A stretch of 64,000 nucleotides of DNA from assembly GCF_034092415.1 (NCBI RefSeq), contig NZ_CP139304.1:1844001-1908000 (forward strand). Reading direction: 5' to 3'. A program made the translations under genes and the position numbers. The DNA is from Prochlorococcus sp. MIT 1341 (lineage in GTDB: Bacteria; Cyanobacteriota; Cyanobacteriia; PCC-6307; Cyanobiaceae). Of the stretch, positions 1-64,000 are shown piece by piece. Position 1 is the first letter of the stretch; each line of letters begins with the position of its first letter. The notes below the pieces were generated by a model. That model saw only the letters and a list, made by a program, of their open reading frames with translations. It did not search any database and was not told the origin of the DNA.

Positions 1-2
1 GG

Positions 3-1220
3 GCAAGGCTATTGGCTGCTTTTACAGGGCTCCCTGGGGTGGTTCTGCTTTTGCTTGCTGGACTTTTGATTGGTAGATCGGGGCTTGGTTTAGTCGAGCC
101 TCTTGATTTGGGAGATGGTCTCGAGACGGTAGTAGGCCTTTTGGTAAGCCTTGTTTTATTTGATGGAGGACTAAACCTTCGACTTCCTGGTGACACAATA
201 AAAGCCACAGTTTTTCGAATATCTGTAATTAGACTTTTAGTGTCTTTCCCGGCTGTTTTGTTTGCAGCTCATTGGTTGGCTGGTTTGGGCTGGGGTGTCG
301 CATCTGTCTATAGCGCAATTGTTTTAGCCACTGGTCCGACAGTTGTTACCCCTTTAGTGCAACAAATACGCCTTGCATCTCCTTTGGGAGATGTGCTCGA
401 AGCAGAAGGTCTTGTCTTGGAGCCAATAGGCGCGGTTATGGCTTTGCTACTTCTTCAGCTCGCTTTGGGGGATTTGCATGGATGGCGAGAGGTCGCTTCT
501 GGAGCTTTCGTGAAATTAGGTGGAGGCGTAGGCCTGGGTTTAATTTTTGGTTGGCTAATGTCAGAGGCTTTAAGGTTTTTAAAGCCAGAGCCTTCAGTTG
601 GCTTGAGACTTCAAATAACTTTAGGGTTGCTTTTTCTTTTATATGGAGTTTGTGAGTGGTTACTCCCTCTTTCTGGGCTCCCAGCATCAGTTTCGGCAGG
701 AGTAGTTGTTGGTCGGAGGCCTGCAACTAATGCTGGTCAGTTGGATGGCTTAATTCGAGAACTTGCTCAACTTGCAATAACAATGCTTTTCCCCTTATTG
801 GCCGCAGATGTTTCATGGAGTGAGCTAAGCCCGCTTGGTTGGGGTGGTTTTACTTGCGTTTTGGCTCTAATGATTGTAGTCAGACCTCTTGCCGTTAGTT
901 TTGCTACAACTGGCTTGCCTCTTGATTTTAGGCAGAGACTTTTCTTAGGTTGGTTGGCTCCTAGAGGGATTGTGACTGCAGCTGTGGCGTCCCTATTCTC
1001 AATTCGGCTTGAACAAGCTGGCGTTTTGGGGGCTGGTCGTCTTCAAGGGTTAGTTTTTTTGACAATCCTAATGACTGTTGGGATTCAGGGGCTAACAGCT
1101 CAACCTTTGGCTAAGGCGTTTGGTTTGTTAGCCCCACAAAAGAGCGAAGAAGCAACAGATTTACAAGCACCTTCTAATACGGCTTCTGTCTTGGCCGACC
1201 CTGGCAAGGAGGCTCCATGA
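3..1220 (+). CDS. Cation/proton antiporter, CPA1 (NhaP-like) family, 5' end cut by the window
   Basis: Integral membrane exchanger, expected to swap a monovalent cation for protons across the inner membrane. The frame is open from the first bases, so the start lies upstream of the window; the TTG at position 12 is probably internal. The protein is almost entirely hydrophobic helices with the family's early motif [10 protein letters not shown] (about residues 50-60) and a late [14 protein letters not shown] helix typical of CPA1 exchangers. The C-terminus is short and hydrophilic, with no regulatory TrkA domain. The last 60 bases overlap the convergent gltX gene. The family is clear; the ion (Na+ or K+) cannot be read from the sequence. 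Confidence 0.88.
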
Positions 1221-2591
1221 GGAGAGGAGGTCTGGTCCTTGAAGTTGGCCAAATAGTGCTGCTCTAAGGCTCTTCATTATTAAACCTTTTTTTACCTCGG
1301 CCTTTTTGGCGGAATCGTTTAATAGTCCTTGTGCTTTTGGAATTTCCATTCCATTCCAAGGATCTTCTTCAAGTTTCTCTAGGAGAAATTTAAGGGCCGT
1401 TTTTGCACCTTTTAGTTGTAATTGTTCGAGCCCATCCTGTTTGAGTAAAGGTACCTCGAAAAAAGGTCTTGATTGTTCTAAAGCGTCATTAATGACAGTG
1501 AGTGATGGCCCTATTAGCTCTGCCAAAGCAATGCCCCAAGCCTTTTCTGGAAGTTGCCAATTGTTGTCTCTTAGGATTGGGCTGATTTCTTCAAAAAGTT
1601 TCTCGGGATGCCATTGATGAATAATTTGTGCATTTAGCCAATTCAGCTTGTCCCAATCAAACTTTGCACCTGCCTTGTTTACTCTGTCAAAATTAAAAAC
1701 CTCTGCTGCCTCATTAGCAGTAAATTTTTCATCCATTCCATCAGGGACAGACCAACCTAATAGAGCCATATAATTAGCCATTGCGTCAGGGGTATAGCCC
1801 ATATCTCTGAAATCGCTTATTGAGGTGACTCCATCACGCTTAGAGAGTTTGCGGCCTTCAGTATTAAGGATTAATGGAGTGTGAGCGAAAATTGGTTCAG
1901 CTAATCCGAAAGCTTTGTATAGGACTAATTGCTTAGCTGTATTTGCTAAATGGTCTTCCCCCCGAATTACATGGCTGATCTGCATTGCAGCATCGTCAAG
2001 AACTACCACTAAGTTGTATAGAGGAGAACCAATTTTGTCTGAGGGGGATCGCCTAGAAAGAACCATATCTCCGCCTAAATCTGCTCCTTTCCAAATCATT
2101 TTTCCTCTTACGAGGTCATTCCATTGAATTAACTCGTTGTCCTCAATGCGAAAACGTACAACACATGTTCTGCCTTTTTCTATATAGGATTTTTCTTGTT
2201 CGGAAGATAGATTTCTATGTCTGTTGTCATAGCGAGGGGCTTGACCTCTGTTTTTTTGATCATTACGCATTTCTTCCAATTCAGCTTCTGTTGCATAGCA
2301 CCTATAGGCCAGGCCCTTGTCTAGGAGAGTTTGTATGGCTTTGCGGTGGCTATTTATATGATCACTTTGCCGAACAAGTTCCTCGTCCCAATTCAAGCCA
2401 AGCCATTGAAGGCCTTCGAGAATGTTTTCAGTAAATTCTTCGCGCGATCTTTCTTGATCTGTATCCTCAATACGCAGTAAGAATTTCCCCCTTTGATTCC
2501 TAGCAAAAAGCCAATTGAACAAGGCTGTTCTTGCTGTGCCTATATGAAGCTTCCCAGTAGGACTTGGGGCTAGGCGAACACGCACAGTCAA
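1161..2591 (-). CDS. gltX: Glutamyl-tRNA synthetase
   Basis: Class I synthetase charging tRNA-Glu; in cyanobacteria the product also feeds tetrapyrrole synthesis through glutamyl-tRNA reductase, fitting the hemL, hemC and hemH genes nearby. At 476 residues it has normal length. The HIGH signature appears as HIGT at residues 16-19 within [12 protein letters not shown], and the KMSKS loop as KLSKR near residue 250. The ATG start immediately precedes [12 protein letters not shown], the usual N-terminus. A tRNA-Asp gene ends 25 bases upstream on the same strand and may be co-transcribed. The 3' end overlaps the opposing antiporter gene by 60 bases. Confidence 0.97.
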
Positions 2592-2616
2592 AGTTTTTTT
2601 TGGAAAGCTTAGGTAA

Positions 2617-2690
2617 CGGGACCGACGGGGTTCGAACCCGCAACTTCCGCCGTGACAGGGCGGTGCTCTAACCAGTTGAACTACGGTCCC
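2617..2690 (-). tRNA. tRNA-Asp (anticodon GTC)
   Basis: A complete cloverleaf reads on the minus strand: acceptor stem GGGACCG pairs with CGGTCCC, followed by discriminator G at 2617. The anticodon loop CTGTCAC gives GTC, and the T arm contains GGGTTCGAACCC. CCA is not encoded. It lies just upstream of gltX in the same direction. Confidence 0.96.
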
Positions 2691-2849
2691 AGGATTACGT
2701 TTGCTTGAAGTCGCAGGAAAAAGAGGTGGGTGGTTTGCGCTTAAACAATCAGTGAAGTATCAACCTCTGCCCTGCCTCACGTCAACTTGCTCATAAGATC
2801 TCTCCAATTGAAGGTTCAGGGCAGTGGTCATTTGATTTGCCTTGCATAG

Positions 2850-2882
2850 GGAAAAAGATCCTTAATGCTTAATAAGGATCTT
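2850..2882 (-). terminator. Intrinsic terminator after the rplS - tRNA-Trp - small CDS unit
   Basis: A perfect 10-base inverted repeat (2855-2864 with 2873-2882, AAGATCCTTA arm) is followed on the minus strand by TTTTT at 2852-2856. It lies about 35 bases past the stop of the small CDS, where a transcript running from rplS through tRNA-Trp would end. Confidence 0.75.
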
Positions 2883-2916
2883 CTGAGGTTTAAAGGTTAA
2901 AGACTCTTTACCAAAT

Positions 2917-3105
2917 TCATGGTCGGAAACCTGCTGGTTCTATTAGTCGAACTTGATTCCCTCGAGCAGTAAATTCCCGCCCTTGGTCACTTTGTACGAC
3001 TACACGACCACCAGATTTGACTCGAATTACTCGAGCACGAACCCAGCCTAAGGCTGCAGATTCGAGCACTTTTACGACATCACCAGGTTGAAGATCCAAC
3101 TCCAT
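2917..3105 (-). CDS. Small KOW/SH3-like protein of unknown function
   Basis: A 62-residue protein beginning MELDLQPGD. The longer open frame starting at 3171 runs into the tRNA-Trp gene, so the internal ATG at 3105 is preferred. The sequence alternates short beta-type stretches (GDVVKVLES, VRARVIRVKSGGRVVVQ, REFTARGNQVRLIEP), as in KOW/SH3 small barrels that often touch nucleic acid or act as accessory subunits. It sits between tRNA-Trp and an intrinsic terminator, downstream of rplS. I do not recognise a named family; the fold and any link to translation are inference from pattern and position. Confidence 0.7.
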   Translation of the reverse strand: MELDLQPGDVVKVLESAALGWVRARVIRVKSGGRVVVQSDQGREFTARGNQVRLIEPAGFRP

Positions 3106-3141
3106 GCTCAAAACTAGGAAACTGCAGGACAATTCATCGGA

Positions 3142-3214
3142 CGCGCCGTGGAGGACTCGAACCCCCGACATCAGGTTTTGGAGACCTGCGTTCTACCAAC
3201 TGAACTAACGGCGC
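3142..3214 (-). tRNA. tRNA-Trp (anticodon CCA)
   Basis: The minus strand folds into a standard 73-base cloverleaf: acceptor arms GCGCCGT and ACGGCGC, a D arm with GTTGGTAGA, an anticodon loop CTCCAAA giving CCA, and a T arm GGGGGTTCGAGTCC. The discriminator is G at 3142. CCA is not encoded. Confidence 0.96.
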
Positions 3215-3234
3215 ATTTACGATGTACATATAAC

Positions 3235-3260
3235 CCGTCGTAATAAGACGACGGTTTTTT
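3235..3260 (+). terminator. Perfect hairpin with a T tract on the plus strand
   Basis: CCGTCGT (3235-3241) pairs with ACGACGG (3248-3254) across a 6-base loop, followed by TTTTTT at 3255-3260. The T run is on the plus strand, opposite to the flanking genes rplS and tRNA-Trp, so it would stop antisense transcription entering rplS. On the minus strand the hairpin lacks a T tract and may instead mark a processing point before the tRNA. Confidence 0.5.
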
Positions 3261-3281
3261 GGTTTGAACGAGGTATAAACC

Positions 3282-3770
3282 TCAGCGGTCGAAGCGCTGC
3301 TTCACGCGTGTGGCCTTGCCCACCCGATCACGCAGATAGAAAAGCTTCGCTCTTCTAACTTTACCGCGACGTTCAACTTTTATGGAGGCCACCTGGGGAC
3401 TATGCAGCATGAATACACGCTCGACTCCTATTCCCTGAAAAATACGACGCACAGTAATAGTTCCATTTAGACCTCCATGCCGCTTAGAAATCACAACACC
3501 TTCGTAGGGCTGGACACGTTCTTTATTGCCTTCGCTTATTCGAACACCAACGCGAACAGTGTCTCCAACGTATATCTCGGGGAGTTTGTTTTTTTGCTGC
3601 GACGTCTCGAATCCGTGAATTAGCTCCTCTGCATTTAGTTTTTCTCTGACCAAGGCTTTAGAAGCTTCTTCCTCCATTGGAGAAGAAGCGGGCTCAGTGT
3701 CAGGAGAAACTGTCTCTTCAGTTGTAGTTGCACTATCCTCAGGGGAAGTACTTTTCGACTCGGTTGTCAT
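3282..3770 (-). CDS. rplS: 50S ribosomal protein L19 with an acidic N-terminal extension
   Basis: L19 sits at the interface of the two ribosomal subunits. The C-terminal ~115 residues match the family ([59 protein letters not shown] motifs). The ATG at 3770 (MTTESKS) is preferred over the upstream TTG at 3794. The first ~47 residues form a low-complexity Thr/Ser/Glu/Pro-rich extension absent from the short bacterial L19, making the protein 162 residues instead of about 115-120. tRNA-Trp and a small CDS follow on the same strand. Confidence 0.95.
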
Positions 3771-4123
3771 CCAAGCTCCGCGATAACTCGGCAAACCTCA
3801 ATATTACATTCCCACTAATCCAAATATCCATTTTTTTTAGACCACTTTTTAAAAAAGATTCGTTTGGGACAAGCTCGAGGAAGGGATTAACACTCTATTG
3901 AAGCAGAATTTATGAAAGCCATCAACAACTGGCTGCTCAAGTAGGAGTGAAAAAAAATTGGAGCACAGCGGATTTTAAAAGCCTTAAGGAATTACTTTGC
4001 TTTGTCTTGCAAGCAAGCACTTGCTGCAAACATTCTAAATCGAGATAAATTTAAGTTGGCTGGAGACAGAAGCTTCACACTTTGCGCTCCAAATTTTTAT
4101 CCGGAAATTCCTTTTTGGACCAA
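3771..4123. other. Divergent intergenic region between rplS and map
   Basis: About 350 bases with no convincing gene. It holds short AT-rich runs (for example TTTTTTTTAG near 3832-3840) and an imperfect hairpin near 4008-4028 (TGCAAGCAAG with CTTGCTGCA). Promoters for both genes are expected here, but I cannot place them confidently. Confidence 0.5.
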
Positions 4124-4966
4124 ATGAAACTTTTTTCAGACCTTTTAACTTCGAAAACCTTGTCCAAGGAGGTCGTTGCTGGACCAAGGATCAATCAGCG
4201 CAGAGGAGTGGAAATAAAGTCCGCTAGAGAGGTAGAGATTATGCGAAAGGCGAGCAATATTGTTGCAACTGTTCTTCGTGAAATAAGTTTGATGGCAGAG
4301 CCCGGTCAGACAACAGCTGATCTTGATAAGTATGCAGAAAGTCGAATTAGAGATCTGGGGGCTGTCCCAAGTTTCAAGGGTTACCAAGGTTTTCCAGCAA
4401 GTATTTGTGCAAGTATCAATAATGAGGTCGTGCATGGGATTCCAGGACCTAAAAGAGTTATCAAGGAAGGTGATTTGCTCAAGGTTGATACTGGCGCTTA
4501 TTTTGATGGCTATCACGGGGACAGTTGTATAACTATTTGCGTGGGGCAAGTCCCAGAGCTCGCAATGAGATTAAGTAAAGTTGCTCAGGAAGCTCTGATG
4601 GTTGGGCTTAAGCAAATAAAACCTAAAAACACTCTTTTAGATATTGCAGGTGCAATTGAAGATCACGTTAGGGCAAATAATTTCAGTGTAGTTGAGGATT
4701 ACACAGGACATGGTGTTGGTAGGAATCTCCACGAGGAGCCCTCAGTATTCAATTTTCGAACAAATGAACTTCCAAATGTTGCTCTTCGGGCAGGAATGAC
4801 ACTCGCTGTTGAGCCTATCTTGAATGCAGGCAGTAAAGCATGCAGAACCCTTAAAGATGGCTGGACGGTGGTTACCAAAGATGGCAGCCTTTCTGCTCAG
4901 TGGGAGCATACTATAGTCGTAACTTCTGATGGTTGTGAGATACTTACTGATAGGGATAATTTGTAA
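4124..4966 (+). CDS. map: Methionine aminopeptidase, type I
   Basis: Removes the initiator methionine from new proteins. The five dinuclear-metal ligands are visible: Asp in KVDTGAYFDG, Asp in HGDSCI, His in YTGHGVGRN, Glu in AVEPIL and Glu in QWEHTIV. The ATG at 4124 (MKLFSDLL) gives 280 residues; the frame is open from a TTG at 4082 but that extension looks unrelated to the family. About 30 residues precede the catalytic core, without a zinc-finger extension. It stands alone, convergent with the SDR gene downstream. Confidence 0.94.
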   Translation: MKLFSDLLTSKTLSKEVVAGPRINQRRGVEIKSAREVEIMRKASNIVATVLREISLMAEPGQTTADLDKYAESRIRDLGAVPSFKGYQGFPASICASINNEVVHGIPGPKRVIKEGDLLKVDTGAYFDGYHGDSCITICVGQVPELAMRLSKVAQEALMVGLKQIKPKNTLLDIAGAIEDHVRANNFSVVEDYTGHGVGRNLHEEPSVFNFRTNELPNVALRAGMTLAVEPILNAGSKACRTLKDGWTVVTKDGSLSAQWEHTIVVTSDGCEILTDRDNL

Positions 4967-4988
4967 AAAGAAGAGATCAGTTATTAAT

Positions 4989-5741
4989 TCAACTATGGCT
5001 TATTTGTGTGGATTGCATAATCTTTGCGTAAAATATCCTTGAGAGTTCAGTTATAGGCATTAGAAAATATGTTATTGGATTTGGAGTTATTATTATTAGA
5101 TCAAGTCCGAGGTCTGCTTGATTGATTATTTGATTTGCTACCCAGCTAGGAGACATTAATCCTATTGGATTTAGTTCTGACTTAAATGGTCCAAGAACAA
5201 GTTTTCTGATTCTATATTTCTTTCTTTGTTTCTTCGAGAGATTGATCCAGTTCAAAGTTACCAATTGGCCAATTAGACGCTTGCTTAGCTCATAGGCAGG
5301 GCTAAGTGCTGGTTGTATTTCAGCCTCAGAGGTGTTGACCCAGATTTCACGTTGAGCAGAATTGTTGCTTTCTTTTTCAGAAATAGATTGAAACAGCTTC
5401 ATTAACCTCCAGCTGCTTAACGCATTTACTTCCAAGGCTTCGGTTAGATCACTGGGTGTCAGATTACTATGATGATTAATACCATGGTTGAGTATCAAAA
5501 TATCAAGTCCTGCAAGAGTTGATTCAAGTGAAGACTCTTTTCCGCATTCCCATTTAACCCATTCTTGAGGACTGTCAGCTAGAACGTCAATTTTTGGAAT
5601 TTCTCCATGTGTGATTCCAATTATCACAGCTTCCTTTTCCTTTAAGGATTTTGTTAGAGCTTTTCCCAGAGTCCCTTTGGCTCCAGTGATCCCAATACGC
5701 TTGCCGGTTAATTTGCTTTTTAGGCCAGAACTAAACAACAT
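4989..5741 (-). CDS. Short-chain dehydrogenase/reductase-like protein
   Basis: Rossmann-fold oxidoreductase of the SDR superfamily, 250 residues. The nucleotide-binding glycine motif GITGAKGTLGKAL is at residues ~18-30, LNHGINHH corresponds to the NAG motif near residue 85, and the catalytic pair appears as SPAYELSKR (Tyr-x3-Lys) near residue 150. Little else is conserved enough to name a substrate; the C-terminal third is hydrophobic. It is transcribed toward map, with only 22 bases between their stops. Similar lone SDR genes are common in cyanobacteria; substrate unknown. Confidence 0.8.
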   Translation of the reverse strand: MLFSSGLKSKLTGKRIGITGAKGTLGKALTKSLKEKEAVIIGITHGEIPKIDVLADSPQEWVKWECGKESSLESTLAGLDILILNHGINHHSNLTPSDLTEALEVNALSSWRLMKLFQSISEKESNNSAQREIWVNTSEAEIQPALSPAYELSKRLIGQLVTLNWINLSKKQRKKYRIRKLVLGPFKSELNPIGLMSPSWVANQIINQADLGLDLIIITPNPITYFLMPITELSRIFYAKIMQSTQISHS

Positions 5742-5950
5742 TTCAAAGAAACATATAGATTTTTCTTCCTGATTGCTAACGTGATTTATTCATATTTGCA
5801 ATATGTGTTTAACTTCTGAGTATTAGGCTTCAGCAGATTGGGTCTAACACCAAAACTTTCCTAAGGTTTTCATTGGAATGTTGCTTATGGCTGTATATAT
5901 GTCAATGTGGAAAATTAGATCTTTCTCTAAACGCAATATGGATTTGTTCT

Positions 5951-7042
5951 ATGAGTAAGGCCTTGCTCATTGGGTCTTGTGAGCCATTTAGCGGTAAATC
6001 TGCTTTGGTGTTGGGATTTGCCCAGTATCTTATTGATGCGAACATTTTTGTTCGTTTTGGTAAGCCACTTGCTACTAGCTTCGAGCCTGAGCAAATGGAT
6101 CAGGATTTGTCAGTTCCATTGATTGATGACGATGTTCGCTTTATTGGTGAAACTCTTGGACTGAAAAATGATCAACTGATTCCATCACTTCATCTAATCA
6201 ACCCTCAAACAGCTCAGCATCGCTTGTCGAAAGCAACTCTTACCCCTGGGGATAGTTTTGAGGTTTTTCGAGAGGAAGTTCTTTCTCAGTCAAATGGTTT
6301 AACTTTGCTTGAAGCGGCTGGCAGCCTTCACGAGGGACTCCTCTATGGGCTAAGTCTTTGGCAACTTGCAGAAGCGCTTGATGCACCTGTTTTGATAGCT
6401 CATCCTTGGAGTGACAGCAGGAGTGTTGAACCCTTGCTTGCGGCAAAAGAAAAATTGGGAGAACGACTCTTGGGAGTGGTTTTAAATGCTGTTGATCCAG
6501 ATGAAATAGATTTGATAGAGAGTGATTTAGTGCCTGCATTGAAGAGGCTTGGTTTAAAGGTATATGGGGTCATGCCTCGTTCTCCCCTCTTGAGAAGTGT
6601 GACTGTAGGAGAGCTGGTGAGGAGGCTTAAGGCAAGAGTGATTTGTTGCCCTGAACGTTTGGAACTTATGGTCGAGACTTTGAGCATTGGAGCCATGAAT
6701 GTCAACTCTGCTATGGAATTTTTTCGGCGGTTGAGGAATATGGCTGTAGTTACTGGAGCTGATCGGACTGAAATTCAATTAGCTGCTCTTGAGGCCTCTA
6801 CGCAATGCCTAATCCTTACTGGTGCAGGAGAGCCATTGCCCCAATTGATTTATCGAGCGGAAGAACTTGAGGTTCCTTTGCTTAAGGTAGAACAAGATAC
6901 TTTGACCACTGTTGAGGTAATTGAGCAGGCTTTTGGACATGTCAGATTGCATGAGGCCGTAAAAGCTGCTTATGCCTTTCGTCTGGTAGAAGAGCATTGC
7001 CATCTTGATGATTTGTTTACAACTCTGGGATTGTCGTGTTGA
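5951..7042 (+). CDS. BioD-like / DRTGG-domain protein (phosphotransacetylase N-terminal type, COG0857)
   Basis: 363 residues from the ATG at 5951 (MSKALLIGS); the frame is open 26 codons further upstream but that part looks untranslated. A P-loop GSCEPFSGKSALVLG lies at residues ~8-22, followed by a dethiobiotin-synthetase-like NTPase half and a C-terminal DRTGG-like half (around TGADRTEIQLAAL). In many bacteria these two domains precede a phosphotransacetylase catalytic domain, which is missing here, so acetyl-CoA chemistry should not be assumed. A DprA-like gene follows 46 bases later on the same strand. A regulatory or nucleotide-binding role is inferred. Confidence 0.75.
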   Translation: MSKALLIGSCEPFSGKSALVLGFAQYLIDANIFVRFGKPLATSFEPEQMDQDLSVPLIDDDVRFIGETLGLKNDQLIPSLHLINPQTAQHRLSKATLTPGDSFEVFREEVLSQSNGLTLLEAAGSLHEGLLYGLSLWQLAEALDAPVLIAHPWSDSRSVEPLLAAKEKLGERLLGVVLNAVDPDEIDLIESDLVPALKRLGLKVYGVMPRSPLLRSVTVGELVRRLKARVICCPERLELMVETLSIGAMNVNSAMEFFRRLRNMAVVTGADRTEIQLAALEASTQCLILTGAGEPLPQLIYRAEELEVPLLKVEQDTLTTVEVIEQAFGHVRLHEAVKAAYAFRLVEEHCHLDDLFTTLGLSC

Positions 7043-7088
7043 AGAGAGTATCGCTGCTACTTTCAAATTATTGTTATAGGGGGGCTAC

Positions 7089-7601
7089 TTGAGTAGATCT
7101 TTAGATTTGCCTTCTGTTGATAGCGTAGACACTCTCTCTCAAGAGCTTGCTTTGTTGCAGGACAAGGGCAAGAGGCATATAGCGTTTTTAGGGAGTAGGC
7201 ACGTACCTGTTGTTGCAATTCATCTTGTTGAGCTAATAGCTCGATCATTGGCACAGGAAGGGCATTCAATTATTACCTCAGGGGCGCAAGGAGTAAATGC
7301 AGCAGTTATTCGAGGTGTTTTACAAGTTGCTCCTGCTCTTTTGACTGTTGTTTTACCCCAAAGCTTGGAACGTCAGACGCCAGAAATTCGTGAAGAACTT
7401 GCAAACGTTTTACATCTTATTGAGAAAGGTGATAATGACGATTTGTCTTTGCCAATGGCGAGTAGTTTGTGTAACCAGGAGATTATTGGTCGCTGTGATC
7501 AGTTGATTTGTTTCGCATTCCATGACAGTGAGACTTTGCTAACGAGCTGTCGAAGTGCTGAGGATATGGGAAAAGTGGTAAGCCTAATGTATTTTGACTA
7601 G
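7089..7601 (+). CDS. DprA-like Rossmann protein (short form)
   Basis: A 170-residue protein resembling the Rossmann core of DprA, the loader of RecA onto single-stranded DNA during transformation. It shows IAFLGSRHVP near residue 30 and IITSGAQGVNAAVIRG near residue 60, the pattern of the DprA nucleotide-binding pocket. The N-terminal SAM-like and C-terminal winged-helix domains of full DprA are absent. The start is TTG at 7089, supported by a strong AGGGGGG Shine-Dalgarno sequence seven or so bases upstream. It probably shares a transcript with the preceding COG0857 gene. A role in recombination is family-based inference; it could instead be a LOG-like nucleotide enzyme. Confidence 0.7.
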   Translation: MSRSLDLPSVDSVDTLSQELALLQDKGKRHIAFLGSRHVPVVAIHLVELIARSLAQEGHSIITSGAQGVNAAVIRGVLQVAPALLTVVLPQSLERQTPEIREELANVLHLIEKGDNDDLSLPMASSLCNQEIIGRCDQLICFAFHDSETLLTSCRSAEDMGKVVSLMYFD

Positions 7602-7732
7602 TCTAAATTCTTTTCTTTTTTCTTATTTTAAGAGTGCCGCTTTAATAGCTTTCTAGTATTGTGTATATTTATTTTGTCTTCTGCTCATTAGTGTAGGGGG
7701 CTTTCTAATTCGAACCAATAGAAGTCTTTCTT

Positions 7733-8230
7733 ATGGCTGATAACTATTCATTTGATGTGGTTTCTGATTTTGACCGCCAAGAGTTGGTTAACGTAGTAGA
7801 CCAATTAAGAAGAGAGGTTAATCAACGTTATGACCTTAAAGACTCAAACTCCTTATTTGATTTAGAAGATACAGAATTAGTTATTACGACTGCTTCTGAA
7901 ATGACTTTAAAGTCTATCGAAGACATATTGCGGCAGAAGGCTGTAAAGAGAAATCTTTCAATTAAAATTTTTGACTTTCAACCTTCTGAACCCTCAGCGG
8001 GAAACCGAATAAAACAAAGGGTCTTTCTAAGAAAAGGTCTTACTCAGGAGCTCGCAAAGAAACTGAGTAAATCCATTAGAGATTCTGTTAAGAAAGTGAA
8101 TATTTCAATACAAGGAGAAAGTCTTAGGATCACAGGCAAAAGTAAAGATGATCTGCAAACTGCGATAGCAATACTTCGCGATCAAGAGGACGGTTTAGAA
8201 GTCCCACTGCAATTCGAGAACTATAGGTAA
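7733..8230 (+). CDS. YajQ family nucleotide-binding protein
   Basis: 165 residues and full length for the YajQ (UPF0234) family, cytosolic two-domain proteins with ferredoxin-like folds; some members bind cyclic di-GMP. Recognisable segments are SFDVVSDFDRQEL at the N-terminus, NQRYDLKDS near residue 40, and the C-terminal VQGDSLRITGK-type stretch, here IQGESLRITGKSKDDLQ. The start is ATG at 7733. Flanking gaps of 131 and 290 bases suggest its own transcript. The actual ligand in cyanobacteria is not known from sequence. Confidence 0.92.
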   Translation: MADNYSFDVVSDFDRQELVNVVDQLRREVNQRYDLKDSNSLFDLEDTELVITTASEMTLKSIEDILRQKAVKRNLSIKIFDFQPSEPSAGNRIKQRVFLRKGLTQELAKKLSKSIRDSVKKVNISIQGESLRITGKSKDDLQTAIAILRDQEDGLEVPLQFENYR

Positions 8231-8426
8231 AATAGTGATTTCTATGAATTAAAAGGTTGATAAAACTAATCTTAGACTTTTCTTGATATTAATTCTTTAA
8301 AAGTAAACCCTTTCAACCTTAATCAAAACTCTCTGTTTGATATTATTATAATTAAATTTATAAAGCTTTATCTTGTTAAAACTAAAGAAAGATAACTCAC
8401 ATTATTTATGTGTTGTAACCCTAGGT

Positions 8427-8466
8427 TTGTAAGCTCAGGTATTTAACTTTAGAAGCTGGCTTACAA
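8427..8466. repeat. Inverted repeat upstream of the prohibitin gene
   Basis: TTGTAAGC (8427-8434) and GCTTACAA (8459-8466) are perfect 8-base arms separated by 24 bases, ending 54 bases before the gene start. The surrounding 290-base gap (8231-8520) is very AT-rich and shows no open frame. It could be a protein-binding site or a leader hairpin; chance is possible. Confidence 0.4.
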
Positions 8467-8520
8467 TTTTCCCAATCAGAGGTTTTATTCAATATCATAT
8501 GCAGATATTTTTTGGCTCCT

Positions 8521-9324
8521 ATGACGACTCCTTTTCGTAATGTCACGCCGAATGGATCTGGAAGTGCCGCAACACTTTTAGTAGTGCTCTCTTTTACAGG
8601 TTTCATATTGCTGACCCAATCTTTGTTTGTTGTACCCGCGGGACAGGTCGCAGTAGTTACAACTCTTGGGAAGGTTAGCGGAGGCTCAAGGAGGCCTGGT
8701 TTGAATGTGAAAATACCTTTCCTTCAGTCGGTTTTCCCTTTTGATGTTAGGACTCAGGTTAGACCAGAAAAATTTGCAACTTTAACTAAAGACTTACAGG
8801 TGATTGAAGCTACCGCAACAATTAAATATGCAGTTAGGCCAACCGAAGCAGGTCGTGTTTACAGCACTATCGCTTATAGCGATAGAGATGTTTACCCCAG
8901 AATTATTCAACCATCTTTATTAAAGGCTCTTAAGTCAGTTTTCTCTCAATACGAGTTGGTTACTATTGCTAGTAAATGGAGTGACATATCTGAGTTGGTT
9001 GAAAGAACTGTGGCGGAGGAGTTAGACAAGTTTGATTATGTTGATGTGCGTGGTTTGGATTTAACTGGTTTAGAAATTGCAGAGGAGTATCGTGCGGCTA
9101 TTGAACAGAAGCAAATTGCTGAACAACAGTTGCTTAGAGCACAAACCGAAGTCAAGATTGCTGAGCAGGAGGCCCAGAGGTATGAAACATTGACAAGGAG
9201 TCTGGATAATCAAGTCTTGTTCAAGCTTTTTCTTGATAAATGGGATGGAAAGACAAAGGTGGTACCTGCTTTGCCTGGAACCAGCGGTGGCCAGCCACCA
9301 GTAATTGTCGGAGGAAGGAATTAA
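8521..9324 (+). CDS. Prohibitin / SPFH-domain membrane protein
   Basis: 267 residues from ATG 8521 (MTTPFRN); a TTG three codons upstream is in frame but less likely. A single membrane segment lies at ~13-33 (TLLVVLSFTGFILLTQSLF). The SPFH domain follows, starting VVPAGQVAVVTTLGKV and including RPGLNVKIPFLQSV, and ends in a helical, charged region (AIEQKQIAEQQLLRAQTEVKIAEQEAQ split over ~195-225) typical of oligomerising prohibitins. Such proteins form ring scaffolds in membranes, often with FtsH proteases. No partner gene is adjacent. Confidence 0.9.
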   Translation: MTTPFRNVTPNGSGSAATLLVVLSFTGFILLTQSLFVVPAGQVAVVTTLGKVSGGSRRPGLNVKIPFLQSVFPFDVRTQVRPEKFATLTKDLQVIEATATIKYAVRPTEAGRVYSTIAYSDRDVYPRIIQPSLLKALKSVFSQYELVTIASKWSDISELVERTVAEELDKFDYVDVRGLDLTGLEIAEEYRAAIEQKQIAEQQLLRAQTEVKIAEQEAQRYETLTRSLDNQVLFKLFLDKWDGKTKVVPALPGTSGGQPPVIVGGRN

Positions 9325-9459
9325 TTGGCAAGTTAATCTGAAATTCCTTTTTTATAAATTATAAGAATATATATTTAAACAATATCTGCTATTAGTAGGC
9401 CCTATTCTAACTTGGTTTGGTTCATTAAGAGTGCTATTTAAATATGGCTAGTATTGAGT

Positions 9460-10794
9460 TTATGAGATTGCTGTAAAGCTCTCGCGAAATGCCTCTAATG
9501 TTGCGTCTATATCCACATCTGAATGAGCTAATGAGGTGAAGCCTGCTTCAAATGCGCTTGGAGCGAGGTAAACCCCTCTTTCAAGCATTGCTCTATGTAA
9601 TTTTCCGAACTTCTCTGTATCAGTTGACTTTGCTTCTTCGAAGTTTCTAACTGGCCCTTCGCAGAGATAGAAGCCAAACATCCCTCCAATACTACTTCCT
9701 GTTATTTGAAGGCCAGCCTCCTCGGCAGCTTGCAGGATCCCACTAATTAGTCGTTTTGTTGTTGTTTCTAGTCGTTCATAAGCACCTTCTTGCTTTAACA
9801 GCTCAAGTGTTTTAATTCCCGCGGTCATTGCCAAGGGATTTCCACTTAGGGTTCCGGCTTGGTACATGGGCCCTGCTGGAGCAACCATCTCCATGATCTC
9901 TGCTATTCCGCCATAGGCGCCAACAGGTAGCCCCCCTCCAATAACTTTGCCCATAGTGGTTAAATCAGGAGTGACTCCAAAACGAGCTTGGGCTCCTCCA
10001 TAGCTGATCCTGAAACCTGTCATTACTTCGTCGAAGACGAGTAATGCCCCGTTTTCTTTTGTTAGCTCTCTTAGTCCTTCTAAGAAACCTGGTTCGGGAG
10101 TAATGAACCCAGCATTTCCTACAACTGGTTCAAGGATTACACCAGATATTGCGTCAGGGTTTTCAGCAAAGAGTTCTTTGACTGCCTCTAAATCGTTGTA
10201 AGGAGCAGTAAGAGTATTGGCAGTTGTGCTTCTTGGAACTCCAGGAGAGTCTGGAAGCCCAAGAGTCGCCACTCCTGAACCTGCTTTTACCAGGAACATG
10301 TCAGCGTGGCCGTGGTAGCAGCCTTCAAACTTGATGACTTTTTCTCTTCCAGTAAAGGCGCGCATTAGGCGGAGGACCGCCATACAAGCTTCTGTTCCAC
10401 TGTTTACGAAACGAACCATCTCAACACTTGGTACAGCATCTATGACCATCTTTGCGAGATTATTTTCAAGTTCACAGGGGGCGCCGAAGCTAGTTCCTTT
10501 TTCAAGTGTTTCGTGAAGTGCTGCAATCACTTCTGGATGAGTATGGCCACATATTGCGGGACCCCAACTGCCGACGTAGTCGATATAGCGATTTCCATCA
10601 ACGTCCCATGCATAGGAGCCTTTTACACGGTCAAAAACAATTGGTTGGCCACCAACAGATTTAAATGCACGTACTGGGGAGCTGACTCCGCCGGGCATGA
10701 TTTCTTGAGCAGCTCTAAAAATTTCTTTTGATCTGCTTGTGTTTAGCGCGTTAGCTGTCACGGAGACTGATGCCAATGGTTTTTGGTGGGCCAT
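9460..10794 (-). CDS. hemL: Glutamate-1-semialdehyde 2,1-aminomutase
   Basis: PLP enzyme forming 5-aminolevulinate, the committed precursor for chlorophyll and haem. The protein has the fold-type I aminotransferase signature: substrate-entry segment [36 protein letters not shown], and the PLP lysine in [18 protein letters not shown]. From ATG 10794 it is 444 residues; the first ~17 residues are unusual, and a later start cannot be excluded, since most homologues begin near NTSRSKEIF. It is divergent from glcD, with about 100 bases between. Confidence 0.96.
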
Positions 10795-10897
10795 CTGCCA
10801 TCTTGCCCTAAAAAGGTTGAAAGTCGTACAACTTTATTTAGAGATTTTGATAGTAGTTGGTCCAGGATCTTAATTTGTTAACAGATGTGAGGTTACC

Positions 10898-12370
10898 TTG
10901 CCACACAACTGGGAAGTCTTGGAGAGGGAACTGAGAAAGTTCCTGCCAAGTAAATCGATAGTTTGCAAGCGGCAAGAGTTGCTTGTTTACGACTGTGATG
11001 GTTTGACCATAGACCGTCGATGTCCTCCTTTGGCCGTACTGCCAGAAACTACTGATCAAGTTTCAAAAATTCTTAAATGCTGTAATAAGCACTCAATTCC
11101 TTTTGTAGCAAGGGGAAGTGGAACGGGGTTGTCTGGTGGTGCATTGGTTGAGGAGGACGCGCTTTTGGTTATTACAAGTCGAATGAGAGCAATCTTGGAG
11201 ATTGATTTAGCTAATCAGATAGTTGTTGTTCAACCTGGAGTAATAAACAGTTGGGTGACTAGGGCTGTTGCAGGTGAAGGGTTTTATTACGCACCAGACC
11301 CTTCAAGTCAAGTCGTTTGCAGTATTGGTGGGAATGTTGCAGAGAACTCCGGTGGAGTTCATTGTCTCAAGTATGGCGTTACTAGTAATCATGTTTTGGG
11401 CTTAGAAGTCGTTCTTCCTGATGGCAGTATTACTCAGCTTGGAGGCCATTTACTAGAACATGCTGAGTTGGACTTGCGAGGAGCGTTTATTGGGAGTGAG
11501 GGGACCCTTGGTATTGCGACCTCAATAACTTTGCGCCTGCTTAGAGCTCCAGAAAATGTAACTGTTTTATTAGCAGATTTTTCAACGATGGAAGCTGCTG
11601 GTTCTGCCGTTAGCAAAGTTACTGCTGCTGGGGTTTTGCCTGCAGGAATGGAAATTATGGATAGTTTCATGATTTCTGCTGTTAATGATCTATTTGGTCG
11701 TGAGGAATATCCCTCAGATGCAGCAGCAGTTTTATTAATTGAGCTTGATGGTCAGGTGGCAGAAGTTTCAGCTGGTGCTGATAAGGCAATTGATTTGTGC
11801 CAGAGAGCAGGCGCTAGAAATATCAAAAGGGCACATACGCTTGCAGAAAGAGAGCGGCTTTGGAATGGCCGTAAATCCGCTTTTGCGGCTATAGGAAAGA
11901 TCTCTTCAAGGTATTACGTTCAGGATGGAGTAGTTCCTCGAAGTACTTTGCCTAGGGTCCTTAAAGAGATAGAACGTCTTAGCCGGATCTATCAATTACC
12001 CGTAGCAAATGTTTTTCATGCAGGAGACGGAAACCTTCACCCATTAATTCTCTATAAAACTGACTCTTCTGAAGTACAGAAAAGAGTTCGAGATCTCGGT
12101 GCTGCAATTTTGAAAGAATGTTTGCTTGTTGGGGGAAGTATTACTGGGGAACATGGTGTTGGTTCTGATAAACGTTGTTATTTGGAATGGATGTTTTCTT
12201 CTAATGATTTGGCAACGATGAGTTTTGTAAGAAAGGCTTTTGACCCTAATGGATTGGCAAATCCAGGAAAGATTTTTCCGACGCCGCGTAGCTGTGGTGA
12301 GTCAGCGAGAAGAAAAGTAAGCCTTTCAACCGATGACAAGCAATTTCGCTCAGATTTAGATGTGTTTTAA
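10898..12370 (+). CDS. glcD: Glycolate oxidase/dehydrogenase FAD subunit (GlcD type)
   Basis: FAD-linked oxidase of the photorespiratory pathway, converting glycolate to glyoxylate. 490 residues. The FAD-binding domain shows VARGSGTGLSGGAL and SIGGNVAENSGG near residues 70-150; the C-terminal domain holds VFHAGDGNLHP and ITGEHGVGSDK. The start is TTG at 10898, supported by a GAGG Shine-Dalgarno five bases away; no better ATG precedes PHNWEVLERELRKFLP. It is divergent from hemL and convergent with xth. No GlcE or GlcF gene is adjacent. Confidence 0.92.
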   Translation: MPHNWEVLERELRKFLPSKSIVCKRQELLVYDCDGLTIDRRCPPLAVLPETTDQVSKILKCCNKHSIPFVARGSGTGLSGGALVEEDALLVITSRMRAILEIDLANQIVVVQPGVINSWVTRAVAGEGFYYAPDPSSQVVCSIGGNVAENSGGVHCLKYGVTSNHVLGLEVVLPDGSITQLGGHLLEHAELDLRGAFIGSEGTLGIATSITLRLLRAPENVTVLLADFSTMEAAGSAVSKVTAAGVLPAGMEIMDSFMISAVNDLFGREEYPSDAAAVLLIELDGQVAEVSAGADKAIDLCQRAGARNIKRAHTLAERERLWNGRKSAFAAIGKISSRYYVQDGVVPRSTLPRVLKEIERLSRIYQLPVANVFHAGDGNLHPLILYKTDSSEVQKRVRDLGAAILKECLLVGGSITGEHGVGSDKRCYLEWMFSSNDLATMSFVRKAFDPNGLANPGKIFPTPRSCGESARRKVSLSTDDKQFRSDLDVF

Positions 12371-12403
12371 TTTCATGCTATTTGAGAATTTTTTTAACGA
12401 AAA

Positions 12404-12439
12404 ATATGGACTTTTTTTACATATATAAAAGGTCCATAT
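12404..12439. terminator. Bidirectional hairpin between glcD and xth
   Basis: ATATGGAC (12404-12411) pairs with GTCCATAT (12432-12439), extended inward by a T run against AAAAG with one G-U pair. The right arm lies within the last codons of xth. T-rich sequence flanks both sides of the loop, so it could stop both converging transcripts. Confidence 0.5.
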
Positions 12440-13265
12440 CTTCTTCCCCTTCCTCTTCGTTTTCTTCCTCAGGCCATTTGAGTTCTAGTAAAACTGGCGC
12501 ATGATCACTAGGTTTTGGATTGCCACGGAAGGTTTTGTAGATATTGCAACCTTTTGCTTGGCTTAGTAATTCTTCGGAAAGATAAATATGATCAATTCTC
12601 CAACCCCTATCTCTTTCCCATCCGCCACTTCTATAGTCCCACCAACTCCAATGATTACTCTCTGATTCAAATATACGAAAAACATCTTTGAGATCATTGC
12701 TTATTATCCTCTGCAAGGATTCTCTTTCGGCTGCGCTGGCCATGATTCCACCACTTAGTCGATCCGGATTATGGATATCTCTATCTTCAAGTGCGATGTT
12801 GAAATCTCCTAATAAGCAAAGAGGCTCATTACGTTTAGCTTGTTCAAGCAGATATCTTTTTAGACACTTTAGCCATGACAATTTATATTTGTATTTATCG
12901 GATTTAAGGTCCGATCCATTTGGAACATAGAGATTTACGACGCGTATATCTTCTATTAAGGCACTTATAACTCTTTTTTGTTTACCAAGTTCCCTGGCTT
13001 CCTCATCTAAAGGTAGTTCTCCTTCTAGCCCATATCGAACATCACTTAGCTCTTTGCGACTTACTAGGGCTACTCCGTTGTAGGACTTTTGCCCGTAGAA
13101 TTTGACTCTATAACCCTTGCTCTCAAAGGCATCTGTAGGGAAAAGGGGGTCGTCTACCTTTGTTTCTTGCAAACACAGAAGATCAATCTGAGTTTCGTTT
13201 AGCAAAGCTATTACTTGGTCTAGACGGGTTCTAATTGAATTAACATTCCAAGTGGCGATTTGCAT
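12417..13265 (-). CDS. xth: Exodeoxyribonuclease III / AP endonuclease
   Basis: Base-excision repair enzyme cutting at abasic sites. From ATG 13265 (MQIATWNVNSIRTR, the canonical N-terminus) it has 282 residues; the frame is open 28 codons further upstream. Catalytic landmarks: ATWNVNSIRTR, CLQETKVDD (metal-binding Glu), YNGVALVSR, LLGDFNIALEDRDIHNP and C-terminal PSDHAPVLLEL. A short acidic tail of repeated Glu follows residue ~265. It converges on glcD and is divergent from a small secreted protein gene. Confidence 0.95.
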   Translation of the reverse strand: MQIATWNVNSIRTRLDQVIALLNETQIDLLCLQETKVDDPLFPTDAFESKGYRVKFYGQKSYNGVALVSRKELSDVRYGLEGELPLDEEARELGKQKRVISALIEDIRVVNLYVPNGSDLKSDKYKYKLSWLKCLKRYLLEQAKRNEPLCLLGDFNIALEDRDIHNPDRLSGGIMASAAERESLQRIISNDLKDVFRIFESESNHWSWWDYRSGGWERDRGWRIDHIYLSEELLSQAKGCNIYKTFRGNPKPSDHAPVLLELKWPEEENEEEGEEDMDLLYM

Positions 13266-13331
13266 TTTTTTTTGACTGTTTTTTGCTGGTACCATTAACA
13301 TTGGGTGCCATTTGGATACTCTGGCAGCAAG

Positions 13332-13685
13332 GTGAGCAATCAAAAGCATTCCATTAGAAAAAGTCTTAGGCTCGCTTTTTCGTTTTCTGCTTGCCTAATT
13401 TCTTTTAGCTTGGTGGAATTTAACTTTGGAGCGAAAGCGCAGTTGAAGGATGCTTTTCAATCTCCGGTGGAGAGAGAGATGTATGAAAACTCCCCTGGCG
13501 CTGCGAATGAACCATCGATTTTTGATGCAACAAATCCTATGGAGCTGATGAATTTCTTAAGAAAAGCCACTGCCATGGATGATGCAACGAGCCCATCAGA
13601 TGCAGTTGATCAGGCGCTTCGCTCATTTGAGTATAAAGAGAGTGATGATTTACTTTCTTCGCCTTCACAGGTAAGTCTTCCTTAG
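13332..13685 (+). CDS. Small secreted or anchored hypothetical protein
   Basis: 117 residues from GTG 13332; a GTG at 13305 is a longer alternative. The N-terminus has basic residues then a hydrophobic stretch ending GAKAQ, a probable signal peptide cleaved after Ala-Lys-Ala. The mature ~80 residues are acidic and rich in Asp, Ser, Glu and Met, without recognisable domains or cysteines. It lies divergent from xth and 75 bases before another conserved gene. Likely periplasmic or thylakoid-lumenal; function unknown. Confidence 0.65.
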   Translation: MSNQKHSIRKSLRLAFSFSACLISFSLVEFNFGAKAQLKDAFQSPVEREMYENSPGAANEPSIFDATNPMELMNFLRKATAMDDATSPSDAVDQALRSFEYKESDDLLSSPSQVSLP

Positions 13686-13760
13686 CCCTTATGAAAAGTT
13701 TTCGCAAGTTAGAGGGCTGGCTAGATTTCTTTTTGGACCGATTGATGTTCTTTTTATTCG

Positions 13761-14414
13761 ATGCGTAAACATCCGATAAGTCCGGTCACAGAACCCTTGC
13801 AGTATCGGGCAATTGGCCTAGTAAGGGCTACTTACTGTCCTAATGAGCCGGATTGCTTTACCAAGGGCAAGCTAGTGGACAAAGAAGGGGTTCAGGTTGA
13901 AGCAGTTGTCTTGGGACGAGTTATGGCATTGATGCGCCGTCATCTTGACATCGGAAAACCTCATTTATGGGTGGTTTATCCTCGATGCCGTAAAGAAGAT
14001 GAGTTACATTTACAAATAGCAGGTGTATGGGAACCAAGTACTCTTGAAACAACTAAGGCCAACGCGGATTTAGACATTGAAGAAGATAAGCTCCCAGAGG
14101 GAGATGATTATTTCTCAATCCGCGGAGAATTGATATTTACTAAGCCTGAGACTAGTGATTTGGTTGTAAAAATTCGGCAGAGAGCAAGAGACGATGACGG
14201 TAGGATGATGCCTTTTAAGTTGAAGTTAAAGGGAGATTTACCGATTAAAGCACTCCGACATTTTATTAGTTTAGATGTTCGTAGACGTGGTCAGAAACTC
14301 TATCTAGAGAATGCTGAAATTCTCGCTCAAATTCCTTCTAAAAATAATAAAAATAAAGATAAGTACTCAAGACAATTGAAAAAAGGTGAAGATCGAAATC
14401 GACGAGACAATTAA
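13761..14414 (+). CDS. Conserved cyanobacterial-type protein of unknown function
   Basis: 217 residues from an ATG at 13761. It opens with PISPVTEPLQYRAIGLVRATYCPNE and has a basic, low-complexity C-terminal tail (KNNKNKDKYSRQLKKGEDRNRR). The middle (GKPHLWVVYPRCRKEDELHLQIAGVWEP, split) is predicted beta-rich, and the tail suggests nucleic-acid or membrane-surface contact. No signal peptide or membrane segment. I recall similar unnamed proteins in marine picocyanobacteria but cannot assign a family. larC follows after 85 bases. Confidence 0.75.
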   Translation: MRKHPISPVTEPLQYRAIGLVRATYCPNEPDCFTKGKLVDKEGVQVEAVVLGRVMALMRRHLDIGKPHLWVVYPRCRKEDELHLQIAGVWEPSTLETTKANADLDIEEDKLPEGDDYFSIRGELIFTKPETSDLVVKIRQRARDDDGRMMPFKLKLKGDLPIKALRHFISLDVRRRGQKLYLENAEILAQIPSKNNKNKDKYSRQLKKGEDRNRRDN

Positions 14415-14499
14415 TGTTATTAGTTATCTCTAACTTGTTGTGTGATGTTTTCCCTCCCATACTTTTGAAGTGACAGTTCTATAGATTTTTTTTTTAATT

Positions 14500-15726
14500 A
14501 TGAGCGGTTTATTTATTGATTGTCCAACAGGCTTAGCAGGAGATATGATTCTTGCAGGATTGCTCGACTTAGGTGTACCTTTAGAGGTGATTGAGTCCTC
14601 TATTGATGCAATAGGTCTGCAAGACAAATATAAAATTAACATCGAAGAAAGTCATAGCCTTGGAATAAGAGGCTTGAAGGTTTCTGTTGTTGCATTAGAA
14701 TCAGATCCCCCAATGCGACTATGGGGTGATATTAAGCAGAAAATTATAACTGCAGATTTTTCAGATGTTCTGAGAGATAGAGTTTTTAGAGTATTTCAGT
14801 CTTTGGCAGAGGCTGAATCTTTGGTACATGGACAACCATTGGACAAAGTGCATTTTCATGAGGTTGGTGCTATAGATTCTTTGGTCGATATTATTGGAGT
14901 TTGTGCTGCAATTTCTTACATAAATCCCTCGGAGATTGTTTGCTCTGTTCCATGTGTTGGCCGGGGAATGGTTAACACTTCACATGGAATATTGCCAGTC
15001 CCTGCTCCTGCTGTTTTAGAACTAGCTAGAAAACATCAGTTAGAACTTTCTTTTGATGAGAATTGCCCTGAGGGTGAATTAACTACACCCACTGGGTTGG
15101 CCCTTATGGCTGTTTTGGCTGAAAGTTTTTCCAGACCTTCTAGTGTTGGAATTAGAGCTATTGGGATAGGGTTGGGTCATCGAAGTTTAGACAGGCCAAA
15201 TCTTTTAAGGATTTGTGAGTTTTCTAGATCTACTCCCTCTAGTGATTTTAAGGATGGACTTGTTTGGCAAAACTTAGTTGTTCAGGAGGCATGGCTTGAT
15301 GATGTAACACCTGAGGATTTAGCGGGATTAGAAACACAGTTAAGACAAGCTGGAGCAATAGAGGTAGTTTGTCAACAAGTCCATATGAAGAAAGGTCGCC
15401 AAGGCTTCAACCTTTTGGCATTAGTTGCTCCTGAAAAGTCTTTAGAGCTTAGGAAGACTTGGTTGAGGAAAGGATTTACATTGGGGTTAAGAGAGAGATT
15501 AGAAGGTCGTTGGGTCTTGCAACGCAGGCTTGGGTCCATTCCATCAAAGTGGGGACCATTGAAAGCAAAGCAAGTACGACGCCCTGGTGGTGCACTGTCG
15601 ACAAAAATTGAACACGATGATCTGCTTCGTATTAGCTTGCAATCAGGCCAGTCTTTGGAGGATATACGTAGAGAAGCTTCCCTTGGGATTGGGGAGTTTT
15701 CACCAGAGCAAGATTGGACATGCTAA
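14500..15726 (+). CDS. larC: LarC-like nickel pincer cofactor protein (COG1641)
   Basis: 408 residues, full length for the LarC family, which inserts nickel into the pincer nucleotide cofactor of lactate racemase-type enzymes. Motifs: N-terminal FIDCPTGLAGDMILAGLLDLG, then VHFHEVGAIDSLVDIIG (His-rich metal site), VPVPAPAVLEL-like ILPVPAPAVLELA, and GELTTPTGLALM. No larA, larB or larE lies in the window, and COG1641 is widespread in cyanobacteria, so the partner enzyme is unknown. The stop overlaps the start of the next membrane protein gene by 7 bases, indicating coupled translation. Confidence 0.85.
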   Translation: MSGLFIDCPTGLAGDMILAGLLDLGVPLEVIESSIDAIGLQDKYKINIEESHSLGIRGLKVSVVALESDPPMRLWGDIKQKIITADFSDVLRDRVFRVFQSLAEAESLVHGQPLDKVHFHEVGAIDSLVDIIGVCAAISYINPSEIVCSVPCVGRGMVNTSHGILPVPAPAVLELARKHQLELSFDENCPEGELTTPTGLALMAVLAESFSRPSSVGIRAIGIGLGHRSLDRPNLLRICEFSRSTPSSDFKDGLVWQNLVVQEAWLDDVTPEDLAGLETQLRQAGAIEVVCQQVHMKKGRQGFNLLALVAPEKSLELRKTWLRKGFTLGLRERLEGRWVLQRRLGSIPSKWGPLKAKQVRRPGGALSTKIEHDDLLRISLQSGQSLEDIRREASLGIGEFSPEQDWTC

Positions 15727-16730
15727 AAAGATATTTATTTTCTCTTCTTAATTTTTTAAAGTCGAGACTTCAACAAGCGACTTTGTTTGTCGACATAAGA
15801 ATAATAATAACATTCACTTGTATTGGGTTTGTGTTATATAGTCTGATCGATAACGCCTCTCAGCTCTCTCAAATTAACCTAGAAGGTAAAACATTTATTT
15901 TGCTTTCATTTGGAGCTATATTTAGCTGGATTAGTTTAATTATTAATGCAATTGCATGGAAGATTTTGATAAACTGGCAAGGATATAAAGTTCAAAATAT
16001 ATCTCTAGTAAGTTTATTTTTGAGGAGTAATATTCTCAAATATCTTCCTGGAGGAGTTTGGCACTTCATTGAAAGGATAAGGGTTCTTCGTATGAATTTA
16101 GGAGGGTCTTCGGCTATTTCTGCTGTTTTGTTTGAACCTATTTTGATGGTGGTTGCAGCTTTACTATGGGTCCCCTTTGGAGGATGGCAAGCAGGCCTCG
16201 CTGTTTGTTGTTGTTTGCCTCCAGTTGTCCTCCTTCCAAGATGCCGTAAACCAGTTTTAAAACTTTTTAGGAAATTAAAGCTGAAGCAAATGGAGAAGAT
16301 TGAGAAAGAATTTATAGAATCTACAAATTTTTCCAAGGTGGTTGACGAAGGAACGAAATATCCGTTTGCCCCCCTTGGATGGGAAATGTTGTTTATTTTT
16401 TTTAGATTCGTTGGCTTTTGGTTTTGTTTGAAAGCTTTTTCTATAACTACACAAATTGCATTTGGTCAATGGTTAGCTGCTTTTGTGATTGCCTGGACTG
16501 GTGGCTTGGTTGTCCCAGCTGCTCCTGGAGGGGTTGGAGTTTTTGAAGCGATAATTTTTCTAAGACTTGGCGCGCTTGTTCCTGAAGCTCCTTTTTTGGC
16601 GGCTCTTATTGCTTATCGGGTGGTTTCAACCCTTGCAGATGTCTTGGCTGCATTCATGAATCCAAGTGACTCTTTTTATGTGAAAGCTTTTAAGGAAAAG
16701 CTTCCTTTAGGGAGGAGCCTTAATCATTAG
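15720..16730 (+). CDS. Flippase-like integral membrane protein (UPF0104 / lysylphosphatidylglycerol synthase TM family)
   Basis: 336 residues from ATG 15720, which overlaps the larC stop. About eight hydrophobic helices are visible. Family hallmarks are LRSNILKYLPGGVWHFIERI near residue 105 and WTGGLVVPAAPGGVGVFEAI near residue 265; the PGGVG-x-E motif is typical of UPF0104 proteins, which include the membrane half of MprF. The cytosolic lysyl-transferase domain of MprF is missing. A lipid or glycolipid transport role is family-level inference. Confidence 0.8.
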   Translation: MLKRYLFSLLNFLKSRLQQATLFVDIRIIITFTCIGFVLYSLIDNASQLSQINLEGKTFILLSFGAIFSWISLIINAIAWKILINWQGYKVQNISLVSLFLRSNILKYLPGGVWHFIERIRVLRMNLGGSSAISAVLFEPILMVVAALLWVPFGGWQAGLAVCCCLPPVVLLPRCRKPVLKLFRKLKLKQMEKIEKEFIESTNFSKVVDEGTKYPFAPLGWEMLFIFFRFVGFWFCLKAFSITTQIAFGQWLAAFVIAWTGGLVVPAAPGGVGVFEAIIFLRLGALVPEAPFLAALIAYRVVSTLADVLAAFMNPSDSFYVKAFKEKLPLGRSLNH

Positions 16731-16869
16731 GAGAAGGTTTGCCTTCTATGGCATTTCTAATAGGAGTGTTAGAGCAATGATGATGAAGATCTAAAGAAAT
16801 GCATCTTTGTATCGCTGTGAACTTCCCAAACGAATCAAACAGTGCATGATAGTTATGTAGCAACCGCTA

Positions 16870-16940
16870 CCAAAACGTTCACCTCAATACTTATTGAGGC
16901 GCAGTTCGACCCAAGCCAAGGAACGGGGACTTGGGCCGCT
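16870..16940 (+). promoter_or_regulatory. Glutamine-II type riboswitch (Downstream-peptide motif)
   Basis: The leader of the DUF4278 gene folds as the cyanobacterial Downstream-peptide RNA is described to do. CGTTC (16876-16880) pairs with GAACG (16921-16925), enclosing a hairpin CCTCAAT/ATTGAGG (16882-16888 with 16893-16899). CCCAAG (16910-16915), inside that enclosure, pairs with CTTGGG (16930-16935) outside it, making a pseudoknot. The family binds L-glutamine and precedes very short genes, exactly the arrangement seen. The pairings are read directly; the family assignment is from memory of the consensus. Confidence 0.78.
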
Positions 16941-16955
16941 TTCGGACTCTGAATC

Positions 16956-17123
16956 ATGACAAAACTTCTTTACCGTGGACATGAGTATGTTCAGCACAAG
17001 GATCCTGCGGCTAAGCAGCCTGTTGAGCTGACCTATCGACGCAAGATTTACACAAGCAGGAAAGAGCAGGTCGCACCAAAGCACCCTCTTCTTACCTATC
17101 GCGGTAAAAGCTATACCAAATAG
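16956..17123 (+). CDS. DUF4278-type small protein under riboswitch control
   Basis: A 55-residue basic protein starting at the ATG 21 bases past the riboswitch pseudoknot. It contains three Y-R-x3-Y units: LLYRGHEY (4-11), LTYRRKIY (25-32) and LTYRGKSY (46-53), matching the YRG-x-SY motif of cyanobacterial DUF4278 proteins. It has no signal peptide, membrane segment or cysteine. The frame is closed by TAG and an intrinsic terminator follows 27 bases later, so leader, gene and terminator form a complete short unit. Control by glutamine implies a nitrogen-status role, by analogy with the GifB leader; the target is unknown. Confidence 0.85.
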   Translation: MTKLLYRGHEYVQHKDPAAKQPVELTYRRKIYTSRKEQVAPKHPLLTYRGKSYTK

Positions 17124-17149
17124 CAAAAATCTCTGCTTACTTTTATTAG

Positions 17150-17178
17150 GCTCCGATGGATAATCGGAGCTTTTTTTT
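17150..17178 (+). terminator. Intrinsic terminator of the DUF4278 gene
   Basis: GCTCCGAT (17150-17157) pairs perfectly with ATCGGAGC (17163-17170) across a 5-base loop, followed directly by eight T residues. This is the clearest factor-independent terminator in the window. Confidence 0.93.
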
Positions 17179-17261
17179 GGAGTGAGTTTATTTTTAATTA
17201 GGCTCTTATTGGATCGATTAAACTAAATAAAGTTTTTATTAATGGCTATTTATAAATAACG

Positions 17262-18818
17262 TTAGTTAGAAATTTTTTTCTTGACAATTGTCTCTCCGCT
17301 TTCCAATCCAGGTATTAAAGCTGCTGAGGCAATCAGTCCCAAGAAAAGAATCATTAGAGCTGGAAGAATTGACTCTGCCATTCTTTCATCACTTGCATAT
17401 TGAAATATTCGTACAGATAAAGTATCAAAATCAAATGGCCTGAGAACAAATGTAAGTGGTAGTTCTTTAATTGTGTCTACAAAAACGAGTAAGGCACCAA
17501 CTGCAATTGGCCCTTTAAGTAAGGGTAAGTGAACCCTGCGAAAAACCTCTTGCCATTGACATCCGAGCCCAGTAGCTGCCTCATCTAGGCTAGGAGAAAG
17601 TCTTTCTAAAGCAGCATCAAGACCACCTTTAGCAACAGCAAGAAATCTATTGCTATAGCCCCAGATGAGAAGAATGATAGGAGTTAGTTTTAAGGGAGGA
17701 CTGCTAAATGATTGGAGAGCAAGAGCTAAAACCGCTCCTGGAATTGCATAACCTATTCCAGAAAGAAACGTTAGGCTTCTTATCCAATGAGAAGTGTTCC
17801 ATCTTTTCGCGATTGCAAGTATTAGGGCTGCTAGTAAAGTTGTGCTCGCAGCGATTAGGCCGAGACCTAGACTTCGAGCTGTGAGATAAATTAATTCGAG
17901 ATTTAACCCGGTTTTTAATTGTTCAATGTTTACAAAAGCCCAAAGGAGTGGAACTCCCAGGGTGAAACAGGGAGGTAATAGACCTAAAAGTTGAGCAAGT
18001 ATTGCGCGGGGACCTTTAAGTTCCCATTCAGGAGATTCGCCTCCTGCAACTCCATCTGTCCAGCGTCTACTTCGACTTCTAAGTATTCTTTCATAGGCGA
18101 CAAGAGTAATTACTAGGACTAGTGCTATCAGTGCTAAAGCAATTGCTCCTGTTGGATTTCCTTTTGCTATCCAGTTCTCAACAATTCCAGCTGAAATACT
18201 AGGAATGTTTAGTAGTTGTACTGCTCCAAGTTCATTAACAATTTCCATACTCATTAGTGCAATCCCCGCCCCAATTGCTGGCATAGCTATAGGTAAAGCG
18301 ACTTTTCGAAAGCTATTCCAAGGTCCTATTCCAAGACTTCGACATGCTTCTAGTTGACGACGCCCACTTTTTGAGAAGCTTTCTGTACTAAGCAGAAAAA
18401 CATATGGATAAGTTGTAAGAGTCATAACTAGGATTCCCCAAACCATTCCATAAATTCTGATTGTATAAATGCTCCCTAGGTCAATTAAAGTTGCTGATAA
18501 AAGATATGCAGGGGTAGCAAAGGGGATTAATTGGGCAATTTTTAAAAGTCGTCTCCCAGGAAATCTACAGTTTGCAAGAAGCCACCCATTTGCTGTTCCT
18601 AAAAATCCACCTAGCAGAGCTGAACCTATGAGTAAATATAAAGTCCCTTTGATTTGATTCACCCCATCGATGCCTAAAGTTACTTGATTATTTCTCAACC
18701 CGATTATCCCTTCATTGATAAGGCCTAATAGAGGAGATAAAACTATGATTGCAATAACAATTACGAGGCCATTTAAAAGGACTCTTTGATTATTCTTTCT
18801 ATTTTGGATCAATGCCAT
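17262..18818 (-). CDS. Iron(III)-type ABC transporter permease (FutB/FbpB family)
   Basis: 518 residues with about twelve membrane helices arranged as two fused permease halves. Each half carries a BPD-type EAA loop: ACRSLGIGPWNSFRKVALPI near residue 165, and EAATGLGCQWQEVFRRVHLPL near residue 430. This duplicated layout is typical of ferric-iron and thiamine-type permeases (FbpB, FutB, ThiP). The ATPase and periplasmic binding protein are not adjacent, as is common in picocyanobacteria where fut genes are dispersed. Iron is the likeliest substrate, but that rests on family resemblance. Confidence 0.85.
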   Translation of the reverse strand: MALIQNRKNNQRVLLNGLVIVIAIIVLSPLLGLINEGIIGLRNNQVTLGIDGVNQIKGTLYLLIGSALLGGFLGTANGWLLANCRFPGRRLLKIAQLIPFATPAYLLSATLIDLGSIYTIRIYGMVWGILVMTLTTYPYVFLLSTESFSKSGRRQLEACRSLGIGPWNSFRKVALPIAMPAIGAGIALMSMEIVNELGAVQLLNIPSISAGIVENWIAKGNPTGAIALALIALVLVITLVAYERILRSRSRRWTDGVAGGESPEWELKGPRAILAQLLGLLPPCFTLGVPLLWAFVNIEQLKTGLNLELIYLTARSLGLGLIAASTTLLAALILAIAKRWNTSHWIRSLTFLSGIGYAIPGAVLALALQSFSSPPLKLTPIILLIWGYSNRFLAVAKGGLDAALERLSPSLDEAATGLGCQWQEVFRRVHLPLLKGPIAVGALLVFVDTIKELPLTFVLRPFDFDTLSVRIFQYASDERMAESILPALMILFLGLIASAALIPGLESGETIVKKKISN

Positions 18819-19140
18819 TTGGCTTTAAGAGGAAAGTCTTCAATATGCTTGATTATATTAGCCATTAATAAGCCTAATATGAATAGAATGTTTTACCTCT
18901 AGATAAAGAAATTCTCTATGAGGCCTTTTGAGCGAATTCCATGCTCGAGCGTAAAAAGTTTTAATTAAAGCTATTGGCAGAAACTCTCTATATAAAAAGA
19001 ATTCTTTTACAAGACTAACCTTGAAAAATTTTAAGTATTAAAGGATTGGCTTGTTTTAATTTCCTCAATACTTATTTGCATTATTTTTTGATTTTTAAAG
19101 AAAACTATTTATATTATATGAAGTGAGATTTCTATGAATT
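18819..19140. other. AT-rich intergenic region between the permease and the CobW gene
   Basis: 322 bases of strongly AT-rich sequence upstream of the permease gene. I find no gene of credible length; a 16-codon plus-strand frame beginning ATGAGGCCTTTT near 18918 is too short to support. Promoter elements for the permease are expected here, but none is distinctive. Confidence 0.5.
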
Positions 19141-20253
19141 TCATATTATACACTTCAAGAGTTGCTTTTGAAGCAACTCATGATTTAGTTGACGACCTAT
19201 TAGGACAAGCTGGTTTCTTTTCTTCCCTTTCCACTCAGAGTCGTCTATACTAAAACGCTTCCCAGCCAGATGAAAAATATGTCTTCTTGTGCTTTCATTA
19301 AACCAAAGAATTCCTTTAGCCCTAAAAATTTCTTTAGGTAGTTGGTTGTCAAGAAAATTTTGAAATTTTCTTAAAGATAGAGGTCGATCGCTTGAGAAAG
19401 ATAGAGAGGAAAATCCTTCTATCTCTTGCATATCTTTGGGTTGACCATGTTCATGTTCATGTTCATGTTCATGTTCATGTTCATGTTCATGTTCATGGTC
19501 ATGGTCATGTTCATGGTCATGTTCATGGTCATGGTCATGTTCATGGTCATGTTTAGCATTGAAAGTATTTGATTTTTTTTGCTCCGAGATATATTTGTCA
19601 GTTTCAAATAGACCTACACTCATTAGTAATGGAAGGGCTACTTGACCTTCTTTACATCTCAAGATCCTAGAACCATTTTTTATTGATTCAATTGATGATT
19701 CGATTTGATTTAAACGTTCATTTTCTGCAAGGTCACATTTGTTCAGAAGAATTATATCACCATAAATTATTTGAGACCTTACTATGCCACTTTCCAGTAG
19801 TTCGCTGTTGAAGTTTTCAGCATCTATTACTGTTATTATTGAATCGAGACGGGTTGTTTCCCTTAGTTCACTTCCTAAGAAGGTCATGGCTATAGGTAAG
19901 GGGTCGGCTAGACCGGTTGTCTCAACAATGATGTAATCAATCGAATCACCTCTTTCAAGGAGCTTCTCAATAGCTCCTACCAGTTCTCCATTTATTGAGC
20001 AACATATGCAGCCATTGCTTAACTCGATCATGTCATCACTAGTGGTGATAATTAGCTCATTATCTATACCGATCTCCCCAAATTCGTTAACAAGAACAGC
20101 AGTTTTTAATTCTTTTTGGTTTTTTAAAATATGGTTTAAAAGTGTTGTTTTACCTGCACCAAGAAACCCTGTGAGTATTGTTATTGGTACAGGCCCTCTT
20201 GAGTCTGAACAGGTTTCACCATCGCTCTCTAAATTGTTGTTTGATAAGTTCAT
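19141..20253 (-). CDS. CobW/COG0523 metallochaperone GTPase with a long His/acid tract
   Basis: 370-residue GTPase of the G3E family, which delivers metals (often zinc or cobalt) to client enzymes. The P-loop GFLGAGKTT lies at 29-37, the metal-binding GCICC motif at 81-85, and the GTPase base-recognition motif as LLNKCDL near 165. Residues ~234-269 form an uninterrupted alternating His-Asp/Glu tract, a metal buffer or sensor between the GTPase and C-terminal domains. phhB follows upstream on the same strand after 50 bases. Zinc-chaperone function is inferred; cobalamin synthesis is less likely despite the name. Confidence 0.9.
   Translation of the reverse strand: MNLSNNNLESDGETCSDSRGPVPITILTGFLGAGKTTLLNHILKNQKELKTAVLVNEFGEIGIDNELIITTSDDMIELSNGCICCSINGELVGAIEKLLERGDSIDYIIVETTGLADPLPIAMTFLGSELRETTRLDSIITVIDAENFNSELLESGIVRSQIIYGDIILLNKCDLAENERLNQIESSIESIKNGSRILRCKEGQVALPLLMSVGLFETDKYISEQKKSNTFNAKHDHEHDHDHEHDHEHDHDHEHEHEHEHEHEHEHEHGQPKDMQEIEGFSSLSFSSDRPLSLRKFQNFLDNQLPKEIFRAKGILWFNESTRRHIFHLAGKRFSIDDSEWKGKKRNQLVLIGRQLNHELLQKQLLKCII
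19446..19552. repeat. Hexanucleotide tandem repeat encoding the His/acid tract
   Basis: About eighteen near-perfect copies of a 6-base unit, CATGTT or CATGGT on the plus strand. Because six is a multiple of three, unit gain or loss changes tract length in frame without breaking the CobW gene. The 5' copies (plus strand) are uniform CATGTT; the rest mix both forms. Confidence 0.95.
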
Positions 20254-20302
20254 AAATCGTTTTTAGGAATCCAATAAGATTGATGTTTTGGTTTGTACAA
20301 GC

Positions 20303-20599
20303 CTAATGATTCTGAGAGGCAGCTTCATTTATTTTTTTTGCCAAGTCAATGTCCATATTTGTTATTCCGCCAAGGTCATGAGTCGTTAAGCTAATTTTTA
20401 AAGAGCCATAGACGTTGCTCCATTCTGGATGATGATTCATTGATTCAGCAATTAAGGCTACCTTTGTCATAAAGCTAAAAGCACAAATGAAATTTTTAAA
20501 CTTTAAGTCTTTGGAAAGTTTGTTGCCTAGAACGTTCCATCCAGGTAGTTCATCTTGGATGTTTTTTAGAGAGTCAGGGTTAATTAGCTCGAGGTTCAT
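20303..20599 (-). CDS. Pterin-4a-carbinolamine dehydratase
   Basis: 98 residues, full length for the PCD/PhhB family. The catalytic histidine motif appears as [11 protein letters not shown] near residue 55, with [10 protein letters not shown] following. The enzyme dehydrates 4a-hydroxytetrahydropterins, recycling the cofactor of aromatic hydroxylases; in cyanobacteria without such hydroxylases its role is uncertain, and folate-related or carboxysomal relatives exist. The ATG at 20599 gives [11 protein letters not shown]. It lies upstream of the CobW gene on the same strand. Confidence 0.92.
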
Positions 20600-20776
20600 T
20601 TTTAGTTAATAGTTGCTGCTTAGCTTAAGACGTAAATTCCGAAATCATGATGAATAACCGTTGTTATTGGTGTAATTTGTGAGAACTTTTCTAGGGATTT
20701 CCGCTTAGAATCTTTAGGACTACCTTTTTATTTGGGCTTGATCTAAGCTAAATTTCTTTATTTAAATACTTTTACC

Positions 20777-21232
20777 TCAAGTAAGTTCGCCGATTGCATG
20801 TAGATGTATTGTTCTTTCGTTCACAGAATACCTGTGCTCCCATAGATAAATAGCTTGCCAAGTCCCTAATGATATATTTTTTTCCTCAATGCTGAGGCTA
20901 AGGCAACTTGAAGTTAGGGCTGTCCGAATGTGTGCGGGCATGTCGTCGGGCCCTTCTTCGGAGTGTTTGTAAGGTTGTGCGTTTTCATAAGGGAAGATTT
21001 TTCCGATACCTTCTTCGGGGACAATCGCTTTCATGTATCTAGAAAGATCTTCAAGGACTCGTGGGTCCGCATTTTCATTGATTACAAGACTACAGCTTGT
21101 ATGCTTTGTTGAAAGGATCAAAATACCGGACTTAATTCTTCTTTCTGCGATCCAGTATTTAATTTTAGGAGTTAAATCTGTAAAGCCTTCTCCATTGGTG
21201 TTGAAGGTAAGATCTGAAATTACTTGATCCAT
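20777..21232 (-). CDS. YjbQ family protein
   Basis: 151 residues and full length for the YjbQ (UPF0047) family, some members of which show weak thiamine-phosphate synthase activity. Conserved residues are visible: LSTKHTSCSLVINENADPRV (His, Ser and Asn of the pocket), PAHIRTAL and LGTWQAIYLWEHR. The physiological role is unsettled across the family. The ATG at 21232 starts MDQVISDLTF. About 180 bases separate it from phhB downstream. Confidence 0.92.
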   Translation of the reverse strand: MDQVISDLTFNTNGEGFTDLTPKIKYWIAERRIKSGILILSTKHTSCSLVINENADPRVLEDLSRYMKAIVPEEGIGKIFPYENAQPYKHSEEGPDDMPAHIRTALTSSCLSLSIEEKNISLGTWQAIYLWEHRYSVNERTIHLHAIGELT

Positions 21233-21351
21233 TTTGATCTAGAACTATACGGTTTAATTTCTGCTGATCATGTGTTTGTTTGGTTGTTATTTTATCTCTT
21301 TAAAAGTTTTTTTGCGTGATTTTCCTGGAATATAGTTAGAGTCTTTATTTG

Positions 21352-21534
21352 TTATGAAAGCCATACCCCTCCATTTTGTAAAGCAATAAAGAATTTCTGA
21401 TTATTTACAGGGCTTTTTTTAGTAACTAAGTCTTGTTCCTTCAATTTAGTATTTCTCTCCGATTGATGGAAAATGCGATCGCCCCACAGTTTGAAGAACA
21501 CTGATTTACTCTTTGGCATGGGTAGGTGAGCCAT
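21352..21534 (-). CDS. Possible small basic hypothetical protein
   Basis: 60 residues from an ATG at 21534. The N-terminal half (MPKSKSVFFKLWGDRIF) looks protein-like, with mixed basic and aromatic residues, and no signal peptide. There is no clear Shine-Dalgarno sequence. Sequence composition does not settle it, and I do not recognise a family. Confidence 0.35.
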   Translation of the reverse strand: MAHLPMPKSKSVFFKLWGDRIFHQSERNTKLKEQDLVTKKSPVNNQKFFIALQNGGVWLS

Positions 21535-21683
21535 AAGACAGTTTCTCTTTAGTCTTTTGATAGCAAATTATTTGTATAATGTGGAATTTTTATAATCTTC
21601 CCTTTGGGATTGTTGTTTGAAGATATTGGATTTAGCTTTCCTTCTATGTTGTTTTTAGGATTTTTGTGCGTTTGAGGAAAGAT

Positions 21684-21713
21684 AAAAAAAAAGCCCATGC
21701 AAAATGCAAGGGC
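21684..21713 (-). terminator. Intrinsic terminator, minus strand
   Basis: On the minus strand GCCC-T-TGCA pairs with TGCA-T-GGGC (one mismatch), followed by nine T residues (plus 21684-21692). It ends no annotated gene, which is the main evidence for the small RNA proposed here. Confidence 0.85.
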
Positions 21714-21790
21714 CGGATGATGGGGAATTCACTTTCTAGGAGAATTTAGGCGAAAAAGCAAGATACTACTGATAGGGAGTGAACAATGCC
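21684..21790 (-). ncRNA. Candidate small RNA (about 105 bases)
   Basis: The minus strand carries a TATAGT -10-like box (plus coordinates 21796-21801), then about 105 bases ending in a strong intrinsic terminator. Within it TTCACT (plus 21778-21783) can pair with AGTGAA (plus 21728-21733), forming a closing stem before the terminator hairpin. No gene on that strand lies within 2 kb upstream, so the terminator needs a transcript of its own. I could not match it to tmRNA, SRP, RNase P or Yfr1. Confidence 0.4.
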
Positions 21791-22116
21791 TACAAACTAT
21801 ATCTAGTGTTGCAAGCTTGTTTCAAGACGCCTTATGGTATTTAGCTTTTATCGTTTGGCGGGTGATTGGACTTGTTTGCTGATTCTTTGGCCTAAACGGC
21901 CTTAGTTTTTTAGAGGTTTTCACTTCAATCAGAAGTGAAAGAAAAAGAATGGGACCCGAAACAGGATCGTTAAGTCCTATCTACGGTGATAGCTCTCTAA
22001 CTCATGACTAAAAAGCCAAATGAGATTCGATCAGGACATGGATACTTTTATGGATTAGTGCTACTAATTTAGATTTGTTTTGATTAACGTTTGTTCTGAA
22101 ATTCTGGAGTGAAACT

Positions 22117-23670
22117 TTGGATTTTGGTGCTTGGGAGCGCCTAGGGGACTATTTGCGTCAAACTCAGCTTTTGGGTTCGATTCAGAACACCCTTTATTGG
22201 GATCAGAACACGGCAATGCCTTTCTCAGGAGCTTCATGGCGAGGCGAGCAACTCACTTTTGTAGCAAGAGAGTTGCATGCTCGTCAGACTAGTCCTTTGT
22301 TTGTGAGTCTTTTAGAAGAGGCGAAAGACGAATTTGAGAAGGGAAAAATTGCTGGCGATTTAACTCCTTCTGAACAATGGGAAAAATCCTGCAATATCAG
22401 ACTTCTCGAACAAGATCTTCAAAGACATCAACGCCTGGATAGTCGATTGATCTGTGAGATCGCCGAAGCTAAGGCAATTGGCTATCACAGCTGGCAGAAT
22501 GCTAGAGCTTCTAATGATTTCTTGTGTTTTGCCACAGCCTTGAGAAGATTGATTGATCTTCGTAAGGAGCAGGCTAGGCAGCTGCAAGAACCTAGAAGTT
22601 GTTGGGAGACGCTTGCACAACCTTTTGAGCCAGATGTTAGTTATTCAAGATTGCTCGAGCTGTTTGAACCGTTGAAAGAAAGGCTACCTTGTTTGATTGA
22701 AAGATTTCGAAGCTCTGATTTCTCCATCACAAGGAAAGAGTGGGATCTGAAACCTTCCATTCAAAAGAAACTTTGTGAGGAACTTTTAATGGAATGGGGT
22801 CGGGATCCCTCAATTGCCTGTGTAGGCAACTCTCCCCATCCTTTTTCTATCACTCTTGGTCCTTGTGATTTTCGATTGACAACTCGGATAGTCTCTGGGC
22901 AGCCGTTGTCGTCTTTTCTTGCGGTTGCTCATGAATGGGGACATTCTTTATATGAACAGGGTTTGCCTTCTACAACACACCAGTGGTTTGCTTGGCCATT
23001 AGGTCAAGCCACCTCTATGGGATTGCATGAAAGTCAATCCCTTTTCTGGGAAAACAGAGTTGCGCGTAGTAAAGCTTTTGCTGATCGATGGTGGAGAAAA
23101 TTTAAGAAGGCTGGTGCACCTATTGGTTCTTCGGATGAGTTTTGGCGTTTGATGAACCCTTTAATTCCAGGACCTAATCGCGTTGAGGCTGATGAACTTA
23201 GTTATGGACTTCATATTCTTATTCGTACAGATCTAGAGATAGCTTTATTGGAGAAGGATCTCGAAGTTGAAGAGATTCCTCATGAGTGGAATCTTAGATA
23301 TATGGACCTTTTAGGCTTAACCCCCAAAAATGATCTAGAAGGATGCTTGCAAGATGTTCATTGGAGTGAGGGCCTCTTTGGTTATTTTCCATCCTATTTG
23401 CTAGGGCACCTTATAAGTGCTCAACTTTCTGAGGCAATGTCAAATGACTTGAATTCCCAAGGCGTGGATTCACCAGATCCAATCTCAAAACTCATCTATG
23501 ATGGAGAGGAGTCAACCCTTCTTGATTGGTTACGACAAAATGTTCATTTACATGGTCGAAGCCTTAATGCAGAGGAGTTAGTGAAATCAGTTAGTGGGAA
23601 AAAACTTTCAAGCGGGGCTTTTCTTAGTTATCTCGAGACGAAGCTCGATCTATTAGAGGATTGTTCTTAA
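22117..23670 (+). CDS. M32 family carboxypeptidase (carboxypeptidase Taq)
   Basis: 517-residue zinc metallocarboxypeptidase. The zinc-binding motif is HEWGH within VAHEWGHSLYEQG near residue 275, with the third ligand Glu in MGLHESQSLFWEN about 30 residues later. Family-specific GYHSWQNAR and YPSYLLGHL-like YFPSYLLGHL segments are present. The start is TTG at 22117, supported by a GGAG Shine-Dalgarno eight bases upstream. ppa follows after 28 bases on the same strand and is probably co-transcribed. Cytosolic peptide recycling is the expected role. Confidence 0.93.
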   Translation: MDFGAWERLGDYLRQTQLLGSIQNTLYWDQNTAMPFSGASWRGEQLTFVARELHARQTSPLFVSLLEEAKDEFEKGKIAGDLTPSEQWEKSCNIRLLEQDLQRHQRLDSRLICEIAEAKAIGYHSWQNARASNDFLCFATALRRLIDLRKEQARQLQEPRSCWETLAQPFEPDVSYSRLLELFEPLKERLPCLIERFRSSDFSITRKEWDLKPSIQKKLCEELLMEWGRDPSIACVGNSPHPFSITLGPCDFRLTTRIVSGQPLSSFLAVAHEWGHSLYEQGLPSTTHQWFAWPLGQATSMGLHESQSLFWENRVARSKAFADRWWRKFKKAGAPIGSSDEFWRLMNPLIPGPNRVEADELSYGLHILIRTDLEIALLEKDLEVEEIPHEWNLRYMDLLGLTPKNDLEGCLQDVHWSEGLFGYFPSYLLGHLISAQLSEAMSNDLNSQGVDSPDPISKLIYDGEESTLLDWLRQNVHLHGRSLNAEELVKSVSGKKLSSGAFLSYLETKLDLLEDCS

Positions 23671-23698
23671 GATGTTTTGGGCCTCTTAATTTTCTCGT

Positions 23699-24286
23699 AT
23701 GGCAAATCTTGATCAAGCTCCAAGCCGTAGTATGCCGAATCTTTTACATGTACTGCCGGCCTTCGCATCCGAAGCTGACCTCCGTCTGAATACTATTATT
23801 GAACTGAATTCCAACACACTTAATAAATACGAGCTGATTACTGAAACAGGCCATTTGAAGTTAGATAGGGTGGGTTACTCTTCACTTGCTTATCCATTCG
23901 CATATGGATGCATTCCAAGGACTTGGGATGAGGATGGTGACCCTCTCGATATTGAGATTGTTGGGGTTACAGAGGCATTGATTCCAGGTTCAGTTGTTGA
24001 GGCAAGAATTATTGGTGTTATGACCTTCGATGATGGCGGTGAAGTCGACGATAAGGTTATTGCTGTTCTTGCAGATGATAAACGTATGGATCATATAAAT
24101 AGTTATGAGCAGTTAGGCGATCATTGGGAGAAAGAAACTAAATATTACTGGGAGCACTATAAAGACTTAAAGAAACCAGGTACTTGTAAAGTCAATGGTT
24201 TTTTTGGTGTGAATAAGGCAGTCGAAATAATTAAGGCTTGCGAGGCACGTTATCAATCAGAGATTGATCCCAAGTTGGTTAACTGA
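23699..24286 (+). CDS. ppa: Inorganic pyrophosphatase, family I
   Basis: Hydrolyses pyrophosphate released by biosynthesis. 195 residues with all family I catalytic residues: NKYEL (Lys, Glu), LKLDR (Arg), YPFAYG (Tyr), the DGDPLDI signature with its three aspartates, DDGGEVDDK (two Asp and Lys), and HYKDL (Tyr-Lys). A ~20-residue N-terminal extension precedes the core. It follows the M32 peptidase gene closely and its stop codon is built into the left arm of a terminator hairpin. A second, altered paralogue lies at 39650-40168. Confidence 0.97.
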   Translation: MANLDQAPSRSMPNLLHVLPAFASEADLRLNTIIELNSNTLNKYELITETGHLKLDRVGYSSLAYPFAYGCIPRTWDEDGDPLDIEIVGVTEALIPGSVVEARIIGVMTFDDGGEVDDKVIAVLADDKRMDHINSYEQLGDHWEKETKYYWEHYKDLKKPGTCKVNGFFGVNKAVEIIKACEARYQSEIDPKLVN

Positions 24287-24314
24287 AGTCATTAAATTTT
24301 TTCTAATGACTTCA
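24284..24314. terminator. Bidirectional terminator between ppa and hemC
   Basis: TGAAGTCATTA (24284-24294) pairs perfectly with TAATGACTTCA (24304-24314) over an 11-base stem, with T-rich sequence after it and an A/T-rich loop. It lies between converging ppa and hemC, and the ppa stop codon forms its first three bases. Confidence 0.8.
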
Positions 24315-24344
24315 ATTAAATTATTTTCCTAGAATTTATTTTTT

Positions 24345-25298
24345 TTAGGAATCTGGTCTAACTGCTTCAAAGATTTCTGCAAGGATCTCACCAGCACCCT
24401 GTGACTTCAAGTTATCAGCAAGATCTTTACCTATGGTTTCGGCACTCTCAACCGAACCTTTTTTGTGATCTCTAATTAACCTTTTCCCATCTAAGCTTGC
24501 AACCATACCGGTCAGTGTCAATTCGTTGCCATTGATACTCGTATTCACTCCGATTGGGACTTGGCAGCCTCCTTCGAGCTCACGAAGAAAGGAACGTTCT
24601 GCAATACACCTAGTGCTTGTTGGGGTATGTTCTAGAACTTTGATTAATTTAAGTACATCAGGTTTTGATTGGACACATTCAATTCCTAAAGCGCCTTGTC
24701 CAACTGCATGTAAAGATATTTCGCTGGGTATTATCTGATGTATCCGATCTGCAAAACCTAGTCTTGTGAGGCCTGCCGCAGCAAGAATAAGACAATCATA
24801 TTCTCCAGAATCCAGTTTTTCTAGACGTGTAATTACATTACCCCTTACATCTTTGAAGTTTAAGCTTGGGTAGTGGTATCTAAGTTGCGCCAACCTGCGT
24901 AGCGAGCTTGTGCCGACCACAGAGCCCTTGGGAAGGGTCTCTAGGGAGTACTGAATATTTTTGGGGCTAACCACTAGTGCATCGGCAGGATCTTCTCTTT
25001 CTGTAATGCATCCCAGCATGAGACCTTCCGGGAGGTGGGTAGGTAGGTCCTTAAGAGAGTGAACGGCGATATCTGCTTGATCTACAAGCATCTGTGCTTC
25101 TAGTTCTTTAGTAAAGAGGCCTTTATCACCAATTTTTGCAAGTGCTACATCCAGGATTTTGTCCCCTTGTGTTGCGATCGCCTCGATTGAAATTGATAAG
25201 TTGGGATGCGCAAGTTCTAACTCTGACTTGACCCAGTTTGTCTGGACCATAGCCAGCTGGCTTCTGCGGGATGCAATACGCAGTTGGTCGAGGGTCAT
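24345..25298 (-). CDS. hemC: Porphobilinogen deaminase (hydroxymethylbilane synthase)
   Basis: Builds the linear tetrapyrrole from four porphobilinogens. 317 residues with the expected [15 protein letters not shown] start, the [15 protein letters not shown] loop, [21 protein letters not shown], and the dipyrromethane-cofactor cysteine in [14 protein letters not shown]. Start ATG 25298. It lies downstream of sigA on the same strand, separated by a strong hairpin, and converges with ppa. Confidence 0.97.
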
Positions 25299-25328
25299 TA
25301 ATGCTTTGTGTAAATTTTTGGTTTGTTA

Positions 25329-25361
25329 GCTAGAGGCTTACCAACCCGGTAAGCCTCTAGC
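25329..25361 (-). terminator. Long perfect hairpin between sigA and hemC
   Basis: GCTAGAGGCTTACC (25329-25342) pairs perfectly with GGTAAGCCTCTAGC (25348-25361), a 14-base GC-containing stem with a 5-base loop. It lies 65 bases beyond the sigA stop and 30 bases before hemC starts. The T tract is weak (TAACAAACC follows), so it may attenuate, protect the sigA 3' end, or act as a processing site. Confidence 0.55.
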
Positions 25362-25425
25362 TTCATTATCCATCTAAAGAGGCTTAATTTGATCTCTTGG
25401 GTTTAATTAAGTAGAGATTTTTCGT

Positions 25426-26730
25426 TTATTTGATGTATTCCTTTAGGACTCCATTACGGTTTGGATGACGTAGCTTGCGGAGAGCTTTGGCTTCTATTTG
25501 CCTTATTCGCTCCCTTGTAACGTCGAAAATTTGCCCAATCTCTTCAAGTGTTTTCATCCTGCCATCATCTAGACCATATCTGAGACGAAGAACGTCTCTC
25601 TCTCGAGGACTAAGGGTCGCTAGAACTCCCTCTAGATCTTCACGTAATAGATTTTTTGCAACATCTTGGTCAGGATTTTCTATATCAGCCTCAATAAAGT
25701 CTCCCAATCGAGAGTCTTCTTCTTTGCCAATGGGAGTTTCAAGGGATATAGGTAATTGAGCGCTTTTCGCTATGAAGCGCAGCTTCTCAATTGTCATTTC
25801 CATACTTTCTGCTATTTCCTCTTCTGTTGGTTTACGCCCAAATTCTTGACTTAGTACTTTGGTGGTTTTTTTGATTCTGGAAATAGTTTCGTAGAGATGA
25901 ACAGGAAGCCGAATAGTTCTACTTTGATCAGCTATTGCTCTTGTGATAGCTTGTCGAATCCACCATGTGGCGTAGGTAGAGAACTTATAGCCTTTTTCAT
26001 GGTCAAATTTTTCAGCAGCACGAATTAGACCAAGACTTCCCTCTTGGATCAGGTCCTGAAATGAGAGGCCTCGATTCATATATTTTTTTGCTATTGATAC
26101 AACCAATCGAAGGTTTGATTGCACCATCTTTTCTTTTGCCCGTCGCCCGAGCATTAGTCTTCGACGGAATTTCACAAGAGTCATATTCTCAAGGACTGCC
26201 CATTCCTTAGTCGTTGGAAAGTGACCATTGTCACTTTCGAATTGAGCTGCAACTTCTTCTAAGTGAAGGAGATCTGCAATTTTTCGGGCAAGTTCAATTT
26301 CTTCGTCTGGACGAAGCAGTCGTATACGACCAATCTCTTGTAGGTAAACCCTTATTGAATCTTCTGTATATACGCCTTTTGGACCAATCCGTATACTTGC
26401 CAAAGCTCTTGCTCTAGCCTCTTTGCTGATCGAAGAAATATCATTAACCTCGGCATCATCAAGGCCTTTTGGACTCATATCTGTTTCTGAAGCGGCAAGT
26501 AGTTGATCCGCCTGATCATCAAGGCTCTGAGTAGAAGTTTCTAGCTTAGAATCAACCTTCGCTTTAGCAGTGGCAACTTTTGACTTTTTAGAAGATTTGC
26601 TTTTAGCGGTTGATTTTTTAGCTTTCTTTGAAGTCGCCTTTGCTTTACTTGTTAAAGGCAAGACATCTTCTTTTTTTGTGGCTTTAGGCTGGGCCTTTTT
26701 AGTTTCTAGTTTGGTTACGGCAGGACTCAT
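25426..26730 (-). CDS. sigA: Principal RNA polymerase sigma factor
   Basis: Group 1 sigma-70 factor, 434 residues from ATG 26730 (MSPAVTKLE); an upstream ATG at 26802 would add 24 unlikely residues. Region 1.2 is [16 protein letters not shown], region 2 contains [20 protein letters not shown] and [14 protein letters not shown], and region 4.2 is [18 protein letters not shown]. Residues ~8-60 are an unusual Lys/Ala/Ser/Thr-rich tail with repeated KK and SK pairs replacing the acidic region 1.1 of other bacteria. It is divergent from priA. Confidence 0.95.
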
Positions 26731-27095
26731 GGCAAACGACGCGAAAAAAAAATGATTAGGAGGATTACTTCTCTGCAAGGTATGCAAAGGAAGGCATATC
26801 AAACTAAATACCTAAAACTCCTTGGTAATAAAAAGATGATTCAACAGATCACTGATGACATTTTCGTCATGCAGTTGATTTTGAAGACCTTTTTAGGATG
26901 GATTGATGATGGTATTCAGCTGATAAAAAGTATCCGTAGATCGTTGCATGGTTGTCAGGGGCTTTCTCAGACCGGTCAATCGTTTGGGGCAATAACCCCA
27001 TTGATAGATCTTCGCGTCTTCCCTCTGGGCGGAAGTGTGCTTCATTCCGACTGCAACCTTTTGGTTGCCCAACAAACTCATGTTAAAAAAAACTT
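26731..27095. other. Divergent region between sigA and priA
   Basis: 365 bases holding hairpins GCAACC/GGTTGC (27054-27069) and ATGAC/GTCAT near 26855-26870. A plus-strand frame of 115 codons (26752-27099) spans nearly all of it and overlaps priA by GTGA; its composition does not look like a conserved protein, so I do not call it. Expected to contain the sigA leader and both promoters. Confidence 0.5.
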
Positions 27096-29390
27096 GTGAC
27101 CTCGGCAACTGACCTTTTCCAATCTTCATGCTCATCTTCCATTGAGGTAGATGTTTGGCTTGAGGCAGGCAGAGAGGGGCGTTGTTTTACTTATATAGAT
27201 TCGCGCCCTTTTGGGGTTGGTTTGGGTGATTTGGTCCTAGTTCGCCTGCGGGGACGATTAATGAAGGGATTGGTTGTCGCAAAGAGAGCTTCCTCTCCTT
27301 CAAACTTGCTCAGTAAAAAATCTTTCAAAGATAAAGCCGATCGGCTTTATAAGCCTATTGAAGGATTGATTCAATCTGCTGCAGTTGACCCTCTATGGCG
27401 AGAGTGGTTGGAATCCAGAGCAGCCTGCTGTTATACCAGTCAATTTCGCATGCTTAAGGCAGCATTGCCCCCTGGTTGGTTGGGGCAGAGTTCAGGATCG
27501 CAATTGCTTCCCCTTAAATATTTTTGGATTCAATTGGAGCTTGGGTTCGATAAATCAGTTGGCCTCCCAAGGCGGCAATTAGATTTGAGAAATACTTTGC
27601 TTCAAAGAGGTGGAGGAGCCTGGCAAAAAGATCTAGCCAGTGAAGGATATAGTTTAGGCCTTGTTAATAGTCTTATTAGGAAGGGTTTAGTAAGCCGAGA
27701 GAAACGTGAGCTTAAGGAAGAAGAATGCTTGGAGGGTGTGGTTAAGTTTAAAAAATCTTTAGAACCAGCTCAAGAGCTAAATTCTGAACAGGCTAAAGCT
27801 GTTGAAATTTACAAGTCCCAATCTGCGGGGGAGGCGATGTTGCTTTGGGGCGTAACTGGCTCAGGGAAAACCGAGGTTTATTTGCAATTAGCAGAAAGAG
27901 AGTTGGTTGCAGGAAATCATTGTTTGATTTTGACACCTGAGATTGGATTGATACCTCAGTTGGTTGATCGCTTTAGAAAAAGATTTGGACCAGTTGTATG
28001 GGAATATCACAGCGCATGTTCCGAAAAAGAAAGAGTATCAACCTGGCGTAAAGGACTGAACGCCGAAGATCCAATAGTTGTTGTTGGAACTCGATCAGCA
28101 GTTTTTTTGCCTTTAGTTCCGCTCGGCTTAATTGTCGTAGATGAGGAACATGACAGTTCATATAAGCAAGAGTCACCAATGCCTTGCTATCACGCAAGGG
28201 ACTTGGCTTTAGATAGAGCTCAACGAGTTGGAGCGAAAGTGGTAATGGGTACTGCTACGCCTTCTTTAGTTACCTGGAAAAACTTGGCCCCTCGAGGGCA
28301 AATAGCTTTGGCAAGACTAAATAATCGAATTGAGAACCGTCCTTTACCTACTGTTCATTTAATTGACATGAGGCAGGAATTAGCTGAAGGACATCGATTG
28401 CTTGTTAGCCGTGCCTTAATCAGTCGATTAGCTGAGTTGCCGGAGAAAAAAGAACAAGCTGTGATCCTTGTGCCGAGAAGAGGCTATAGCAGTTTTTTGA
28501 GTTGTAGAAGTTGTGGTGAGGTTGTTCAATGCCCGCACTGTGATATTGCTTTAACGGTGCACAAAAAAAAGGATGGGTTCCAATGGTTGCGTTGTCATTG
28601 GTGTGATTATCGAAGCAATATCTGTTCGACTTGCAGTTTTTGTGGCTCAAGTGCTTTTAAGCCTTTTGGCGCTGGGACTCAGCGCGTAATGGAACATCTT
28701 GCTCAAGAGTTGGAAGGGGTAACTTTTTTGCGTTTTGACAGAGACTCCATACGCGGTCGAGATGGACACCGCCAAATTTTGGAGCGCTTTGCGAATGGAG
28801 AAGCTGATGTTTTAGTTGGGACTCAGATGCTTTCTAAAGGTATGGATTTGCCAAAAGTCACTTTGGCCGCAGTTTTAGCGGCGGATGGGCTCCTTCATCG
28901 TCCTGACTTGCAAGCCAGTGAACAGGCCCTTCAGACCTTGATGCAATTAGCTGGTAGAGCTGGCAGAGGTGAGAACCCTGGAAAGGTTTTTGTGCAAACA
29001 TATTGCCCTGATCATCCTGTGATTAGACATTTAGTTGACGGTCAATATGAAGAGTTTTTAGAAAAGGAATCAATCCTGCGCAAAAGCGCTGGATTGATTC
29101 CCTATAGCAGAGCGTGCCTGTTAAGGCTGGCAGGAGAATCTGCATCATTAACCGCAACAGCTGCAGCCACAATTGCAGAATTGATAAGGCCAATGTCTGA
29201 ATCACTGGGATGGACTTTGATTGGCCCAGCCCCATCAATGGTGGCAAGAGTAGCTGGACGAAGTAGATGGCAGTTATTACTTCATGGGCCTGAAGAAAGT
29301 TCTTTGCCTCTACCTACGGGAACTCAACTTTGGGATGCTTTGCCAAAAGGAGTGACTTTGGCTGTGGATCCAGATCCCATTCACCTTTGA
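27096..29390 (+). CDS. priA: Primosomal replication helicase PriA
   Basis: Restarts stalled replication forks. 764 residues from GTG 27096. The helicase core holds Walker A GVTGSGKTEVYL near residue 250, DEEH in VVDEEHDSSYKQE, and GTATPS. The zinc-binding region near residue 470 has paired cysteines (CRSCGEVVQCPHC, CHWCDY, CSTCSFC). LAGRAGRGENPG is the motif VI equivalent. The N-terminal 3'-DNA-end-binding domain is present. Divergent from sigA. Confidence 0.96.
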   Translation: MTSATDLFQSSCSSSIEVDVWLEAGREGRCFTYIDSRPFGVGLGDLVLVRLRGRLMKGLVVAKRASSPSNLLSKKSFKDKADRLYKPIEGLIQSAAVDPLWREWLESRAACCYTSQFRMLKAALPPGWLGQSSGSQLLPLKYFWIQLELGFDKSVGLPRRQLDLRNTLLQRGGGAWQKDLASEGYSLGLVNSLIRKGLVSREKRELKEEECLEGVVKFKKSLEPAQELNSEQAKAVEIYKSQSAGEAMLLWGVTGSGKTEVYLQLAERELVAGNHCLILTPEIGLIPQLVDRFRKRFGPVVWEYHSACSEKERVSTWRKGLNAEDPIVVVGTRSAVFLPLVPLGLIVVDEEHDSSYKQESPMPCYHARDLALDRAQRVGAKVVMGTATPSLVTWKNLAPRGQIALARLNNRIENRPLPTVHLIDMRQELAEGHRLLVSRALISRLAELPEKKEQAVILVPRRGYSSFLSCRSCGEVVQCPHCDIALTVHKKKDGFQWLRCHWCDYRSNICSTCSFCGSSAFKPFGAGTQRVMEHLAQELEGVTFLRFDRDSIRGRDGHRQILERFANGEADVLVGTQMLSKGMDLPKVTLAAVLAADGLLHRPDLQASEQALQTLMQLAGRAGRGENPGKVFVQTYCPDHPVIRHLVDGQYEEFLEKESILRKSAGLIPYSRACLLRLAGESASLTATAAATIAELIRPMSESLGWTLIGPAPSMVARVAGRSRWQLLLHGPEESSLPLPTGTQLWDALPKGVTLAVDPDPIHL

Positions 29391-29418
29391 ATAAGGCTTG
29401 ATTCCAGCACACTTTTAA

Positions 29419-29619
29419 TTAAGAGGGTTGTTTAGTAGAACGATTTTTCACCTGAAGGCATTGATTTTGAAGAGTCAAGGAAAGAGAAGGTAAAACAATT
29501 AGAGTAATTGACCTCATGCTTGGCAGGAACGACTCCCAACCTGAAAATATAAATGATATTTTTTCCACAGCATCTAGATTTGATTCTAGATCCTCACTTT
29601 CTTTATTGAAGGTTTTCAT
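29419..29619 (-). CDS. Doubtful small hypothetical protein
   Basis: 66 residues from an ATG at 29619 with an acidic N-terminus and a hydrophobic stretch (SITLIVLPSLSLTL) near the C-terminus. No ribosome-binding site is evident and I recognise no family. It lies in the priA to 30027 gap; another frame on the plus strand at 29701-29901 is weaker still. Confidence 0.25.
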   Translation of the reverse strand: MKTFNKESEDLESNLDAVEKISFIFSGWESFLPSMRSITLIVLPSLSLTLQNQCLQVKNRSTKQPS

Positions 29620-30026
29620 TCTGTAATACGACCTTTTGAATGGGAAAGGCCTTATTTGTTAGGCCTGACTTCTGAATGTTGAGACTTTTGCGAAAGATTA
29701 ATGAAATTGATTAAAGCCTTATTGCGCTCTAATAAGTTTATTTTTGCATCAAAACTAACTTTAGCTAGTAAGTCAATCTCTCTTCTTCGTATTACCTGTA
29801 AATGTTTCTTGAGGCAAGATATTGGCTTTTTTTATCCTAAAAAGGGGGAATCATTAGATGTTTACCTTGAGAGTCTTTTCAATTATTACTTCGTTATGTG
29901 AAGAGTGTATTGAATCCATGAATTAAATATACCAAGAACGTAGATGATTCACATTTTTACTTACTTCTCAAAAGAGTTGTATTTGATTTGGACTTGTAAT
30001 ATTCCTTAGGGAGATGTCTTTTCTCA
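29620..30026. other. Intergenic region after priA
   Basis: Over 400 bases of low-information AT-rich sequence separating priA from the argB operon. A 66-codon plus-strand frame (29701-29901) has no ribosome site and poor composition. Nothing else supportable. Confidence 0.45.
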
Positions 30027-30500
30027 TTAACTAAGTAAAAAAGTGAGAAAGAAGAGAACGGAGAAGACAATAATTGCAAATCCAATTTGAAGACCTTTAG
30101 TTGGACCTGTTGGGGGCAAGTTAATAGGGGCAGGCTTAAGTTTCCTCCTTTGAGAAACAAATGAAGCAGGACTTTTAGTGATAGCGCTAACCCCAAGGGT
30201 TGGCATTTCTATTGACCAGTTAGAAGGCCTTTCTAGGCTAGGTGCTTCTAATACTGAAAGTAAGCTCTTGGCTTTAACTTTTAGATCTATGTTTTTGCAT
30301 TTAGAAAGGATGCGGCAAGTATCAATTGCTTTCTGATCTTTACCTTGCCCCATCCAAGAAGTGATCATGAGCATTCTGAGATTTGTGCTCTGCTCTTCTG
30401 ATAAATCTTTGTTTTCAAGAAGTTTTTCAAGAATCCAGAGACTTTGTGAATAGTCTCCACGGGCAATAGCCTCTTCAGCTCTCGCCTGGCTGACTTCCAT
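30027..30500 (-). CDS. Membrane-anchored helical-repeat (TPR-like) protein
   Basis: 157 residues from ATG 30500, three bases after the argB stop, so clearly in the argB operon. The first ~90 residues are paired helices in TPR style (RAEEAIARGDYSQSLWILEKLL and following). A Pro-rich linker leads to one C-terminal membrane segment (~137-157, FAIIVFSVLFFLTFLLS) with no cytoplasmic tail, a tail-anchor topology. Function unknown; a scaffold role is possible. Confidence 0.75.
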   Translation of the reverse strand: MEVSQARAEEAIARGDYSQSLWILEKLLENKDLSEEQSTNLRMLMITSWMGQGKDQKAIDTCRILSKCKNIDLKVKAKSLLSVLEAPSLERPSNWSIEMPTLGVSAITKSPASFVSQRRKLKPAPINLPPTGPTKGLQIGFAIIVFSVLFFLTFLLS

Positions 30501-30503
30501 CAA

Positions 30504-31400
30504 TCACCCTCGCCCAAAGACCATGGTTCCAATTCCTTCGTTAGTAAACACCTCTAAAAGGAGTGCATGGGGAACTCTCCCATCGATGATGTGAGCGGCT
30601 GAAACGCCTTGTGCTAAGGCTCTTATGCAGCATTCTGTTTTTGGAGTCATTCCCCCTGTGACTATCCCTTGATGGATAAGATTTCGAGCTTCGGAAAGGG
30701 GCAATTGGCGTATCAAGGTTGATGGGTCGTTGGGATCTTTAAGTATTCCAGGGGTGTCTGTTAGCAGAATGAGCTTTTCGGCTTCTAGAGAAGCAGCGAG
30801 CTCGCCGGCAACAGTATCTGCATTGATGTTGTAAGACTGTCCGTCGACGTTTGCCGCCACACTTGAAATTACTGGTATATACCCTTTCTCAAGGAGTGGC
30901 TTAAGTATTGATGGATTTACCTTTGCGACATCACCTACAAATCCATGGCTGCCATTACCCCATGGTCTTGCTTCGATTAAACATCCATCGCATCCACTAA
31001 GGCCTACAGATGGCGCACCTAGCTTGTTTAAACCATTAACAATTTGTTTGTTGACTCGACCAACTAGAACCATTTCAACTACATCCATCGTTTGAGAATC
31101 TGTGACTCTCAGCCCATCACGGAACTCAGCGGATATTTTCAGCCGTTCAAGCCATTGATTGATTTCTGGTCCTCCACCATGAACTACAACAGGTTGCACT
31201 CCAACGCTTGAAAGAAGGGCAAGATCGCGAAATACGGCCTCTTTAAGAGCATCATTGGCCATTGCTGAGCCGCCATATTTAATAACGATGCGTCGTCCAG
31301 CGAAGCGTTGGATATATGGCAATGCCTCACTTAAAACAGATACTCTGAGAGATTCATCTCCTGAGTTCTTTGAGGATGATTGCTTGTTGAAAATCTCCAC
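30504..31400 (-). CDS. argB: Acetylglutamate kinase
   Basis: Second step of arginine synthesis, feedback-regulated and controlled by PII in cyanobacteria. 298 residues; [10 protein letters not shown] near residue 38, [35 protein letters not shown] and [14 protein letters not shown] are all present. The N-terminal extension of ~30 residues includes the helix found in arginine-sensitive hexameric enzymes. It sits between DUF2854 (17 bases upstream) and a membrane protein gene (3 bases downstream) in one operon. Confidence 0.96.
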
Positions 31401-31417
31401 AGCCCTTTCCCTTTGAT

Positions 31418-31990
31418 TTACTCGGATGCATGCTCGTCTTGAGCATTTATTTTGCTTTGAATTGGAAGTAGCATTAGATCAAGTAGGCCTTCATCTTTGC
31501 AAAGTAATTCTGCCTGAAGCCCCTTTGCAAAAAAACGACTTAAGCGATCTTTCTTTTCCTCCCAACGCTCTAGAGCAACTCCACCAATTTCAAACCTTAA
31601 GCGAACTCCATAACCCTTACCTGTGTCTAGTTCTTCAATCTCAAGAAGTTTAGGAGGCTTATCGTTGTCCCACAGTTTCAGAACTTGCAGGGATGATTCA
31701 AGATGGGTTTTTTGTCCATAGCGCCATCTGGTCACATCCCCAACAAGCTTCTTAAGCTCCGGAGGACCTGCGTTTTGGAGGTCAGTTAGGTCTTTAGAAG
31801 TCGGAATTTTTTTAGCAGGTGGTAGCTCGGATGTTTTTAATGCAAGCCCCCCTAGGAAGATGGGGAATCCATAGAAAAGTGTCGGCACACTTAGGTTCGC
31901 CGCACCTGTGCCATAGGCCACTGCACCGATCACTGTCAAGAATGCGCCAGTTACGGTAATAACGTTGGCAGGTGAAAATAGTTCTTTCAT
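31418..31990 (-). CDS. DUF2854 membrane protein
   Basis: 190 residues, a family found in cyanobacteria and chloroplasts. Two N-terminal hydrophobic segments ([20 protein letters not shown] and [18 protein letters not shown]) form a hairpin in the membrane, followed by a ~130-residue soluble domain rich in charged residues ([19 protein letters not shown]). First gene of the operon leading into argB. Function unknown, but the restriction to oxygenic phototrophs suggests a thylakoid-related role. Confidence 0.88.
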
Positions 31991-32044
31991 GTCAAGTATT
32001 CTGGCTTTAAGCAGGACAGGTTGGGGAGCCTAGATCGAATTTCT

Positions 32045-32254
32045 ATGTCTAAAGGTGTTGCTGATTCAAGTAATTTTATCGAGTTGATTGATCGACTTGA
32101 GCAGGATAGAGCTTGGTTGCTTGAACAAATTGATAGTGGAAGATGGCCAGAGTTACGGTTGGACCTTGCCGCTTTGGAGAGGGAGTTGGGTCAGATCCTT
32201 GTAAAGGTTGCTCAGAAGCTTGAAGATAGGAAGGATCTCAAGAAAGATTCTTAA
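32045..32254 (+). CDS. Small conserved hypothetical protein
   Basis: 69 residues from ATG 32045; a start at 32021 is less likely. It is highly helical and charged: FIELIDRLEQDRAWLLEQID then LRLDLAALERELGQILVKVAQKL, possibly a two-helix coiled coil. Its last 4 bases overlap the convergent ssb gene. Divergent from DUF2854. No family recognised beyond similar short picocyanobacterial proteins. Confidence 0.7.
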   Translation: MSKGVADSSNFIELIDRLEQDRAWLLEQIDSGRWPELRLDLAALERELGQILVKVAQKLEDRKDLKKDS

Positions 32255-32706
32255 AAGGGAATGTCATCAGTATCTGGAATTAAAGGTGAGCTATTCCAAT
32301 TTGTTGAATCTTCTTTAGGGGCTTGTTCATTTGCATTTGGATCTTGCTTAGGAGTGCTTATGGCTTGGGGTTTTGAAACGGCTTTTTTTCCCTTATCCCT
32401 TTCCCCTCCTATGGGGTGGAACTTTGAGAGGGTAAATTCAGCAGATTTTTCTTTTGTTCCATCTTGGCGAGAGACTGTGTTCATCCTTAACCGGCCTTCT
32501 ACTAGAAGACGATTTCCAATGCTGACTCTGCTTTGCAGTTCTTGTGCCAGATTCCCCCACCCAACAACCTTAATAGTCCCTGGAAGATCATCTGCCCTAA
32601 GCCCATCAAATTGCACTTTCATTTCGGCAATTGGAGTTTGATTGTTTTGCGTGTATCTAGTTGTGGGAGCTTCTATAACCTCAACCTCAAGCAAGCAGTG
32701 GTTCAT
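32251..32706 (-). CDS. ssb: Single-stranded DNA-binding protein
   Basis: 151 residues. An N-terminal OB fold (TTRYTQNNQTPIAEMKVQFDG, VVGWGNLAQELQ, GNRLLVEGRLRMNTV) is followed by a Pro/Gln-rich linker and the acidic tip DTDDIPF, which recruits repair and replication proteins. The GxxR-type tetramer surface is weakly conserved, so this is the shorter, divergent SSB found in cyanobacteria. Divergent from cobK with 29 bases between start codons. Confidence 0.93.
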   Translation of the reverse strand: MNHCLLEVEVIEAPTTRYTQNNQTPIAEMKVQFDGLRADDLPGTIKVVGWGNLAQELQSRVSIGNRLLVEGRLRMNTVSRQDGTKEKSAEFTLSKFHPIGGERDKGKKAVSKPQAISTPKQDPNANEQAPKEDSTNWNSSPLIPDTDDIPF

Positions 32707-32735
32707 TTCTTTGTTCTGAATTGAGGCCCATCTTG

Positions 32736-33536
32736 ATGCAGACTCGCAAGAATTACCACCAAAGTTTATGGTTGCTGTCTGGGACTGGTGATGGACCTCT
32801 TCTTGCTGAAACTTTGATTAATGATGGGTGGAATGTCAGTGTAAGTGTGGTTTCAAAAAGCGCTGGCTTGGCTTATTTGGGAATTCCTTTAGAAAATCTG
32901 TGGATAGGTCCTCTTAATGGTGTTCAAGAGATTAAAAATGTAATCCAAGAAACCTATTCCTGTGAACAAAGGTTTGATTGGGTGATTGATGCGACCCATC
33001 CTTTTGCAACAGTTATTAGTAATAACGTTTTTAAGGCTTGCGATGAGCTTGGGCAGCCTTTGCTGGGCTATACCCGTCCTTTTGAACAAATCAATAGAGC
33101 AAATTTAATTAATAGTCCTTTAGAGCTTGCTAAGAAAGATCTACTAGGGTCAAGATTTTTATTTGCAATTGGCGCAAGACATCTTCAAAAGGCTGTTAAA
33201 GCTGCACACGAAGCAGGTGCGAAGGTTTTTGCGCGGGTAATGCCTTCACAAGACAGTTTAAGGAATGCTTTAGCAAGTGATTTGGAAGGGGGACAACTGG
33301 CTGTTGTTAGACCTTTGCAAGGACAATCTTTAGGTGGGATAGAAGTCGCTTTATGTAGGAGATGGGAAATAACCTCAATCCTTTGTCGTCAATCTGGAGG
33401 AGTTACGGAAAAGCTATGGCATAAAGTTGCTAAAGAAATAGGGTTGGATCTTTGGCTTATTGCTCGACCGCCTTTGCCTAAGGGGATGCAGGTTGTTTGC
33501 TCTGCACAGGCTCTATTGCACCGAATAGGGGGTTGA
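32736..33536 (+). CDS. cobK: Precorrin-6x reductase
   Basis: Reduces precorrin-6x in cobalamin synthesis. 266 residues from ATG 32736, with a GAGG Shine-Dalgarno nine bases upstream; a TTG at 32721 is alternative. Signature segments: WLLSGTGDGPLLAETL, VIDATHPFATVISNN, ARHLQKAVKAAHEAGAKVFARVMP and VCRRSGGVTEK-type ILCRQSGGVTEK. cobO at 52213 is the other corrin gene in this window. cutA follows after 47 bases. Confidence 0.92.
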   Translation: MQTRKNYHQSLWLLSGTGDGPLLAETLINDGWNVSVSVVSKSAGLAYLGIPLENLWIGPLNGVQEIKNVIQETYSCEQRFDWVIDATHPFATVISNNVFKACDELGQPLLGYTRPFEQINRANLINSPLELAKKDLLGSRFLFAIGARHLQKAVKAAHEAGAKVFARVMPSQDSLRNALASDLEGGQLAVVRPLQGQSLGGIEVALCRRWEITSILCRQSGGVTEKLWHKVAKEIGLDLWLIARPPLPKGMQVVCSAQALLHRIGG

Positions 33537-33583
33537 GAATACCTTCCTAAAGTGAATTGATTATTCCCTTTTCTGTATACAAC

Positions 33584-33919
33584 ATGTTAGTACCTGAAAT
33601 TAACTCTGAATTGATTTTAGTTATTACTACCGAAGTAGATATTGAGCATGCAAAGATCCTCGCTGAAAAGATATTAAAAAGACAGCTTGCTGCGTGTATA
33701 AGCTTTCAAAGCATTCAATCACAGTATTGGTGGAGGAATTCCTTGAAAACGAGTGACGAGATTCAGCTCCTTATAAAGACTAAAAGGAATCTTTTGGAGA
33801 AGTTACATGCTTTAGTCAAAGAGATACATACCTATGATACGCCTGAGTTTATTTTTCTTAAGGTTTCTTCGGATATTTCATATGAGAATTGGATACTAGA
33901 TAGTGTTATTAAAGCTTGA
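33584..33919 (+). CDS. cutA: CutA1 divalent-ion tolerance protein
   Basis: Small trimeric protein linked to copper tolerance in some bacteria. 111 residues from ATG 33584 (MLVPEINS). Family markers: LVITTEVDIEHAKILAEKIL, AACISFQSIQSQYWW, DEIQLLIKTKRN and HTYDTPEFIFLKV. The frame is open nine codons upstream but homologues begin near this ATG. Convergent with the PfkB kinase gene, eight bases apart. Confidence 0.93.
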   Translation: MLVPEINSELILVITTEVDIEHAKILAEKILKRQLAACISFQSIQSQYWWRNSLKTSDEIQLLIKTKRNLLEKLHALVKEIHTYDTPEFIFLKVSSDISYENWILDSVIKA

Positions 33920-33927
33920 TCATAGAT

Positions 33928-34944
33928 TTACTTTATTTTGTTGTATCTTCTTAAAAGTTCTTTCAAAGAGGTCTGTGATCTGGACCCTAGTTGAGTAACT
34001 ATTCTTCCAGCACAAATTGAACCAATTTCCCCACATTCTTGGAGAGGTTTCCCTTGAGTGTATGCATAAAGAAAACCTCCTGCGTAAAGATCGCCAGCGC
34101 CTGTTGTGTCAATAAGCTTTCCTATTTTAAATGCGGATATTTCATAGAGGTTCTCTCCTTCTAGAACTATAGAGCCAGCTTCCCCGCGAGTTACTATGGC
34201 TATATTGCAACATTTTTTCAATTCTTTTATTGCACTTTCAATATTAGAAGATTTAAATAAGGAAGTTATTTCGTCCTCATTGGCAAAGAGAATGTCTATG
34301 TGATTGTTTACTAACTCTAAAAAACTTTCACGATGTCTATGTACGCAGAATGAATCAGATAAAGATAGGGCAACATGGCCTCCTGACTCTTGACTTGTTT
34401 TTGCAGCAGCAATAAATGCTCTTTTGGCTGCATCATTGTCCCATAAATATCCTTCGAGATAAACAACTTTTGAATCTTTAATTATGGACAAGTCAAGATC
34501 TTCTGGTTCTAACTGAACTGAAACACCAAGGTGAGTGCACATAGTTCGTTGTGCGTCAGGTGTAACTAGTATTAAGCAACGGGCTGTCCCTGGTCCTTTT
34601 CTGGAGAAAGGAGTCTCAAAGTTGGCCCCAACAGATCGAATATCATGTAGGAAGATTTTACCGAGTTGATCATCTCTTACTCGGCCAATAAAACTTGATT
34701 TTCCGCCAAGAATTGCTATTCCCGCTATTGTGTTAGCTGCGGAGCCTCCTGAAGTTTCAATTCCTGGACCAGATTCTTGGTAAAGTTTTTGTGCTTCGAC
34801 TTCATCAACCAAAGTCATGCTTCCTTTGATGAGGTTATGAGTCTCAAGGAAATTATCTGTTGTTTGAACTAGAACATCAACAATTGCATTTCCTATTCCT
34901 ACTACGTCAAGTGGTCTGTCCATAAACTCTGAGTTCTTTAGCAT
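33928..34944 (-). CDS. PfkB family sugar/adenosine kinase
   Basis: 338 residues of the ribokinase fold, often annotated adenosine kinase in cyanobacteria. GGSAANTIAG near residue 65 and the anion hole DTTGAGDLYAGGFLYAY near residue 285 are clear; the catalytic Asp is in the latter. The segment VVGIGNAIVDVLV near the N-terminus is typical of the group that includes adenosine kinase. The substrate cannot be settled from sequence alone. Confidence 0.88.
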   Translation of the reverse strand: MLKNSEFMDRPLDVVGIGNAIVDVLVQTTDNFLETHNLIKGSMTLVDEVEAQKLYQESGPGIETSGGSAANTIAGIAILGGKSSFIGRVRDDQLGKIFLHDIRSVGANFETPFSRKGPGTARCLILVTPDAQRTMCTHLGVSVQLEPEDLDLSIIKDSKVVYLEGYLWDNDAAKRAFIAAAKTSQESGGHVALSLSDSFCVHRHRESFLELVNNHIDILFANEDEITSLFKSSNIESAIKELKKCCNIAIVTRGEAGSIVLEGENLYEISAFKIGKLIDTTGAGDLYAGGFLYAYTQGKPLQECGEIGSICAGRIVTQLGSRSQTSLKELLRRYNKIK

Positions 34945-35007
34945 TTAATTAATTTGCGCTTCTATAAATGTAGTGAAATTGTTTCAAACACTCTACTTGG
35001 GTTCCTT

Positions 35008-36850
<1,843 letters not shown>

Positions 36851-36897
36851 TTTTTAAAAGCAATTATTGACAACTTTAGGACTGTAATAACCATTGA

Positions 36898-38688
36898 TTA
36901 GGTTGAACTTCCATTAATTTCAGAAATAACTTCACTAACAGCATCTTTTTGACCTAAAAGTTTTGATGTTTTATTTGCTCTATCCCAAAGCTCCACATTG
37001 CCCTCTTTTGCATTTCTCCCAACAACTATTCGAAACGGAATTCCAATAAGGTCTGCATCGTTAAACTTTACTCCAGCTCGTTCTTTCCGGTCGTCGAGAA
37101 GAACGTCAATATCATTCTCCTTTAGCTTTTTATAAAGCTGCTCACCTAGGTTTGATTGGGTTGAGTCCTGAATATTTGCTACAACTATGATCACCTCAAA
37201 TGGGGCGATAGCTATTGGCCAGTAGATCCCAGCGTCATCATGATTTTGTTCTACAACTGCTTGGGCAAGCCTTGAAACACCTATTCCGTAACACCCCATC
37301 CAGAAGGGTTCAAGCGAACCATTTTCATTGGTGAAAGTTGAGCCTAGAACTTCCGAGTATTTGCGGCCTAATTGAAAAATATGCCCTACTTCAATCCCCC
37401 TCTTGGCTTGTAGTTTTTGTTTGGGGTCATGGCAGCATTTATCTCCAGGCTGGGCTTTTCGAATGTCAGACGTCTCAGGCTTGTAAGCAATGTTCTCCCA
37501 TTTTGTAAAAACTCTATGGTGATGGATTTCATTCGCTCCACATACAAACGACTTTAGTTGAGAAGCCGTGTTGTCAGATATTCTCATAAAGTTTTTAATC
37601 CAAGTTCTAGCTCCACATAAGACATCATCACTCAGATCAGGACCGATGGCACCGAAAGGGAAAGGAGATAAACCTTCTAAAGATATTTTCTCAGGAGTGA
37701 TGGGTGTTATCTCTATTACTCTCTTTTTCGATAAGTTTGTTATAACATTTGATAGCTTAACTTCGTTAAGATCCTGATCTCCACGCAGGCATATTAGAAG
37801 AGGTTGAAATTCATTTCCTTCAAGTGTTGCGATCATTACTATTACTTTGATTATTTGGCTTGGATCCATTTCAAGATTGGAAGATAATTCTTCTATACTT
37901 CCTGAAAAAGGAGTTTCAACTACCGAATATTTGCCCTCTGTTAGAGGCTTTGCTTCTAAAGGTAGTGAAATCGCTTTCTCTTCATTTGCCGAGTAAGAAT
38001 TATCTTCACTTGTTAATATTAAATCTTCTCCAGAGTCTGCAGGAACCATGAACTCTTGAGAAGCTGTTCCTCCTATTGCTCCACTGTCAGCATCTACTGG
38101 TAGTACTTCTATTCCACAACGTTTAAAGATTCTTCTATAAGCATTATCCATTTTTTCGTAGGTATCTTGAAGACTTTGTTCAGTGGCATGAAATGAATAA
38201 GCGTCTTTCATTATGAATTCTCTGCTTCTCATTAATCCAAATCGAGGGCGGATTTCATCGCGGAATTTGGTTTGTGTCTGGTAGAGCGTTGTTGGCAATT
38301 GACGGTATGAGCGAAGGATATCTCCGGCAAGACTTGTGATCACTTCCTCGTGAGTAGGGCCTAGACCTAATTTCCGGTTCTGTCTGTCTACAAGGTTGAA
38401 CATTATGCCCTCTCCTTCTGTATATCCTTGCCAACGTCCACTTTGTTCCCATAGTTCAGCTGGCTGAAGTTGTGGGAGGAGCGTTTCTAGTGCTCCAGTT
38501 GAGTCCATTTCTTCTTGAATGATTGAGATTATTTTTTTTAAAACTCGCCACATTAAGGGGAGATAGGCATAGACGCCTGCTGTTACACGTCGGATGTAGC
38601 CTCCCCGAAGCAATAACTTATGAGAACTGATTTCAGCGTCTGCTGGGACTTCCCGCAGCGTCACCAGCATTAGGCGGGAGACCCGCAT
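36898..38688 (-). CDS. proS: Prolyl-tRNA synthetase (bacterial type with editing domain)
   Basis: 596 residues, class II. Motif 1 region includes YAYLPLMWRVLKKI; motif 2 TKFRDEIRPRFGLMRSREFIMKD; motif 3 GCYGIGVSRLAQAVVEQ. The insertion between motifs 2 and 3 (about 230-400) is the YbaK-like editing domain of bacterial ProRS. Start ATG 38688 (MRVSRLMLVTLREVPADAE) is standard. First of the minus-strand group proS - psb27 - purA. Confidence 0.97.
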   Translation of the reverse strand: MRVSRLMLVTLREVPADAEISSHKLLLRGGYIRRVTAGVYAYLPLMWRVLKKIISIIQEEMDSTGALETLLPQLQPAELWEQSGRWQGYTEGEGIMFNLVDRQNRKLGLGPTHEEVITSLAGDILRSYRQLPTTLYQTQTKFRDEIRPRFGLMRSREFIMKDAYSFHATEQSLQDTYEKMDNAYRRIFKRCGIEVLPVDADSGAIGGTASQEFMVPADSGEDLILTSEDNSYSANEEKAISLPLEAKPLTEGKYSVVETPFSGSIEELSSNLEMDPSQIIKVIVMIATLEGNEFQPLLICLRGDQDLNEVKLSNVITNLSKKRVIEITPITPEKISLEGLSPFPFGAIGPDLSDDVLCGARTWIKNFMRISDNTASQLKSFVCGANEIHHHRVFTKWENIAYKPETSDIRKAQPGDKCCHDPKQKLQAKRGIEVGHIFQLGRKYSEVLGSTFTNENGSLEPFWMGCYGIGVSRLAQAVVEQNHDDAGIYWPIAIAPFEVIIVVANIQDSTQSNLGEQLYKKLKENDIDVLLDDRKERAGVKFNDADLIGIPFRIVVGRNAKEGNVELWDRANKTSKLLGQKDAVSEVISEINGSST

Positions 38689-38708
38689 AGATTAGATAGA
38701 GGTGATTT

Positions 38709-38727
38709 CTGAGGATTTTATCCTCAG
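38709..38727. promoter_or_regulatory. Perfect palindrome upstream of proS
   Basis: CTGAGGA (38709-38715) and TCCTCAG (38721-38727) flank a TTTTA centre, 20 bases upstream of the proS start and in the divergent space before the HTH gene. It could be a leader hairpin in the proS mRNA or an operator. Confidence 0.45.
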
Positions 38728-38831
38728 GTGTAAAGGATGAGTATCAAGATGTTCAAAACTCAGGATCAGCAAGTTTCAAAGGGGCCACATCTGCTAGTGT
38801 CACCACCCTGTAATGGAGATAGGCAAAGGAT

Positions 38832-39299
38832 ATGTTTTCAAGTTCAGCTGGATTGGCCCCCTCAGGTCACTTAGAGGCAAATTCTGAAGTCTCTCAAGAA
38901 ATCAATTTTGCGATGGCTCAGTCAGATTCCCTCATTGGTATAGAGGATGTTCAGAAATCTCTTAATCGTTCAAGGGCGTCAGTGTATCGCTATACGAATA
39001 CTGATCCTAGGAATCTGAACCCTCCCTTTAATCCTCGAAAATTAAATCCAGAATATAGAAGTGATCAGAAGGATCCCTTGCTCTTTCACCCTAATGAGGT
39101 GGCTCGGTTCGCAAAAGATATCTTAAGGATTAAGGAAGTCACCGTAGAGATATTGAATTCACCTTCTTCAGCTACCCAACAAGTTTTAAATTCCATTCTT
39201 GAAGAGCTTGTAGCTATAAGATCATGCTTGGAAGGTTCTAACACTATGCCTGCAAATTTTTCAACTCGTCGTGATCAAGAAGACCGTTCTGCTGCTTAG
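38832..39299 (+). CDS. Helix-turn-helix (resolvase-type) picocyanobacterial protein
   Basis: 155 residues from ATG 38832. Residues ~35-60 (IGIEDVQKSLNRSRASVYRYTN) look like a helix-turn-helix of the MerR/resolvase recognition class. A Pro/Asn-rich middle leads to HPNEVARFAKDILRI, and the C-terminus is helical (TQQVLNSILEELVAIRSCL) with a charged tail. No catalytic domain is present. A DNA-binding regulator is plausible; target unknown, though the adjacent palindrome is a candidate site. Confidence 0.7.
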   Translation: MFSSSAGLAPSGHLEANSEVSQEINFAMAQSDSLIGIEDVQKSLNRSRASVYRYTNTDPRNLNPPFNPRKLNPEYRSDQKDPLLFHPNEVARFAKDILRIKEVTVEILNSPSSATQQVLNSILEELVAIRSCLEGSNTMPANFSTRRDQEDRSAA

Positions 39300-39426
39300 G
39301 TCCAACAGAATGCAAGAAATTAACCTCAAATGCATTTTTTCTTTGTTCTCAATAAATTACTTTTGAAGCCAACTTTTAAAGAACTCACAGTTAATCAATT
39401 GCTGGGCTTTCTCTAAGCTCTATTTA

Positions 39427-39708
39427 ATGGAACCTGAATCAGCATCAAGGAGTAGCCAAAGTCACACTTCCCCGACTATTGAAACCGGGAATATGGAGAT
39501 GCAAGAAGACTTTTTATCTTTCAATAGTCCTTCAATTGTATTTCTTGGCTTCATAATTGCTATTGCAACTATTGCAGTGCCTCTTTATGCAGTAATTAGC
39601 ATACGGCCACATGCAGGTTCAAGTTCTACAACCACTGTTATAGAAAACAATGGATCTAAGCTGCCTCTCCCCATCACCGTCCTCAGGTTTGGTCAACCTG
39701 GTAGTTGA
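39427..39708 (+). CDS. Single-pass membrane hypothetical protein overlapping a pyrophosphatase-like gene
   Basis: 93 residues. A Ser/Thr/Glu-rich N-terminus precedes one membrane segment (about 36-58, [21 protein letters not shown]), followed by a short Ser/Thr-rich tail. The last 59 bases overlap the next gene in another frame. Position conserved next to a pyrophosphatase in picocyanobacteria as far as I recall. Function unknown. Confidence 0.65.
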
Positions 39709-40168
39709 GATTCCTGCTGGGAGCCGCAATAAATATGAATATTCGGCTGAGGCTGGTGTTATGGCGCTAGATCGTGTACTTCATTCCTCAGTGAGATATC
39801 CCTTTGATTATGGGTTCATACCTAACACCCTTGCAGAAGATGGAGCGCCTCTAGATGCAATGGTAATTATGGAAGAACCTACCTTCGCAGGTTGTCTTAT
39901 TAAAGCAAGACCTATAGGTGTTCTAGATATGCATGATTCGGGCGCTTATGATGGAAAGTTGTTATGTGTACCTGTTGCAGATCCAAGGCAACAATCTATT
40001 AGTAGCATTCGTCAAATTGCTCCTAATCAGCTGGAAGAAGTCGCTGAATTCTTTCGAACTTATAAAAGTCTTGAAGGAAGAGTAGTTGTCATAGGAGGAT
40101 GGAGAGATTCAGATGCAGTAGCACCTCTGCTTTCAGAATGTATAAAAGCGACGCTTACAAAATATTGA
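39650..40168 (+). CDS. Family I pyrophosphatase paralogue with an altered catalytic aspartate
   Basis: 172 residues with the family I fold: [14 protein letters not shown] (Glu, Lys, Glu), ALDRVL (Arg), YPFDYG (Tyr), DSGAYDGK (two Asp and Lys), and RTYKSL (Tyr-Lys). The signature DGDPLD reads DGAPLD here, so the middle aspartate, the general base (Asp67 in E. coli), is alanine; the other two remain. The start at 39650 (MDLSCLSP) overlaps the upstream membrane protein gene; a start nearer NLVVEIPAG is possible. May be weakly active or regulatory; the intact ppa is at 23699. Confidence 0.85.
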
Positions 40169-40223
40169 TTTTCATTCGAGTCAATTTCGCCTAAGTTTTT
40201 ATTTTTGTTCTTCTATTTGAAAA

Positions 40224-40589
40224 ATGACTATTCCAGCAGTAAGGATTTTCAGCTATTCAAGATGCTCTACTTGCAGGAAAGCATTGGATTGGCTTAATTC
40301 TAATTCAATCTCTTATGAGTTGTTCGACATTATTGAAAACCCTCCAAGCAAGGATTTATTGCTTAAGGCATGGGCACAACTTGGGGAAAGAAAGTTTTTG
40401 TTCAATACCAGTGGAGTGAGTTATAGATCTATTGGAGCTGTGAAAATTAAGGCTATGAGTGATGAGAAGGCTTTAGAGGCTCTTGTTAGTGATGGGAAGT
40501 TGATTAAACGACCTTTTTTGGTTAGCTCTGACAATAAAATCTTGGTAGGCTTTAAGCCTCAAATCTGGGCCGATTTTCTTTTAAGCTAA
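40224..40589 (+). CDS. ArsC/Spx-family reductase-like protein
   Basis: 121-residue thioredoxin-fold protein. The N-terminal CSTCRKAL (residues ~13-20) provides the active-site cysteine pair of Spx/MgsR-type members; KLIKRPFLV is the conserved ArsC segment, with Arg for anion binding. Arsenate reduction is possible but members of this subgroup also act as redox regulators. It follows the pyrophosphatase-like gene by 55 bases. Confidence 0.87.
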   Translation: MTIPAVRIFSYSRCSTCRKALDWLNSNSISYELFDIIENPPSKDLLLKAWAQLGERKFLFNTSGVSYRSIGAVKIKAMSDEKALEALVSDGKLIKRPFLVSSDNKILVGFKPQIWADFLLS

Positions 40590-40853
40590 AGATAGATATG
40601 ATCGCAAGATATCAAAATAAATTGTGATATTGAGCCTTGACTCTAGCCACTTGTGGGAGAAATTTAGAAGTTTATCTGATGCTCTCCAAGTAAGATATTT
40701 ATAATAGATAGATGATTCTTTTGCTATGATAAAAAGAGATTACTCGTTGACTAGATAATGGTTTTATCAAAGTTCTTTTTTAAAATCCTTTAGGCTTTGA
40801 CATTTGCACCAATTATAGCTAATTAGTTGTTATGCAAAGTACGGTAAATCTAA

Positions 40854-41558
40854 GTGCATAAGAAAGATTTCTCCAGAGATCGCAAGGTTTCTAAAGCTGA
40901 AAGTATTTCTGGTTTTCAATCTTTTTGGGATTTTTGGGCTCCAATTATATTTACGTTGGCAATTTATATAGGTATTCGTAATTACATTGGCGAAGCTAGG
41001 TATATTCCTTCTGGATCAATGCTTCCAGGGCTGAAGGTTCAAGACCGTTTGTTTATTGAAAAAATCACTTTAAGAGGAAGAGCCCCAAGCCGAGGGGAAA
41101 TCGTTGTTTTTAATTCTCCTTACTCTTTTGACCCTGTTTTAAGTGCCTCTAGAGCCTTTTCTCCATTAAAGTGTGCCCTCTTGAATTTCCCTTTATTAAC
41201 GCTTGTTCCTGGACTTTCTGACGCTTCCTGTGATGCATATATAAAGAGGGTTGTTGCGGTCGCAGGGGATCAGGTTTTTGTTAATTACAAGGGGGAAGTG
41301 ATTATTGATGGGAAGAGAGAGTCTGAACCTTATGTCAGTAGGTATTGTTCAGCAAATAGCTACTCTATGAATGGATGCAGGCCTTTGCTAGGAAAGGTTC
41401 CAGAAGGACATGTCTTGGTTCTCGGAGATAATAGAGGTAACAGTTGGGACGGTCGCTTTTGGCCAGGCGGAAATTTTCTTCCAGTTGATCAGATTATTGG
41501 AAGAGCTGTGTGGAGATTTTGGCCACTTAGTCGCTTGGGTCCACTTCACGGTTTTTAA
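40854..41558 (+). CDS. lepB: Signal peptidase I
   Basis: Cleaves signal peptides of exported and thylakoid-lumenal proteins. 234 residues from GTG 40854. One membrane anchor lies at ~28-44, followed by the catalytic serine in YIPSGSMLPG and the catalytic lysine in YIKRVVAVAGD; GDNRGNSWDGR is box E. A ~40-residue insertion between the Ser and Lys boxes (SPLKCALLNFPLLTLVPGL region) is partly hydrophobic. The last 32 bases overlap the convergent dihydroorotase-like gene. Confidence 0.95.
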   Translation: MHKKDFSRDRKVSKAESISGFQSFWDFWAPIIFTLAIYIGIRNYIGEARYIPSGSMLPGLKVQDRLFIEKITLRGRAPSRGEIVVFNSPYSFDPVLSASRAFSPLKCALLNFPLLTLVPGLSDASCDAYIKRVVAVAGDQVFVNYKGEVIIDGKRESEPYVSRYCSANSYSMNGCRPLLGKVPEGHVLVLGDNRGNSWDGRFWPGGNFLPVDQIIGRAVWRFWPLSRLGPLHGF

Positions 41559-42807
41559 GTCCGCAATCAATTACTTTTCCCTTCAATTCGCAGCCTTCCA
41601 TTGGTTGATTCGCTGCTTTCGGTACATTTTGAGAATTTCTCGTTTGTGTCCAACAATGATCAGGATCAAAGAGGAGCCACCGTCTACTACCAGGAGAAAT
41701 TTTTTCTTGGCGTGTTTTTAGTAGCCTAGATGGCCCAAAACTTAAAGAATTCCATAGTTGATCCACAGACCATTTTTCTTTAACAATTAGCTCTTGCCAA
41801 AGTAATGGGAGTACAAGGTGATGGCCTGCAAGACCAGGAATACGCTTGTCAGGTGATAATTGAATTTCCTCATCGTCAAGAGGAACGGAATGTACCGCTA
41901 TTGCGGTAATAATTCCCTCTTTAAGAGCGTTAATTAGAGATCTTCTGTCTTGTTCCCCTCCAAGAGAAGGAGTCACTCGCCAACCGAGGCTTGTGAGGTT
42001 GAGAGTTGTTCTGTCAGCAACAATATGCCACCAAGACACACTTGACATTGGTGGATTTTTAGAGCTTTTGAGCATTTCTACACCTTTTAAGGTGGAAATA
42101 TTCATCAGTCTTAGCGACTTGTCTTTGTTGAGATGATTTAGTTCTATTAGCTCTGCAAGGGGAAGCGTTTCGCTTGTGATCGGGTCTGGAGGCCAACCGG
42201 CTCGAAGGGTCTCTACTCCTTCTCTGACAAGTCCTTCTCCTTGCAATTTTTTGTCCCTTGGTGCAACCAAAAAAGGTGCTGTTCCCATTTCTCCTAGTAA
42301 TAAGCCACGTTGTAGTAGCTCTAGGGGAGGGATAGAGTCATCTTCTGCTAAGCCAATCGCGCCATGTTGCAGTAAATCAGCATGGGAGGATAAAACATCA
42401 CCTTTCCCATTAAGGCTGAAACTTCCCCAAAGATGGATGATTACATCGTTTTGGTGATTGACGAGACCTTGTAAACGTTCAGGACGGTCTCTCCATGAAG
42501 AACTCCTTGGCAGTAAGGCTAATTGTCCATAGCCACATGTTGCTGCTGCTTTGCACAGGCTTGAAAGGCTTTCACTTTTTCCAGAAACCGGTTCTTCTAA
42601 AATTGAATGAGGGTCAACAAGGCAGGGGGCTAATAGTAAGTTTGAGGATGAAGGAGTTGGTAGAATGTTGAGCTTTTTTGCTTCGGCAAGTGCTTTTTTG
42701 CCGAATGCAAAAATCAAACCTTCTTTTATTAAAACAGAGTCTTTTTTAACAGGACTATTAGGGCCATGGAGAATTTGAATATCCTTTAAGAGTGTTGATT
42801 GCGACAC
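41527..42807 (-). CDS. Catalytically decayed dihydroorotase-like protein
   Basis: 427 residues from GTG 42807 (4 bases after the upstream stop); a TTG at 42840 is alternative. The overall plan follows PyrC/amidohydrolase proteins, but metal ligands are lost: the HxH of DLHVHLREP is DPHSILEEP, and the DHAPH motif near the C-terminus reads VHSVPL. Catalysis as dihydroorotase is therefore unlikely; similar inactive homologues stabilise aspartate transcarbamoylase in other bacteria. Downstream of the phosphatase gene in one operon. Confidence 0.85.
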   Translation of the reverse strand: MSQSTLLKDIQILHGPNSPVKKDSVLIKEGLIFAFGKKALAEAKKLNILPTPSSSNLLLAPCLVDPHSILEEPVSGKSESLSSLCKAAATCGYGQLALLPRSSSWRDRPERLQGLVNHQNDVIIHLWGSFSLNGKGDVLSSHADLLQHGAIGLAEDDSIPPLELLQRGLLLGEMGTAPFLVAPRDKKLQGEGLVREGVETLRAGWPPDPITSETLPLAELIELNHLNKDKSLRLMNISTLKGVEMLKSSKNPPMSSVSWWHIVADRTTLNLTSLGWRVTPSLGGEQDRRSLINALKEGIITAIAVHSVPLDDEEIQLSPDKRIPGLAGHHLVLPLLWQELIVKEKWSVDQLWNSLSFGPSRLLKTRQEKISPGSRRWLLFDPDHCWTQTRNSQNVPKAANQPMEGCELKGKVIDCGLKNREVDPSD

Positions 42808-42811
42808 AACC

Positions 42812-44137
42812 TTATAGTGCTCCTGCAGCTGTTTTATCAAGAATCCCTCCTAAATGTGATGTTAGGTTCATGCATGTCACAACCATAGGTTGGTTTGAGT
42901 CTTTTGGAATGTCTAGAACTGTTACCCCTCCGTTTCCTTGCTTTACCATCCAAATGTTCGATGCATTTAGACCTAGAGCATGACAAATAATCGTTTTATT
43001 TACCGCATCATGTGCAACTACGAGAGCGGTCTCTCCTTGGGAGAGGCCTCTTGAAATCTTTCTCAAGCATTTCACAGACCGTTCCCACACTTGATGAATG
43101 CTTTCTCCTTCAGGCATTACAACTTTCTCTGGAGACTTTTTCCATTGTGCTAAAAGTTCAGGCCATTCCATTGCAATTTCTGCCTCAAGCTTCCCTTCCC
43201 ACAAGCCATGGTTGATTTCTTTGAGCTCATTTTCTAGCGTTAATTTAAGATTTTTATGTGACTTAAGAATCTCTTTTGCAGTTTGTGTTGGCCTAGTCAT
43301 CGAGCTGCTATATGCCTTGTGTAGTTTTATTTTGTTAAGGAATAGACCAGCATCAAAGGCTTGCTTAAAACCGTTTTCGTTAAGTGGGATATCAATCTGC
43401 CCTTGAAAACGACCTTGTTGATTCCAGTTTGTTTCACCATGCCTTACTAGAATTAACCTTGAATGACTTTTGCTAGGTGGAATCGGGGGATTTAAATGAA
43501 CAGTATTATTAAGGCATTCGATCTGTGAATGAAAAGTATTTTTTTGGTACGAAAGTATATTCAATACTGATACAGATGCGTTGTCTAACTTCAATCGCCT
43601 GAAGTCTTTGGAAGGATTTCCAATTAAGTTGAGAATTAGGCATCTAAGAATCGCATTGTGAGCTACAACTAATATTGTTTCTTTCCCTTCTATTGAATGT
43701 TGCTTTATAAGCTTCTTTAGAAAACAATTTGCTTGTTTCATAAGCTCTTGGAGAGGTTTGAAGTGATCACTTTGACCTCGCGTAAGGACAAGATCTTGTG
43801 GTTGTGTTTTCCAGACCTTGAAATCATTTGGAAATGTATTCTGAACTTCTTCCCCGGTAAGTCCACTCCAAGGGCTGAGGTCTATTTCAAGTAAGTCATT
43901 GTCGAAAATAGGATTTTTGGAGCTCCCTTTTGCTTGAATTAATTCCTTCGCGGTTTGGGCAGCTCTCCTTAAAGGAGAGCTGTAGAAAGCCTCTATTTCC
44001 ATGTCGGTCAACGCTTTGCCTGTTTTTTGTGCCTGAACGACCCCTTCTTGAGTAAGTATTGAGAGGTCATCACGACCTTGGATACGCCCTTGAGAGTTGA
44101 AGCTACTTAAACCATGGCGAACAAGGAGGAGACGCAT
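42812..44137 (-). CDS. Tandem histidine-phosphatase (phosphoglycerate mutase-like) protein
   Basis: 441 residues comprising two complete histidine-phosphatase modules. Module 1: LLLVRHGLSSFN (residues ~3-14), acidic LLEIDLSPWSG, VVAHNAILR near 160. Module 2: LILVRHGETNWN near 230, LKEINHGLWEG, VVAHDAV near 385. Both keep the RHG phosphorylated histidine, the acidic residue and the second His. Cyanobacterial relatives include phosphoserine phosphatase PspA; mutase activity is less likely. Followed by a decayed dihydroorotase gene. Confidence 0.88.
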   Translation of the reverse strand: MRLLLVRHGLSSFNSQGRIQGRDDLSILTQEGVVQAQKTGKALTDMEIEAFYSSPLRRAAQTAKELIQAKGSSKNPIFDNDLLEIDLSPWSGLTGEEVQNTFPNDFKVWKTQPQDLVLTRGQSDHFKPLQELMKQANCFLKKLIKQHSIEGKETILVVAHNAILRCLILNLIGNPSKDFRRLKLDNASVSVLNILSYQKNTFHSQIECLNNTVHLNPPIPPSKSHSRLILVRHGETNWNQQGRFQGQIDIPLNENGFKQAFDAGLFLNKIKLHKAYSSSMTRPTQTAKEILKSHKNLKLTLENELKEINHGLWEGKLEAEIAMEWPELLAQWKKSPEKVVMPEGESIHQVWERSVKCLRKISRGLSQGETALVVAHDAVNKTIICHALGLNASNIWMVKQGNGGVTVLDIPKDSNQPMVVTCMNLTSHLGGILDKTAAGAL

Positions 44138-44250
44138 GGCAAAAGAGAGATATGGTTGGTTTTGCCATCGTATGGGGCAGCCTGTCTCTTTAACATTTTT
44201 AGAGAGTAAACATCTGCTCTTGGTTAGGTTGGAAACTCACGAAACCCTTT

Positions 44251-45606
44251 ATGCGAACAGCTAACCCCACTTGGAAAATTGCCTTGGCAATTATCTCAAT
44301 AATTATTTCCTTAGCTGTTTGGAAACAGGGATTGGAACAAAGCTTTAATCGCCCATCAGTTGCCCCAGCGCTTTCTCTTAGCCAGCAAGAGATGGCTCTT
44401 TTAGCAAAACCGGCTGTTCCCCGTTCATTCCAGTCACTTCTCATAGGGACGCAACCTGAGACTGCTCTTCGCGAGAGCTTAATGGAGATTCCGTTAGATC
44501 AGATGGAAGACCACCAAAGGTTGCTCTTGGCGGCATTGGAAAATTCGAATGAGAGGAAAAAATTATTGTTGGACTTCTCGTTAGAAGAGGCATCTTTAGA
44601 GCCAGTTAAGAAAGTCTTAATAGAAGGTCGTAACTTGAAGGACAATTTTGAAGACGCTTTTGGAGAAGAGCTTGTATATACCAATCCACTCTTAATACAA
44701 GCATCTTGTTTTTCTATAGGCGGGAATGAATCGAATTGTATTGATCAACAGATTGCAAAAAGGATGGCTTTGAGATTGGGCTTTAGTCAGGGTCTCCCTT
44801 TGATAGCTCTCTTCATTGGGAGTGGATTGTTATTACGTCAAATCTGGATTTTGTTCAGAGGCCTGACACTTCCATGGCCTGCTGTGATTCCGATTCCCCT
44901 TTCCTCGATGGATATGGTGCTTTTGGTTGCGGGGGGGTTTGTTGTTTTAGGAGAAGTTGTTTCACCAACGCTTGTCCTTCCGATTACTTCTGCCATGACA
45001 AGTCAATTGGCAAGTCCTTTTAATGAATCAGTAAAGGTTTTAGTTGGATATTGTTCAATGACGGTGGCACCTCTGGTTATTCTTAGTCGCCAATTGAAGA
45101 GCCTTGAAGCATCTCTTCGTCCTGAGAATGGATGGTTGCAATGGCGATTAAGCCCATGGAACACTGCTATTTCACGGGCGATTGTTGCGTGGCTAATGGT
45201 TTTGCCTCCGGTTCTTATAACAGGTTGGTTGGTGAGCTTTACCTTTGGAGATCAGGGAGGCAGCAATCCTTTACTAGAGCTTGTGTTGAGCAGTCGAGAT
45301 CCGGTTGCTCTTGGCTTGCTAGTCGTCACGACTGTTGTTCTGGCGCCATTGTTCGAAGAATTGGTCTTCCGAGGTGTTCTTTTGCCTGTGTTAGTTAAGG
45401 AGATAGGTAGATCTTGGGCTCTCGTGATGAGCGCCATTGTTTTTGCTATGGCTCATTTAAGTGTTAGTGAGTTTCCACCATTACTTGTGTTAGGAGTGGG
45501 TCTTGCTTTGCTGAGACTCAGCACAGGAAGACTTTTACCGTGTGTTCTTATGCACGCATTGTGGAATGGAATGACTTTTTTCAATCTTGTTTTATTAGCT
45601 GGATAG
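44251..45606 (+). CDS. CPBP-family intramembrane glutamic protease
   Basis: 451 residues. An N-terminal membrane anchor and ~150-residue extracytoplasmic region precede a polytopic CPBP/Rce1 domain; the catalytic motif is FEELVFRGVLLPV (EE-x3-R) near residue 370, with further motif histidines in MAHLSVSE and LMHALWNG. Such proteins cleave or modify membrane substrates or protect against peptides. Divergent from the phosphatase gene. Confidence 0.88.
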   Translation: MRTANPTWKIALAIISIIISLAVWKQGLEQSFNRPSVAPALSLSQQEMALLAKPAVPRSFQSLLIGTQPETALRESLMEIPLDQMEDHQRLLLAALENSNERKKLLLDFSLEEASLEPVKKVLIEGRNLKDNFEDAFGEELVYTNPLLIQASCFSIGGNESNCIDQQIAKRMALRLGFSQGLPLIALFIGSGLLLRQIWILFRGLTLPWPAVIPIPLSSMDMVLLVAGGFVVLGEVVSPTLVLPITSAMTSQLASPFNESVKVLVGYCSMTVAPLVILSRQLKSLEASLRPENGWLQWRLSPWNTAISRAIVAWLMVLPPVLITGWLVSFTFGDQGGSNPLLELVLSSRDPVALGLLVVTTVVLAPLFEELVFRGVLLPVLVKEIGRSWALVMSAIVFAMAHLSVSEFPPLLVLGVGLALLRLSTGRLLPCVLMHALWNGMTFFNLVLLAG

Positions 45607-45693
45607 TTGAAAGCATATTGAGTTTTCTAATCTATTGACCTTGCAGAGCCTATTAGATGATGGTTCACTTGAAAGTATTAGGCATTCTTTCTG

Positions 45694-46164
45694 GTGGTTG
45701 CAGTTAAACAACCGCGCTCTATATCGCTAAAAGAGGAGACGTTCAGGCCACAAACTACGCGGTCTCTTGAGTTGTTACAGGGTGCTTTATCAACTAGGAA
45801 AATTGCTCGTCATTCTCCCAGAGTGGCAGGTTTTCATAGGATTGTTGATGGTGCATTGTTGGGAACTTGTTTGGCTTTAACCTTTATCTCTGCGTTAACT
45901 CTTCATTGGCAATATCGGTGGACTATTGACTTTACAAGGCTAGAAAATACTCGCAAACTGGCTCATAGATTCACTGAGTCTACGGCCATGCTGGAACAAC
46001 ACCTGTTAAAGCGTGGCAGGTTGCCTGGACTAATGGTTTCAACCAAGGCGTCGGACCTTCTTTATCTAGATCAACCATCTGGCTCTATAGGGGGTTTTGA
46101 TGCAAAGGGCTCCTTTGTTGTTTTAAATAAGGTCTTTGCAAACCATATAATTCATGGCTACTGA
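45694..46164 (+). CDS. FtsL-like bitopic protein upstream of ftsI
   Basis: 156 residues from GTG 45694. A ~50-residue basic cytoplasmic segment is followed by one membrane helix (about 51-72, ending ISALTLHW) and a short helical extracytoplasmic stretch (RLENTRKLAHRFTESTAMLEQHL) then a small tail. The stop overlaps the ftsI ATG (TGATG), implying coupled translation. FtsL normally occupies this position and has this topology but is not identified in most cyanobacteria; assignment is by position and shape only. Confidence 0.7.
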   Translation: MVAVKQPRSISLKEETFRPQTTRSLELLQGALSTRKIARHSPRVAGFHRIVDGALLGTCLALTFISALTLHWQYRWTIDFTRLENTRKLAHRFTESTAMLEQHLLKRGRLPGLMVSTKASDLLYLDQPSGSIGGFDAKGSFVVLNKVFANHIIHGY

Positions 46165-47954
46165 TGGGAGTCAATAAACATAGATTATCAAGGAGTTCTC
46201 GAGGCAAGAGGAAGCGTGTTATTCAATTAGAGAAAGTTTCAGATTTTCGAATGAGATTAGTATTTTTGTCTCTTGTTATCGGAATCTTTGGATTGGGAGG
46301 ACGGTTAGCTTGGCTACAGCTTTTTCAGTCATCGGCATTGGAGGCACGTGCTAGATCATTTCAGACTGATTTCACAAAGCCACTCGGGAGAAGGCGTTCA
46401 ATAGTTGATCGTATGGGACGGTTAGTTGCTTTAGATGAAAAGCGTTATCGATTATGGGCTCATCCGAGGTACTTTAATTTTCCTGGAGATGACCCTGCCT
46501 TAATTCGTAAGCCAGTTGATGTGGCTAGGAAGCTTTCAGGCCTGATTCCAATGTCGATGAGTGAAATTGTCCAACGACTTGGTGATCGCCCCTCTGGCGT
46601 AAAACTTGCTGAGGGTCTTGATCAGGACAAAGCTTTGCTTTTGAAAGGATTGGGCATAAGTGGCTTAGACCTCGAGCCATACCCGCAACGCGTTTACCCG
46701 CAAGGTGATCTATTTGCAAATGTGGTTGGATTCTTGAACCATGATCGCGTTCCTCAGGCAGGTTTGGAGCAGAGTTTGAATTCAGAGATGCTTAGGTATG
46801 AACAACCTCTAACTCTAAGAAGAGGTGCTGATGGAACACCTCTTCCCGATGATCTGGCTCCGGGTCTTTTCTTTGGGGATGATATGCGAATGCAGCTCAC
46901 CATGGATGCACGTCTCCAACAGGTGGCGATGGAGGCTTTAGCTCAAGGCGTATCGCGTTGGAGTGCGAAGAAAGGTGTGGCGATTGTTATGGACGTAGCT
47001 AATGGAGAGATGTTGGCTCTTGCTTCAACTCCAACTTATGACCCGAATAAGTATTGGAGATTTCCCCCGAGTCGTTTTCGTGAATGGTCTGTACAAGATC
47101 TGTTTGAGCCTGGTTCTACGTTTAAACCCATAAACCTAGCTTTAGCTTTACAGGAAGGAGTAATAGAGGAAGGAGATACTGTTTTTGATGAGGGGAGAGT
47201 TGATGTAGGAGGTTGGCCTTTATATAACAATGATCGTGTTTCGCATGGTGTTATTGATTATCCAAAGTTGCTTCAGGTCTCTAGCAATGTAGGCATGGTT
47301 AAGACAATGCAAAAGCTTAGTCCAGACTTGTATTGGGATTGGCTTCAGAAACTAGGAGTGAATTCTATCCCTGAGACTGATCTCCCTGGTGCTGTTGCTG
47401 GTCAATTAAAGACTAAAAAACAGTTTGTTTTACAGACGATTGAACCTGCCACTGCTGCCTTTGGCCAGGGATTTTCTCTAACACCTCTTAAGTTGGCGCA
47501 ACTGCATGCTCTTATTGCCAATGGCGGATATTTGGTAAGACCCCGGATAACAAGGGGGTTGACTTTACAGGACGCTTCCTCTGAAAAGACACAATTACTG
47601 GAACCAGAAGTGACAAATACGATTAGGCAGTGGATGGAATCCGTAGTAACTGCCGGCAGTGGAAAAGGGGTGAAAACACCTGGTTATCGAATAGGGGGGA
47701 AGACAGGTACTGCACAAAAGGCCGTTAATGGCATTTATCAGCCTGGAGCAAAAATCTGCAGCTTTGTTGCAATCCTCCCAATTGATTCCCCTCGCTTTGT
47801 GGTTTTGGTTGTTGTAGATGAGCCTCGAGGTAGTAATGCTTATGGTTCAACAGTTGCGACACCTGTTGCCAAGATGATTATTGATGGATTGTTGGCGATA
47901 GAGAAAATACCTCCAACAAGCAAAAGGTCAGATTCTCAATCTTCAAATGGGTGA
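46164..47954 (+). CDS. ftsI: Septal peptidoglycan transpeptidase (penicillin-binding protein, FtsI)
   Basis: Class B PBP crosslinking septal wall. 596 residues: one membrane anchor at ~31-52 with a cytoplasmic basic N-terminus, a PBP dimerisation domain (RRRSIVDRMGRLVALD), then the transpeptidase with STFK (EPGSTFKPIN, serine near 315), SSN (VSSNVGM) and KTG (GGKTGTAQ). Start ATG 46164 overlaps the stop of the FtsL-like gene. Followed by tal. Confidence 0.96.
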   Translation: MGVNKHRLSRSSRGKRKRVIQLEKVSDFRMRLVFLSLVIGIFGLGGRLAWLQLFQSSALEARARSFQTDFTKPLGRRRSIVDRMGRLVALDEKRYRLWAHPRYFNFPGDDPALIRKPVDVARKLSGLIPMSMSEIVQRLGDRPSGVKLAEGLDQDKALLLKGLGISGLDLEPYPQRVYPQGDLFANVVGFLNHDRVPQAGLEQSLNSEMLRYEQPLTLRRGADGTPLPDDLAPGLFFGDDMRMQLTMDARLQQVAMEALAQGVSRWSAKKGVAIVMDVANGEMLALASTPTYDPNKYWRFPPSRFREWSVQDLFEPGSTFKPINLALALQEGVIEEGDTVFDEGRVDVGGWPLYNNDRVSHGVIDYPKLLQVSSNVGMVKTMQKLSPDLYWDWLQKLGVNSIPETDLPGAVAGQLKTKKQFVLQTIEPATAAFGQGFSLTPLKLAQLHALIANGGYLVRPRITRGLTLQDASSEKTQLLEPEVTNTIRQWMESVVTAGSGKGVKTPGYRIGGKTGTAQKAVNGIYQPGAKICSFVAILPIDSPRFVVLVVVDEPRGSNAYGSTVATPVAKMIIDGLLAIEKIPPTSKRSDSQSSNG

Positions 47955-48048
47955 AAACTTGGAAAAACTTCCATTTTCAAAGGCTGAAATAGAGGTGTAA
48001 ATTATTGAAAGAGAGCTAGCTTTACTAATAGATGGTGAGTAATTTTTA

Positions 48049-49080
48049 ATGGCCACGTTCTTAGAGCAGCTTTCCTCAATGACTGTCGTTGTCGCAGACA
48101 CGGGAGAACTTGAGGCTATTAAGACATTCACTCCTAGGGATGCAACTACAAATCCTTCTTTGATATTGGCTGCTGCACAGATGCCTGAATATCAAGGACT
48201 TATAGATGATGCATTGCTTTCTTCTAGAAAAAGTTTGGCAAATAGTGCTAGTGCAGAGAATGTCGTTAGAGAAGCCCTTGATCAGATATGCGTTCTCTTT
48301 GGGATAGAAATTCTTAAGATTGTGCCAGGACGTGTTTCTACAGAAGTTGACGCTCGCTTGAGTTATGACACTCAAGCCACAATTGATAAAGCAAGGAAAT
48401 TGATTTCTCTTTATGAAAATGCAGGTATTCCAAAAGAAAAGGTATTAATTAAAATAGCTTCCACATGGGAAGGTATAAAGGCTGCGGAATTCCTAGAAAA
48501 GGAAGGTATCAATTGTAATTTAACGCTTTTATTTAGCTTTTCACAAGCAGTTGCCTGTGCCGAGGCAGGAGTTACTTTAATTTCGCCTTTTGTTGGAAGG
48601 ATACTTGATTGGTATAAGGCTGAAACTGGTCGTGATAGTTATCCTGGCTCTGAAGATCCTGGTGTGTTGTCAGTGACAAAGATTTTTAATTACTACAAGC
48701 GTAATCGCTATAAAACTGAAGTTATGGGAGCAAGCTTTAGAAATATTGATGAGATTATTGAATTAGCAGGTTGTGATCTGCTGACCATATCACCCAAATT
48801 ACTCGATCAGTTACGGCATAAAGAAGGAAAATTAACCCAAAAATTGGATAATAATAATCCAGGCCCTTCAAGAGAATTTGTTTCACTAGATCAGTTCGAA
48901 TTTTCTAAAGCGATGAATAAAGATCGAATGGCAAGTGAAAAGTTAGATGAGGGTATAAAGGGCTTTAGCAAGGCGATAGAAACTCTTGAAATACAGTTGA
49001 GGGATCGCTTAAAGTCACTTCACTTGGCTAGCTTATCAGATGATTCTCTCGAGATTAATTCTAAAGTTCTTTGCAATTAA
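48049..49080 (+). CDS. tal: Transaldolase
   Basis: Pentose-phosphate pathway enzyme; works in the dark in cyanobacteria. 343 residues, TalB type: [23 protein letters not shown], the Schiff-base lysine in [12 protein letters not shown], and [17 protein letters not shown]. The C-terminus is 10-15 residues longer than usual ([18 protein letters not shown]). Start ATG 48049. Confidence 0.96.
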
Positions 49081-49151
49081 GACTCTTAGGCACCTACTGT
49101 TTTGTGTAAAAAATACTTAGGCATATTTAATAAGAAAAAATTATTTTTATT

Positions 49152-49373
49152 CTAGGTGAACTTCCATACAGCTCCATCTGGAAAACTTGGCCCTATATTT
49201 TTATCTTGAGGCTCTTCAAATGAAATTCGCCACTCTGGGACCCTGCAAGTAATAAAGTCTGTACGTTCTATTAGTAAACCTCCTTCGGGACTTTTACTGG
49301 CCTTGAAGCCTCCCATCCAGAAGCCACCTTTTTCACCACCTTTAAACCAGACCCAAACTGTTTCGTTATTCAT
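49152..49373 (-). CDS. Small conserved picocyanobacterial protein
   Basis: 73 residues from ATG 49373 (MNNETVWVWFKGGEKGGFW); an ATG two codons upstream also fits. It is Trp- and Gly-rich, with a PEWRISFEEPQ segment, no membrane helix and no cysteine pair (one Cys). No family recognised; comparable small proteins are common in marine Synechococcus and Prochlorococcus. Confidence 0.7.
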   Translation of the reverse strand: MNNETVWVWFKGGEKGGFWMGGFKASKSPEGGLLIERTDFITCRVPEWRISFEEPQDKNIGPSFPDGAVWKFT

Positions 49374-49465
49374 TTGCAATTCAGGAAGTAGGTATCACTA
49401 AAGGAAAAGGAATTTCCTGAAAAATTTTTCTATTCTTCATGTAGGTCATTTACTTTTAAAGAGAT

Positions 49466-50596
49466 TCATTGATTCTGAAATAATAATCGCTTGATGACAC
49501 GCTGAGCAATATCTCCATAGCTCATTTCCCCAGAAAGAATTTGTGCAATTCTTTCTGGGGCAGTAGGTCTTTTGATCCCTAGTTGATAGCCAACTTTTGG
49601 GAATCTATAGAAAACCTGAGCAATTCTGCTCCCCCATGCCATTGATGCTCCCCAGTCTTTTTGCATGCATTGTGTATAACTAGCTAGAGCATTGTTGTCA
49701 CCTTTAAGCCACCTGTTAAGGAAGTGTGCAGCATTGCAGCCACTCATCAGGGCTGGTCTGATGCCTTCTGCTAGGAATGGGTCGCAAAGCGATGCTGCAT
49801 CACCTATCGCAACAACACCTTCGCCATGAAGGACATTTTGTCCATTCCAGATACGAAGGTTTGAGTGTTTGCGCTCCCCATCATTAGGATCAAAACCAAG
49901 ATCAGGTAAGAATTTGTCGAGTATTTTTTGACTATCTGCTATTTCACGACCAATAAAAGTTCCTACGCCAACGTTCACGCCGTTGGCAATTGGGAAGGCC
50001 CAAGCAAAGCCATGATGAACTAGTCCAAATTCAAACCTTGCAGAGCCTCCTTTCAAATTTCCTTTTCCATTAAGACGAACTGATGTCGTAACAGCATGTT
50101 TTTGTTTTTTAGGGCCCAATCCAAACTTCCTTGGCCATTGAGATTTAGACCCATTAGCGATAACTAAGGATCGAGATTCAAATTGTTTGCCATTGCTGCA
50201 GGTTATTTGCCAGGAATCTTTTTCTCTTTCAATCTTTTCTGCAGAAAGAGGTTGCAGCAATTCAGCCCCTTCCAGGCTTGCTTGATTCATTAGGTAACAG
50301 TCAAGCATTTCCCTACGTACTATCCAAAAGGGAGATGTTTCAGCTAAATCAGCTACCACTCGATCGTCAAGGCACCAAGAGAATTCAACTTTGTTAATTA
50401 CTTCATCAACTGCAGGACTGAGATCAAAAGGGAATAACCTCTGTACAGAAGCTGCCATGCCTCCCCCGCATGCCTTGATTGTATTTGTTGATTTTTTTTC
50501 TATTACAGTAACCTTGTGGCCTGCCTTGGCGAGATGAAAAGCAGCTGATGCACCAGCTGCTCCACCACCAATAATTAAAACATCTCTAGTGCTCAC
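49466..50596 (-). CDS. Geranylgeranyl-reductase-like FAD oxidoreductase
   Basis: 376 residues with an N-terminal dinucleotide fold ([22 protein letters not shown]), the substrate-binding [11 protein letters not shown] and the FAD-proximal [22 protein letters not shown]. This is the ChlP/GGR family that reduces isoprenoid side chains; full ChlP is ~400-450 residues, so this is a shorter, separate member. GTG start at 50596 overlaps the frr stop (GTGA). Confidence 0.85.
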
Positions 50597-51141
50597 ACCT
50601 TTAATATATCTGATTCTTTGTCAGCCAAGTGTTTGTCAATTTCGGTTATGAATTTGTTGGTAAGCTTTTGAACATTTTCCTGCTGATCTCTACTTTGATC
50701 TTCAGAAAGCTCACCATCTTTTTCAGACTTTTTGATGCGATCAATCGCATCTCGTCGAATATTTCTAAGAGCTACCTTGCCTTCTTCGGCATACTTTGAG
50801 GCAAGTTTGCAAAATTCTTTACGCCGTTCTTCTGTTAAAGGAGGTACGTTAATTCTAATAATTTTTCCGTCATTGTTAGGAGTAAAGCCAAGATCACTTG
50901 TTGATATTGCTTTTTCTATTAGAGCTAGTGATCCAGTATCAAAGGGTTGTATTGCAATGGTTTGGGAATCAGGTGTTGAGATGGTCGCCAACGATTTCAA
51001 AGGTGTTTCTGTACCGTAATATTCAACCGAGAGGCGATCAAGTAAGGAGGGGTTGGCTCTTCCTGTTCGGATGGTATTAAAAGTCCTCTGGGCTGAATCA
51101 ACTGACTTTCGCATGTTGGATTCTAGTTCAGTGTTTGACAT
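50593..51141 (-). CDS. frr: Ribosome recycling factor
   Basis: Splits post-termination ribosomes with EF-G. 182 residues, full length, with [17 protein letters not shown], the ARTGRA-type motif, [14 protein letters not shown]-like [14 protein letters not shown] and [15 protein letters not shown]. It lies between pyrH (48 bases upstream) and the GGR-like gene in one minus-strand operon; the pyrH-frr order is typical of bacteria. Confidence 0.97.
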
Positions 51142-51189
51142 GGGATTGCTAGGTCTAAATTGATGGAATTGGAACGGTTAAATTGATCG

Positions 51190-51903
<714 letters not shown>

Positions 51904-52018
51904 TCAATCCCCTTATCTTGATGACAGTAGCAAGCTTTGGAATGACAGATCTGTAGCCGGATAGTCTTGCTTGTCAAAACTTAGTAAGTCGCTTGGATGT
52001 AAGAAACAGTTTAGAAAA

Positions 52019-52216
52019 ATGGGTAAGGAAGTTAATAGCTCCTCAGCATTGATGGCTCGATTGACAATTTCGGCACTAGATCGTGTGAGTGAAGACCCTT
52101 CTTCTTGGAAGAATCCAATAGTACATAGAGCACTTTTAGTAAGTGGTCTTTCGGTTCTTCTTGCAGCAACAAAGCTTTTAGCTGCCGAAGTAGATCAACA
52201 ATCTGGTGTTAATTAA
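52019..52216 (+). CDS. Small hypothetical protein
   Basis: 65 residues from ATG 52019; a start at 51971 is possible but less likely. It has a helical, mildly basic N-terminus (LMARLTISALDRVSED) and one hydrophobic segment (VHRALLVSGLSVLLAATKLLAA) near the C-terminus. Its last 4 bases overlap the opposing cobO gene. Possible single-pass membrane peptide; no family recognised. Confidence 0.6.
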   Translation: MGKEVNSSSALMARLTISALDRVSEDPSSWKNPIVHRALLVSGLSVLLAATKLLAAEVDQQSGVN

Positions 52217-52902
52217 AACTCAATACCTTTTTGGGCTTTGATGCCTTGTTCTTTGAAAGGGTGATGAACGAGACTCATTTCTGTTACTAAGTCTGCAATG
52301 TCAATAAGTTCTTTTGGAGCACCTCTGCCGGTTAGAACAACATGTTTTAAGGGAGGCCTTTCCCCTAGCCCAATTAAGACTTGATCCAATGAAAGATATC
52401 CAAGCTTCAGGGCAATATTGATTTCATCCAGTATCACAAGTTTGTGCTCTTTTCTTTTTAAAAAATCTAGAGACTTTTCCCAAGCATTAGCCACTAAAGA
52501 GGCGTCTCTTTCTCTGTCTTGGGTATTCCAGGTAAAACCTTCTCCTAAAGCATGGAATTCCAAGGAATCCCCAAACTTTTCAAAGGCCTTTGCTTCTCCT
52601 GGTTCCCAACTACCTTTTATAAATTGCACAATAGCGACTTTTTCGCCATGCCCAAGAGTTCTAAGAGCAAGACCTAATGCAGCAGTGGTTTTACCTTTCC
52701 CGTTCCCAGTGAATACAAGAATTAATCCTTTTTCTTTTTGTCTAGAGTTTACTCTTTGCTTTTGTATCTTTTGGCGTTGACTCATCCTTTTTTTATAACT
52801 TAGATCATCCTTATCGGGTGACAACTTTCCTCCTATGCCTAGTTCTAAGGCAGCTTGATCTAAAGAGTTTTCTCCTTCTTCTTGATTCGTTGCATCAGCC
52901 AT
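52213..52902 (-). CDS. cobO: Cob(I)yrinic acid a,c-diamide adenosyltransferase
   Basis: Attaches the adenosyl group in cobalamin synthesis. 229 residues; a charged ~55-residue N-terminal extension precedes the core. The P-loop FTGNGKGKTTAALGLALR is near residue 65, with VAIVQFIKGSWEPGE and LVILDEINIALKLGYL following, diagnostic of CobO/BtuR. A 33-base palindrome lies 37 bases upstream of its start. Confidence 0.94.
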   Translation of the reverse strand: MADATNQEEGENSLDQAALELGIGGKLSPDKDDLSYKKRMSQRQKIQKQRVNSRQKEKGLILVFTGNGKGKTTAALGLALRTLGHGEKVAIVQFIKGSWEPGEAKAFEKFGDSLEFHALGEGFTWNTQDRERDASLVANAWEKSLDFLKRKEHKLVILDEINIALKLGYLSLDQVLIGLGERPPLKHVVLTGRGAPKELIDIADLVTEMSLVHHPFKEQGIKAQKGIEF

Positions 52903-52938
52903 GATTTGGATTCAGGAGTGAATTTTGTAGATAAATCT

Positions 52939-52971
52939 TACTTTATTATATATTGAATATATAATAAAGTA
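52939..52971. repeat. 33-base perfect AT palindrome
   Basis: Sixteen-base arms TACTTTATTATATATT and AATATATAATAAAGTA flank a single G. It lies in the 200-base space between cobO and the tyrosine recombinase gene, both minus-strand. It could be a protein-binding site, a cruciform or a terminator for the recombinase mRNA, though no T tract follows. Confidence 0.85.
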
Positions 52972-53103
52972 TTCCATTCCACTCCTCTAAGTTACAAAAA
53001 ATAAAAGCCAAGGTATGTCTACTTGCAGGTAAAATAGAGTTCTTACAGAGATAGGGGCTCAAGATGATTTGTGATTTGAATATATTAGTGCAACCTTTAA
53101 AAA

Positions 53104-54270
53104 TTAACTAGTAATAATATATCTAGCCAATGCATTGTCAACTGCTTGTTGTTGGTCGCGACGGGTCAGCCAGTGGTGATAAGTTTTTGTGTGAATAGAA
53201 ACAGAATGACCCATCATCCTCGCGGCAACAGTGTCAGGAAGACCAATATGAATTGTTCTTACTGCCCAAGAGTGCCTGAGATCATATGGGGTTAGCGGTA
53301 AATTATATCTACGGAATTGTTCAGAAACACGTCTTCCCACTTGTTGAAGAGTGGTCTTGGCAAGATCAGTATTTATCTCTGGTAATGCTGTTGGTTCTTC
53401 TCCTAGGCGCTCAAGCCCAAATCTTTTAATCCAGTCAGGATGGAAGGGCCAAGCTTGATGTTCACCTGTTTTTGTATTGGGTAAAACTCTGATCACCTTG
53501 TCCCCATTTTTGGAAAGAGAAGACAAGTCTGAGAAAAATATTTCATGATTTCTTAATCCATAGGTCGCCATAAGGCCATATGCAAGTCTCCAGCGTGGGT
53601 TTGGGATTAGTTCCCAGAATTTGAGGATTAAATTATCATTTGGGAGATGGCGAAAATGGGCTTTATGTAGTCCATATCCTTTTGCTTCTGCTTTCCAGTC
53701 TTTTGGAAGTGCTACTCCAAAGTGACCCGCAAAAGCGCTAAGAGCAGTAGCACACTGTTGCCTACTCCTGGAATTTTCTGAGTAACTTGCGAGAGTTAGA
53801 GATAAGAGATTGGTTGTGAAACCTTTTTGGCTTGTTTTGGCAATTGTTAATAGCCGGTTTATGTAAGGAAGATAAGCCGAAGACCAGGTGGTTTTTGTTC
53901 CTGCTGGCGACTTCCTTCTGAGTGGATTGGAGAAGAAGTTTGTTTTAAATTTTTCAATGGCGTCCTCCAAATCAGACGGAACACTTTTCTTTTGTGTAGT
54001 GTTTGTTTGTCTTTCCCAGTACTTCCAGTCAAATTTGTTGTGCTGTAGTTGCAAAACTACTAGCTCAAGGATTCTTTCAGCTTCTTCCACTCCTTCTGGT
54101 GTTGCTGAAAGGCGGAGGCTAATCCGTTGAACCGCTCTCCTTTCATTGCCATCCTTAGACGGTAATGGCCCTCGAAGGTTAAGTCGTTCTCCTCTTTGCT
54201 CTATTCGCATAGAGCTTCCTTTGCTCGCAAGGGCTAGATTGATTGCTTTCAGCTTTTTGCTGACTGTCAT
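53104..54270 (-). CDS. Solitary tyrosine recombinase (phage integrase family)
   Basis: 388 residues. The N-terminal arm and SAM-like domains are recognisable by length; the C-terminal catalytic domain shows the box I arginine in YGLRNHEI, the beta-strand lysine in NTKTGEHQ, YDLRHSW where the first His of the usual H-x-x-R is Tyr, GHSVSIH and the nucleophile in HTKTYHHW. No phage genes, att duplication or tRNA lie next to it; homologues sit beside hemH in other Prochlorococcus as I recall, suggesting domestication rather than recent transfer. Confidence 0.88.
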   Translation of the reverse strand: MTVSKKLKAINLALASKGSSMRIEQRGERLNLRGPLPSKDGNERRAVQRISLRLSATPEGVEEAERILELVVLQLQHNKFDWKYWERQTNTTQKKSVPSDLEDAIEKFKTNFFSNPLRRKSPAGTKTTWSSAYLPYINRLLTIAKTSQKGFTTNLLSLTLASYSENSRSRQQCATALSAFAGHFGVALPKDWKAEAKGYGLHKAHFRHLPNDNLILKFWELIPNPRWRLAYGLMATYGLRNHEIFFSDLSSLSKNGDKVIRVLPNTKTGEHQAWPFHPDWIKRFGLERLGEEPTALPEINTDLAKTTLQQVGRRVSEQFRRYNLPLTPYDLRHSWAVRTIHIGLPDTVAARMMGHSVSIHTKTYHHWLTRRDQQQAVDNALARYIITS

Positions 54271-54343
54271 ATTCGATCAATGCTTTCTGTAGCTTGACGT
54301 TGATTGGCACTACTCTCAAGTCTTTTTTGCTGATTACATTTCT

Positions 54344-55519
54344 ATGTCTCGTATTGGCGTCCTCTTGCTGAACCTCGGAGGCCCAGAGCGAATTGAGGAT
54401 GTCGGACCATTTTTGTTCAATTTGTTTTCTGATCCTGAAATTATTCGGCTACCAAATCCTTCTTTGCAGAAACCCCTTGCCTGGTTTATAAGTTATCTAA
54501 GGACGGGTAAATCTCAACAGGCTTATAGGGCTATTGGTGGAGGTTCTCCAATTCGGAGGATTACTGAACAACAAGCAAGAGAGTTACAAAGCCAATTAAG
54601 GCAAAGAGGTATTAATGCGACGATTTATGTGGCGATGCGTTACTGGCATCCTTTTACTGAATCAGCAGTTTCTGACCTTAAGGCCGATGGCATTAGTCAG
54701 GTAGTAGTACTTCCTCTTTATCCGCATTTTTCGTTAAGTACAAGTGGTTCAAGTTTTCGTGAACTAAACAGGTTGAGGGACATTGACCCTGCCTTTCAAT
54801 TATTGCCAATTCGCTGCATAAGAAGCTGGTATGACAACCCTGGTTATGTTTCTTCGATGGCAGAGTTAATCGCTGAAAAGATAAAACTTTGTGAGGAGCC
54901 TTCTTTGGCACATATTTTCTTTAGTGCACATGGTATTCCTAAAAGTTATATAGAAGAGGCTGGTGACCCCTACCAAAAGGAAATAGAAGGTTCTACTAAT
55001 TTGATTATGCAAGAGCTTGAGAAGATGTTGGGTTATTCGAATAAATACACCTTGGCTTATCAAAGTAGAGTAGGTCCAGAAGAATGGATTAAGCCATATA
55101 CAGATGAAGTCCTTAAGGAACTAGGCTCAGCAAAGACGCATGATTTAGTTGTTGTTCCAATTAGCTTTGTAAGTGAACATATTGAGACACTTCAGGAAAT
55201 TGATATTGAATATCGAGAACTAGCTGCTCAATCAGGTGTAGTTAACTTTCATAGGGTTAGAGCGCTAGACACTTATCCAGCTTTTATATCTGCACTTGCA
55301 GATATTGTGATCGCCAGTTTAGAAGGTCCTGAAATTGCACTTGATGATGCTTCCAGTCTCTCAAAGAAAATAAAGTTGTACCCTCAGGAAAAATGGCAGT
55401 GGGGGTGGAACAACAGCTCTGAAGTATGGAATGGGAGAGTGGCAATGCTTGTATTTTTTGCGTTTTTAATAGAACTTGCTTCGGGAAAGGGATTACTCCA
55501 TTATTTAGGGATCTTGTGA
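54344..55519 (+). CDS. hemH: Ferrochelatase with a chlorophyll-binding C-terminal helix
   Basis: Inserts Fe2+ into protoporphyrin IX. 391 residues. The catalytic core is complete ([32 protein letters not shown] with the metal-binding His, [28 protein letters not shown] with the Glu). Residues ~360-391 add a linker and a CAB/HLIP-type helix with [11 protein letters not shown], as in cyanobacterial and plant type II ferrochelatases, which couples haem synthesis to chlorophyll status. Start ATG 54344. Confidence 0.97.
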
Positions 55520-55670
55520 TTTTTGCTTCCATTAAGAAAATTCTGGGAATGCTTGGCTTTAGTCGCGAAGTGAGAAAATCAGGCTCAATTTGAATTTAAT
55601 TGGTAAATCTTCTTTGCCTCTTGGTATTTGGCGCCTAATCTTAAAAAATAAATCCTTTCTCGCTTTTGTA

Positions 55671-57524
55671 GTGACTCTGACCTCATCTATTGGGAATCTG
55701 CGAAAACGTGATCACCAAGAATCTCGCAGAATTACTGGTGCTGAAGCCTTGATGGATTCTTTGCGTAGGCATAGTGTTCAGGTTGTTTTTGGTTACCCAG
55801 GAGGAGCAATTCTTCCTATCTATGACGCAGTGCATCATGCAGAGAAGGAAGGATGGCTTAAACATGTGCTTGTAAGACATGAGCAGGGTGGTACCCATGC
55901 TGCTGATGGCTATGCGAGGGCTACAGGAAAGGTTGGAGTGTGTTTTGGCACTTCTGGCCCTGGTGCGACCAATTTGGTTACAGGGATAGCGACTGCTCAA
56001 ATGGACTCTGTTCCAATGGTTGTCGTAACTGGACAAGTCCCTCGACCTTCTATTGGAACAGATGCCTTTCAGGAGACTGATATTTTTGGAATTACTCTTC
56101 CGATTGTTAAGCATTCATGGGTAGTTCGCGACCCTTCTGATCTAGCAACTGTTGTTGCACAGGCTTTTTATATTGCCTCTACTGGTAGACCAGGACCTGT
56201 CTTGATTGATATACCTAAGGATGTAGGTCAGGAGTTGTTTGATTACATTCCTGTTGAACCTGGAACTATTATCCCTAGAGGATTCAAACTTTCACCTGAA
56301 CCTTCAGATTCATCTATTGAGGAAGCCTTAGATCTAATAAATCGAGCTGAGCGTCCACTTTTATATGTAGGTGGTGGAGTTATATCTGCTAATGCTCATG
56401 AAAGCCTTGAAGCATTTGCTTTACGCCATCAACTACCTGTTACTACAACATTGATGGGTAAGGGGGCTTTTGATGAGAATCAACCTCTTTCAGTTGGCAT
56501 GCTTGGAATGCATGGAACAGCTTATGCAAATTTTGCTGTTACCGAATGCGATTTATTGATAGCAGTAGGTGCGAGATTTGATGACAGAGTTACTGGAAAG
56601 CTTGATACATTTGCTCCTCGTGCAAAGGTGATTCATTTTGAGATTGATCCTGCTGAGGTAGGTAAGAATAGGCGAGCTAATTTATCTATTGTCGGTGATG
56701 TTAGAGTTAGTTTGAAAAAGCTACTTGAGTTAAGTAAGCAACAAAAAATCAATGTGAATACTTTACCTTGGCTTAAGCAAATAGATTCTTGGAAGACTCG
56801 TTATCCACTTTTTACACCACCAGAAGATGGTGCCATTTACCCACAGGAGGTGTTGCTTGCTTTGAAGGGGATAGCATCAGATGCGTTTGTAACTACTGAT
56901 GTAGGCCAACATCAAATGTGGGCAGCTCAATATCTAAGCAATAAGGCAAGACATTGGATTAGTAGTGGAGGACTTGGAACAATGGGATATGGAATGCCTG
57001 CTGCCTTGGGGGTTCAAATCGCATTCCCAAATGAAAAGGTAGTTTGTATAGCCGGAGATGCGAGCATTCTTATGAATATTCAAGAGTTAGGAACTATTGC
57101 CCAATACAATCTTCCCGTAAAAGTGGTCATAGTAAATAATCACTGGCAAGGGATGGTTCGTCAGTGGCAAGAAAGCTTTTACAATGAGCGTTATTCTGCA
57201 TCGGACATGCTTTTGGGAATGCCCGACTTCATTGCCTTAGCTAAATCCTTTGGGTTAGGAGGTGTTTTGATCTCTGAGAGGAAGGATTTAACCTCTGAGT
57301 TAGAAAAGGCTTTTGCAGAAGAAGGCCCCATGTTGATTGATGTACATGTAAGAAGAGATGAAAATTGTTATCCAATGGTTCCTCCAGGTAAAAGTAATGC
57401 TCAGATGGTTGGCTTGCCTACTGATCCCGAGCAGATTGTAGATAAGCATCATGAATGTTCTTCGTGCGGTTTAATCAATTCTACGGATCATCGTTATTGT
57501 TCTGGATGTGGGGCTTTGCTTTGA
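55671..57524 (+). CDS. ilvB: Acetolactate synthase large subunit with a C-terminal zinc-ribbon tail
   Basis: First step of branched-chain amino-acid synthesis; needs a small subunit (ilvH) not in the window. 617 residues from GTG 55671 (VTLTSSIG); the frame is open 27 codons upstream. ThDP enzyme domains: FGYPGGAILPIYDA, RHEQGGTHAADGYARATG, and the ThDP motif GDASILMNIQEL...NNHWQGMVRQWQ. The last ~25 residues carry CSSCG and CSGCG pairs 16 residues apart, a zinc-ribbon-like element absent from typical enzymes. Its stop overlaps the next gene. Confidence 0.95.
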   Translation: MTLTSSIGNLRKRDHQESRRITGAEALMDSLRRHSVQVVFGYPGGAILPIYDAVHHAEKEGWLKHVLVRHEQGGTHAADGYARATGKVGVCFGTSGPGATNLVTGIATAQMDSVPMVVVTGQVPRPSIGTDAFQETDIFGITLPIVKHSWVVRDPSDLATVVAQAFYIASTGRPGPVLIDIPKDVGQELFDYIPVEPGTIIPRGFKLSPEPSDSSIEEALDLINRAERPLLYVGGGVISANAHESLEAFALRHQLPVTTTLMGKGAFDENQPLSVGMLGMHGTAYANFAVTECDLLIAVGARFDDRVTGKLDTFAPRAKVIHFEIDPAEVGKNRRANLSIVGDVRVSLKKLLELSKQQKINVNTLPWLKQIDSWKTRYPLFTPPEDGAIYPQEVLLALKGIASDAFVTTDVGQHQMWAAQYLSNKARHWISSGGLGTMGYGMPAALGVQIAFPNEKVVCIAGDASILMNIQELGTIAQYNLPVKVVIVNNHWQGMVRQWQESFYNERYSASDMLLGMPDFIALAKSFGLGGVLISERKDLTSELEKAFAEEGPMLIDVHVRRDENCYPMVPPGKSNAQMVGLPTDPEQIVDKHHECSSCGLINSTDHRYCSGCGALL

Positions 57525-57883
57525 TACTTAGAGGAGTTATTAGATATGCTTTTCCTTTCTTAATGTTTTTATTTTTGTTGTTAATTCCATTGCAATTATT
57601 TGCGGCAGAAGTACTTCAGATTAGAACCTCAATGGTTTTGCAAATTGGCGATCAGAATAGAAGTTATTCAGTTCGTTTGGCTTGCTTGGATGTAGACCCT
57701 TCTGATGAAAGAAAGGCAAGAGAGTTTTTGAAGTCAAAATTACCCAGAGGTAAGAAAATAAATTTCAAACCTAAAGGTGTAGTTGATGGTTCTCTTTTGG
57801 CAATAGTTACACCTATTGGGATGGAAAAGGATGTTTCTAGACAGCTTATTGATGCTAATCTTGGGAACTCTTTGTGTGATTAA
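57521..57883 (+). CDS. Secreted SNase-like (thermonuclease-fold) protein
   Basis: 120 residues from a TTG at 57521 overlapping the ilvB stop; a GGGG run seven bases upstream supports it, while a start at ATG 57563 lacks a ribosome site. A signal peptide ends LQLFA-AEV. The mature region resembles the staphylococcal nuclease OB fold: YSVRLACLDVDP, AREFLKSKLPRGKKINFKP, VVDGSLLAIVTP and LIDANLGNSLC. Catalytic arginines are not clearly retained. Probably periplasmic. Confidence 0.65.
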   Translation: MILRGVIRYAFPFLMFLFLLLIPLQLFAAEVLQIRTSMVLQIGDQNRSYSVRLACLDVDPSDERKAREFLKSKLPRGKKINFKPKGVVDGSLLAIVTPIGMEKDVSRQLIDANLGNSLCD

Positions 57884-57906
57884 TTTATCGACTTCTTTAG
57901 GTTAAC

Positions 57907-59580
57907 GTGTTAAGAATTGACCAGTTAAAGCTTCCGCTTGATCATCAGGAAGATTGCTTAAGAGACGCAATTGTTAAGCGCCTAGGGATTGGATTGAAAC
58001 GCTTGATTAGCTATCGTTTAGTTAAAAAGAGTATTGATGCACGCAAGCAAGGGCAGATAAAACTTATCTATAGCGTGGATGTGGAGGTAAAGGGAGAATC
58101 CTTTTTATTAAAGCGCCATGCAGGTAATAATCTAATTAGGAAAGCTCAAGATTGGAGTTATCGACCAGTTGTTTCTGCGAGTGAAAATCTCTCCGCTGCA
58201 GATTCTTCTAGGCCTGTAGTAGTAGGAGCTGGACCATGTGGCTATTTTGCAGCACTTTTGCTGGCCCAAATGGGCTTTAGACCTTTATTGCTTGAGCGTG
58301 GAAAAGAGGTGAAAGATAGAACCTCTCAAGTTTTTGGTTTCTGGAAAGGGCAATGCTCTTTAGATCAAGAATCAAATGTTCAATTTGGCGAGGGCGGAGC
58401 GGGTACATTTTCTGATGGGAAGCTTTATAGCCAAATTACAGATCCAAAAAAATATAAAAGTAAGGTACTTGAAGAGCTTGTAAAAAGTGGGGCAAACAAT
58501 GAAATTCTTACTCTCCATAGACCTCATATTGGAACCTTTAAACTTGCAACAGTTGTTCGAGGTTTACGAGAAAGAATTCTTGAGTTGGGGGGAGAGATAC
58601 GGTTTCAGACTCGTGTAGATGATCTTTTGATGGAGAGGACTTCACTCTCTAAAAAATCCTCCAAACCATTTCAGATAGTTGGCTTAAGACTTCAAGATGG
58701 AGGTGTTATTTCTTCTCGTAATGTTGTTTTTGCAGTAGGTCACTCTGCTCGAGATAGTTTTCAGATGCTTGAGAAAAGAGGGGTTTCACTACAACCCAAG
58801 CTTTTCTCCGTTGGCTTTCGAATAGAACATCCTCAAAGTCTTATTAATAAAGCCCGTTGGGGGGAAATGGCTGGGCACTCAAAACTTGGTCATGCCGAAT
58901 ATAAGTTGGTTTATCACGCAACTAATGGCCGATCTGTATATAGCTTTTGTATGTGCCCTGGAGGTTTGGTCGTTGGGTCGACTTCCGAAAAAGATTGTGT
59001 TGTCTCAAATGGAATGAGTCAACATTCTAGAAATGAACGAAATGCAAATAGTGCTCTGGTGGTGAATCTTTGTGCTGATGACTTCAAACGATTCGAGCGT
59101 TGGGAAGGGGATCCTTTGGTTGGAATTGCTTTGCAGCGCGATCTTGAGAAAAATGCCTTTCTTTTAGGAGAAGGTAGATATTTTGCACCTGTTCAGCGTT
59201 TAGAGGATTTCTTATTAGGGCAGGCCTCTACGTCTTTGGGAAAAGTAAAGCCTTCATATTTACCTGGAATTAAGGTTTCTGATTTGAGTAGATCATTGCC
59301 TGAATCTTTGATTGAAGCCTTAAGGGAGTCGATACCTTTTTTTGCAGAACGTATTGATGGGTTTGACTACCCTGATGCTGTTCTCACCGGAATTGAGACT
59401 CGTACTTCGTCCCCTGTAAGGATCACAAGAGATGCAACTTTAGAATCATTAAACACTTTTGGATTGATCCCAGCTGGAGAAGGAGCTGGCTATGCAGGTG
59501 GAATAATGTCTGCGGCTATAGATGGAATCAGAGCAGCGGAATCTATTGCGTTGAAGATTGCTAAAGAAAAAAATTATTGA
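57907..59580 (+). CDS. FAD-dependent dehydrogenase (COG2509)
   Basis: 557 residues from GTG 57907. A ~100-residue N-terminal domain precedes the FAD fold PVVVGAGPCGYFAALLLAQMG. FGEGGAGTFSDGKLYS near residue 160 and the C-terminal GLIPAGEGAGYAGGIMSAAIDG are characteristic of this family. The cysteine-bearing segment YSFCMCPGG is notable. Substrate unknown. The last 7 bases overlap the convergent pgeF gene. Confidence 0.87.
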   Translation: MLRIDQLKLPLDHQEDCLRDAIVKRLGIGLKRLISYRLVKKSIDARKQGQIKLIYSVDVEVKGESFLLKRHAGNNLIRKAQDWSYRPVVSASENLSAADSSRPVVVGAGPCGYFAALLLAQMGFRPLLLERGKEVKDRTSQVFGFWKGQCSLDQESNVQFGEGGAGTFSDGKLYSQITDPKKYKSKVLEELVKSGANNEILTLHRPHIGTFKLATVVRGLRERILELGGEIRFQTRVDDLLMERTSLSKKSSKPFQIVGLRLQDGGVISSRNVVFAVGHSARDSFQMLEKRGVSLQPKLFSVGFRIEHPQSLINKARWGEMAGHSKLGHAEYKLVYHATNGRSVYSFCMCPGGLVVGSTSEKDCVVSNGMSQHSRNERNANSALVVNLCADDFKRFERWEGDPLVGIALQRDLEKNAFLLGEGRYFAPVQRLEDFLLGQASTSLGKVKPSYLPGIKVSDLSRSLPESLIEALRESIPFFAERIDGFDYPDAVLTGIETRTSSPVRITRDATLESLNTFGLIPAGEGAGYAGGIMSAAIDGIRAAESIALKIAKEKNY

Positions 59581-60401
59581 TTGTTGGCTATACAACTCCA
59601 CTGGGTCGCTTTGATTTGATCTCTTCTCCATGAATGAAAGAAATTCTTTTCTTTCATGGTGCATATTGGACAAATAATGATTTGACTTGCCTTTACTCCT
59701 TCCATGATTAGTTGTTCAGATGCTGCTAGACGAAGATCAATCAATACTTTTTCTGTTTTATTATTACCCATGAAGCTTTCTTTTGTATCCGAATATCTTA
59801 CCCAATTTTCAGATTTTTTTAGTGGTTCAAATTTATCTCCTAGAGTCTTAGCAATGGCCTCATATATTTCAGTATTAACTTCATAATTATCTACGCTTAT
59901 TGCCGGTCCCATTACTATTATCAACGTCTCAATTTTTGCCCCTATTGAAATCAATTTCCTAAGAGTCATTGAGGTTATTCTTAAAGTGAGACCGCGCCAT
60001 CCCGCATGGCAAGCAGCAACTAGCCCACTTTCTGGATCTGCAAAAAATATCGGAATGCAATCCGCACTGTACAGCCAAAGGCTTTGCTTGCTCATATCAC
60101 TAACAAGACCATCTGCGGTAGGGAGAGGATGTTGCTTTGCTTGAGAAGCATATAAAACATTTCCAGTATGCTTCTGTCTTAACATATGCACTGTTTTGTG
60201 ATTAAACAAATATGATGATAACTCTTTAGGCTTTTTGTGGCTCCATTGCCGTGTGAAAAAGCCATGCCTAAAACCATGTTTTCTTAGAGCTTTTGCTTCA
60301 AGATAATAATTGCCTCCTAAATTAATCCAGGACCAATCTTTAATGTTTTTTGGTGCAAATTCATTTTTTTTACTTGCTTTTGTTGATAAAGATATTTGCA
60401 T
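59574..60401 (-). CDS. pgeF: Peptidoglycan editing factor PgeF (multicopper polyphenol oxidase/YfiH family)
   Basis: 275 residues. The family's Zn/active-site residues are visible: RQKHTGNVLY (His), YSADCIPIFF (Cys) and ACHAGWRGLTLRI (His). Members hydrolyse misplaced amino acids in peptidoglycan precursors; some also act on nucleosides or phenols. The ATG at 60401 follows a Tab2 gene on the same strand by 22 bases. Confidence 0.92.
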   Translation of the reverse strand: MQISLSTKASKKNEFAPKNIKDWSWINLGGNYYLEAKALRKHGFRHGFFTRQWSHKKPKELSSYLFNHKTVHMLRQKHTGNVLYASQAKQHPLPTADGLVSDMSKQSLWLYSADCIPIFFADPESGLVAACHAGWRGLTLRITSMTLRKLISIGAKIETLIIVMGPAISVDNYEVNTEIYEAIAKTLGDKFEPLKKSENWVRYSDTKESFMGNNKTEKVLIDLRLAASEQLIMEGVKASQIIICPICTMKEKNFFHSWRRDQIKATQWSCIANNQ

Positions 60402-60423
60402 TTAAGTTTATTCGCTAATGAGT

Positions 60424-61290
60424 TTAGATTACATCTCTAAGCATCCAAAATCCATCAAAGAATTCTTTTTTCGGGTTACTTTGAACAGCAATAAATTGTA
60501 GGCCAGTTCCATTTTCTCTTGTGTTCTTTAAATCCTTTTCCGCCATAATGGCTGTTTGTTGATCAAGATCAGTAACTAGCCATCTATCATCTTGTCCGGC
60601 TTCCAGTAAGAGTTGGGTTCGTTCAACTACAAGTCTGACTGGTTCTAATCCCCCTAACCAGGCAGCTAGTGCTAGTGATCGTGATTTACTGAATAGCCTT
60701 AATCCTGGGATGGGAAGCTCTGCATTTAAAACATCACCCATGGGCAAAAGACCATTGAATTCCATTGGCCATTCTTTGGCTTCTTGAAGGATACCCATTG
60801 GAATTGAGGCCCAGCTCCATGCATCTCCCCTTACTGCTTCAGGCAATGGGATCGGTTGATTCAGTATTGGTACAGGGGGAGGAGCTAATGGTCCTGCCAT
60901 GTATCCATCTTCATTGGGATATAGGTTTTTTTCCCTTTCGGATAGCCATTCAACAAGAGCATAAGTTCTCCTGCTGGAGATAATTTCTAGACCTAATTCT
61001 TCTGCGGCGCGTTTAACCATAGATTTCATTGATGTACGCCAGCACCTCAGTCTCAGAGGAGCTTCCCAGCCTTGCTTGTTTGCTTCCTCCAGGGCTTCTT
61101 TAAGAGCTTGCCCAAGCCATAGGGAATTGACCTCGTTTGCAGGGCAACGTTTTTCCCATTTAAATGGCTTTGAATTAGACAGATCTGGGGAGCTGATGAT
61201 GAGTAGCTCCCATCGCTTTTTGCCATCGGATTCAATAATTGGACGGGAGTAAAAGTCCAGCTCCCAATCAGCTTGTTTAAGAGTACTCAT
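60424..61290 (-). CDS. Tab2/Atab2 family RNA-binding protein
   Basis: 288 residues of the Tab2 family (DUF1092), restricted to cyanobacteria and plastids; the chloroplast protein activates translation of psaB mRNA. WELDFYSRPIIESDGKKRWELLI at the N-terminus, RCWRTSMKSMVKRAAEELG and the C-terminal DGFWMLRDVI are typical. Lies between the S1-domain gene and pgeF on one strand, a plausible operon linking translation genes. Confidence 0.93.
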   Translation of the reverse strand: MSTLKQADWELDFYSRPIIESDGKKRWELLIISSPDLSNSKPFKWEKRCPANEVNSLWLGQALKEALEEANKQGWEAPLRLRCWRTSMKSMVKRAAEELGLEIISSRRTYALVEWLSEREKNLYPNEDGYMAGPLAPPPVPILNQPIPLPEAVRGDAWSWASIPMGILQEAKEWPMEFNGLLPMGDVLNAELPIPGLRLFSKSRSLALAAWLGGLEPVRLVVERTQLLLEAGQDDRWLVTDLDQQTAIMAEKDLKNTRENGTGLQFIAVQSNPKKEFFDGFWMLRDVI

Positions 61291-61311
61291 TTGGATTGTT
61301 AGAAGGAGAGC

Positions 61312-62562
61312 TTATTCAGCAGCCTCTTCCTTATTTTTACTAAGAAGACTACGAGCCTTTTGGGCTCTTTCTTCAGCCTCAGATAATACTTTTTCTTTAT
61401 CTAAAAGTATCTCGCCGGGCATGCTTTCAAGCAGGGCGGTATTAAGACCAATACGTCCACGTTTCAGATCTAGTTCAGTTATTAACGCTTTGAGTTTATC
61501 TCCATAGTCGAAAACTTCTCTAAGGGATCTTAAAGATCCACCAGTAATCATTGATTGGTGAAGCAGACCGCTTACACCACCTAGGTCTACAAAGAATCCA
61601 TAGGGTTTTACTGCAACAATTTGTCCTTCTATGAGCTGACCGATTTCTAGCTCTCCTAGGCGAATAGCCAAAGCGGCTTTTTTTTCTGAAAGGACAAGCT
61701 TTCTGTTGTCAGGGTTTACTTCTAAGAATGTGACGACAAGATTTTTTCCAACCAGACTGTCATGATTGGCCCCATCAACAAGTTGTGAGCGTGGAATAAA
61801 TCCTCTTAGTCCTTCCAGATCACAGGTGACTCCTCCACGGTTAAAGCCATTGACGATGACCTTGACAACCTTTGCCTCTTTTTCAAGTTCTCTTACCTTT
61901 TCCCAGCTTTTTCGTAGTGCAAGTGCTCTGCAGCTGATAGTCACCATCCCATCAGCATTCTGTTCTCTAGTAACTAGTACTTCTAGCTCAAGTCCTTTTG
62001 GGAACTTTTCTTTGAGATTAGTGATGACGCCCAAACTACATTCATTCTTTGGCATGAAACCTGGCGCTTTACCACCAATGTCTACATAAACGCCATCACT
62101 CTCTACACCGATAACGGCGCCTGTTGCAATTTCTCCAGTGAGCCCAACAGGTTCGTTTTGGTCAAGTGCGGCAAGGAAGGCCTCTTCGTCAAAATCGAAG
62201 TCATCAACACTTCTTGAAGGGAGATTTTCTAGAGAAAAAGATTGATCTTTTCTGTTCTGTGAGTGTGCTTTAGAGGGTGAAAAATTATTAACTGGTCCAA
62301 GTAAATCGGCCATAGTTAGGCCATCAACCCCCTCCGGATTATTAGGGTTGCTTCTACCTGTAGCATCATTCTGAATAGAGGTTTCAAGAGTGGTTTGTGA
62401 CATCAGGGACTCTTCTTGGTCTGCTTTAGAAACCTCTTGTGCATGTTCTTCTTGCTCCTCACGCTTCCTGATATGCATAACCTGGGGAGGTTTGCGAGGA
62501 GGAGTTGCTTTTGTGGCCTTGGATTTAGGTCTGTTCGGCTGCAGACCCCCTGATTCGGTCAT
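61312..62562 (-). CDS. rpsA: Ribosomal protein S1-like RNA-binding protein
   Basis: 416 residues. An unstructured ~130-residue N-terminus (Lys/Pro/Glu/Gln-rich) precedes three S1 modules: TGAVIGVESDGVYVDIGGKAPGF, KVIVNGFNRGGVTCDLEGLRGF and EGQIVAVKPYGFFVDLGGVSGLL, with a short acidic/Ala tail. Cyanobacteria usually have two such S1 proteins (a ribosomal S1 and an Nbp1-type); three-domain length fits either, so the symbol is provisional. Upstream of Tab2 on the same strand. Confidence 0.87.
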   Translation of the reverse strand: MTESGGLQPNRPKSKATKATPPRKPPQVMHIRKREEQEEHAQEVSKADQEESLMSQTTLETSIQNDATGRSNPNNPEGVDGLTMADLLGPVNNFSPSKAHSQNRKDQSFSLENLPSRSVDDFDFDEEAFLAALDQNEPVGLTGEIATGAVIGVESDGVYVDIGGKAPGFMPKNECSLGVITNLKEKFPKGLELEVLVTREQNADGMVTISCRALALRKSWEKVRELEKEAKVVKVIVNGFNRGGVTCDLEGLRGFIPRSQLVDGANHDSLVGKNLVVTFLEVNPDNRKLVLSEKKAALAIRLGELEIGQLIEGQIVAVKPYGFFVDLGGVSGLLHQSMITGGSLRSLREVFDYGDKLKALITELDLKRGRIGLNTALLESMPGEILLDKEKVLSEAEERAQKARSLLSKNKEEAAE

Positions 62563-62625
62563 TGGGCCTTTTGTTCATCTTGCAACCAGTCTGACAGGCA
62601 AAGTGCTAAAAACAGGTTTGATTTG

Positions 62626-63441
62626 GTGAGTAGTATTTCTCGACGCTTTGAAGATTTTCACTGGACCGTTGTTTCTGATGAGGCAGGTCGTCAGGGTTCA
62701 ACATTGGTTTGGCCCTTTGGGGCTTGTGAGCAGCATGGGCCTCAATTACCTTTGTCAACGGACACTGTGTTTGCCGAAAGTATTCTTTCTGATGTGCTAC
62801 AGAGGCTCCCTGAGGATTGTCCGATTTGGAGACTTAATACACAGTCACTAGGTTTTTCTCCAGAACATCAATCTTTTCCAGGTACAATTTCTTTAAGTGG
62901 GGGTTTGCTTTTCCAACTTGTCCTAGAAGTTGGAAGTCAATTGGCGGAAATGGGCTTTCAACGACTGGTTTTATTTAATGCGCATGGGGGACAGATTGGT
63001 CTATTGCAAGCTGTAGCAAGACAGTTGAGAGTTCAAGCGCCAGCATTAGCTGTCCTTCCTTGCTTCCTTTGGCACGGGGTTGAATCTTTAGCGGATTTAA
63101 TACCTCCAGAGGAAGAGGAAGGAGGGCTTCATGCTGGACTCGCTGAAACAAGTCTGATGCTTTCAATTGCGCCTGGCCTTGTTGGATCTCAGAGACCAGT
63201 TGATGGCATTTGTTCGTCTGAAAATAAAATGAAGATTTGTCCGCCACCGCCAGGTTGGAGTCTTGAGGGACCTGCTCCATCAGCGTGGTTAACAAGGGAG
63301 CTTAGTGATTCTGGTGTCTTGGGTGATAGTCGCAAGGCAGGAACAGGATTAGGGGAGGAAATTAAGAAGGCTTTGGTTGAGCATTGGGTCAACCTTTTTA
63401 CAAGTTTGATGTGTAGCGATTGGCCTCTGGTCAGATCCTGA
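62626..63441 (+). CDS. Creatininase-family amidohydrolase
   Basis: 271 residues from GTG 62626; a TTG codon one earlier is in frame. Metal-site motifs: LVWPFGACEQHGPQLPLSTDT (Glu, His, Asp) near residue 30-50, FNAHGGQIGLL and LHAGLAETSLML (His, Glu). This is the creatininase/MftE/FAPy-deformylase superfamily; cyanobacterial members are unassigned. Divergent from the S1 gene and 92 bases before the aldehyde-deformylating oxygenase gene. Confidence 0.88.
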   Translation: MSSISRRFEDFHWTVVSDEAGRQGSTLVWPFGACEQHGPQLPLSTDTVFAESILSDVLQRLPEDCPIWRLNTQSLGFSPEHQSFPGTISLSGGLLFQLVLEVGSQLAEMGFQRLVLFNAHGGQIGLLQAVARQLRVQAPALAVLPCFLWHGVESLADLIPPEEEEGGLHAGLAETSLMLSIAPGLVGSQRPVDGICSSENKMKICPPPPGWSLEGPAPSAWLTRELSDSGVLGDSRKAGTGLGEEIKKALVEHWVNLFTSLMCSDWPLVRS

Positions 63442-63533
63442 AAAGTTGAACATCTGAAACTCTGCAACCAATTAACAACCTTTTTTGCACATACATGGTT
63501 ACAGTCCCCCATATTGAGTGTCAAAAGAAATCC

Positions 63534-64000
63534 ATGCAGACAATTGCATCTCCTTCCTCAGCTGTTATTGATGCCCCGAATGAAGAGTCTTCAGGGTTAA
63601 TTCCTGACTTCACTTCAGATGCTTATAAGGATGCTTATAGCAGGATCAATGCGATCGTCATTGAAGGCGAGCAGGAGGCTCACGATAATTACATTTACCT
63701 TGGGGAGCTTTTAGCTGATCAGAAGGAAGATCTAACTAAGCTCGCAAGGATGGAATTGCGCCATATGAAGGGTTTCACAGCTTGTGGAAAGAATCTTGGA
63801 GTTGAAGCTGATATGACTTTCGCTAAAGAGTTTTTTAAGCCGTTACATGAAAACTTTCAAACTGCTTTTAAGGAAGGAAAGGTTGCGACTTGTCTTCTTA
63901 TTCAGGCAATCCTTATTGAGGCCTTTGCTATCTCCGCATATCACATTTATATTCCCGTTTCTGATCCTTTCGCCAAAAAAATTACTCAAGGGGTAGTCCA
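63534..64000 (+). CDS. Aldehyde-deformylating oxygenase, 3' end cut by the window
   Basis: Ferritin-like di-iron enzyme converting fatty aldehydes to alkanes and formate in cyanobacteria. The window ends mid-gene after ~155 codons, so it has no stop here. Motifs match the family: [16 protein letters not shown] and [16 protein letters not shown] (metal ligands), [18 protein letters not shown] and [11 protein letters not shown]. The second His/Glu pair (DEYTH) lies beyond the window. An in-frame ATG 13 codons upstream (63495) has no ribosome site, so 63534 is preferred. The partner acyl-ACP reductase is expected next. Confidence 0.95.

Follow-up and report, generated by a model that had tools for sequence, protein, structure and literature searches.

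The window, that is, the whole 64-kb stretch of DNA analysed here, belongs to a complete 1.94-Mb genome and carries a small cassette in which a predicted promoter with an NtcA-type palindrome, a glutamine riboswitch aptamer, a gene for a 55-aa DUF4278 protein and an intrinsic terminator follow one another on the forward strand (Table 1). The gene on the 5' side shares the cassette's direction and the ABC permease gene on the 3' side points towards it, so the unit looks monocistronic. As a result of a stem search over positions 16700-17300, only one terminator was detected, which lies 3' of the gene as the original prediction had placed it, and none was found between the aptamer and the gene. 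Elsewhere in the window, a CobW-family GTPase gene (19141-20253, minus strand) encodes a very long His/Asp/Glu repeat (HDHEHDHEH...), probably a metal-binding stretch.

Table 1. Positions of the cassette's features in the window and of related loci in the same genome
Feature	Position	Strand	Basis
Predicted -10 element CATGAT	16845-16850	+	Sequence; position of the hexamer in relatives
GTAGCAACCGCTAC, NtcA-type palindrome GTAN8TAC, probably transcript +1 to +14; potential 5-bp RNA hairpin	16857-16870	+	Sequence
Glutamine-II riboswitch aptamer	16873-16935	+	RF01704, 74.4 bits
CGTTC, pseudoknot 5' strand	16876-16880	+	RF01704 alignment; naming from PMC6698751
P1 hairpin CCTCAAT/ATTGAGG	16882-16899 (arms 16882-16888/16893-16899)	+	RF01704 alignment
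AGTTCGA joining segment, candidate anti-RBS strand (glutamine-free state)	16903-16909	+	7-bp match to 16942-16948, minimum-energy fold
P2 CCCAAG/CTTGGG (16910-16915/16930-16935), enclosing GAACG (16921-16925)	16910-16935	+	RF01704 alignment
TCGGACT, ribosome-binding region (GGA ends 9 nt before ATG)	16942-16948	+	Sequence; folds
Gene for 55-aa DUF4278 protein, three Y-R-x3-Y repeats	16956-17123	+	PF14105, E 1.9e-9; relatives at 38 public-genome loci
Intrinsic terminator, 10-pair stem (17148-17172) and T tail	17148-17178	+	Between convergent genes; sequence stem search
Further aptamers with near-identical 59-aa peptides MNTLPLIRSHIK...	L002 1501-1751, L003 1501-1751 (G000:C1:1601804, 1607993)
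Second DUF4278 gene, 135 aa, C-terminal extension	L004 1252-1659 (around G000:C1:1597998-1598150)	-

The covariance-model search, which had been set beforehand as a test of the predicted motif, assigned the aptamer to Rfam RF01704 (Glutamine-II, formerly Downstream-peptide) far above the curated cutoff, with 74.4 bits against a gathering score of 33 (E 4e-16 for the whole window against 4227 families; E 2.8e-18 within its own genome). The match covers the whole model (1-60) with all helices and no broken pair marked, and the pairings on which the original prediction relied are indeed those of the model. The window contains two further Rfam matches, both tRNAs, and none of the 14 control genomes yielded a Glutamine-II match. 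The type 1 aptamer RF01739 had no real match in the genome (best E 5). The copy in the window shares the aptamer sequence, P1, P2 and pseudoknot of its class without any difference in the aptamer itself, as well as the position just 5' of a small ORF (here 21 nt) and a marine picocyanobacterial host; it is predicted to bind L-glutamine. While every predicted pair is present, CCCAAG/CTTGGG had been called the pseudoknot; the published crystal structure assigns the pseudoknot helix to CGUUC/GAACG and names CCCAAG/CUUGGG P2 (PMC6698751). Because the two helices cross, this exchange of labels is a matter of convention.

The predicted 55-codon gene was likewise borne out as a DUF4278 gene. Its product matches PF14105 over the entire profile (1-57 of 57; 38.2 bits against a cutoff of 25.3) and carries the Y-R-x3-Y repeats YRGHEY, YRRKIY and YRGKSY. 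This short, Arg/Lys-rich protein is conserved: an alignment of 20 sequences shows 16 invariant residues. Its named relatives are mostly from Prochlorococcus, and the nearest one (84% identical), in AG-363-P19, keeps the flanking genes for nickel insertion, an LPG-synthase-TM-like protein, an ABC permease and CobW in the same order; these neighbours are absent at all other loci of the relatives set. No phage record with a relative was found. An AlphaFold2 model of the protein was poor (pLDDT 66.6, pTM 0.26) and unsuited to fold comparison.

We surveyed 151 genomes of the family, in which the aptamer with a DUF4278 gene recurs. The Glutamine-II aptamer is present in 92 of these genomes, with up to nine copies per genome, and DUF4278 in 120. 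Leaders were compared in a sample of 129 aptamers and their flanking sequence, for the most part the top-scoring copies, of which 123 precede a DUF4278-like (YRG) ORF and the remaining ones other small proteins; 120 of the former were flagged by a script, and L070, L072 and L081, for which the script had picked a wrong start, were added on reading. These counts agree with the literature, in which type 2 glutamine riboswitches are described as occurring mainly with DUF4278 genes (PMC6316151). A further output class is seen at L107 and L126, where the aptamer precedes small proteins that contain a hydrophobic, membrane-like stretch (AGFLGAFI...).

On its 5' side, the aptamer adjoins a palindrome that fits the NtcA consensus GTAN8TAC. 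This consensus was found in 122 of the 129 sampled leaders, ending 3-10 nt before the CGTTC strand of the aptamer, as compared with 0.2% of shuffled sequences. In 80 of these 122 relatives, GTA is preceded at a distance of 6 nt by the end of the best TATAAT-like hexamer; transcription is therefore expected to begin with the G of GTA or close to it. Indeed, Yfr6 has been mapped to start at a G that follows a TATA element, its 33-aa ORF begins at nt 97, and its level is reduced on nitrogen depletion (PMC1242208); the ATG of 13 related 33-aa-ORF loci, counted from the G of GTA, falls at nt 93-101, in agreement with Yfr6. A site at +1 implies repression, as is known for NtcA at gifA and gifB (PMC7760959), and both site and position suggest that the palindrome is a putative NtcA operator. 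The original prediction of a self-contained nitrogen-sensing unit, which had missed the palindrome, thus holds for the riboswitch and its gene and fails on self-containment, given a conserved NtcA-type site in the promoter. Some lineages do not have the consensus. In leaders L154-L156, L158 and L159 (L155 is labelled HNLC1), there is a 13-nt palindrome GTAN7TAC with compensatory stem changes, a spacing that is non-canonical for NtcA. A second perfect TGTAGCN4GCTACA in the genome, considered as an NtcA control, was uninformative, as it sits inside a long palindrome. A palindrome about 60 bp long and almost perfect (GCATTATCACTGCTTGTCATTTTGTAGCA...) was also noted at about 1478-1538 of L177 (around G000:C1:1718044), with no ORF of at least 60 aa over it.

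The conserved +1 palindrome might instead be read as an RNA 5' hairpin, alone or besides an operator role, although we consider this unlikely. Among leaders that lack GTAN8TAC, 12 unique ones were usable, and eight of these still show a perfect stem with no fewer than five pairs, as compared with about 12% of shuffles. Five of these eight are the GTAN7TAC leaders of one clade, with U-A, A-U or C-G as the fifth pair, so that the independent evidence amounts to about four events; the other three loci carry changed stems (L066 GCAGC/GCTGC, L129 GTCGT/ACGAC and L106 GCATTC/GAATGC). However, the GTA and TAC halves are exact in 122 of 129 leaders, a C-A mismatch at the fifth pair breaks the stem in 14 of the 122, and the 59-aa class described below keeps GTAN8TAC and has lost the stem. 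A palindrome with two jobs, as NtcA operator in DNA and as conserved 5'-terminal hairpin of the riboswitch leader in RNA, is possible but rather unlikely in our view; on this reading, the hairpin alone would survive in the HNLC-type clade and at a small number of further loci. If true, 2-oxoglutarate sensing by NtcA and glutamine sensing by the RNA would be joined in one element of 14 bp.

We then considered how glutamine binding may be coupled to expression. As no terminator separates the aptamer from the gene, control is likely translational, the mechanism proposed as probable for the Glutamine-II class (PMC6698751), and ON switching has been shown for a Prochlorococcus DP aptamer (via the review PMC6316151). 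In its minimum-energy fold, the window leader retains both P1 and P2, and AGUUCGA pairs with UCGGACU over the ribosome-binding region. Occlusion of this region by the aptamer was 0.36 in 127 leaders versus 0.28 in shuffled ones (Wilcoxon p 3e-6, phylogeny ignored), and for the window leader alone, shuffled leaders equalled its occlusion 25% of the time. Duplex folding of own versus swapped pairs gave a weak signal (p 0.023). The corresponding test on 7-mers gave p 0.011 for all leaders and p 0.50, with no covariation, for leaders with a joining segment other than the commonest. We therefore retain the helix solely as a model, restricted to this leader and those closely related to it, in which AGUUCGA would probably pair with UCGGACU in the glutamine-free structure.

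The genome contains two more Glutamine-II aptamers (34.6 and 32.3 bits), which lie 6 kb apart and which the original prediction had also missed. Both precede the 59-aa peptide, which has no Pfam or NCBIfam match and has relatives in 28 of the 151 genomes. The aptamer was found upstream in all seven 59-aa-peptide loci checked, six of them above the gathering score. In this class, a second GAACG after the Shine-Dalgarno GGAG can pair with the CGTTC strand (UACGUUC/GAACGUA in L002) and could provide a clear competing structure for the pseudoknot strand, as judged from the sequence; among seven further loci, GGAACGT is kept in four and absent in three (L180, L185 and L186). The second DUF4278 gene of the genome, which lies within a few kilobases of the first 59-aa aptamer, has no aptamer, and its product has no similarity to IF7.

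The locus is thus very probably a monocistronic type 2 glutamine riboswitch gene, in a Prochlorococcus-type cyanobacterium, that combines NtcA repression with glutamine-ON translation of the 55-aa DUF4278 protein. When nitrogen is short, NtcA would occupy GTAN8TAC at the start site of transcription and thereby block it, as the site and its position suggest. When nitrogen is plentiful, the mRNA would be made and glutamine would stabilise the CGUUC/GAACG pseudoknot, which would free the ribosome-binding region and turn on DUF4278 translation, as the literature shows for a relative and as we infer here. The protein would then be a nitrogen-excess effector that probably binds a partner protein, for which glutamine synthetase (GS) is the leading published, hypothetical candidate. 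It is already published that type 2 glutamine riboswitches and DUF4278 genes are coupled in marine picocyanobacteria, and the locus is an ordinary one for the group. A regulon of tiny proteins gated by both NtcA and glutamine offers a compact candidate answer on the control of nitrogen assimilation in picocyanobacteria, which has been called unclear (PMC6316151). Because this genome has a single DUF4278 output alongside a 59-aa output that is unrelated and present in two copies, the partners of the peptides are directly testable.

The output was originally described as unknown, which is still true at the protein level, as neither similarity to IF7 nor a relative of solved structure was found. 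DUF4278 proteins, including PMM1846 as an IF-like protein, have been proposed as possible GS inhibitors, and DUF4278 covers the N-terminal part of IF17, whose gene gifB has a glutamine riboswitch and NtcA repression (PMC6316151). IF7 proper (NF052599) is missing in all 151 family genomes, the controls giving only a sub-cutoff signal in Synechococcus elongatus, so the role of GS inhibitor could be vacant; the protein's small size, Arg/Lys-rich composition and conservation would also suit a streamlined GS inactivating factor that functionally replaces IF7/IF17. However, the protein has no NCBIfam match and no BLASTP alignment with IF7 (the IF7 query used matches NF052599 at E 2.7e-36), and it ends after DUF4278, whereas IF17, by its description, continues into an inhibitory C-terminal part. 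Moreover, the DUF4278-like part of IF17 is reported to be dispensable for IF17 function (PMC6316151). We therefore regard a GS inactivating factor as possible but doubtful. About an even chance is given to another partner in nitrogen/carbon metabolism, e.g., PII or another enzyme, as for other small cyanobacterial regulators. This partner is hypothetical; on the other hand, genomes with up to nine aptamers exist, and the same aptamer class precedes different peptides, including the 59-aa family, so that the switch would mark a glutamine regulon rather than one enzyme. That the locus is a Yfr6-like regulatory RNA with an incidental ORF is highly improbable: Yfr6 was originally reported as a noncoding RNA that contains a small ORF and has an antisense partner (PMC1242208, PMC2518516), but the invariant residues and the Pfam domain match argue against an incidental ORF here.

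The preferred reading, an NtcA-repressed and glutamine-activated gene for a DUF4278 protein, has close counterparts among known systems. PMM1846 of Prochlorococcus MED4 is, by its published description, a DUF4278 protein with a glutamine riboswitch in the 5' UTR and an NtcA motif in the promoter (PMC6316151), as at the window locus, in a different strain. Yfr6 of Prochlorococcus MED4/SS120 resembles it in that, according to the literature, a short ORF has a Glutamine-II aptamer as its 5' UTR; it differs in its 33-aa ORF with two YRG repeats, as against 55 aa and three repeats, and has an antisense partner, Yfr14. The loci related to Yfr6 in our sample encode 33-aa YRG peptides. Finally, gifB of Synechocystis shares, from the literature, NtcA repression, a glutamine riboswitch and DUF4278 in the N-terminal part of its product, whereas its aptamer is of type 1 and IF17 has 149 aa, in contrast to the type 2 aptamer and DUF4278 alone in the window. 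With its conserved NtcA-type promoter site and its riboswitch, the cassette therefore follows the NtcA-plus-glutamine design known for gifB.
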